Positions 1 to 36,764 of a stretch of DNA of 36,764 bases are shown piece after piece (position 1 is the first letter of the stretch; every line of letters starts with the position of its first letter). The stretch covers positions 1 to 36,764 of the forward strand of contig DAHUZI010000042.1 in NCBI GenBank assembly GCA_027306595.1, given 5' to 3'. Below the pieces are notes generated by a model. That model did not search any database, was not told the DNA's origin, and was given only the letters and a program-made list of their open reading frames with translations. Origin of the DNA: Candidatus Dormiibacterota bacterium (GTDB taxonomy: Bacteria > Chloroflexota > Dormibacteria > Aeolococcales > Bog-877). A program made the translations under genes and the position numbers.

Positions 1-272
1 CGGGCGGCCGCCTCCTGCGCCTGGCGGCGGAACGCCTCGGTGCGCTCGAGCTGCGACCAGTTCGCCCCCAGCTGGTCGTACTTCTTGCGCTTGACCGGGT
101 CTTTGAGGACCTCGTAGGCCTCGTTCACGCGCTTGAAGCGCTCGGTCGCCTTCGGGTCGGTGTTGACGTCGGGGTGGAGCTGGCGGGCGAGGCGGCGGTA
201 GGCGACCTGGATCTCCTTCTGCGTCGCCGACCGCGCGACCCCCAGCGTCGCGTAGTAATCGTGGAACTCCAC
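1..272 (-). CDS. J-domain (DnaJ/CbpA-type) co-chaperone, 3' part outside window
   Basis: This is the N-terminal 90 residues of a DnaJ-family protein, which would stimulate the ATPase of DnaK. The J domain spans about residues 4-68. It starts with the typical [10 protein letters not shown], has the invariant HPD at residues 33-35 that contacts Hsp70, and contains the helix IV segment [17 protein letters not shown]. The GTG start at 272 is chosen because the J domain begins three codons later and no plausible start lies upstream. The gene begins 44 nt after the stop of the ATP-grasp gene on the same strand and may be read with it. The rest runs past position 1, so dnaJ, cbpA and shorter J proteins cannot be told apart. 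Confidence 0.9.
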
Positions 273-316
273 CCCCGAACCCTACCCCACCCGCCGGCGC
301 CGGAAACGACGGCGGA

Positions 317-1573
317 TCACCGGCTGGAGGCCTCCAGCCGGCGGCGCACGTCGGCGACCAGGGCGGCCGGACCGGGGAGGAGCCGCCCCCGCCCGTCCGC
401 CAGCTCGCCCTCGAGGATGAGGCGGGCCACCTCCTGCTGGGGGGCGGCCCGGCGGTGGACCACCAGCGCCCCCTCCCCAGGCCGGGGCCCGTCGAGGGGG
501 AGCGGCCCCTGGTGTTGGAAGCCGCCGTCGGGGCCCACCGTGCCGACCCCGCTCGCAAGGTCGACGGTCCTCGCCACCGATCCCAGGTTGTGGAGGATGA
601 GCTGGGACCAGCCGCAGGTGAGCCGCTCGGGCAGGGTCCCGGTTGCGGCGGGGTCGAAGACCGAGACGTGCTCGGCCAGGATCGAGGGCCGGCCGGCGTC
701 GCGGGCGGCGAGGTTCCACAGCGGGACGGAGGCCACCAGCCGGGGGTTGACCTCGATGCAGAAGACCGTGTCGTCGGCGGCCACCACGAGGTCGACGCCG
801 AAGAGCCCCCGATGCCCCTCGCGCTGGAGCCAGGCGGCGGCCCGGGCCGCGACCGAGCGCACCGCCGCCTCGGCGGCGAGCGGCCGCCCGAAGTCGTTGC
901 CGCACGACCCCAGCGGGTGCGGGGTGAGGACGTCGATCCCGGTCAGCTGCCGGCAGGCGACCCCGAGCGCGATGCGCGCGTCGCCGATGACGCCGGTCAC
1001 CGTGACCGGGTCGCCGGCCACGAAGGTCGCGACCCGGCAGCTGCGCCCCTCGTCCGCGTGCAGGGCCGCCGCCAGCGCCTTTGGGGTCTCGGCGAGCCGG
1101 GTCGTCCTCCCGCTGTAGCCGCTGGCCAGCTGGACCACCCAGGGGCCCTTCAGGCCCAGCGCCGCCTCGAGGAGCTGGGGACCGGCGGGGCCGACCACCG
1201 TGGGGGCGAGCGGGAGCCAGGCGCCGGGGGCGGTCCGGGCGAAGTGGGCCTTGTTCTCGAGCCGGCGGGCCACCTGGGCCCGGGCATTGGCGAGCGGCCG
1301 GCCGGTCGCCCGCACCAGCTCGGCGATCCGGACCGACGGCTTCCAGACCACGACGGCGCCGGCGGACCGGGTCAGCCACTCGCGCACCGCCGCCTGCTCG
1401 AGGAGCGCGAGCGCCCCGGCGCGCGCGGGCGCCGGGACCTCGGTGACGCGACCCCGGGGCTCGTCGACGATCCCGCACGCGTCCGCGCAGACCGCCAGGA
1501 GCCCGCTGCCGAGGGCGGGGATCGGGTCGGCCCCGACGTACGCCGCGGGGCCCGACGGGTGGGGTTCGGTCAA
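317..1573 (-). CDS. ATP-grasp domain ligase (carboxylate-amine/carboligase type)
   Basis: A 418-residue protein of the ATP-grasp superfamily, whose members activate a carboxylate as an acyl phosphate and join it to an amine, thiol or other nucleophile. Visible parts are a weak pre-ATP-grasp domain (about 1-110), a nucleotide-binding lobe with LKGPWVVQLASGYSGRTTR (about 145-170), and the metal/ATP site with FGVDLVV followed by FCIEVNPRLVAS (Glu and Asn of the ExN motif). A C-terminal region of about 100 residues resembles the end of biotin-carboxylase-like enzymes. The TTG start at 1573 overlaps the TGA of the upstream PLP-enzyme gene (TTGA), so the two are probably translationally coupled. 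The NPR motif recalls the predicted carboligases of COG2232, but the substrate is unknown. Partnership with the nearby LysW-type carrier is possible, since LysX and ArgX are also ATP-grasp enzymes, but this is inference. Confidence 0.85.
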   Translation of the reverse strand: MTEPHPSGPAAYVGADPIPALGSGLLAVCADACGIVDEPRGRVTEVPAPARAGALALLEQAAVREWLTRSAGAVVVWKPSVRIAELVRATGRPLANARAQVARRLENKAHFARTAPGAWLPLAPTVVGPAGPQLLEAALGLKGPWVVQLASGYSGRTTRLAETPKALAAALHADEGRSCRVATFVAGDPVTVTGVIGDARIALGVACRQLTGIDVLTPHPLGSCGNDFGRPLAAEAAVRSVAARAAAWLQREGHRGLFGVDLVVAADDTVFCIEVNPRLVASVPLWNLAARDAGRPSILAEHVSVFDPAATGTLPERLTCGWSQLILHNLGSVARTVDLASGVGTVGPDGGFQHQGPLPLDGPRPGEGALVVHRRAAPQQEVARLILEGELADGRGRLLPGPAALVADVRRRLEASSR

Positions 1574-2616
1574 CGGCGCTCGGCCGGGGGGCCGAGCCCG
1601 GCCGCCACCAGCCGCCGATCGAGGGCGGCCACGTCGCCGACCCAGTCGAGCCCGGAGCGGCCGAGGGGCGTGGGGTCGGGGGCGCAGTCGAGCTGGGCGG
1701 CCTCGCCCGTGAGCAGGGCCGCCACCCGCCGCCCCCCGAGGAGCTGAGCCGCCTGGCGGATCGCCGCCAGGACCGCGATCCCCTCCCACGAGGTCGTGAC
1801 CCCGCAGGCGGCGGCAAGGACCCGGATCGGCTCGAGCCCGGCCGCATCCACCGGCCAGCTCCGCCCACCGCTGGCCCCGACGAGCCGCCGCACGGCCCCG
1901 TGGCGGCGCCCCCGCTGGGCCCCGAGCTCGAAGGGCCGGCCGCCGCCGGCCGCCCCGCTCCCGCGCACGGCGTGGAGCTGGGGGCCGCCGCCGGGGCGAT
2001 CGCCGAATCCCTCCGCCAGCCCCACCATCGTCGCCCCGCTGCTGGCGAAGGCGAAGACGGCGTCGACGGCGCGGTCGCCCGCCAAGCCGGACTCGAGCTC
2101 CCAGGCGATGGCCCGGTAGGCCATGGGGGCGAGGGGGTGGACGGACGGGCGCAGATCCTCGCAGCCGAAGGCGTCGACGGCCCGGCGGAGGCAGGCTACC
2201 GGGGCGGGGCTGACGAGCAGGATCCCGGGGTAGCGCGCGAGGGCGCGGAGCTTGACCTCGGGGGTGCGGGGCGAGACGAGGACGACCACCGGCACCCCCT
2301 CGAGGGCGGCGTAGGCGGCGGCGGCGACGGCGCCGTTGCCGGAGGAGGAGAGGACGCCCGGGCGCCCCGACGCCCGCAGGGCGGCGCACTGGATGGCCAG
2401 CGCCCGGTCCTTGTGGCTGCCGGTCGGGTTGCCGTCCTCGCGCTTCAGCCAGAGGTCCGCCACCCCGAGGGCACGGCCGAGCGCCGGCGCCGGCACCAGC
2501 TGGGTCCGGCCCTCGCCGAGCGTGGACCCCACCTCGCTGGGTAGACTCCACCGGGCCCGGTCCTCCGGCCCCGGCCGCAGGCCGGCTGCCCGGTCGGCCG
2601 CGGCGTCGGCCGTCAC
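1570..2616 (-). CDS. Threonine-synthase-like PLP-dependent enzyme (fold type II)
   Basis: A 348-residue fold-type II PLP enzyme of the threonine synthase group. LGEGRTQLVPAPALG is the substrate-side motif. NPTGSHKDR carries the Schiff-base lysine, and SSSGNGAVAAAAYA is the Ser-x-Gly-Asn cofactor loop. The protein lacks the N-terminal zinc-ribbon-like segment of many threonine synthases and has no hom or thrB next to it, so a role in threonine synthesis is not shown by context. Relatives make other beta- or gamma-substituted amino acids. GTG 2616 is chosen because it keeps the region before LGEG that aligns with the family (RARWSLP). GTG 2532 is a shorter alternative. Its 5' end lies only 12 nt from the divergent LysW-type gene, and its stop overlaps the ATP-grasp start. 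Confidence 0.8.
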   Translation of the reverse strand: MTADAAADRAAGLRPGPEDRARWSLPSEVGSTLGEGRTQLVPAPALGRALGVADLWLKREDGNPTGSHKDRALAIQCAALRASGRPGVLSSSGNGAVAAAAYAALEGVPVVVLVSPRTPEVKLRALARYPGILLVSPAPVACLRRAVDAFGCEDLRPSVHPLAPMAYRAIAWELESGLAGDRAVDAVFAFASSGATMVGLAEGFGDRPGGGPQLHAVRGSGAAGGGRPFELGAQRGRRHGAVRRLVGASGGRSWPVDAAGLEPIRVLAAACGVTTSWEGIAVLAAIRQAAQLLGGRRVAALLTGEAAQLDCAPDPTPLGRSGLDWVGDVAALDRRLVAAGLGPPAERR

Positions 2617-2628
2617 GGGAGCCCACCG

Positions 2629-2805
2629 GTGGACGAAGCGGTCCGGAGCGCTGACCCCAGCTGTCCTGATTGCGGCGGGCGGGTCCAGGTGCCGGCCGAT
2701 GCCGAGGTGGGCGAGGTGGTCGAGTGCCTCCAGTGCGCCGCCCCGCTCGAGCTGGTCGCCACCCGCCCGCTCACGCTCGTGCCCTTCGACGAGGAGGAGA
2801 AGTAG
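2629..2805 (+). CDS. lysW: LysW-type amino-group carrier protein
   Basis: A 58-residue acidic zinc-ribbon protein. SCPDCGGRV and VVECLQCAAPLELV give the two CxxC pairs and the GExVECxxC...LEL layout typical of LysW. In lysine and arginine synthesis of Thermus and archaea, LysW carries the substrate amide-linked to its C-terminal glutamate while ATP-grasp LysX/ArgX and other enzymes act on it. Only GTG 2629 can start the frame, and GGGAG lies 8 nt upstream. The protein ends Asp-Glu-Glu-Glu-Lys instead of the usual EDWGE, so the attachment residue is not terminal. It is the only plus-strand gene in the first 10 kb, overlaps the 3' end of the MurD-like gene by 35 nt, and is head to head with the PLP enzyme. 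No lysX, lysZ, lysY or lysJ is visible here. Confidence 0.72.
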   Translation: MDEAVRSADPSCPDCGGRVQVPADAEVGEVVECLQCAAPLELVATRPLTLVPFDEEEK

Positions 2806-4306
2806 CCGGCGGCCGCAGGGCCCGCACCGCCGCCCGGAACCCCCGCCCCCCGGGGTCCGGCCCGTAGAAGGCGTGGAAGACGCCCGGGCAGGCCGGGGAG
2901 AATAAGACCGTGGACCCGAGGGAGGCGGCGGCGGCGGCCAGGGCGACCGCCTCGTCCAGGGTGGGCGCCCGCTCGATGTGGGCGGCCGCCCCCGCCGCCT
3001 CCAGCGCCCGGGCGATCCGCTCGGAGCCCGGGCCGGGGAGGAGCACGACCCGCCGGACCGGATCGGGGACGGTGGCGGCCAGCGGCCCGACGTCGAGGCC
3101 CTTATCGTCCCCGCCGCAGATGAGGACGACGGGCCGCCCGCAGGCCTGGATGGCCGCCACCGTCGACTGCGGGGTCGTCGAGTTGAGGTCGTCGACGAAG
3201 TCCACCCCGTCCTGCTGCCAGACCAGCTGGGTGCGGTGGCGCAGGGGGGCGAAGGTGCGGAGCGCGTCGGCGGCCGCCGCCGGCAGCGGGCCCAGCGCCG
3301 CCACGGTGGCGACCGCGGCGCGGATGTTCGCGCGGTTGTGGGCGCCGCGGAGCGCGAGCCACGCCACCGGGAGCCGCTCGGCCATCCGCCCGCTGCGGCG
3401 GACGACGACGGCGTCGCCGTCGTCGGCGGCCCCATCCCGTCCGGCGAGGCCCGCCAGCTCGCGAGCGAAGCGCAGCTCGCGAGCGCCTGGGGCGACCGGG
3501 CACCGCGCGAGGCTCACCGGGTCGTCCCCATTGCGGACCGCGACTCGGTTGCCCGGGAGGGCGAAGAGGCGCGCCTTGGCGGCGGCGTAGGCGGCGAAGC
3601 CCCCGTGCTCGTCCAGGTGGTTGGGGGTGAGGTTTGTGAGGCAGGCGACCGCGGGCGCCGTCTCCATCTGGAGGAGCTGGCGGTTGCTGATCTCCACGAC
3701 CAGCAGGTCGGCCGGGCCGCCGGCGGCGGCCTCGACCAGGCACGGCAGGTGATGGCGGTCATTGCCGGCCAGCCGCACCGCCTCGACCGCGGGAGTGCGG
3801 GCGGCTAGGGCGGCGATCAGCGCGGCGGTCGTGGACTTGCCATGGCTGCCGCTCACGCCGACGACCGGGCCGCTGGCGCAGTCGAGATAGGCCTGGGCGA
3901 GGCTGTAGAGGGGTCGCCCCGCATCCCGCCAGGCGGCCAGCGGCCGGTTGGCGGGGTGGAGGAACCAGGCCTGGGTCGGCACCACGACCGCCGCCTCGTC
4001 GATCCCCTCGAGGTACCGGTCGCCGAGCCGCCAGCTCCACACCCCCTCGAGGAGCGCCCGCCAGCGGGCCCGGCGCAGGGGCACCGGCAGACCGGCGTGG
4101 GCGCGCTCGAACGCGGCCGCCACCGACTCGGGGCCGGACTCGGGGGCGAGGTCGTGGCCCACGACCCTGGGGCAGCCGGCGGCCAGGCAGAAGCGCGCCA
4201 TCTCGGCGCCCTCGACGCTGGCGATGCCGACCACGTGGATGGGGGCGTCGCGGTGCGGGGCGAGGGCCGCGGGCAGGACGGCCGCAGCGGCCCCCGGTGG
4301 CGGCAT
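2771..4306 (-). CDS. MurD-like Mur ligase family protein
   Basis: A 511-residue Mur ligase, longer than typical MurD (about 440-470). The N-terminal domain (1-180) is divergent. The central ATPase domain has the P-loop GVSGSHGKSTT, VVEISNRQLLQ (MurD: ExSSFQL) and the MurD signature LTPNHLDEHGGFAAYAAAK. The C-terminal domain has VDFVDDLNSTTPQST, ICGGDDKGLDV and SPACPGVFHAF. Canonical MurD joins D-glutamate to UDP-MurNAc-L-Ala in the cytoplasm. Here the C-terminal NDSKATN and SPACAS motifs, whose residues bind D-Glu in E. coli MurD, are replaced, so the amino-acid acceptor may differ. The neighbours are an NlpC/P60 peptidase and ATP-grasp and PLP enzymes, not a dcw cluster. ATG 4306 is chosen as the first start before the Rossmann-like strand IHVVGIAS. 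It may be the cell's MurD, a recycling ligase or a biosynthetic paralogue. Confidence 0.8.
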   Translation of the reverse strand: MPPPGAAAAVLPAALAPHRDAPIHVVGIASVEGAEMARFCLAAGCPRVVGHDLAPESGPESVAAAFERAHAGLPVPLRRARWRALLEGVWSWRLGDRYLEGIDEAAVVVPTQAWFLHPANRPLAAWRDAGRPLYSLAQAYLDCASGPVVGVSGSHGKSTTAALIAALAARTPAVEAVRLAGNDRHHLPCLVEAAAGGPADLLVVEISNRQLLQMETAPAVACLTNLTPNHLDEHGGFAAYAAAKARLFALPGNRVAVRNGDDPVSLARCPVAPGARELRFARELAGLAGRDGAADDGDAVVVRRSGRMAERLPVAWLALRGAHNRANIRAAVATVAALGPLPAAAADALRTFAPLRHRTQLVWQQDGVDFVDDLNSTTPQSTVAAIQACGRPVVLICGGDDKGLDVGPLAATVPDPVRRVVLLPGPGSERIARALEAAGAAAHIERAPTLDEAVALAAAAASLGSTVLFSPACPGVFHAFYGPDPGGRGFRAAVRALRPPATSPPRRRARA

Positions 4307-4349
4307 CGCAGTGATCGTACGGGTCCCGCCGACGCCCGGGCGGGGCCCC

Positions 4350-5228
4350 TCAGTCGGCCGGCTGGGCGCCGTCGCCCCCGAGGCGCCGCCAGCCGAGGAC
4401 CTGGTAGCGCTGCTCGAAGGTCCGGCGTGGCTCCACCCGCACCGCCCCGGTCTCGCTGCAGGCGTGGACCACCCGCTCGGCGTCGAGGGCGAGCGCGACG
4501 TGGCTGACGCGCCGCCCGCGCGACAGCGCCCCGGCGAGGTCGCCGGCGTCGACGGCCGCAGGGGCGACCCGCGCGCCGCAGGCCCGCTGCCCCCGGCTGT
4601 TGCGGGGCAGAAGGAGCCCGACTCGAAGGAGGGCCCGCCAGACCAGCCCGGAGCAGTCGAAGCCGCGCCCCCCGGTTGCCCCCCAGACGTAGGGCCGGCC
4701 GACCTGGGCGACAACGAAGTCCAGGACCTGCGGCCAGGCCGGGCTGGGGGACCACGCCCCGGGGAGGACCGGGGTGAGGCCCAGCCGGCCAGGGTCGCCG
4801 GGCGGGCCGAGCCGGAACGGCGCCGCCCGGTCAACCCAGCCGACCGCCTGACCGGGGGCCCGCACCAGCAGGGCGGCCCCGCGCACGGCGAGGAGCTCGG
4901 CGGGGGGATCGCCCGCGAGCAGCTCGGTCGTCAACGAGGCGCCGGCCCCACCTGGGCCGGGGCGGCCGCGCCAGACCGACAGGGGCTCGACCTGGGGCCA
5001 GCACGCGCGCCGGGGCCGGCGGTCGGCGAGGACGTGGAGCCGCACCGCGAGGTCGGGCCAGCGGGCCCCGATCCGGGCCCGCACCGCCTGTGCCTGGGCC
5101 CCGACCCCGACCACCCCGACGACCCCCTCCGGCGTGGCCCGGACGTCGAAGACCGGGTCCGGGTAGCGGGCCGCCATGCTGCCGCGAAGCTCCTCCAGGG
5201 CGAGCGATAGCTCGGCGGGCAAGCTCAC
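4350..5228 (-). CDS. NlpC/P60 family cysteine peptidase with SH3-like region
   Basis: A 292-residue protein with a C-terminal NlpC/P60 domain (about 165-285). The catalytic set is visible: Cys192 in GFDCSG, His243 in RVSHVAL and His255 in VVHACSETG. The strand GRPYVWGA before the cysteine is typical. The middle region (about 105-140, LLAVRGAALLVRAPGQAVGWV) looks like the bacterial SH3 domain found in YkfC-type gamma-D-glutamyl-diamino-acid endopeptidases, which degrade murein peptides. No signal peptide is visible, which fits cytoplasmic peptide recycling better than wall hydrolysis (inference). The GTG start at 5228 overlaps the stop of the upstream DUF1444-like gene (GTGA), so the two are probably coupled. 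The MurD-like gene follows after 43 nt. Confidence 0.88.
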   Translation of the reverse strand: MSLPAELSLALEELRGSMAARYPDPVFDVRATPEGVVGVVGVGAQAQAVRARIGARWPDLAVRLHVLADRRPRRACWPQVEPLSVWRGRPGPGGAGASLTTELLAGDPPAELLAVRGAALLVRAPGQAVGWVDRAAPFRLGPPGDPGRLGLTPVLPGAWSPSPAWPQVLDFVVAQVGRPYVWGATGGRGFDCSGLVWRALLRVGLLLPRNSRGQRACGARVAPAAVDAGDLAGALSRGRRVSHVALALDAERVVHACSETGAVRVEPRRTFEQRYQVLGWRRLGGDGAQPAD

Positions 5229-6103
5229 CTGTCGGTCCCCCGGCCGGAGCCCCGACCGAGCAGACCCGCCAGGCCCCGCCGGGTCTGCGGCTGGGCCGTG
5301 ATGTGGGTCCCGTCGGTGACGAGGATCAGCGGCGAGAGCGGGCTCGCGGCCTCGCGGAACGCCCGTGCCACCGCCCGGGTGAACCGGTCGGGGCCGCGGT
5401 CGGCGCCCAGGGCCACGAGGACGAGCCCACGGTCCGGGGCGGCCAGCCGCGCCGGCCCCCCGCCTCGACCGACGAGGAGCCGCCGGAGCTCGGGGACCAC
5501 CAGCAGGCTGGAGACGAAGAGCCGGTCGCCGCCGAACTGCCAGGGCCCGCCTCCCTCGGTGCGCTCGAGGGCGGTCAGCCAGCGGGCGAACCGGGCCTGG
5601 GTGTTGCGGTCGGCGAGGCGGCGCAGCTCGGCGTCGTCGAGCCCGGCGGCGGCGGCCTCGGGGACGGAGACCCCCCGGAGCGCCTCGTCCGGCAGCGCCT
5701 CGGCGACGAAGGCGCAGAGGCCGGGGACGACCGGCTGGCGGCAGAGCTCCTCACTGCGGTCGTAGGCGTCGACGCTGGCGTCGGTCCTCACGCACCAGAG
5801 GAGGGCGCCGGGGTCGGGGCCGCCCGCCGGCGGACCGCCGGGAGCGGCCACCAACCGGGGCGCGACCCCCGCGACGAAGCGCCCGATCTCGGCCGGCGCC
5901 GAAGCCCCGGGACGGTTGGCGTCGATGAACAGGGTCGTGAGCGCGAGCGACACCCCGCCCGCCGTCTCCCCGGCCCGGCGGGCCCGGACCGCGAAGCTGT
6001 CGGGGTCGGGCTCGAAGGTCCAGCCCGGGTAGCGCGCGCGCAGCTGGAGCGCCAGCCGGGCCGCGAAGGCCTGGCGGTCGGCGTAGGCGATGCCGCTGGA
6101 CAC
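5225..6103 (-). CDS. DUF1444 (YtpQ)-like protein, function unknown
   Basis: A 292-residue soluble protein. It begins with an Arg/Ala-rich helix and a strand WTFEPDPDSFAVRAR, and contains the conspicuous GPWQFGGDRLFVSSLLVVPEL at about 200-220. It ends with RAVARAFREAASPLSPLILVTDG. The order of these segments resembles DUF1444/YtpQ proteins, whose function is unknown. The match was made by eye and is tentative. The gene starts 17 nt after the VWA gene and its stop overlaps the NlpC/P60 start, so it sits in the middle of one transcription unit. No transmembrane segment or signal peptide is seen. Confidence 0.6.
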   Translation of the reverse strand: MSSGIAYADRQAFAARLALQLRARYPGWTFEPDPDSFAVRARRAGETAGGVSLALTTLFIDANRPGASAPAEIGRFVAGVAPRLVAAPGGPPAGGPDPGALLWCVRTDASVDAYDRSEELCRQPVVPGLCAFVAEALPDEALRGVSVPEAAAAGLDDAELRRLADRNTQARFARWLTALERTEGGGPWQFGGDRLFVSSLLVVPELRRLLVGRGGGPARLAAPDRGLVLVALGADRGPDRFTRAVARAFREAASPLSPLILVTDGTHITAQPQTRRGLAGLLGRGSGRGTDR

Positions 6104-6119
6104 CGGGGCCGGCGGCCGC

Positions 6120-8114
6120 TCAGGCCGCTCGACCGCGCCCGGCGACGTAGTCGAGGAGGACGTAGTCGCCGAGGCGATCCGGGCTGATGAAGAACGCGCG
6201 GCCCCGGTTCTGGCGGGTCATCCGGCGGACGAACTGGACGAGCTGCTGGTTGCTCTCCAGCATGAAGGTGTTGATCACGATGCCGTCGCGGGTGCAGGCG
6301 CGCACCGCCTCCAGGGTGCGCTGGAACGTCTCCGGCAGGGGCGGGTAGCAGAACACCGCCCGGTCGCCCTCCATGTGGGCGGTCGGCTCGCCGTCGCTGA
6401 CGATGATGACCTGCCGGTTGCCCCCCGGATGGCGGGCGAGCAGCCGCCGTGCCAGCAGGAGCCCGTGCTGGAGATTGGTGCCGCAGACGTACTCGTTGTA
6501 CGAGAGGTGGGCGAGGGCCCCCTGGGGGATCTCGCGGGCGTAGTCCGAGAAGCCGACGACGTAGAGCTGATCGCGGGGGTACTGGGTGCGGATCAGGGCG
6601 TCGAGGGCGAGGGCCACCTTCTTGGCGGCGTAGAAGTAGCCCCGCAGCGGCATGCTCCGGCTCATGTCAAGCATGAGGACGCTGGTGGTCCGGGTCGTGC
6701 GCTCGGTGGCGTGGACAACGAAGTCGTCAGGCCCCAGCCGGACCGGCACCCGCATCCCCCGGCGCCGCACCGCGCCGAGGAGGGTTTCGCCGAGGTCGAG
6801 GTCGAAGGCGTCGCCGAACTGGTAGGGGCGGGTCTCCCCCAGCCGGTCGCCCCCGATCCCACGGGCGGCGGTCGGGTGCGCCCCGAAGCGGTCCGCGGTC
6901 AGCCGCCGGAAGATGTCGCCCAGCGCCTTCTGCCCGATCCGGCGGATCCCGCGCGGGGTCAGCTCGAGCCCGCGCTCGCCGCGATGCAGGTAGCCCTGGC
7001 GCTCTAGCTGGCGGGCGAGCGCCTCGACCCGGTCAACGGTGCGGATGGCGTCGTCGCCGAGCGTGCGCCGGAGCTGGTCGCGCAACGGCTCCGACACCGG
7101 CTCGCCCCCGTAGGCCTGGCGCAGAGCGCCCTCCAGCTCCTCGGTTGTCCGCAGCTCCCCCATCAGATCGAGCGCGTCCCCGAAGGGAAGCGACTCGTCG
7201 CCCAGGAATCGGTACCGGGCGCCCGCCCCCTCCCTGACCCCGAGCTGGCGGAGCTGCCGGCCCAGCTCGGCCAGCGCCGCCTGGAGATCGGGATCGTCGA
7301 GCGCCGCCGCCATCATCGCCTCCAGCTCCCGCCGCGCCCGCGCGGGCATGGAGCGCATCAGCGCCCGCAGCGCCTCGCTCTGCTGGCGCAGGCGCTCGAG
7401 GAACCCCTCGAAGGTGGGCGGGGCGCCGGGGAAGAAGCCGCCGAAGGCGCCAAGGAAGCCGGCGTAGTCGGGGTCCTCGCCGGCCGCGTGGGCCCGCAGC
7501 ATCCGGGTGAGCGCCTCCACCATCGCCCGCAGGCGCTGGCGCTCGGCCTCTCCCATCGACTGCATCGCCGCCCCGGCCTCGCGAAGCTGGGCCCCCACCA
7601 TCTGGTCGCGCAGCTCGGTGAGCAGAGCCTTGAACGCCTCCTCCGCCGCCGGATCGAGGAACTCGTAGCCCTGCAGGGCCCGGATCGCCGAGGCGGGGTC
7701 GGGGGGGAGCGCGTCGAGCTGGCGCAGGCGCGCCTCCGCCATGCGCTTGCGGATGCGGTCGGCCGCGGGGTCGCCGTGGGCCGCGGTCGGCCGGGTGCGG
7801 TCGGCGATCCCCCGCCGCTCTTGCTCGACGATGCGGTCGAGCCGCTCGCGGATGTCGCTGAAGAGCCCCTCGAGGTTGAAGCGCTCGAGCTCCCGCTGGC
7901 GGCGGCGGCGCAGCTGGTCGATCAGCCCCTCAAGGCCCGGCAGGCGGCGGCCAGAGCCGTCCCGCAGGCCCTGGCCGAGCAGGCGGCGCAGCGCCGACTC
8001 GACGTCCCAGCCGTGAAAGACGTCCTCGGCCAGACGGCCGAAGCCGTCCTCGACATCGACCTCCGGGATGTCCTGGGAGCCGTCCCAGCTCGAGTAGCGG
8101 TGGCGCACCGCCAT
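6120..8114 (-). CDS. VWA (von Willebrand A) domain protein, partner of the AAA ATPase
   Basis: A 664-residue protein. The first 450 residues are rich in charged helices (many Arg, Glu, Gln), probably a helical or coiled-coil scaffold. The C-terminal VWA domain (about 475-650) has a complete MIDAS metal site: Asp483-x-Ser485-x-Ser487 in LDMSRSM, the Thr in CGTNLQ and the Asp in VSDGEPTA. This layout with an adjacent chelatase-like AAA gene is the MoxR/VWA or BchI/BchD-type pairing, in which the ATPase remodels a target delivered by the VWA protein. In mycobacteria the comparable pair is Rv0958/Rv0959 (from memory). The target here is unknown. ATG 8114 lies 2 nt after the AAA stop, so the two genes are almost certainly co-expressed. 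Confidence 0.88.
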   Translation of the reverse strand: MAVRHRYSSWDGSQDIPEVDVEDGFGRLAEDVFHGWDVESALRRLLGQGLRDGSGRRLPGLEGLIDQLRRRRQRELERFNLEGLFSDIRERLDRIVEQERRGIADRTRPTAAHGDPAADRIRKRMAEARLRQLDALPPDPASAIRALQGYEFLDPAAEEAFKALLTELRDQMVGAQLREAGAAMQSMGEAERQRLRAMVEALTRMLRAHAAGEDPDYAGFLGAFGGFFPGAPPTFEGFLERLRQQSEALRALMRSMPARARRELEAMMAAALDDPDLQAALAELGRQLRQLGVREGAGARYRFLGDESLPFGDALDLMGELRTTEELEGALRQAYGGEPVSEPLRDQLRRTLGDDAIRTVDRVEALARQLERQGYLHRGERGLELTPRGIRRIGQKALGDIFRRLTADRFGAHPTAARGIGGDRLGETRPYQFGDAFDLDLGETLLGAVRRRGMRVPVRLGPDDFVVHATERTTRTTSVLMLDMSRSMPLRGYFYAAKKVALALDALIRTQYPRDQLYVVGFSDYAREIPQGALAHLSYNEYVCGTNLQHGLLLARRLLARHPGGNRQVIIVSDGEPTAHMEGDRAVFCYPPLPETFQRTLEAVRACTRDGIVINTFMLESNQQLVQFVRRMTRQNRGRAFFISPDRLGDYVLLDYVAGRGRAA

Positions 8115-8116
8115 CG

Positions 8117-9511
8117 TCAGCTCCCGTAGACGGTGTTGCCGTCGACCTCGGTCTTGTTCAGCCGCTTACCCACGTGCAGGCCCTCGAGGATGAATTCGAG
8201 GGCGGCGGCGCTGGACCCCGGCGTCACCGGCTCCTCCAGCTTCGCCAGCTGGCGGTCGAGCCCGCCGGCCTCGGCGGCGGCGGCTCGGTAGCGATCCAGG
8301 GTCAGCGCCTCCCCCACCTCCACGTGGAGCCCCTGCTGGAAGCGCTGGACCAGCTCGGAGAACTCCTGCATCGAGAAGTGGCGGCGGAACACGTTGCCGC
8401 AGGCGGTCCGGAGCAGCTTGGCGAGCAGGCCCTGGTCGTCCCCCTCCTCGAAGGCCTCCAGTTCGAGCTTCCCCCAGGTGGAGGCGGCCAGCGCCCCGAG
8501 GTCCGAGATCCGGGGCACCGCCTGCGGCTCCTGGAGCCGGATCGCGCGCCGGGCGGCGGCCGCGCAGAGGCTCTCGTAGTTGGCGATCGACAGGCGCACC
8601 GACACCCCCGAGCGCTGGTTCACCTGGGGGCTGCGGCGGGCGAGCTGCGTCACCTCGGCGACGATCTCGCGCATATACGCCGGCACGTGCAGCGACACCG
8701 GCAGGTCGTCGAACGGGGCCCGCTCCGCCTCCATGATCGCGACCTCCTCCTCCACCTCGCGCGGGTAGTGGGTCCGCACCTGGGCGCCGAAGCGGTCCTT
8801 GAGGGGGGTGATGATGCGCCCGCGATTGGTGTAGTCCTCGGGGTTCGCGGTCGCGATCACGACCACGTCGAGCGGAAGCCGCACCCGAAAGCCCCGGATC
8901 TGAACGTCGCGCTCCTCCATGCAGGTGAGCAGCCCAACCTGGATGCGCTCGGCGAGGTCGGGGAGCTCGTTGATGGCGAAGAGCCCGCGGTTCACCCGGG
9001 GCAGCAGGCCGTAGTGGATCGTGAGCTCGTCGGCCAGGTACCGGCCCTCGGCGACCCGGATCGGGTCGACTTCGCCGATGAGGTCCGCGATGGAGGTGTC
9101 GGGGGTCGCGAGCTTCTCCCCGAACCGCGCATCGCGACCGATCCAGCTGATCGGCGTCCGGTCCCCCAGCTCCGCAAGGCGGTCGCGCCCGAAACGGCTG
9201 ATCGGGGCGTACGGGTGGTCGTTGACCTCACTGCCGGCGATGATCGGGATCTGCTCGTCGAGGAGGCCGACCAGGAGCCGGATGAGCCTCGACTTCGCCT
9301 GGCCCCGCTCGCCGAGGAGGATGAGGTCCTGCCCGGCCAGGATCGCGTTCTCGATCTGGGGGACGACGGTGTCGTCGTAGCCGACGATGCCCCGGAAGAC
9401 GCTCTCCCCCTGCCGGAGCATGCGGACGAGGTTGTCCCGCAGCTCGGCCCGGACGGAGCGGTGCCGGTACTCGCTGCCGCGAAGCTCGCCGACGGTGGTG
9501 GGGAGGGTCAT
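8117..9511 (-). CDS. AAA+ ATPase of the magnesium-chelatase/MoxR-like group
   Basis: A 464-residue AAA+ protein. Walker A is GERGQAKS (67-74). The Walker B region reads LFAINELPDL, with Asn-Glu in place of Asp-Glu. Sensor 1 is VIATANPEDYTNRGR, and TPLKDRFGAQVRTHYP follows. The same NELPDL and ANPEDYTNRGR strings occur, from memory, in mycobacterial Rv0958, annotated as a possible magnesium chelatase, so the Asn is a family trait and not decay. No bch or chl genes are nearby, so a role in pigment synthesis is unlikely. It probably works with the VWA protein that follows. The ATG at 9511 has no clear ribosome binding site. A TATAGT -10-like box lies about 37 nt upstream. Confidence 0.88.
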   Translation of the reverse strand: MTLPTTVGELRGSEYRHRSVRAELRDNLVRMLRQGESVFRGIVGYDDTVVPQIENAILAGQDLILLGERGQAKSRLIRLLVGLLDEQIPIIAGSEVNDHPYAPISRFGRDRLAELGDRTPISWIGRDARFGEKLATPDTSIADLIGEVDPIRVAEGRYLADELTIHYGLLPRVNRGLFAINELPDLAERIQVGLLTCMEERDVQIRGFRVRLPLDVVVIATANPEDYTNRGRIITPLKDRFGAQVRTHYPREVEEEVAIMEAERAPFDDLPVSLHVPAYMREIVAEVTQLARRSPQVNQRSGVSVRLSIANYESLCAAAARRAIRLQEPQAVPRISDLGALAASTWGKLELEAFEEGDDQGLLAKLLRTACGNVFRRHFSMQEFSELVQRFQQGLHVEVGEALTLDRYRAAAAEAGGLDRQLAKLEEPVTPGSSAAALEFILEGLHVGKRLNKTEVDGNTVYGS

Positions 9512-9547
9512 GGGCAGGAAGGGCGGCCCGTGGGGGCCCTGGGGCCA

Positions 9548-9553
9548 CTATAG
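9548..9553 (-). promoter_or_regulatory. Putative -10 box for the AAA/VWA transcription unit
   Basis: TATAGT on the minus strand stands out in very GC-rich surroundings. It would place transcription start near 9541, about 30 nt before the AAA start codon. No good -35 hexamer is visible at the expected distance. The 120-nt gap 9512-9631 also has a small CCCCG/CGGGG hairpin just upstream of the box and nothing else recognisable. Confidence 0.45.
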
Positions 9554-9631
9554 CCCGGCCCCGCACCGGGGTCCCGGGCGGGGTCGGGCGCGAGGCGGAC
9601 CGAGGCCGAAAGCGACGCGCCCGCCGGCCGC

Positions 9632-10318
9632 CTACCGCCCCAGCACCTCGCGCAGGAAGGCCAGGGTCCGCTCCCAGCTGAGCTGGGCCGCGGCCGCGCT
9701 GTACACGCTGGGGCGGTCGTCGTTGAAGAACGCGTGCTGGGTTTGGGGGTAGGTGTGGAACTCGTGGGCGACGCCCGCGGCCTGGAGCCGTTGGCCGAAC
9801 AGCTGCGCGGCGGCGGGGCTCGCGTAGTCATCGTGGTCGGCGAAGTGCCCGAGGACGCGGGCCCGGATCCTCGAGAGCTCGGCGGCCGCATCGGGGATGC
9901 CGTAGAAGTCGACGCAGGCCGCAACCGACTCCCGAAGGGTCGCGAGCCGGACCGCCAGACCGCCCCCCATGCAGAAGCCGATCGCCCCGACGGCGGCGCC
10001 TCGGGCCTCGGCGGAGGCGACCAGGTGATCGACGGCCCCCGTCATGTCCCGTCCCGCCCGCGCCACGTCCAGCGCCATCGCCGCCTTGCCGGCCTCGTCA
10101 GGCTCGTCGAGGCCAACCGCCCGTCCGTGGTAGAGGTCGGGGGCGAGCGCGGTGAATCCCTCGGCGGCGAGCCGGTCGGCGACGGACTTGATGTGGTCGA
10201 CGAGCCCCCACCACTCCTGGATCACGACCACCCCGGGGCCGGGGCCGGCGGCGGGGATGCTGAGGTATCCGGGGGTGGTGGTGCCGTTGCTGGCGAATTC
10301 GATCATCCGTGCGGGCAT
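9632..10318 (-). CDS. Dienelactone hydrolase family protein
   Basis: A 228-residue alpha/beta hydrolase of the dienelactone hydrolase family, which hydrolyses lactone or ester bonds and is often used in aromatic-compound breakdown. The nucleophile is Cys116 in GFCMGGG. An Asp in HFADHDDYASP (about 163) and His195 in TQHAFF complete the triad. VVVIQEWWGL near residue 31-40 is the typical first-strand motif with the oxyanion-side Glu. ATG 10318 is preferred because AAGGAG lies 6 nt upstream. A longer frame to 10369 lacks such a site. A promoter (10384-10413) lies upstream. No aromatic catabolic genes are adjacent, so the substrate is unknown. The AAA ATPase gene follows 120 nt downstream. Confidence 0.92.
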   Translation of the reverse strand: MPARMIEFASNGTTTPGYLSIPAAGPGPGVVVIQEWWGLVDHIKSVADRLAAEGFTALAPDLYHGRAVGLDEPDEAGKAAMALDVARAGRDMTGAVDHLVASAEARGAAVGAIGFCMGGGLAVRLATLRESVAACVDFYGIPDAAAELSRIRARVLGHFADHDDYASPAAAQLFGQRLQAAGVAHEFHTYPQTQHAFFNDDRPSVYSAAAAQLSWERTLAFLREVLGR

Positions 10319-10383
10319 GGCCACTCCTTGGATGCGGCGGACCGCGGACACAGCGCCGCCGGGGCGCACGCCCGCCGGGGCCG

Positions 10384-10413
10384 AGGATAGGCGCCGCAGC
10401 CCGTGAGCGGCAA
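10384..10413 (-). promoter_or_regulatory. Sigma70-type promoter of the dienelactone hydrolase gene
   Basis: On the minus strand TTGCCG (10413-10408) is separated by 18 nt from TATCCT (10389-10384). The predicted start of transcription near 10377 gives a leader of about 59 nt carrying the AAGGAG ribosome binding site. This is one of the two best promoter matches in the window. Confidence 0.6.
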
Positions 10414-10478
10414 CCTATCGGCCCGGTTGAGTTCGGCGACACCTCGCGGCCAGGTGGGCGCGACAGCCGTGCACGACC

Positions 10479-10506
10479 TGTCACCGTCCTCTCAGTGCCA
10501 TCTCAG
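10479..10506 (+). promoter_or_regulatory. Direct repeats with 11-bp spacing, likely response-regulator site
   Basis: TCTCAG occurs at 10490-10495 and 10501-10506, and a weaker copy (TGTCAC) at 10479-10484, each 11 bp apart, one helical turn. This layout is typical of OmpR/PhoB-family regulators that bind as head-to-tail dimers. A possible -10 (TACCGT, 10528-10533) lies at the right distance for the repeats to overlap or replace a -35 element. The site precedes the secreted-protein gene at 10615. Which regulator binds is not known. Confidence 0.45.
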
Positions 10507-10614
10507 GATTCCGCGGTGGGCCCGGGATACCGTGGGCCACGACGCACGACCGAGACCTGACAGCGAGGCAGGCGCGATCAGCTCGGACTCCACCTTCGAC
10601 ACGGGAGACCAGTG

Positions 10615-11130
10615 ATGATCCGGCTCAGAACCCTCTCGATGGCGGGCCTCGGAACCGCCGCCCTCCTCCTGGCGGCCGCGCCCGCCTCGGCCCACGGCAA
10701 GGCCCCGAGCGGCCCTGCCACCCTGGCGACCGGTCACGGCCTGCTGACCGCGCCGGTGCCGGGCACCACAACCGGCGCCACCGCGCGGGCACGCTTCGAG
10801 TTCATCGTCCGCCAGGTGGGCACCGGCCCGGTGCGCGGCCACACCGAGTTCCAGGTCTTCACGGGCAGGAAGCACCTCACGTTCTCGTCCCGCACCGAGT
10901 CGACCCTGGTGGCGACGCCGGCCACCTGCACGCTCAGCTACGCCGGGACCGGACGCGAGGGTCGAACCGCCGGCTACACCTACGCCGTCACCGCGACCTA
11001 CAAGAGCGCCAGCTGCACCGGCAGCGCCAACACGTTCGCGATCACGATCACGCCGCCGGCCGGCAGCACCCAGCCGGTGTACACGCTCGCGGCCGCCCCG
11101 CTCCTGCGCGGCGCGATCCGCCTCCACTGA
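10615..11130 (+). CDS. Secreted protein of unknown function
   Basis: A 171-residue protein with a clear Sec signal peptide: basic MIRLR, a hydrophobic core, and an AxA cleavage site (PASA, about residue 26). The mature part is rich in Thr, Ala, Gly and beta-type sequence. It has two Cys (TCTLSY and SASCTGS) that could form a disulfide, and no catalytic motif I recognise. ATG 10615 is chosen because GGGAG is 7 nt upstream; a GTG lies one codon earlier. The leader of roughly 80 nt follows a possible promoter with 11-bp direct repeats, which suggests control by a two-component regulator. The gene is alone, convergent with recJ, and ends at a strong hairpin. Confidence 0.75.
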   Translation: MIRLRTLSMAGLGTAALLLAAAPASAHGKAPSGPATLATGHGLLTAPVPGTTTGATARARFEFIVRQVGTGPVRGHTEFQVFTGRKHLTFSSRTESTLVATPATCTLSYAGTGREGRTAGYTYAVTATYKSASCTGSANTFAITITPPAGSTQPVYTLAAAPLLRGAIRLH

Positions 11131-11143
11131 CCGAACGTCCCCT

Positions 11144-11173
11144 GGGGGCGGGCGGCCCGGGCCGCCCACCCCC
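11144..11173. terminator. Near-perfect hairpin between convergent genes
   Basis: A 15-nt arm GGGGGCGGGCGGCCC is followed directly by its reverse complement with one mismatch. It lies between the stop of the secreted-protein gene (11130) and the stop of recJ (11212), so it could end transcription from both sides. It lacks a U-tract, which is common in very GC-rich genomes. Confidence 0.6.
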
Positions 11174-11211
11174 AATCGCGACCCCCCGGCGGGCCCGACC
11201 CGGCCCCGGGG

Positions 11212-12918
11212 TCAGCCCGTCCGGCTGAGGCCGGACGGACGCAGGTCGCGCAGCAGCAGCCGCGCCCGCCGCCGCCCCTGCCACTCGTCGGCCTCGAGTA
11301 CGAACAGCCCGTCGACCCGCCGCCCGGTGGGCAGGTGGGCGCGCAACTGGGGCCGGTTGAACGCCAGCGCCTCGGCGACCCCGGTCCCGTCGTCGACGTG
11401 GACCCGCAGGTGCTGCGCGGAGGCGCCGAACGGGCTCGTCGCCACCACCCGAAGGTCCCGGCCGCACAGGAGGACCGGCGGGTTGCCCTGGCCGACCGGC
11501 TCGAACGCGCTGAGCTCGTCAGCGAGCTGGGTCGTGCACCACTCCAGCGTGCACACCGCATCGACGGTGAACGTCCGTGTCGGTTGGCCCGCGTCCGTGG
11601 ACGCCTGCACGACGGTGGCGAGACGCTCGTGGAAGGCGGCGACGACCGCCGGGTCGGGGGCGAGGCTGAAGCCGCCCGCCGCGGCATGGCCGCCGAAGCG
11701 TCGCAGCAGGGCGCTGCAGGCCTGGAGCACCGCGACGACGTTGACCCCGCCGGCACCGCGGGCCGAGCCCCGCCACTCGTCGCCCGCCTGGCTGTGGACG
11801 AAGGCGGGCCGTGCGAACTCCTCGGCCAGGCGGCCAGCCACCAGGCCGACGATGCCGGGCGCAAAGGCGGGATCGCCGAGGGCGATGACGGGGCCGTCGG
11901 CGGCGGCGGTGACGTCGCGGCGGGCGACCTGGAGCGCCTCGGCGAGCGCCGACCGCCGCCGCTGGTTGAGCGCCTCCAGCTCGGCGGCCGCCGACCGCGC
12001 CTCCCGATCGTCCTCGGCCAGGCAGCAGCTGAGCGCCACCAGCGCGTCCTCCATGCGGCCGGCGGCGTTGATCCTCGGGGCGACGCTGAAGGCGAGGTCG
12101 GAGCTCGACGGCCCCTGGCGGCAGCCGGCGAGCTCCGCCAGCGCCCGCAGCCCGCGTGGCGCCTCGGCCCAGCTGCCCAGCCCCAAGCGGACCAGCAGCC
12201 GGTTCTCGCCGGTGAGCGGCATGCAGTCGGCGACCGTGCCCAGGGCCACCAGCGGCAGCTGGGCCGCCGCCGTCCCGGGGGGGATGAGGCCGCCGGTCTC
12301 CAGGGCCTGGACCAGCTTGTAGGCGACCCCGACGCCGGCCAGCCCCTTGAAGGGGTAGCCGTCGTCCTGGCGCCGGGGGTTGACCACGGCGTCGGCCGGG
12401 GCCAGCCGCTGCGCGCCGTCGGCGTCGGTCACCGGCAGGTGGTGATCGGTCACGACCAGCCGCTGCCCCCGGGGCCGTTCGCGGGCGACCTCGAGGGCGG
12501 TCGTGCCGCAGTCGACGGTGACGACCGTCGAGAAGCCGGCGCGATCGAGCTCGCGTAGCGCGTCGAGATTGAGTCCGTAGCCCTCCGCCTCCCGATGGGG
12601 GATGTACGGCCGGACGGTGGCGCCGGCTGCGGTCAGCGCCCGGACCAGGACCGCCGCGCCGGTCACGCCGTCGGCGTCGTAGTCGCCGTAGACGGCGATC
12701 GGCCGCTGCGCCCGCAGGGCCTCGGCGACGACGGCGATCGCCTGTTCCATGTCGGCGAGACCCAGGGGATCGTGCTCGGGGCCGCCGAGCAGGGCCGCCT
12801 CCCCCTGGTCGGGGGCGAAGCCGCGCCGGGCGGCCACCTGGGCGAAGACCGCGGAGCGTCCAGGCCAGGCGGGCGCGAGCCCCGCCGGGACGACCCAGGT
12901 GCGGGGGGCGGGCTTCAC
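11212..12918 (-). CDS. recJ: Single-stranded-DNA-specific exonuclease RecJ
   Basis: A 568-residue DHH-family 5'-3' single-strand DNA exonuclease used in recombination and mismatch or base-excision repair. Motif I is AVYGDYDADGVTG (Asp79, 81, 83), then TVDCGTT, then the DHH motif VVTDHHLP (158-160). VNPRRQDDGYPFKGLAGVGVAYKL is interrupted by no indels. The DHHA1 domain contains FGGHAAAGGFSL, and the OB-fold region closes the protein. GTG 12918 is chosen as the start shortly before the conserved N-terminus; the frame remains open much further upstream but without family sequence. Its length is normal for RecJ. It is a single gene, divergent from a small membrane-protein gene. Confidence 0.95.
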   Translation of the reverse strand: MKPAPRTWVVPAGLAPAWPGRSAVFAQVAARRGFAPDQGEAALLGGPEHDPLGLADMEQAIAVVAEALRAQRPIAVYGDYDADGVTGAAVLVRALTAAGATVRPYIPHREAEGYGLNLDALRELDRAGFSTVVTVDCGTTALEVARERPRGQRLVVTDHHLPVTDADGAQRLAPADAVVNPRRQDDGYPFKGLAGVGVAYKLVQALETGGLIPPGTAAAQLPLVALGTVADCMPLTGENRLLVRLGLGSWAEAPRGLRALAELAGCRQGPSSSDLAFSVAPRINAAGRMEDALVALSCCLAEDDREARSAAAELEALNQRRRSALAEALQVARRDVTAAADGPVIALGDPAFAPGIVGLVAGRLAEEFARPAFVHSQAGDEWRGSARGAGGVNVVAVLQACSALLRRFGGHAAAGGFSLAPDPAVVAAFHERLATVVQASTDAGQPTRTFTVDAVCTLEWCTTQLADELSAFEPVGQGNPPVLLCGRDLRVVATSPFGASAQHLRVHVDDGTGVAEALAFNRPQLRAHLPTGRRVDGLFVLEADEWQGRRRARLLLRDLRPSGLSRTG

Positions 12919-13023
12919 CGGCCCGCCTCGGGCCGGGCCGGGCGACCGGGACGTGAAAGGGGCAGCACCGCCCGCGGATTCTACGGCCGCCGGGCCCCGC
13001 GTCGAGCCGTCAGACTGGCCGCC

Positions 13024-13533
13024 ATGCGCGGTACGAGCCGCCCGGGCCCGCCTCCAGACGGCGACCTCGCCCTCGCGGGCCGGGAGGGCGGGGAGCACTC
13101 GTCGCCCGACCCGGAGCGGGCCGAGCTGCGCGCCCGCTCGGCCCAGGCCTCCAGGGCCGTGCTCCACACGCTGGCCTGGGTGCTGGGGATCTACTTCGCC
13201 AGCGACTACCTCCCCCCGCTGGCGGTCCGCCAGCTGGCGCCGCCCGGCTCGGGGGGGCTTCGCATCTACCTCACGGGGTACCTGGTGCTCGCCGCAATCT
13301 GCGTGGTCCTCGGCACGGCCTTCGCCCGCGTGTACCGCCCGGCGATCGCTCGCAGCCGGTACCCCCAGCGCTGGCTGGTGTTCCCCGTCCTGCTGGCGGT
13401 CCTCCTCATCCCCTCCCAGGGCTGGAACGAGTGGCTGACCCGCGGGGTGGAGGCCGGCGCGCTGGTCCTCGGCCTCGGGGCGGGGCTCAGGTCACGTAGT
13501 CGGTGGCGGTCGCGGTCACGTTCCCAAGGCTGA
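13024..13533 (+). CDS. Small multi-pass membrane protein of unknown function
   Basis: A 169-residue protein with a charged N-terminus of about 45 residues. Hydrophobic segments lie near 46-66 (VLHTLAWVLGIYF), 81-103 (IYLTGYLVLAAICVVLG), 117-131 (LVFPVLLAVLLIP) and 142-155. The C-terminal tail is an Arg/Ser repeat (RSRSRWRSRSRSQG). Third-position GC and the clean hydrophobic pattern support coding. The ATG at 13024 has no strong ribosome binding site, and the start could lie a few codons away. The last 47 nt overlap the 3' end of the tadE-like gene on the other strand, which may explain the odd Arg/Ser tail. I do not recognise the family. Confidence 0.6.
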   Translation: MRGTSRPGPPPDGDLALAGREGGEHSSPDPERAELRARSAQASRAVLHTLAWVLGIYFASDYLPPLAVRQLAPPGSGGLRIYLTGYLVLAAICVVLGTAFARVYRPAIARSRYPQRWLVFPVLLAVLLIPSQGWNEWLTRGVEAGALVLGLGAGLRSRSRWRSRSRSQG

Positions 13534-13963
13534 GCCCGAAGGGGAGCCCGAAGGCCCGGTAGGGCAGGGTCACGGTGACGACGCAGCCGGGTCCCTCATT
13601 CGTGTAGGCGGTGTTGGGGACGGCCGTCTCCAGCGTGGTGCTGGTGATGCTGGGCGCGAAGGGACCGGCCGCTGCCTGAGCCGAGTTCAGCATCCCGCTC
13701 GGGGCCACGCCCGGCAACGGGCCGTTCGGTCCGCACTCGGGCACGAGCGTGTTGCCCTGTGCGCCGGTGAGCTGCTTCATGTTGACGCCGGCCACCGCCC
13801 AGCGGGCCGCCGCCTGCACCGCTCGGTTGGCCGCCTGGACCTCGAAGACGTACAGGGCGAGCGTCATCATCCCCATGATCGTGAACAGGAAGAGCGCACC
13901 GACCATCGCGAACTCGACCAGGGTGGCGCCCTGCTCTCCGGACCGCCAGCGGCCGTCGATCAC
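13487..13963 (-). CDS. TadE-like pilus assembly protein
   Basis: A 158-residue protein with the TadE hallmark: a short basic N-terminus, GEQGATLVEFAMVGALFLFTIMG, then a single transmembrane helix (about 15-38) with the conserved Glu of the pseudopilin-type motif. AxxAAxxAARWA follows. The C-terminal half is secreted and has two Cys (ECGPN, GPGCVV). TadE and TadF are minor pseudopilins of Flp/Tad pili. No tadA, tadB or tadC lies in this window. The GTG start at 13963 overlaps the stop of the upstream Ig-domain TadE gene (GTGA), so they are co-translated. The 3' end overlaps a convergent membrane-protein gene. Confidence 0.82.
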   Translation of the reverse strand: MIDGRWRSGEQGATLVEFAMVGALFLFTIMGMMTLALYVFEVQAANRAVQAAARWAVAGVNMKQLTGAQGNTLVPECGPNGPLPGVAPSGMLNSAQAAAGPFAPSITSTTLETAVPNTAYTNEGPGCVVTVTLPYRAFGLPFGLSLGNVTATATDYVT

Positions 13964-15231
13964 GGCGACACCGTGATCGTCAGGCTACCGGAGGTGGCGA
14001 TCTCGGGCGTGCCCGGGGTGCTGTCCAGGGCCTGCACCGTGACGGTGTAGGTCCCGGTGGTGCTGGTCAGCGTGCCGCCGATGACGCCCGACGACGAGAG
14101 GGTGAGGCCGGGCGGCAGGCTGCCGGACGCAAGGCTCCAGCTGTAGGGGGTCGTGCCGCCGGTCGCCTGGAGGGTGTCCGTGTAGGCCTTCGACTTCTTC
14201 CCGCTCGGGAGCGAGGTGGTGGTGATCGTCAGGGGATTGGGGCTGACGGTGATCGTGAACGTCTGGGTCGCCGACTCCGCGGTGGGCGTCGTGCTGTCCG
14301 TCACCTGCGCCGTGAACGTGTAGTTGGCGTTCGAGGACGTGCCCGACTCGGTGCCGGAGATCACCCCCCCGCTGCTCAGCGTGAGGCCTGGCGGCAGCGA
14401 CCCGCCGGCGAGCGACCACGTGTAGGGCGTCGTGCCGCCGGTGGCGGCCAGGGTCGTCGAGTAGGCTTGCCCCTGGCTCGCCCCCGGCAGGGCGCTGGTC
14501 GTGATGTCGAGCGTCCCGATCGTGAGCGTGAAGGTGGCGCTGTCCGTCTGGGGGGACGGCGTGGCGCTGTCGGTCACCGTCACCGTGAACGTGGACGATC
14601 CGTCGGTGGTCGGGGTCCCGGTGATGGTGCCGCTGGTCGGGTTGAGGGTGAGGCCCGTCGGCAGGGCCCCCGCCGAGACGCCCCACGTGTAGGGGGGGAC
14701 CCCGCCGCTGGCGGAGAGCGTCGTCGAGTAGCTCTGCCCGGCGATGCCGGTGGGCAGCGGGGACGGGGTGAGGATCGTGAGCACCCCGATCTGCACCAGC
14801 CCGGTGGCGCTGGCGCCGATCGTCACCGGAGACGGCAGGAGGGGGGTGAGGAGCGGGAGGCTGCAGGTCACGGTGATCGGCTGGTAGAGAAACCCCGAAG
14901 CGTTCGGAGCCTGGGTCGGGGCCGGCGCGTCGACCGAGAGACGGCCGGACGGGCAGTCGAGCACGGTGGCGGCCAGGCTGGAGCCGCTCGACCCGGTGTT
15001 GCCCTCGGCGATCGACATCAGGTCGCTTGCGGGGGTGCCGGGGTTGTCGGCGGCGTAGAGGGCGGCCTGGCGGGCGCCGTCGGCGACCTGGATCCCGACG
15101 AAGTAGGCGCGCGCCAAGTCGCTCGCGCCGGCGAGCAGGAGGAGCATGAACGGAACGATCAGCGCGAACTCGACCAGGCTCTGGCCACGACGACGGTCGC
15201 GCCCGGGGCCGCGCCTACTGGACGAGCTCAA
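13960..15231 (-). CDS. TadE-like protein with three tandem Ig-like domains
   Basis: A 423-residue envelope protein. The N-terminus RRGQSLVEFALIVPFMLLLLAGASDLARAYF is a TadE-type segment with one transmembrane helix (about 18-40). Residues 41-150 are the usual TadE exterior. Three repeats of about 90 residues follow (about 151-240, 241-331, 332-423), each with the pattern GxxYSTTLxAxGGxxPYTW, LPxGLTL, GxIxGT and FTVTVTDS. These match putative Ig (He_PIG-type) folds used in bacterial adhesins. Such domains on a pseudopilin would extend outward and could mediate adhesion (inference). The start is TTG at 15231, inside the end of the TadG-like gene (17-nt overlap), and the stop overlaps the next tadE. 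Confidence 0.82.
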   Translation of the reverse strand: MSSSSRRGPGRDRRRGQSLVEFALIVPFMLLLLAGASDLARAYFVGIQVADGARQAALYAADNPGTPASDLMSIAEGNTGSSGSSLAATVLDCPSGRLSVDAPAPTQAPNASGFLYQPITVTCSLPLLTPLLPSPVTIGASATGLVQIGVLTILTPSPLPTGIAGQSYSTTLSASGGVPPYTWGVSAGALPTGLTLNPTSGTITGTPTTDGSSTFTVTVTDSATPSPQTDSATFTLTIGTLDITTSALPGASQGQAYSTTLAATGGTTPYTWSLAGGSLPPGLTLSSGGVISGTESGTSSNANYTFTAQVTDSTTPTAESATQTFTITVSPNPLTITTTSLPSGKKSKAYTDTLQATGGTTPYSWSLASGSLPPGLTLSSSGVIGGTLTSTTGTYTVTVQALDSTPGTPEIATSGSLTITVSP

Positions 15232-16354
15232 CGAGCGAGACCCCCGACAGGAAGAGGGCCGGCGTCCCGGAGGGAACCGGGAAGATGACCTTGTCGACCA
15301 CCCCCTCGCACTCGAGGCTCTTGGTGCATCCGTTGACGGGGTAGACGAGCACCTCGCCGATGACGCACATGTACAGCTGATTCGAGGTCGCCAGGCCGTA
15401 GGCGCCGCAGAAGGGGGCGCCCGGGAGCACCGAGGACGAGGGCTCCGTGCAGGGCGCGCCGTCCGCGATGCAATCGATCATCGGCAGCACGATCGGGACC
15501 GTGCTGCTCGGTTGGATGTTCGGGCCCCACGACCCCTGGCCGGGCTGGGCGTTGACCCAGGTGGGGATGGTGGTGATGGGGTTCGGGTTCAGGCCCTCGG
15601 GCTTGAGATCCCCCTTGAACCGGCTGTTCACGGGCTGCTGGGCGCAGTTGACGTCCGACGACCAGTGGTTCGACGCGTGATAGATGATGGTGTCACCCGG
15701 CACCAGAAACGGGGTACCCGTCAGCGCGCAGTCCTGGTACCAGGCGACGAAGGGCGCCCCCGGACCCGGCGTCGCCGTGAACGCCGAGATCGACGTCGCC
15801 CGCTCCTGCGCCGAGCGGATCCCGATCACCCCGAGGATCGCGGTCGAGTGCAGGTCGACGGCGGTCACCTTGACCCCGTTCGGAACCGTGGTCGAGACCG
15901 GCGACGCCGTCCACCCGGCGCACCAGCCGGCGCTGGACGCGCCCGCGATGGTTCCCAAGTCGGTGGTGGTCCGGGTCGCCGGGTCGTAGTACACGAAGTC
16001 CGCCGTCGGCGGGCTGGTGGCCTGCCCCTGTCCCGCAACCCCAGATGCCACCAGGGCATCGACGGTGTCGAGGATGTCGGTCGGGGCCTGGCTGGAGACG
16101 GGCGACCCGCTCTGGCAGCCGTCGTAGGCCTGCGCCAGCATCCGCGCACCACCGTCGCCGGCGGTGTCCACCGCCGCCTGGAGGGCCCGCTGGTCGACGT
16201 ACGCGCGACCGGCGTCGAAGGCCAACCCGACGACCGCCACGATCGCCACCGCCGCGATCGCGAAGAGAACGGCGACCTGCCCGCCGGCGCGGCGGAGCTG
16301 GCGGTTGGACCGTCGCGAGCCGTTTCGAACCGGGGACGCGGCGCCTGCCCGCAT
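15215..16354 (-). CDS. TadG-like pilus assembly protein
   Basis: A 379-residue protein starting with a basic tail, then GGQVAVLFAIAAVAIVAVVGLAFDAGRAYVDQRALQAAVDTAG. This is the typical TadG/TadE-family membrane anchor (putative Flp pilus-assembly TadE/G-like domain, about 24-70) with the DxGRxY...LQxAxDxA motif. The exterior part (about 75-379) has nine or so Cys and no VWA MIDAS motif, so it is the short TadG type. ATG 16354 has GAGGGCG about 8 nt upstream. It is the first gene of the three-gene pilus-protein set. The Pro-rich protein gene ends 64 nt upstream on the same strand. Confidence 0.8.
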   Translation of the reverse strand: MRAGAASPVRNGSRRSNRQLRRAGGQVAVLFAIAAVAIVAVVGLAFDAGRAYVDQRALQAAVDTAGDGGARMLAQAYDGCQSGSPVSSQAPTDILDTVDALVASGVAGQGQATSPPTADFVYYDPATRTTTDLGTIAGASSAGWCAGWTASPVSTTVPNGVKVTAVDLHSTAILGVIGIRSAQERATSISAFTATPGPGAPFVAWYQDCALTGTPFLVPGDTIIYHASNHWSSDVNCAQQPVNSRFKGDLKPEGLNPNPITTIPTWVNAQPGQGSWGPNIQPSSTVPIVLPMIDCIADGAPCTEPSSSVLPGAPFCGAYGLATSNQLYMCVIGEVLVYPVNGCTKSLECEGVVDKVIFPVPSGTPALFLSGVSLVELVQ

Positions 16355-16418
16355 CGGTTTCGCCCTCGTGAGCCTGCCTCTCGCCTAGACGAACGCCCGG
16401 CCAGCCCCAAGTACCCGC

Positions 16419-17420
16419 CTAGCGCCCGCGGGACCCGTGCCCGTGGCCCGCCCCGCCGGGCCCCATCCCGGGGGACGGGGAGGCGGCCGCCGGGGTGGAC
16501 CCCGGAGTCGGCGTGGCCGCGGGCGTCGCCACCGGGGAGGGCCGCCCCCCAGCCGATCGACCGGGCGGGGACGGCGCGCTGGACGGGCTGGCGGCCAGGG
16601 TCGGGACCGTGGGAGTTGCGACCGCGGGGGCCCCCCGGGGCCGCCCGCCTCCCCGCGGACGTCCCCGGTCGACCGGGCGAGGCGCCGGGGGCCCACCTGC
16701 GGGGTGGACCGGGTGCCGGGGATGCGTGAGGTGGCCCCGCAAGGCTCTGGCCGGATGACTCGGTGGGAGGCCGCGATCCCCGCCCGTTGGGACCGCGGTC
16801 GGGCCGACGGCGCCCGCCGACGCGAGCGGCGGCGGGGATCCCAGCCGCCCAGGCACCGATGGCGGTCGGGTCCCCGACCGCCCGCGCCGGCCGGCCAAGG
16901 CGGGACGCCCGGTGCCCTCGGGGCGGCGGGCTCGGCCTTGAGCGAGATGGCCCGATCGCCCGGGGCGGAGGGTCAGGGTAGGCAGGGGACTGGGGGCGGC
17001 CTGCGAGCTCGGCCGCAGGCGGGCCGCGCGGGTGCGCTCCGGCGGCATGGCGGCCCGCTGCCGGCGGCTCGGCGTCGGGGTGCCGACGGTCCCGGCGGCC
17101 ACCCCGCCCCGTCCCGCGGCGGACGTCCGACGCACCCGGGAGGCGGGTCGATGCAATTCGAACGCCGGGCCGAGCCATCCGGCTCGCGCCGCCATGGCGA
17201 TGCTCCCGCTGAGCGCGACCACTCCGATCGCGCCGACGACGGCCGCGCGTCCCATCCCCGGGGGGCGGGCGCGGCGCCCACGCGCCGCCACCCCCCCGCG
17301 CCCGGCGGCCCCGCGCCAGGGCCGGCTCGGCTCGAGCCCCTCGAACAGCCGACCGAACTCAGCGTCGAGCCACCGCGCGAAGGGGTCCACGGCCGCGTCG
17401 CCGGTTGGAGCAGATGGCAT
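16419..17420 (-). CDS. Single-pass membrane protein with Pro/Arg-rich tail, paralogue of the putative anti-sigma protein
   Basis: A 333-residue protein. Its cytoplasmic N-terminus has VDPFARWLDAEFGRLFEGL, then comes a transmembrane helix (about 58-78, AAVVGAIGVVALSGSIAMAA) and a long low-complexity tail ending GAGHGHGSRGR. The protein encoded at 17690-18856 shows the same plan (FGRWLDA, one helix, Pro-rich tail, NGHGHGG), so the two are probably distant paralogues. The middle of the tail (about 140-260) is unusually rich in Arg and Gly, and could reflect drift or an unrecognised frameshift. No sigma gene is coupled to it directly. The start at ATG 17420 is supported by the shared N-terminal motif. 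Confidence 0.6.
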   Translation of the reverse strand: MPSAPTGDAAVDPFARWLDAEFGRLFEGLEPSRPWRGAAGRGGVAARGRRARPPGMGRAAVVGAIGVVALSGSIAMAARAGWLGPAFELHRPASRVRRTSAAGRGGVAAGTVGTPTPSRRQRAAMPPERTRAARLRPSSQAAPSPLPTLTLRPGRSGHLAQGRARRPEGTGRPALAGRRGRSGTRPPSVPGRLGSPPPLASAGAVGPTAVPTGGDRGLPPSHPARALRGHLTHPRHPVHPAGGPPAPRPVDRGRPRGGGRPRGAPAVATPTVPTLAASPSSAPSPPGRSAGGRPSPVATPAATPTPGSTPAAASPSPGMGPGGAGHGHGSRGR

Positions 17421-17689
17421 GACCGCTACCAGGGGAACGCCTGGTCGATGCCGGATACCCGGATCCGGATCGTCGGCGGCGGCCGCTCAACTGGAGCCCG
17501 GGCCCCGCGTCGGCGCTCGCCGCGGCACGGTCCGCGCGCCGGGCGGCCCCGCGCGCGGCGCATCGCGCGGTCTGCGCGCTCGCGACTGGGTGGGCCGATC
17601 CGCCAGGGGGCATCCCGCCTCCCGACGCCACGGCGGCTCCGCCTACCGCTCCAGGCGGTGGCGGCCCCCCAGCGCGGCGCGCGCCCCGC
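17421..17689. other. Intergenic gap between the two Pro-rich protein genes
   Basis: This stretch holds no gene that I can support. Near 17450-17475 the sequence is rich in short GGATCC/CCGGAT inverted repeats, upstream of the gene that starts at 17420. They could be a regulatory site, but no promoter hexamers stand out. Confidence 0.4.
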
Positions 17690-18856
17690 TCACCCCCCGT
17701 GTCCGTGGCCGTTGGCCCCCTTCCCCTGACCCTTGCCATTGCCGGGCGGGGACGCCGGGGGTGGGGTCGCCGGTGGGGCCGGGGTGGGGGTCGCGGTTGC
17801 AGGAGCGGCCGGGGTCGGGGTCGGCGTCGGCGTGGCGGTCGGCGTGGGCGTGGGCGTCCCGCCGGTCCCCTGGCCCTTGCCCTTGCCGCGCCCCACCCCC
17901 TTGCCCTTGGCGCCCGGCGCGGGCGTCGGGCTCGCGGTGGGCGCGGCCGCCGAGGTCGGCGTCCCGCCAGCCCCCTTGCCCTTGCCGCGCCCCACCCCCT
18001 TGCCCTTGGCGGCCGGGGTGGGCGTCGGGCTCGCGGTGGGTGCGGTCGCCGGCGTCGACGCCGCGCCCTTCCCCTTGCCCTTCCCCTTGCCGGGCCCAGC
18101 CCCCTTGCCCTTGGCGGCACCGGCGCCGACCCCGTGGCCCTTGCCGGGGGGGGTGGGGTGAGCTCTGGGGGTTGGGGTCACCGCAGGGGTCGGGCTGGCC
18201 GCGGACGTCGCGGCGGCCGGCCGGGCCGGGGCCGTCGGGGTCGCTCCGGCCGGCACCGGGCCGGTGGGCGGCGTTGGACGGTGAGACGGGGTCGGTGAGC
18301 GCAAGGGAGTCGGATGCCCCGACGGGCGCGCGGGGGCTCCGATCGGGGACGTGCTCCCCTGAGCCGCCGGGGTGGTGCCCGGGCGGCCTGTCGGCTCAGC
18401 GGTCGGGCGCCCGAGCGGCCCCGAGCGGCGCGTCGGCGGCGGGGTCGGGAGCCGGCCTCCAGGAGACCCCGGCGTCGCGCCCGGGCGGGCGGGGACGGGC
18501 GGGCGCGGGGCCTTCCCCGTCCCCGGGGGGTTGGTGCCGTGGACCCCGGCCGCGCCTGATCCATGCGGGCCGGAGCTCGCCCCGCGGTGCGGTGGCCGCT
18601 GGGGTCCTGCCGCCATGACGTGGGTCACCACGACGGCGGTGCCCCCGGCCGCGAGGGCCGCCGCCATCACGGCGCCCCCCAGGAGCACCTTGGCGGGCAG
18701 GAGCCCGAGGGTCGTCAGCCAGACCGTCCGCCGGCGCCCACCCCGGTGCGCCTCATCGCGATAGCGGGGCCGGGTCGGCGCCGCCGGCCCGGCGGCGGCC
18801 GCCAGCTGATCCGGCAGCGCGGCGTCGAGCCAGCGACCGAACTCGTCGGGCGGCAT
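17690..18856 (-). CDS. Putative membrane-bound anti-sigma factor with Pro/Thr and Lys-Gly repeat tail
   Basis: A 388-residue protein. The N-terminal 45 residues contain DEFGRWLDAALPDQL. One transmembrane helix follows (about 45-80), then a 300-residue exterior tail of PTP/PTA runs and Lys-Gly blocks (GKGKGKGKG, AKGKGVGRGKGKG), ending NGHGHGG. No zinc-binding HxxxCxxC motif is present, so it is not a classical ZAS anti-sigma domain. The role is inferred from position: its ATG shares a base with the TGA of the ECF sigma gene (TGATG), a coupling typical of sigma/anti-sigma pairs. The tail could span or bind the cell wall. Tandem 99-bp repeats encode part of it. Confidence 0.7.
   Translation of the reverse strand: MPPDEFGRWLDAALPDQLAAAAGPAAPTRPRYRDEAHRGGRRRTVWLTTLGLLPAKVLLGGAVMAAALAAGGTAVVVTHVMAAGPQRPPHRGASSGPHGSGAAGVHGTNPPGTGKAPRPPVPARPGATPGSPGGRLPTPPPTRRSGPLGRPTAEPTGRPGTTPAAQGSTSPIGAPARPSGHPTPLRSPTPSHRPTPPTGPVPAGATPTAPARPAAATSAASPTPAVTPTPRAHPTPPGKGHGVGAGAAKGKGAGPGKGKGKGKGAASTPATAPTASPTPTPAAKGKGVGRGKGKGAGGTPTSAAAPTASPTPAPGAKGKGVGRGKGKGQGTGGTPTPTPTATPTPTPTPAAPATATPTPAPPATPPPASPPGNGKGQGKGANGHGHGG
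17875..18072 (-). repeat. Two tandem 99-bp repeats coding a 33-residue Lys-Gly/Pro-Thr unit
   Basis: The segment starting near 17881 recurs 99 bp later, near 17980, with few differences. Each copy encodes AKGKGVGRGKGKG followed by a Pro/Thr/Ala spacer. Because 99 bp is 33 codons, copy-number change would keep the reading frame. Shorter Lys-Gly blocks (18060-18115) look like further degenerate copies. Confidence 0.75.
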
Positions 18857-19449
18857 CACCGCAGGGCCCCCTTCGTGGCCCGCCCGGCGACCGCACCGCC
18901 CCCCGACCCCGCCTCCGGGCTCCGTCCCCCGACCTCGGCGACGGCCACCCCGAGCTCCGCGGCAAGCCGGGAGCGCGCGGCGGCGAGCCGGGAGGCGATG
19001 GTCCGTTCCGGCACCCCGAGGGCGACGGCGATCTCGCGGTTCGTGTACCCGTGGTGGTGGCGGAGGACGATCGCCGCCGCCTGCTTGGGCGGGAGCCGGC
19101 GCAGCGCCTGGACCAGGACCTGGGTCCCGACCGCGTCCGCCGGATCCGGTGGCTGGGCGGGCCGGCCGATCCGGCGGACGAGCTCGCCCACCTCGCGAAG
19201 CCGCTCCCGCCGTCGGTGGGAGATGGCGACGTTGAGGGCGATGCGGTGGAGCCAGGCCTCGGCCGGGGCGTCCGGCTTCCAACGGTCCCAGACCGCGAAC
19301 GCGCGGACGAACGCCTCCTGGACGCAGTCCTCGGCCGCGGCGCGGTCGCCGACGACGCCGACCAGGGTGTGCAGGAGCCGCGAGCTCGCGGTCCGGTACA
19401 GGCGGTCGAAGTCGGCCGCCGACCCGGGGCGGTAATCCTGACCGTCCAC
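18856..19449 (-). CDS. ECF-type RNA polymerase sigma factor
   Basis: A 197-residue sigma-70 family factor of the ECF group. Region 2 (about 12-80) contains DRAAAEDCVQEAFVRAFAVWDRW and AWLHRIALNVAISHRRR. Region 4 (about 110-165) contains LRRLPPKQAAAIVLRHHHGYTNREIAVALGVPERTIASRL, the helix-turn-helix for the -35 element. A Gly/Ala-rich tail of about 30 residues follows. The GTG start at 19449 lacks a ribosome binding site. A CATACT box lies exactly so that transcription would start at the GTG, suggesting a leaderless mRNA. The gene is coupled to the putative anti-sigma gene and lies 97 nt downstream of FO synthase. Its regulon may include the tad-like genes that follow (inference). Confidence 0.92.
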   Translation of the reverse strand: MDGQDYRPGSAADFDRLYRTASSRLLHTLVGVVGDRAAAEDCVQEAFVRAFAVWDRWKPDAPAEAWLHRIALNVAISHRRRERLREVGELVRRIGRPAQPPDPADAVGTQVLVQALRRLPPKQAAAIVLRHHHGYTNREIAVALGVPERTIASRLAAARSRLAAELGVAVAEVGGRSPEAGSGGGAVAGRATKGALR

Positions 19450-19455
19450 TTCGCC

Positions 19456-19461
19456 AGTATG
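19456..19461 (-). promoter_or_regulatory. Possible -10 box giving a leaderless sigma-factor mRNA
   Basis: CATACT on the minus strand ends 6 nt before the GTG start codon of the ECF sigma gene, so the predicted +1 is the G of GTG. No SD sequence is present to argue against a leaderless transcript. No convincing -35 element is seen, so the call is weak. Confidence 0.3.
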
Positions 19462-19546
19462 CCGACGGGTCGGCGGGCCGAGCGCCCCTTCACGATCTCG
19501 TCGACGCCCGGCGACAACTCGTCAGAAGCGGCGGCACCCGGCGGGG

Positions 19547-21577
19547 TCAGACCGCGGCGGCGCTCGGCCCCGGGGCGAGCGGGACCGGCACCCAGCTTGC
19601 CGCCGCGCGGTCGCGCGGTCGGTCCACCACCGGCCCGTAGAGGGTGGTGCGCTCGCGGGGGATGCGCCCAGCGCCCCGGATCGCCGCCTCGATCGCCTCC
19701 GGCTCCAGGTTCTGGCCGTGGCTGGCCCCGCTCATCCGGGTGATCGACTCCTCCATCAGGGTCCCGCCGAAGTCGTTGGCCCCGAAGGCGAGCGAGGCCG
19801 CCACCCCCTCCGGCCCGAGCTTGACCCAGGAGGTCTGGATGTTGGGCAGCTCGGCCCCGAAGTAGAGGCGGCAGAAGGCGGTGAACCGGAGCGAGGCCTC
19901 GAGGGTGAGCGGCTCTTGGATCCCGAAGTACTTGCCCAGGGTGTTGTGCTCGACCTGGAAGGGGAGGAGGACGAACTCGGTGAAGCCGCCCGTCTCCCGC
20001 TGGAGGTCGCGGATGACCTCGAGGTGGCGAAGGCGGTGCTGCCAGGTCTCGATGTGCCCGTACAGGATCGTGCTGGTGGTCCGGATCCCGAGGCCGTGGG
20101 CCTGGCGCATGACGTCGATCCATTCCTCGGTCGTGAGCTTCTCCGGACAGTGGACCTGGCGGACCTCCTCCACCAGGACCTCGGCGGCCGTGCCGGGCAG
20201 GGTGCCGAGCCCGGCGTCCTGGAGCTGGGCGAGGACGTCCCGCACCGATCGCCCGGCGAGCTGGGCGAGATAGCGGACCTCCTCGGGGGAGAGGGCGTGG
20301 AGGTGCAGGCTCGGCCAGCGGCGGCGGATCGTCCGGAACAGCTGGTCGTAGTAGGCGAGGTCGAGGGCCGGCGAGAGGCCGGATTGCATGCAGATCTCGG
20401 TGGCCCCGCGCTCGACGGCGTCCTGGATCTTGGCGAAGACGGTGGCGTGGTCGTGCTGGTAGGCGCCCTTGACCCGCAGCGAGCCGCGCTTGAAGCCGCA
20501 GAAGGTGCAGCTGCCGACGCAGACGTTGCTGATGTTCACGTTGCGGTTGATGACGTAGGTCACGACGTCGCCGACCAGCTCGCGGCGCAGGCTGTCGGCC
20601 GCGCTCCCAAGGTCAGCCAGGGTCTCGGCATAGACGGGGAGCCGCTCCTGGACCCGGAACCCCAGGGTCCTGGCCGTGGCGACCAGCTCCCCGGGCGAGG
20701 GCCAGGGCAGCCGGGGGCTGATCGAGTCGCCGTCGGCCGAGATGCCGCCGAGGTCGCGGGCCCCGGCCTCGACGAGCGCCGGCCAGCTCTCGACGTTGAG
20801 GTTGGGGGGCACCTGGACGGCGATGTCGGGGGGGAGGACCTCGCGGGCCAGGCGCACCGTCTCCACCATCGTGGCCGGGGCCGGGGGGGGCCAGGCCGCC
20901 ATCGCCGTCCCCGGCTTGGGGACGAAGTTCTGGACGATCACCTCCTGCACGTGGTGGTGGCGGGCGTGGCTGGCGGCGATCTGCTCCAGGGTCCGGCGCC
21001 GGTCCTCGGCCGTCTCCCCGATCCCGACCAGAAGGCCGGTCGTGAAGGGGATCTGGAGGAGGCCGGCGTCGTCGAGGTGGCGGAGCCGGTCGCGCCAGCG
21101 CTTGCCGCCGCCGCGGGCGTGGGCCTCGAGCCGGTCGGTCGCGCTCTCGAGCATGAGCCCCATGGAGGCGTTCCAGGGCTTCAGCTCGGCCAGCGCCGTC
21201 CGAGAGAGCAGCCCGACGTTCGTGTGCGGGAGCAGCCCCCGGCGCATCGCCCGGCGGCAGACGTCGACGACCCGCTCCACGTAGGCGGCCTCGTCGGCGA
21301 GGCCGAGGTCGGGGAGCCGCCAGGGCTCCTCGCCCGACATGACAAGGATCTCCCGGCAGTGGAGCCGGAGCGCCTCGTCGAGCTGGCGCTCGATCTCGTC
21401 GACCGAGAGCAGCCCCCCGGTCGCGGTCCGGTACTCGCAGTAGCCGCACCGCTTGGCGCAGCGGGTGGTGACGTCGATCGTGTAGCTGCGGCTGTAGGTG
21501 AGGACGCGGTCGTCGTAGCTGGGGGCGTGCCGGGTCACGAAGCCCAGGGGCGTCGACGGTTCCGCCTCGTACGCCAT
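19547..21577 (-). CDS. fbiC: FO synthase, fused CofG-CofH radical SAM enzyme
   Basis: A 676-residue bifunctional radical SAM enzyme that makes 7,8-didemethyl-8-hydroxy-5-deazariboflavin (FO), the chromophore of coenzyme F420, from tyrosine and the flavin precursor. The N-terminal CofG half has the cluster CAKRCGYCEY (Cys40, 44, 47). The C-terminal CofH half has ISNVCVGSCTFCGFKRG (Cys353, 357, 360). Both halves carry their own [4Fe-4S] site, so the fusion is complete. It is shorter than the roughly 850-residue actinobacterial FbiC because it lacks N-terminal and linker extensions. ATG 21577 lies 33 nt after the Cys/His-rich gene on the same strand. A Ddn-family F420 user lies at 34668-35150. 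Confidence 0.95.
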   Translation of the reverse strand: MAYEAEPSTPLGFVTRHAPSYDDRVLTYSRSYTIDVTTRCAKRCGYCEYRTATGGLLSVDEIERQLDEALRLHCREILVMSGEEPWRLPDLGLADEAAYVERVVDVCRRAMRRGLLPHTNVGLLSRTALAELKPWNASMGLMLESATDRLEAHARGGGKRWRDRLRHLDDAGLLQIPFTTGLLVGIGETAEDRRRTLEQIAASHARHHHVQEVIVQNFVPKPGTAMAAWPPPAPATMVETVRLAREVLPPDIAVQVPPNLNVESWPALVEAGARDLGGISADGDSISPRLPWPSPGELVATARTLGFRVQERLPVYAETLADLGSAADSLRRELVGDVVTYVINRNVNISNVCVGSCTFCGFKRGSLRVKGAYQHDHATVFAKIQDAVERGATEICMQSGLSPALDLAYYDQLFRTIRRRWPSLHLHALSPEEVRYLAQLAGRSVRDVLAQLQDAGLGTLPGTAAEVLVEEVRQVHCPEKLTTEEWIDVMRQAHGLGIRTTSTILYGHIETWQHRLRHLEVIRDLQRETGGFTEFVLLPFQVEHNTLGKYFGIQEPLTLEASLRFTAFCRLYFGAELPNIQTSWVKLGPEGVAASLAFGANDFGGTLMEESITRMSGASHGQNLEPEAIEAAIRGAGRIPRERTTLYGPVVDRPRDRAAASWVPVPLAPGPSAAAV

Positions 21578-21610
21578 CGCCCGCCGATTATCCTCGACCG
21601 GGCGGGTGGG

Positions 21611-22330
21611 TCAGGCGATCGGCCCTGGGCGGCCTCCAGGGCCGCCGAGCCCCAGCCGCGACGCATGGGCGTCGACGACGGCGAGGAGGCGCTCGAAGAA
21701 GGCGAGCCGCTCGGCCTGGGCCTCGACCGACTCGGCAGCTGGGAAGCCCGGCCCCCGGCGGCTGATCCAGGGGGGGACCTCCTGGTGGAGCACGACCCCG
21801 TCGGCGACTAGGACGACGAGCTCGGGGCGGTCGTCCTCGACCCGGATGAGGACCCGCAGGAGGTAGCCGTTGCGGCTGCCCAGCGCCCAGACGCGCTCCC
21901 ACCGGCCCTGCTCGACCCGGGCCCGGTCGGGGCGGCCGTAGCGGACGGTCGGGTCGTCGAGGATCGAGTGGTGGAGGCCGGCCCAGCGGCGCAGCCGAGC
22001 CCCCAGGCCGGGCTCGAGGCCGCGGGAGACGGTGAGCCCCAGCGAGGCCGCCCGACTGTCGAGGTCCGGCGGCAGCAGGGGGGTGCCGCGCGCGGCGGCC
22101 ATCCGCAGGACCTCGACGATGCTGGCGTGGCGCAGGCAGTACCCGTGGCCGTCCACGATCCGCAGGTGGTCGCGGCAGCCCGCCCGCCCGCACTCGACCT
22201 GGCGGCGGTCGACGTAGTGGCAGCGGTAGGCCTCGGCGGCGCCGCAGCCGGGGTGGTCGCAGCCGCCGAGGGCCGGCACCCATTCGCCGGCGCCCCCCCC
22301 CGGCTGGGGCCGGGCCGTCGTCTTCGCCAT
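21611..22330 (-). CDS. Cys/His-rich putative zinc-binding protein, function unknown
   Basis: A 239-residue protein. Its first 70 residues hold six Cys and several His arranged as CDHPGC, YRCHYV, VECGRAGC and GYCLRHA (Cys24, 29, 37, 47, 52, 65), which would suit two zinc sites of a treble-clef or ribbon type. The remainder is alpha/beta with WERVWALGSRNGYLLRVLIRVED and LVADGVVLHQEVPPW, and resembles no family I can name. ATG 22330 has a strong SD (GGAGGGGAG) and a good promoter 60-90 nt upstream. It leads a transcript that continues into fbiC 33 nt later, so a link to F420 synthesis or use is possible, by position only. Confidence 0.7.
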   Translation of the reverse strand: MAKTTARPQPGGGAGEWVPALGGCDHPGCGAAEAYRCHYVDRRQVECGRAGCRDHLRIVDGHGYCLRHASIVEVLRMAAARGTPLLPPDLDSRAASLGLTVSRGLEPGLGARLRRWAGLHHSILDDPTVRYGRPDRARVEQGRWERVWALGSRNGYLLRVLIRVEDDRPELVVLVADGVVLHQEVPPWISRRGPGFPAAESVEAQAERLAFFERLLAVVDAHASRLGLGGPGGRPGPIA

Positions 22331-22392
22331 CGCTCCCCTCCGCCTGGCCGTCCCGACCGGAGCGATGCCGCCCGGTCGCCGGCCCAGCCCGG

Positions 22393-22421
22393 ACGATAGC
22401 CGAGCGGCCCCGACCTGGCAA
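22393..22421 (-). promoter_or_regulatory. Sigma70-type promoter for the zinc-protein/fbiC unit
   Basis: On the minus strand TTGCCA (22421-22416) and TATCGT (22398-22393) are separated by exactly 17 nt. The predicted start near 22386 gives a 56-nt leader with the GGAGGGGAG ribosome binding site of the gene starting at 22330. Confidence 0.65.
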
Positions 22422-22448
22422 CGCGCCCGAGGCGGGGCGGCGCGGCTG

Positions 22449-22470
22449 CCGGCCGCCGGTCGCCGGCCGG
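22449..22470 (-). terminator. GC-rich hairpin directly after purH
   Basis: CCGGCCG and CGGCCGG arms flank an 8-nt loop immediately behind the purH stop codon. It may end the pur transcript before the next promoter at 22421. There is no T-tract. Confidence 0.4.
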
Positions 22471-24048
22471 TCAGTGCCGGAAGTGGCGGCGCCCGGTGTG
22501 AAGCATGGCGATCCCGGCGCCGCGGGCGGCCGCCGTCACCTGGTCGTCCTGGACCGAGCCCCCGGGCTGGACGATCGAGGTGACGCCCGCGGCGATCGCC
22601 ACCTCGACCGTGTCGGGCATGGGGATGAAGGCGTCCGAGGCCATGACGCTCCCGGGCGCCCGCGGGCCCGCCCGCCGCACCGCCAGCTCGGCCGCTTCGA
22701 CCCGCGACATCTGGCCGGCGCCGATCCCGACCCCCTGGCCCTGGCTGGCCAGCACGATCGCGTTCGAGCGCACCGCCTGGGCGAGATGCCAGGCCACCGC
22801 GAGGTCGGCGAGCTCGGCCGCCGATGGCGGGCGCTCCCCCACCGAGCGCCAGGTCGCGGGGTCCGGGCCGCCCGGATCGGCGGTCTGGACCAGGAGCCCG
22901 CCGAGGACACTGCGCACATCGAGGCGGGGCACGGCGCCCTCGGGCGCGGCGGCGGGGTCGGGGATGGCGAGGACCCGCAGGCGGGGCTTGCGCGCCAGAT
23001 GCCCCAGCGCATCCGCGGCGGCGCCCGGGCAGACCACCGCCTCGAGGAACCCCTGGGCCAGGAGCCGGGCCGTGGCGGCGTCGATCGGCCGGTTGCTGCC
23101 GACGATCCCGCCGTAGGCGGCGCGCGGGTCGCAGGCGCGGGCGAGCCGGAAGGCGGTGGCGAGGTCCTCGGCGGTGGCGAAGCCGCAGGGGTTCGCGTGC
23201 TTGACCACCACCGCCGCCGGCTGGGGCCAGTCACGGACGGCGGCCCAGGCCGCGTCGCAGTCGAGCCAGTTCGTGAAGGAGAGCTGCGGGCCCTGGTGGA
23301 GCACCGCGGCAGCCAGGCCCCCCGGCCCGGCGCCGGTCTGGTAGAGGGCGCCGCGCTGGTGGGGGTTCTCGCCGTACCGGAGCTCGGCCAGGCGGGGCCC
23401 GCCAACCGTCAGCTCGGCCGGCCAGCCGTCAGGGCCGCCGGGGTGGAGGAGGTGCTGCGCGACCGCCGCGTCATACGCGGCGGTGTGGGCGAAGGCGGCG
23501 GCGGCCAGCCGGCGGCGGAGCGCCGCCGGCACCCCGCCGGCCCGGACCGCGTCCAGCACCTCCGGGTACTGGGCGGGGTCACTCACGACCACGACGTGGG
23601 GGTGGTTCTTGGCCCCGGCGCGCAGGAGCGTCGGGCCCCCGATGTCGATCGCCTCGAGCGCCGCGGCTCCATCCGCCCCGGCCGCGATCGCCTCGCGGAA
23701 CCGGTAGAGGTTCACACAGACGAGGTCGATGGGGAGGATGCCGCTCGCCTCGCGCTCCGCCTCGTCCCCAGGGTCGTCGCGCCGGAACAGGATCCCCCCG
23801 TGGATGGCGGGGTGAAGGGTCTTGACCCGACCCCCGAACAGGGGGGCGAACCCGGTCAGCTCCTCGACCGGCCTCGGGGTGAGCCCCTCGGCCGCCAGCA
23901 CCGCCGCGGTCCCACTGGTCGCGACCAGCTCGACCCCCTCGGCGGCGAGGCCGCGGGCGAAGGGAACGAGCCCGGTCCGATCGGCGACCCCCAGAAGGGC
24001 CCGCCCGGGCACGACCGGGGCGGACGCCAGGGGCGCGCGCGCCCTCAC
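22471..24048 (-). CDS. purH: Bifunctional AICAR formyltransferase/IMP cyclohydrolase
   Basis: A 525-residue PurH, the normal length, which carries out the last two steps of IMP synthesis. The N-terminal IMP cyclohydrolase domain (about 1-195) has VATSGTAAVL, GRVKTLHPAIHGGIL and DIGGPTLLRAGAKN. The C-terminal transformylase domain has LRYGENPHQ, VVKHANPCGFA, SNAIVLASQGQGVGIGAGQMSRVEA and the end segment ASDAFIPMPD...GGSVQDDQV. The GTG start at 24048 overlaps the purN stop (GTGA). It is the last gene of the purF-M-N-H operon and is followed by a hairpin. Confidence 0.97.
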   Translation of the reverse strand: MRARAPLASAPVVPGRALLGVADRTGLVPFARGLAAEGVELVATSGTAAVLAAEGLTPRPVEELTGFAPLFGGRVKTLHPAIHGGILFRRDDPGDEAEREASGILPIDLVCVNLYRFREAIAAGADGAAALEAIDIGGPTLLRAGAKNHPHVVVVSDPAQYPEVLDAVRAGGVPAALRRRLAAAAFAHTAAYDAAVAQHLLHPGGPDGWPAELTVGGPRLAELRYGENPHQRGALYQTGAGPGGLAAAVLHQGPQLSFTNWLDCDAAWAAVRDWPQPAAVVVKHANPCGFATAEDLATAFRLARACDPRAAYGGIVGSNRPIDAATARLLAQGFLEAVVCPGAAADALGHLARKPRLRVLAIPDPAAAPEGAVPRLDVRSVLGGLLVQTADPGGPDPATWRSVGERPPSAAELADLAVAWHLAQAVRSNAIVLASQGQGVGIGAGQMSRVEAAELAVRRAGPRAPGSVMASDAFIPMPDTVEVAIAAGVTSIVQPGGSVQDDQVTAAARGAGIAMLHTGRRHFRH

Positions 24049-24677
24049 CGCCTGCCCGAACCGGCCGGCAGCGGGCCCGCCTCGGGGGGGGCGCCGGTGG
24101 CGAGCCGGGCCAGCGCCGCCGGCAGCAGCCGCCACTCGACCTCGTGGATCCGGGCACGAAGCCGGTCGGGGGTGTCCCCGGCCAGGATCGGGACCGCCTC
24201 CTGGGCGACGATCGGGCCGGCGTCGACCCCGGTGTCCCCGACCAGGTGGACGGTGCAGCCGGTCACGAGCACCCCGTGCGCCAGCGCCGCCTCCACCGCG
24301 TCCATCCCGCCCCCGAAGGCGGGGAGGAGCGAGGGGTGGACGTTGAGGATCCGACCCCGGAAGGCGTCGAGGAGGGACGGCTGGAGGAGACGGTCGTAGC
24401 CGGCCAGGACCAGGAGCTCGACCCCCTGCTCGAGGAGCCAGGCGGCGAGCCGCGCGTCCCGCCGGACCGGGTCGCCGTCGGCGTGGCGCACCGCCACCGC
24501 CAGGGTGGGGACACCGCGGGCCCGGGCGAGCGCGAGGGCCGGGCAGCTGGGGCGGTTGGACGCCACGGCCACGATCGCCGCCGGATAGCCGGGGTCAGCG
24601 GCGGCGTCGAGCAGGGCTGCGAGATTGGTCCCGGTCCCCGAGACCAAGACCCCGGCGCGCCGCCGCCCGGCGGTCAC
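24045..24677 (-). CDS. purN: Phosphoribosylglycinamide formyltransferase
   Basis: A 210-residue GAR transformylase that uses 10-formyl-tetrahydrofolate for the third step of purine synthesis. VLVSGTGTNLAALLDA binds the GAR phosphate. The catalytic Asn112 and His114 lie in ILNVHPSLLP, and Asp152 in VDAGPI. The loop after LLPAF reads GGGMDAVEAAL instead of the usual PGLxAHxQAL, a modest variation. GTG 24677 overlaps the purM stop (GTGA), and its own stop overlaps the purH start, so it is translationally coupled on both sides. Confidence 0.96.
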   Translation of the reverse strand: MTAGRRRAGVLVSGTGTNLAALLDAAADPGYPAAIVAVASNRPSCPALALARARGVPTLAVAVRHADGDPVRRDARLAAWLLEQGVELLVLAGYDRLLQPSLLDAFRGRILNVHPSLLPAFGGGMDAVEAALAHGVLVTGCTVHLVGDTGVDAGPIVAQEAVPILAGDTPDRLRARIHEVEWRLLPAALARLATGAPPEAGPLPAGSGRR

Positions 24678-25777
24678 TCCCGGCCGCCGAGGTCGAGGTG
24701 GCAGCGGTCGGGCCCGCTGGCCGCGACCACCTGGCCCACCGGCAGCGCCTGGAGCCCGGCCAGCCGGCCGCCGGCCGCCGCCACCGCCGCGGCGGTCTCG
24801 GGGGGGACGACCGCGATCATGCCCACCCCCATGTTGACGGTCGCCCACTGCTCCGCCTCGGGGACGGGCCCCAGGGCGGCGAGGGCGGTGAAGAGGGCGG
24901 GGACCGAAACACGGGTGGCGTCGACCTCGGCTCGGCAGCCGTCCGGGATCACCCGAGGGAGGTTCTCGGGGATCCCACCCCCGGTGATGTGGGCGAGGGC
25001 GTGGACCGTCCCCAGCTCGCGCAGCGCCCGAACGGCCTCGAGGTACGAGCGGTGCGGCTCGAGGAGCAGGGCGCCGATCGGCCGATCGCAGCCCGGCAGG
25101 ACGACGTCGTAGCTGAGTTCCCGGCGGGCCAGGAGGTGGCGGACGAGCGAGTAGCCGTTGGTGTGGAGACCGGAGCTGGGCAAGGCGAGGAGATGGTCTC
25201 CCGGCCGGACCCGCTCCGGCCCGAGCAGGTCGGCCCGGGCCGCCAGGCCGACCAGGAAGCCTGCGAGATCGTAGTCCCCGATCCCGTACACCCCCGGCAT
25301 CTCGGCGGTCTCCCCCCCGAGAAGGGCGCAGCCGGCCGCCTGGCAGGCCTCGGTCATCCCCGCGACGAGCTCGAGCAGGACCGCGCCGTCCAGCCGGCCG
25401 GTGGCGAAGTAGTCGAGAAAGAAGGCAGGGGCGGCCCCGGTGGTGAGGACATCGTTGATGCAGTGGTTGACGAGGTCGTGGCCGATCCCCCGGTGGCGGC
25501 CGGCGGCCACCGCGACCTTGATCTTGGTGCCGACCCCGTCGGTCGAGCTGACCAGGACCGGGTCGCCGACGGCCCCCGCGTCGAGCGCGAAGCAGCCGGC
25601 GAACCCGCCGATCCCGCCCAGGACCTGGGGGCCGTGGGTGGCGCGAGCCAGCTGGGCCAGCTGGGGCACCAGGCCGCCCGCGGCGCCCCGGTCCACCCCT
25701 GAGTCCCGGTAGCGGACCAGCCCATCGGCGGGGGCGGCGGCCGGGCCCGCCGGCCCGAGGGACGACGGGCCCGTCAT
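24674..25777 (-). CDS. purM: Phosphoribosylformylglycinamidine cyclo-ligase (AIR synthetase)
   Basis: A 367-residue PurM, which closes the imidazole ring with ATP to make AIR. Recognisable parts are VRYRDSGVDRGAA at the N-terminus, STDGVGTKIKVA, NHCINDVLTTGAAPAFFLDYFATG, LGGETAEMPGVY, LPSSGLHTNGYSLVR and HITGGGIPENLPR. ATG 25777 overlaps the purF stop (ATGA), and its stop overlaps purN. Length is slightly above the usual 340-350 because of an Ala/Pro-rich N-terminal stretch. Confidence 0.97.
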   Translation of the reverse strand: MTGPSSLGPAGPAAAPADGLVRYRDSGVDRGAAGGLVPQLAQLARATHGPQVLGGIGGFAGCFALDAGAVGDPVLVSSTDGVGTKIKVAVAAGRHRGIGHDLVNHCINDVLTTGAAPAFFLDYFATGRLDGAVLLELVAGMTEACQAAGCALLGGETAEMPGVYGIGDYDLAGFLVGLAARADLLGPERVRPGDHLLALPSSGLHTNGYSLVRHLLARRELSYDVVLPGCDRPIGALLLEPHRSYLEAVRALRELGTVHALAHITGGGIPENLPRVIPDGCRAEVDATRVSVPALFTALAALGPVPEAEQWATVNMGVGMIAVVPPETAAAVAAAGGRLAGLQALPVGQVVAASGPDRCHLDLGGRE

Positions 25778-27276
25778 CCCTCGAGCGCCAGCTTGTCCAT
25801 CTCGAGCTGCTGGGGCACCTGGACCGGGTAGGCGCCGTCGAGGCAGGCGAAGCAGAACCCCGCCCCCTCCCGGGAGGCGTCGAGGGCGTCGCGCAGGCCG
25901 GCCAGGCTGAGATAGGCGAGCGAGTCCGCGCCGATCACCTGCCCCACCTCCTCGGGGCTGCGGGTGGCGGCGATCAGCTCGCTGCGGGAGGCGATGTCGA
26001 TCCCCATGAAGCAGGGGAAGCGGATCGGCGGGGAGGCGACCCGCACGTGCACCTCGCGGGCGCCGGCCCGGCGGAGCGCGTCGACGATCCGGCGCGAGGT
26101 GCTGCCACGGACGATGGAGTCGTCGACGAGGACGACCCGACGGCCGTCCAGGACGTGGCGCATGGGGTTGAACTTGAGCCGGATGCCGGCCTCGCGCAGG
26201 TCGGCCTGGGGCTGGATGAAGGTGCGGGTGATGTACCGGGACTTGATCATCCCCTCCGCGAAGGGGATCCCGATCGCCTCCGCGTACCCGATCGCGGCCG
26301 GGGTCCCCGAGTCGGGGAGCGGGATCACGATGTCGCCGGGGGCGGGGGCCTCGTGCGCGAGGTTGCGCCCCATCGCCCGGCGGACCTCGTAGAGGCTGCG
26401 CTCCTCGAGGACAGAGTCGGGCCGGGCGAAGTAGATGAACTCGAACGAGCACATCGCCGGCCGGTGCCGCCCGCCGAAGCGGTGGCTGCGGATCCCGCTC
26501 CGATCGATGACGACGATCTCCCCCGGCGCCACCGACCGGACGAAGTGGGCCCCGATGACGTCGAGCGCGCAGGTCTCGCTGGCGATGACGTAGCCCTGGC
26601 CACCTGGGGCGGTGCGGTCGCCGAGCCGTCCGATGCAGAGGGGGCGGAACCCCAGCGGGTCCCGGGCGGCGACCAGGCTGTCGCGGGTGAGCAGGCCGAG
26701 GGAGTAGGCGCCGATCGCACGCGGCAGGGCCCGCTGGAGGACGGTCGCCAGGGTGTCGCCCGGGGTGCGGGCGAGGAGGGCGGCGAGGACCTCGGTGTCG
26801 CTCGAGGTCTGGAACGGGTACTCCTGCTCGAGGAGGTCGAGCCGCAGCTCCCTCGCGTTCGTGAGGTTGCCGTTGTGGGCGATCGCGACCGGCCCGAGCT
26901 GCCCGTGCTCGAACGCGAACGGCTGGGTGTTGCTCGGGTGGGCGGCGCCGGTCGTCGAGTAGCGGGTGTGGCCGAGCGCGAGGTGGCCGGTGAGGCGGGC
27001 GAGCGCGGCCTCGTCGAACACCTGGGCGACCAGCCCCATGTCGCGGTGGGCCCGCAGCCGCACCCCGTCGCTGACGCAGATGCCAGCCGACTCCTGGCCC
27101 CGGTGCTGGAGGGCGTAGAGGCCGCAGGTGGTGAGCCCGGCGACGTCCTCGCCCTCGGCGAGGACCCCGAACACCCCGCAGGCCTCCCTGGGCTTGTCCG
27201 GCTCCGACCCCGGGCTTTCGGCCGGGGTGATACCGCAAGGACCGTGGCGGCCTGGATCCGTCACCGCCGCAAGCAT
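25774..27276 (-). CDS. purF: Amidophosphoribosyltransferase
   Basis: A PurF of about 500 residues that catalyses the committed step of purine synthesis, transferring glutamine ammonia to PRPP. The Ntn-type glutaminase begins at the Cys of REACGVFGV (residue 33 from the chosen start), preceded by a propeptide of about 30 residues that is probably cleaved. TRYSTTG, HNGNLTNA and the PRPP loop VVLVDDSIVRGSTSRR are intact. Cysteines near the end (FPCFMGID, FCFACLDG) fit the [4Fe-4S]-cluster type found in Bacillus. The start is uncertain: ATG 27276 or GTG 27264, both without an SD. TATGCT overlapping the ATG could be a -10 box giving a leaderless message from the GTG. It heads purF-M-N-H. Confidence 0.95.
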   Translation of the reverse strand: MLAAVTDPGRHGPCGITPAESPGSEPDKPREACGVFGVLAEGEDVAGLTTCGLYALQHRGQESAGICVSDGVRLRAHRDMGLVAQVFDEAALARLTGHLALGHTRYSTTGAAHPSNTQPFAFEHGQLGPVAIAHNGNLTNARELRLDLLEQEYPFQTSSDTEVLAALLARTPGDTLATVLQRALPRAIGAYSLGLLTRDSLVAARDPLGFRPLCIGRLGDRTAPGGQGYVIASETCALDVIGAHFVRSVAPGEIVVIDRSGIRSHRFGGRHRPAMCSFEFIYFARPDSVLEERSLYEVRRAMGRNLAHEAPAPGDIVIPLPDSGTPAAIGYAEAIGIPFAEGMIKSRYITRTFIQPQADLREAGIRLKFNPMRHVLDGRRVVLVDDSIVRGSTSRRIVDALRRAGAREVHVRVASPPIRFPCFMGIDIASRSELIAATRSPEEVGQVIGADSLAYLSLAGLRDALDASREGAGFCFACLDGAYPVQVPQQLEMDKLALEG

Positions 27277-27434
27277 AGCCGGGGGCGGGGCGGGGGCGGC
27301 CGGGCCGCGGCGGTTCGAGCGTTTGAGGGCGGCCCCGGTTCGGTACACCCTTCGTGTCGGGCGTGGGACCCAGGCGATCGGTCACCGCCCCCAGCCGCCC
27401 GAGCCCCGCCGCCGCCGACCGCGAAGGAGTCGCC

Positions 27435-29801
<2,367 letters not shown>

Positions 29802-29934
29802 GCCCCAAGCGCCGGCCGCGGGCTGGCCGTCCGGCGGCCCCAGGCACGTGGGGGTACGCTGGAACGATCGACCGTCACCCGCGCCCGCTGGCCCCCGACC
29901 CGAACCCCCGCGCCCGGCGCCTGCCGGGGCCGGG

Positions 29935-31431
29935 GTGAGCCCCACCGGCACGCCCCCCGTCTCGGGGCGCCTGCGCGTCCCCGGCGCCATCGGGCCGGGC
30001 CTGGTCGCGGCCGCGGGGCTCACCGGCGTCCTCGGGGCGGTCTTGGTGCCGGCCCGCCCCCACCTGATCGGAGCGGTGCCGGCCCTGGTGCTCGTGATCC
30101 CGGTCGTCGCCGGCGTCGCGATGGGCGGGCTGCCGGTCGGGGTGTTCGGGGTGGCCGTCGCCTTCACCGCCTACGACCTCCTCTTCGTCCGCCCGTTCGG
30201 CAGCGTGGCGGCAGCCAACCCCCAGGACTGGGTGGTCCTCGGGGTCTATGCAGTGGTGATGCTCGTGACCGCCCGGCTCGTCGCCTCCCTGCGCGCGGTC
30301 CAGGCCGACGCCCGCCACGGCGAGCGGGCGACGCGCCGGCTCTTCGAGGTGTCCGACCTGCTGATCGGCGACCAGCCGCTCGGCGACCTCCTCCAGGAGG
30401 TGGCGGAGACGGTCCTGGGCGGATTCGGGCTCACCAGCTGCGCGGTCCTCCTCCCCCACGGCGACCAGCTCAGCGTCGCCGCCCACGTCGGCGAGCCGCT
30501 GCCGGCGGGGACCGCCGCCAGCCTGGCCCGCCCCGCGGCCGGCACCCCACTCGCCCAGATCGGCCGCGACGGGCTTCGGACCCTGCCGCTGGTGACCGCC
30601 ACCGGGCCGGTCGGGCTCCTGGTCCTGCGCGGCCGGGCCCTGGGCGCTCGCGACCAGCGGCTCCTCGCCCTCTACGCCAACCACGCCGCCCTGGCGGTTG
30701 AGCGCTCGCGGCTGCGGGAGCAGGCGCTGCGGTTGGGGGTGCTGGCCGAGACCGATCGCTGGCGGCGCACCCTGCTCACCTCGGTGGCCCACGACCTGCG
30801 CACCCCGCTCGCCTCGATCAAGGCCGCGGTGTCGGACCTGGCCGACCCCTTGGCGCCGCTGGGGGAGCAGGACCGCCGGGAGCTCCTCGCCACGGTGGAG
30901 GGCGAGACCGACCGGCTCTCCCAGCTCCTCGCCAACCTCCTCGACGTCCACCGGATCGAGGCCGGCACCCGGCGCCTCGAGCGGCGGGACGAATTGCTGC
31001 TCGATCTCGCCCTCGAGGCCGTGCAGGCGGTGGGGCCGCGGCTCGAGACCCACCCGCTCGCCGTCGAGATCCCGCCCGGTCTGGCGGTCACGGTCGACCA
31101 CACCCTCGCGGTCCAGGCGTTCGCCAACCTCCTCGACAACGCGGCCCGGCACACCCCGGTGGGCACCCGCGTCCGACTCAGCGCCCGCGCCCGGGCCGAC
31201 CGGGTCGACGTGGCCCTCGACGACGAGGGTCCGGGGATCCCCCCCGATCGGTTGGCCCGTCTCTTCGACGGCGCGGGCCCGGCCGTGGGGGGGCCGGCCA
31301 TCGGCGCAGGCGTCGGGCTCACGATCGCGCGCAGCTTCATCGAGGTCCAGGGCGGCCGGATCGCCGCCGGGCGAGCGCCGGGCGGAGGGCTCCGGCTCAG
31401 CCTCAGCCTCCCCGCCGCGGGGCCCGCCTGA
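29935..31431 (+). CDS. KdpD-like sensor histidine kinase lacking the N-terminal KdpD domain
   Basis: A 498-residue membrane histidine kinase. Four hydrophobic segments (about 20-118) with the DUF4118/KdpD-type motif YDLLFVRPFGSV are followed by a GAF-like domain (about 130-270). The HisKA domain has the phospho-acceptor His286 in SVAHDLRTPLASI, and the HATPase domain has NLLDNAARHTP and DEGPGIP. This equals the C-terminal part of KdpD. The cytoplasmic KdpD and universal-stress-like sensor regions that precede it in E. coli are absent. GTG 29935 is the likely start since upstream sequence overlaps lon. kdpE follows after 10 nt. The structural kdp genes lie 3.2 kb away on the other strand, so potassium sensing is plausible but not certain. 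Confidence 0.88.
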   Translation: MSPTGTPPVSGRLRVPGAIGPGLVAAAGLTGVLGAVLVPARPHLIGAVPALVLVIPVVAGVAMGGLPVGVFGVAVAFTAYDLLFVRPFGSVAAANPQDWVVLGVYAVVMLVTARLVASLRAVQADARHGERATRRLFEVSDLLIGDQPLGDLLQEVAETVLGGFGLTSCAVLLPHGDQLSVAAHVGEPLPAGTAASLARPAAGTPLAQIGRDGLRTLPLVTATGPVGLLVLRGRALGARDQRLLALYANHAALAVERSRLREQALRLGVLAETDRWRRTLLTSVAHDLRTPLASIKAAVSDLADPLAPLGEQDRRELLATVEGETDRLSQLLANLLDVHRIEAGTRRLERRDELLLDLALEAVQAVGPRLETHPLAVEIPPGLAVTVDHTLAVQAFANLLDNAARHTPVGTRVRLSARARADRVDVALDDEGPGIPPDRLARLFDGAGPAVGGPAIGAGVGLTIARSFIEVQGGRIAAGRAPGGGLRLSLSLPAAGPA

Positions 31432-31441
31432 GCGGGAGCCG

Positions 31442-32131
31442 ATGGCCCACCTCCTGCTGGTCGACGATGAGCCGGCGATCCTGCGGGCGCTCGGGATCAG
31501 CCTGCGCGCCCGCGGGCACACCGTCGCCACCGCCACCCTGGCCGTCAACGGGCTCCTGGCCGCCGTCGAGCTCCGCCCCGACGTCGTGATCCTCGACCTC
31601 GGGCTGCCCGACCTGGACGGGGTCGAGGTGTGCCGCCGGATCCGGGCCTTCAGCCCGGTCCCGATCGTGATCCTCTCCGCCCACGGCGACGAGGGACGCA
31701 AGGTGGAGGCGCTGGACGCGGGGGCGGACGACTTCGTGACCAAACCCTTCTCCATGGCGGAGCTGGAGGCCCGGCTGCGAGTCGCCCTGCGCCACGGCCG
31801 CCAACTGGCCGGCGGGGACGGATCGGCCGTCATCGAGGTGGGGGCGCTACGGGTCGATCTCGTAGCCCGCCACGCGTTCGCCGCCGGGAGCCCGGTCGCG
31901 CTGACGGCGACCGAGTACGCGATGCTCGCGTACCTGGCGCAGAACGCGGGCCGGGTCGTGACCCACGACCGCCTCCTCGCCCACGTCTGGGGCGGCCGCT
32001 ACGGCGCCGACGCCCACTACCTGCGGGTCTATGCCAGCCGGCTCCGGCGCAAGCTCGGCCCCGTGGCCGGCGGGCTCCTCGTCACCCATCCCGGGATCGG
32101 CTACGAGCTGACCGAGACCGCCGCCCGCTGA
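31442..32131 (+). CDS. kdpE: OmpR/KdpE-family response regulator
   Basis: A 229-residue response regulator. The receiver domain (1-120) has the acidic pair Asp8-Asp9, phospho-acceptor Asp52 in LDLGLPDLDG, and Lys101 in VTKPFS. The winged-helix DNA-binding domain (about 130-228) has LTATEYAMLAYLAQNAGRVVTHDRLLAHVWG and the wing YLRVYASRLRRKLG, typical of KdpE. ATG 31442 follows the kinase stop by 10 nt with GGGAG between them, so the two are one operon. It probably controls the kdpFABC genes encoded divergently from 35379 on. Its last 31 nt overlap the 3' end of the frameshifted membrane-protein gene. Confidence 0.93.
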   Translation: MAHLLLVDDEPAILRALGISLRARGHTVATATLAVNGLLAAVELRPDVVILDLGLPDLDGVEVCRRIRAFSPVPIVILSAHGDEGRKVEALDAGADDFVTKPFSMAELEARLRVALRHGRQLAGGDGSAVIEVGALRVDLVARHAFAAGSPVALTATEYAMLAYLAQNAGRVVTHDRLLAHVWGGRYGADAHYLRVYASRLRRKLGPVAGGLLVTHPGIGYELTETAAR

Positions 32132-33923
32132 ACCGCCCGGCGGACACCGCCCCCGGGGCCGCTTCGGCACCGCACGGGGCCGAGCCGCCAGACGGCGACC
32201 CCTTGGGACCACCGTGGGGCAGCACGGAGGACCCCCTGGGTGGCGCGGATCACCTGCCGCCGGCGCGGGATCGGGCCCACGAGGACCGTCCGCACCCGAA
32301 GGCGGCAGAGCTCGGCGCGGACCGCCCGCCCGCTCGCGGCCGCCGGGGGCGGGTCGCCCGCGCTCACCCGGGCCCACAGGGTGTCGAGCGCCCCGCGCCC
32401 GGCCCGAGGGAGACCCGGCGGCCGCGGGGGCCGGCCTGGATGGCGTAGCCCCAGGGCAGGCGGAAGCGGAAGCCCGAGGCCGCCTGCCACAGCATCGCCT
32501 CCACGCTCCACCCCGGAGCCAGACCGGCGACCGCAGCCATGCTCCCGGCCGGGATCGCGCGCACGCCCGGGCCGTGGAAGAAGGCCGGCGCCCGGACCGC
32601 AAGGCTGGGGAGCCCAGCCACGGGCAGGAGCGGCAGGATCGCCGCCAGCGCCAGGGCGGCGGGCCGGGTGGCGGGCCAGATCGGCCAGTTTCGATCGAGG
32701 AGGTGGGCGAGGCAGACCCCGGCCGCCAGGTAGGCGAAGGCGCCGATCCGAGCCGGCACCGCCAGCCCGAGCACGGGCAACGTCTCGATCGCCGCCCAGG
32801 GGAGCGGCAGCCGCGTCGCCACCCCGGCCACACGGAGGTGGGGCCCGAGGGCGAGGATCACGACCCCCACGCAGACGACGGCGGCGCCGCGCACAACGGG
32901 GTCGATCCGCCGCGCCACCAGCGCCCAGCCGACGACGAGGAGGAGCGGCACGCCCAGGTAGAGGGGCTGGGCGAAGTACTGCTCCCACCGGACGGCCAGC
33001 CTCGCCGCGGGGGGCACGGTGAGGAGCTGCCGCGCCGTCGGCACCACCAGCCCCAGGAGGTCCGCCGCATCGCCGGCCGGGTTCTCCACGCGACCGTGGA
33101 GGTCGTGCCCGGGACCGAGGAGGGCGGCGGCCAGCGGCACCCCCGCGAGCAGGGCGAACGTCCCCGCCGCGAGGGCGAGCCGCCGGGCCACCGGTCGGAG
33201 ATGCGATCGCAGCCGCCGCCGGTGGGCGACCGCGAGGGCGGCGGTCAACCCGGCCCCCAGCAGGAGGGCGTCGGCCAGGATCTCCTGGCTGATCAGCAGC
33301 TGCCCGGCGGCGACTCCGCCCAGGGTGGCACCCGTTCGGCCACCCCGCGCCAGGGTGGGATCGAGGGTCCGCAGGAGGAGGAGGAGGAGCGGGGGCACGA
33401 GCCAGAGGTTCACGAGGAAGAGATGGCCGGCCAGCGCCTCGTCCAGGATCCAGGGGGAGAAGCCGAAGACGAGACCGCCGATCCAGGCCGGCCCACGGTG
33501 GCGACAGAGGCTCGCGATCGCCCAGTAGGCCGACCAGGCGGATGCGGCCATCCCCGCCGTCATCCCGACGTCGTACGCGCTGGTGGCGCTCACGGCGAGC
33601 GTGAGCGGGGCGAGGCAGAGCCCGAGGAGCGGGGCTGCGTCCTGCCACATGAGCCCGATCGGGTGGCCAGGGGGCGAGAGGTAGGTGATCAGGAAGGGGT
33701 TGCGCCCGTGGGTGAGGGCGAAGGCGACCCAGGCGAGGTACCAGACCTGGTGGCCGGCGTCCCCGTTGGCGCCGACGAGGCGCGGACCCGAGCCCCGCCA
33801 TGCCGAGGCGGTGAGGAGCACGGCCAGCGCCGCATACGCCGCTGGCGGGACGACCGCCGTCGGCACACGCCATCGCCGCGTGACGCCGCGCGCCGGCGCC
33901 GCGGCCGGGTCGAGCGCAGGCAT
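32101..33923 (-). pseudogene. Polytopic membrane protein (glycosyltransferase-C-like) broken by a frameshift
   Basis: A roughly 600-residue membrane protein with ten or more hydrophobic helices. The N-terminus (ANGDAGHQVWYLAWVAFAL, RNPFLITYLSPPGHP) is typical of a family of large bacterial membrane proteins related to GT-C-fold glycosyltransferases. From 33923 down to about 32395 one frame carries the helices and the late motif AMLWQAASGFRFRLPWGY; it then hits a stop at 32364. The family's C-terminus (ALDTLWARVSAGDPP, RTVLVGPIPRRRQVI, GVAVWRL) continues in another frame to 32101. Adding one C to the C4 run at 32391-32394 would restore PGAGALDTLW and a single open frame. It may be a true mutation or an assembly error. 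The product's substrate is unknown. Confidence 0.72.
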
Positions 33924-34667
33924 CGATCGCGGCTCGGGCAGCGGCGCGCGGGCGGCGATCCCAGCGTGCGCGCCGCGCGCGCGCCGGCTTGGGGCTGGAG
34001 GAGGCACCCACCTGTCCGTGACGGAGGGGAAACGCCCGGGGGTCCACGATCACCCATGGGCGCCCAACCGCCCGCCGGACCGCATCCCCACCGGCCCCCC
34101 TGCCCCCGCTGGTTGGGACAGGCCGTCGGGGCCTCACCGACTGCGGGGCCGGTCGCCCAACGGCCCGGTGACGCGAGCCCCGGCTCGTCGGTCGGATCCG
34201 AGGCGGCCGGGCGGGGCGCGGGCGCACGCGCTGGACCGGCTCGGCCGGCCGATCCCTGGCCCAACGCGACCCCCTCGCCAACGGTCGGCGGGTGGGCCCC
34301 AGGTCGACTTCGGAGCCCAGACACGCTCCGGGGCCGAGGTGGGAGCGGCCGCAGCGGCGACGGGACCGAGCCTCAGGCAGCGCGCCCCGCGGCGAGCGGC
34401 GTGGTGGGGGCGGGGGATCGTGGCCGCGGAGGACGGGGGGCGCCGCTCGGGAGACGTGCGGGCGACCATCCGGCCGTTCGCCGCAAGGCTCCTGCCGGAC
34501 CGCTGGGGTGACCCCCAGCCCCGCTGCCGGCCCGGGGACGATGCCGAGGGCCCTCGCCCGGCGACCGCCCGCGGCGACGATTCGCTCGATCGCCGTGGTC
34601 GAGGGGGGCGCGAGGGCCCACCCGCCGGGTCAGAGAGCCGGCCCGCGACGGTGGCGCCGCGGCGCGC
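33924..34667. other. 744-nt gene-poor interval
   Basis: No convincing gene was found on either strand between the membrane-protein start (33923) and the Ddn-family stop (34668). Long open frames exist, but all are low-complexity Arg/Pro/Gly translations expected from GC-rich noncoding DNA. No tRNA, riboswitch core or terminator with a T-tract was recognised. It must hold the promoter of the membrane-protein gene and possibly relics of lost genes. Confidence 0.5.
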
Positions 34668-35150
34668 TCAGGGGCGCGGGGTCAGGCGGACGATGGGAAT
34701 CTCACGATCGGTCTTGCGCTGATAGCCGGCGTAGCGGGGGGCGATGGCCGCGATGCGCTCGAGGGCCGCTGCCCGCGCCGCCCCGGTGAGCGAGGTCGCC
34801 GCGGCCCGGAAGCGTCGGTGGCCGATCTCGACGTCGATGGCGTCCGGGTGCCGCACCATGTTGAGGAACCACGCGGGGTGCGTCGCCGCACCGCCCGCCG
34901 AGGCCACAACCAGCCACGCGTCGTCACCGTCAGGGAACCCCCCGAGCGGAACTGTGCGGGGCTGGCCGGACCGCGCCCCACGCGTCGTGAGCACGAGGGC
35001 CGGAAAGCCGAGCATCCGCGGCTGGTCGGAAGCCGACGATCGTCGGTAGCGCGCCACCTGCCACCGCATCACGGGGGCGAACAGCTGACGGAGCAGCCGG
35101 CCCGGCTGCCGCGCGCCGCGGGTTCCCTTCGGCGTGACCACGATCCTCAA
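34668..35150 (-). CDS. Ddn-family F420-dependent nitroreductase-like protein
   Basis: A 160-residue split-barrel protein of the deazaflavin-dependent nitroreductase (Ddn/DUF385) family, which reduces substrates with F420H2. Typical parts are LVLTTRGARSGQPRTVPL, DDAWLVVASAGGAATHPAWFLNM (with the conserved HPAW-N stretch) and GYQRKTDREIPIVRL at the end. The TTG start at 35150 is chosen because GGAGGGAGAG lies directly upstream, and residues before it do not match the family. It fits with FO synthase elsewhere in the window. A palindrome and a -10 box lie upstream (35204-35226). The physiological substrate is not predictable. Confidence 0.9.
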   Translation of the reverse strand: MRIVVTPKGTRGARQPGRLLRQLFAPVMRWQVARYRRSSASDQPRMLGFPALVLTTRGARSGQPRTVPLGGFPDGDDAWLVVASAGGAATHPAWFLNMVRHPDAIDVEIGHRRFRAAATSLTGAARAAALERIAAIAPRYAGYQRKTDREIPIVRLTPRP

Positions 35151-35203
35151 CGCTCTCCCTCCGGACCCTGGGCCGGCCCCGCGATCCTCAAGGCCTCCTG
35201 CGG

Positions 35204-35226
35204 ACTCTACCGCGTGGCGCCCACGC
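35204..35226 (-). promoter_or_regulatory. Putative promoter and operator of the Ddn-family gene
   Basis: On the minus strand TAGAGT (35209-35204) could be a -10 box. A perfect palindrome GCGTGG-CGC-CCACGC (35212-35226) lies 2 nt upstream, in the position of the promoter spacer, where a repressor dimer would block RNA polymerase. No -35 hexamer is obvious. The rest of the 228-nt gap 35151-35378 shows only a duplicated start-like motif (near 35181-35200). Confidence 0.4.
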
Positions 35227-35378
35227 CTCCCGCCCCCCCGGCCCTGCCGAGCCCCCGCCGCCCCAATCGGCTGCCCGGAGGCGCAGCGGCGCTGGAGCGG
35301 GGCGGGACGCCGCCGGCGCATCCTCGGAGCCGGCGGCCCCCACCTAGCGGTGGAAGGCGTGCGGTTGACGCCCGACCC

Positions 35379-35930
35379 CTAGCCCGCCCGGTGGCGGGCG
35401 GCCAGCGCCGCCAGCGCCCGGTTGAGCTGGAGGACGTCGACGGTCGCCTGACCGAGGAATCCCCACTCCGGCCCCACCACGTGGGCCAGGACCAGATGCC
35501 GGAGCTTCTGGACCGGCAGATGGCGGGCCCGCGCCACCATCCCGACCTGGGCGAGCGCCGCCGCCGGCGAGATCTGCGGGTCGAGGCCGCTGCCGGAGGT
35601 CGTGACCAGGTCAGCGGGCGGGTGGGCGACCCCCAGCCGCCGCCACATCGCCAGCGCCTGCTCCACCTGGCGCACCAGCGCCTGCGAGCGCGGGCCGAGA
35701 TTGGAGCCGCCGCTGGCCATCGGGGTGTCGGGGTCAGGGCGGCCGTGGAACCAGCCCGGCCCGCTCCACGGCTGGCCGATCTCGGTGGAGCCGAAGCGGG
35801 AGAGGGAGCCCTGCGCCTGGGCCGGGAAGATCGCCTGCGCCAGCCCGGTGACGAGGAGGGGATAGGCGAGGCCGCACAGGGCGGTGAGCAGGACGAGCGC
35901 CACCACCGTGCGGCGGAGGTGGACGCGCAT
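35379..35930 (-). CDS. kdpC: Potassium-transporting ATPase subunit C
   Basis: A 183-residue KdpC, the small subunit of the high-affinity K+ P-type ATPase KdpFABC. A single N-terminal transmembrane helix (about 8-30, TVVALVLLTALCGLAYPLLVTGLAQ) is followed by the periplasmic domain. Family motifs include GSTEIGQPW, FHGRPDPDTPMASGGSNLGPRS, PADLVTTSGSGLDPQISPAAALAQ and GFLGQATVDVLQLNRAL. ATG 35930 overlaps the kdpB stop (ATGA), so the subunits are translated together. KdpE encoded at 31442 is the likely activator of this operon. Confidence 0.96.
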   Translation of the reverse strand: MRVHLRRTVVALVLLTALCGLAYPLLVTGLAQAIFPAQAQGSLSRFGSTEIGQPWSGPGWFHGRPDPDTPMASGGSNLGPRSQALVRQVEQALAMWRRLGVAHPPADLVTTSGSGLDPQISPAAALAQVGMVARARHLPVQKLRHLVLAHVVGPEWGFLGQATVDVLQLNRALAALAARHRAG

Positions 35931-36764
35931 CAGTGGAACCCCACCTGGGTGAGGCCGAGGTCGATCAGCTTGATGAAGATGAAGGGGGCGACGATCCCCC
36001 AGGCGCCGTAGATGAGCAGGTTGCGGCGGAGCATGGCGTCGGCATGGACCGGCCGGTAGCGAACCCCCCGCAGCGCCAGCGGGATCAGGGCCACGATCAC
36101 CAGGGCGTTGAAGATCACCGCCGACAGGACCGCGCTGTGGGGGCTGTGGAGCTGCATGATGTTCAGCCCCTTGAGCTGCGGGTAGGTCGCCACGAACAGG
36201 GCCGGGATGATGGCGAAGTACTTGGCGATGTCGTTGGCGATCGAGAAGGTCGTGAGCGAGCCGCGGGTGATGAGCAGCTGCTTGCCGATCTCGACGATTG
36301 TGATGAGCTTCGTCGGGTTCGAGTCGAGGTCGACCATGTTGCCAGCCTCCTTGGCCGCGGTCGTGCCCGTGTTCATGGCCACCCCGACGTCGGCTTGGGC
36401 CAGTGCCGGCGCGTCGTTCGTACCGTCACCGGTCATGGCAACGAGCCGGCCGCCCTCTTGCTCAGCCCGGATCAGCTCCAGCTTGGCCTCGGGCGTCGCC
36501 TCGGCCAGGAAGTCGTCGACACCCGCCTCCTGTGCGATGGCGGCAGCGGTGAGCGGGTTGTCCCCCGTGATCATCACCGTCCGGATCCCCGCCGACCGCA
36601 TCTCGGCGAACCGCTCCTTGATGCCGGTCTTGACGACGTCCTTGAGCTCGATCACGCCGAGGATGTCCGGACCGTCGGTGACGACGAGCGGGGTCCCCCC
36701 CTGCCGGGCGATCCCGTCCACGACCTCGTCGAGGCCCTCGGGCACGGCGCCCCCCTGCTCGCCC
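35930..36764 (-). CDS. kdpB: Potassium-transporting ATPase subunit B, C-terminal part
   Basis: The last 277 residues of KdpB, the P-type ATPase subunit that couples ATP hydrolysis to K+ uptake. Visible are the end of the nucleotide domain ([17 protein letters not shown]), [11 protein letters not shown], the hinge [24 protein letters not shown], and [14 protein letters not shown]. The last three membrane helices follow ([51 protein letters not shown]). The frame is open to the window edge; the DKTGT phosphorylation site and kdpA are outside. The stop overlaps the kdpC start. Confidence 0.97.

Follow-up and report, generated by a model that had tools for sequence, protein, structure and literature searches.

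A lysine-tailed, LysW-like carrier gene in a multi-phylum gene module suggests a protein-tethered route to cell-wall D-glutamate in bacteria without MurI and canonical MurD

LysW and ArgW, which serve lysine and arginine synthesis in Thermus and Sulfolobus, are zinc-ribbon proteins (PF21344) of about 55 amino acids with an acidic tail and an ATP-grasp partner encoded nearby; they end in the Glu of an EDWGE motif, and LysW binds the amine of its substrate by this C-terminal Glu. The accepted sources of D-Glu, the second residue of the peptidoglycan stem peptide, are MurI, D-amino-acid transaminase and, rarely, MurL or DapF. Carrier-bound synthesis of an amino acid is also known from Pearlins, which rest on an unrelated peptide, are loaded in a tRNA-dependent manner and have no zinc ribbon. 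Pearlins resemble the scheme proposed below in that an amino acid (3-thiaglutamate) is built on the end of a small carrier (PMC9303977). The nearest functional parallel is MurD2/MurL, the alternative peptidoglycan pathway of Xanthomonas, which likewise includes a MurD-like ligase and replaces MurI in D-Glu incorporation (PMC8788868), and in Chlamydia DapF is reported to act as a Glu racemase (PMC5885031). A literature search covering a minority of subscription papers found nothing joining LysW with D-Glu or peptidoglycan synthesis.

The window analysed here is a stretch of 36,764 nucleotides from a Candidatus Dormiibacterota bacterium (GenBank assembly GCA_027306595.1, contig DAHUZI010000042.1). 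Near its start, a gene for a LysW-like carrier lies among genes for enzymes that set it apart from LysW and ArgW:

317–1573, minus strand: ATP-grasp ligase of the PF02655 type (35.3 bits; family A1; AlphaFold pLDDT 90), with a TTG start overlapping the stop codon of the PLP gene
1570–2616, minus strand: fold-type II PLP enzyme, threonine-synthase-like (PF00291, 117.8 bits), with invariant GSHK and SSSGN motifs
2617–2621, plus strand: Shine-Dalgarno-like GGGAG of the carrier gene, within the 12-nt divergent gap
2629–2805, plus strand: LysW-like zinc-ribbon carrier gene (PF21344), 58 aa, GTG start, C-terminus ...FDEEEK, with invariant residues and a pN/pS of 0.39
2771–2805, no single strand: antisense overlap of the carrier end and the MurD-like gene end, exactly 35 nt in 18/18 family loci
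2800–2802, plus strand: codon of the C-terminal Lys (K58), the putative attachment residue; a Lys end is found in 31/31 module-associated genes
2771–4306, minus strand: MurD-like ligase, the proposed MurD replacement (TIGR01087, 198.5 bits, cut-off 211.95), the best MurD match in every family genome
4350–5228, minus strand: NlpC/P60 hydrolase, the proposed releasing enzyme (PF00877, 63.2 bits, cut-off 23)
5225–6103, minus strand: conserved protein of uncertain membership in the module, a neighbour in family f1 and conserved in L151, with no Pfam match above cut-off and no NCBIfam family

Upstream of the module lie genes for a vWA protein and a MoxR-type ATPase (6120–9511), in a neighbourhood conserved in L151, and outside it TadE-like pilus proteins with putative Ig-like repeats (13487–15231).

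The carrier ORF is a real gene under purifying selection. A sequence-only reading of this DNA had described a 58-codon gene on the plus strand with two CxxC pairs and a GEVVECLQCAAPLEL motif, set 12 nt from the PLP gene and overlapping the MurD-like gene by 35 nt, and each of these particulars proved exact; the pairs are CPDC and CLQC, and the protein ends in VPFDEEEK. Homologues are found in 18/18 genomes of the window's family (f1), always antisense and, as the proposed comparison of gene order brought out, between the same two flanking genes. The four cysteines, C12, C15, C33 and C36, are invariant across 19 aligned relatives, together with E41 and K58. Outside the overlap the pN/pS of the carrier frame is 0.39 and that of the two other sense frames exceeds 1; one antisense frame gives 0.52, its codon third positions being common to the carrier frame. 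A Shine-Dalgarno-like site precedes the start by 7–8 nt in 18/18 family loci, compared with 26% of control positions; a scan of window positions 2200–3000 found no sigma-70-like promoter or terminator. Frame-specific selection, conservation of the Shine-Dalgarno-like site and homologues in other phyla rule out a spurious ORF. The same bases encode the C-termini of the carrier and of the MurD-like protein at 2771–2805 and in family loci L002–L018, and L023 has a 32-nt antisense overlap of like kind, apparently of separate origin.

That the gene encodes a LysW-type carrier, as first supposed, holds for the domain but not for the strict family. The protein matches the LysW zinc-ribbon domain in Pfam (PF21344, 44.3 bits against a cut-off of 27, E = 1.4e-11), and its best PDB matches are solved LysW structures, but the profile search also left it under the cut-offs of both NCBIfam LysW models (NF041070, 41.3 against 75; TIGR01206, 26.8 against 53.2). 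Because of these scores, because LysW ends in EDWGE and the carrier in Lys, and because the neighbouring ATP-grasp enzyme is not of the RimK/LysX type, the carrier is not a strict LysW, and its tail and neighbours rule out an ordinary lysine-synthesis LysW. The most telling part of the protein is this C-terminus, ...DEEEK instead of ...EDWGE, which the sequence-only reading had passed over, as it had any link to the loss of MurI and MurD.

Of the rows collected, 46 end in Lys and 57 (about 54 distinct) in DWGE, with no intermediates. Each of the 31 distinct Lys-ended genes has as neighbours a ThrC-like PLP gene and an ATP-grasp and/or MurD-like ligase gene, a non-random sample because these rows were partly gathered via neighbouring genes; none of the approximately 54 distinct DWGE-ended genes, gathered via the carrier domain alone, lies beside PLP, ATP-grasp or MurD-like genes of the module. 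Lys-ended tails usually read DEEK or EEEK, with EIEK in L021 and YVQK in L193; the L204 carrier ends in FFEEEEK. In family f1 the EEEK tail is partly constrained by the antisense overlap, though same-strand relatives retain EEEK; retention through the overlap alone is ruled out, those relatives having kept EEEK or EIEK and L193 just the Lys. Lys58 may be the site of substrate attachment, a role for which we see the chances as evenly balanced. Four family genomes (L132–L135) hold a second, canonical EDWGE LysW gene distant from the carrier locus.

The ATP-grasp ligase belongs to PF02655, and Pfam gives it no RimK/LysX-type match; a fold search returned generic ATP-grasp enzymes only, and in NCBIfam it shows weak similarity to the gamma-glutamyl ligases BesA and MfnD (21.6 and 16.8 bits, far under cut-offs). 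The PLP enzyme falls under the cut-offs of the curated ThrC models (57.5 against 303 and 46.8 against 167), and its nearest solved folds are threonine synthases, not known racemases; its invariant SSSGN presumably puts a Ser at the position of serine racemase Ser84, which we treat as a lead only. The MurD-like protein shares with MurD the middle and C-terminal Mur ligase domains and the equivalent of Lys348 (E. coli numbering), which is kept in all module members, and differs in its N-terminal domain, in its Glu side-chain site, in lying outside the dcw cluster and, in family f1, in scoring under the equivalog cut-off of TIGR01087 (198.5 bits in the window, 178–205 in the genome searches; the G335 relative reaches 263.9); the Asp182 equivalent is D, A, E or G. 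The NlpC/P60 protein has a PF00877 domain with a catalytic Cys in an FDCSGLV motif, and such genes also neighbour the module in L022, L025, L032, L204 and CPR loci; no signal peptide was visible by eye on the module's members. Its PDB matches include 3h41, 3npf and 3pvq, which we take to be tied to YkfC-type endopeptidases, enzymes that share a cytosolic NlpC/P60 fold with the module protein at remote similarity.

Several phyla share the module. Genes for the MurD-like protein, the carrier and the PLP enzyme adjoin one another in MAGs labelled Gemmatimonadetes (L021), Anaerolineae (L022), Thermoleophilia (L025, L032) and Gottesmanbacteria (L023), and carrier, PLP and ATP-grasp genes occur together in Dojkabacteria (L024), where they sit amid YceG, MraY-type transferase, FemAB and Mur ligase genes (L024:4170-12615), and in an uncultured bacterium (L029). 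A single 905-aa ORF of the Anaerolineae MAG (L022:5959-8676) fuses the PLP enzyme to the ATP-grasp enzyme, and this fusion and the co-occurrence of the gene set across phyla bear out the early suggestion that the carrier serves the two enzymes. ATP-grasp family A1 was found in 17/18 family genomes, the exception (G004) probably arising from a contig end short of the gene, and in 7/7 cluster-bearing genomes from elsewhere, some of the genomes scored having themselves supplied A1 (G335, G339 and G341 had not); among 10 outgroup genomes, four gave matches under 24 bits only and six none. A blind A1 search of 301 genomes of the window's phylum retrieved a sole genome outside the family, G175, whose locus L204 holds NlpC/P60, MurD-like, carrier, PLP and ATP-grasp genes in a row on one strand, a complete five-gene operon. 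The carrier gene runs against its neighbours in the window's family, L023 and those CPR loci that were read, and in the same direction as they do in L021, L022, L025, L032 and L204. The inversion that the sequence-only reading stressed is thus real but a feature of lineage, and function does not need it, because these same-strand carriers exist.

Profile searches found MurI in none of the 18 family genomes and no canonical MurD over cut-off, the best MurD match being the module locus, in genomes that are mostly incomplete MAGs (the window's genome is 76% complete). MurI is present in 9 of the 10 outgroup genomes, and each of the 10 has a canonical MurD over cut-off. One sister-family genome (G021:C46, L199) has neither MurI nor the module and a weaker MurD (259 bits); it perhaps uses another D-Glu route, and its gene neighbourhoods yielded no MurL candidate. 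Within the dcw cluster, sister genome G019 has murD between MraY and FtsW, the place where family genome G008 is empty with the remaining order intact. None of the seven cluster-bearing genomes from elsewhere has MurI over cut-off (there is one 18-bit trace), and in five of them the best MurD match is the MurD-like protein of the module; in two CPR genomes, G338 and G340, the carrier, PLP and ATP-grasp genes are present and a MurD-like protein was not found. A D-amino-acid transaminase over cut-off was found in no genome tested, and this source of D-Glu is ruled out, the class IV enzymes of G008 and G000 being IlvE. MurT is part of the enzyme that amidates D-Glu at position 2; G008 retains it together with MurC, two MurE and a MurF-like protein, and Glu is therefore still expected at that position. 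Both MurE-family genes of G008 (L196, L197) score over cut-off.

Among 287 Patescibacteria genomes, MurI occurs in 0 of 22 with strong A1 matches (p = 4e-4, kinship ignored, at a stricter threshold picked after the pre-set one), and at the pre-set E-value in 6 of 36 A1-positive genomes, a weak exclusion (p = 0.054, kinship ignored). G340:C3 (L179) and Patescibacteria matches of 101–209 bits belong to a paralogous ATP-grasp subfamily from which MurI is not excluded.

From this pattern of gene content, the module probably replaces MurI and MurD, supplying D-Glu and attaching it as the second stem-peptide residue. This replacement, joined to the carrier chemistry that we infer, is the best explanation overall, and we think it slightly likelier to be right than wrong. 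The ATP-grasp ligase would couple L-Glu, through its gamma-carboxylate, to the epsilon-amine on the C-terminal Lys of the carrier, so that the alpha-amine of Glu stays free; the tethered Glu would then be racemised by the ThrC-like PLP enzyme; a cytosolic NlpC/P60 enzyme would free D-Glu from the carrier, before or after ligation; and the MurD-like enzyme would join D-Glu to UDP-MurNAc-L-Ala. Tethering by the carboxyl group fits because the PLP enzyme requires a free alpha-amine, and fits the Lys tail because Lys supplies an amine where LysW supplies a carboxylate, so that the scheme would be the mirror image of LysW. The PLP role may be understood from ThrC, whose substrate, an amino acid of four carbons, bears a bulky gamma group, a shape that gamma-glutamyl-Lys shares. 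Known NlpC/P60 members cut after gamma-D-Glu, and for this reason, and because the module's members have no visible signal peptide, NlpC/P60 is the candidate releasing enzyme. A new class of pathway, in which D-Glu is held by its carboxyl on the carrier's C-terminal Lys and which replaces MurI and canonical MurD in several phyla, is a possibility to which we would give rather less than an even chance, and the carrier-bound scheme in all its steps is more tentative still. Counting against it are the nearness of the PLP fold to threonine synthases, the generic ATP-grasp fold, the two CPR genomes without a MurD-like protein and the weak exclusion in Patescibacteria at the pre-set E-value; D-Glu may also come from MurL or from DapF, the racemase reported for Chlamydia (PMC5885031).

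Three other readings seem to us improbable to a like degree. The carrier could be a detached subunit of the PLP enzyme that carries no substrate, comparable to the zinc ribbon that many threonine synthases have at their N-terminus: its gene usually adjoins the PLP gene, and Pfam finds no zinc ribbon in the PLP protein itself. Its best domain match in Pfam and among solved structures is LysW, however, and a subunit role leaves unexplained both the ATP-grasp enzyme and why the C-terminal Lys is invariant when the acidic tail that bears it varies. An amino acid other than Glu might be made and attached at position 2, as the altered residues around the Glu side-chain site of MurD (Ser415 region) and the resemblance of the PLP enzyme to a synthase would allow; the retained MurT and MurE and the conserved Lys348 equivalent make this unlikely. 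Nor do we expect that L-Glu is attached by the MurD-like enzyme and then epimerised by the other gene products at the UDP-MurNAc-dipeptide stage, in the manner of MurL from Xanthomonas. Some bacteria that lack MurI are known to use MurD2/MurL instead (PMC8788868), and the module-bearing genomes lack MurI as well; but the MurD2/MurL pathway has no carrier, PLP enzyme or ATP-grasp/NlpC pair, the window protein has Asp and Lys in place of the decisive MurD2 residues Glu197 and Arg358, and the PLP enzyme requires a free amine, which the dipeptide does not have. Least likely, and very improbable, is a secondary-metabolite module, with other racemases and ligases standing in for MurI and MurD or with the loss of the two a coincidence: both genes are lost in 18/18 family genomes and MurI in 7/7 other module carriers, and the CPR locus L024 has the module beside an MraY-type transferase and FemAB, even though LysW-type carriers do serve secondary metabolism in Streptomyces.

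A Lys-tailed carrier gene beside four enzyme genes in genomes without MurI and canonical MurD suggests an as yet undescribed protein-tethered route to the D-Glu of the cell wall. Replacement of MurI and MurD by the module is well supported as a prediction from gene content, the chemistry remaining a proposal open to direct test with a few recombinant proteins. If true, the carrier-bound route would add one more solution to the essential D-Glu step, would explain the cell wall in bacteria that have neither MurI nor canonical MurD, and would widen LysW-type chemistry, which tethers by the amine, to tethering by the carboxyl group.
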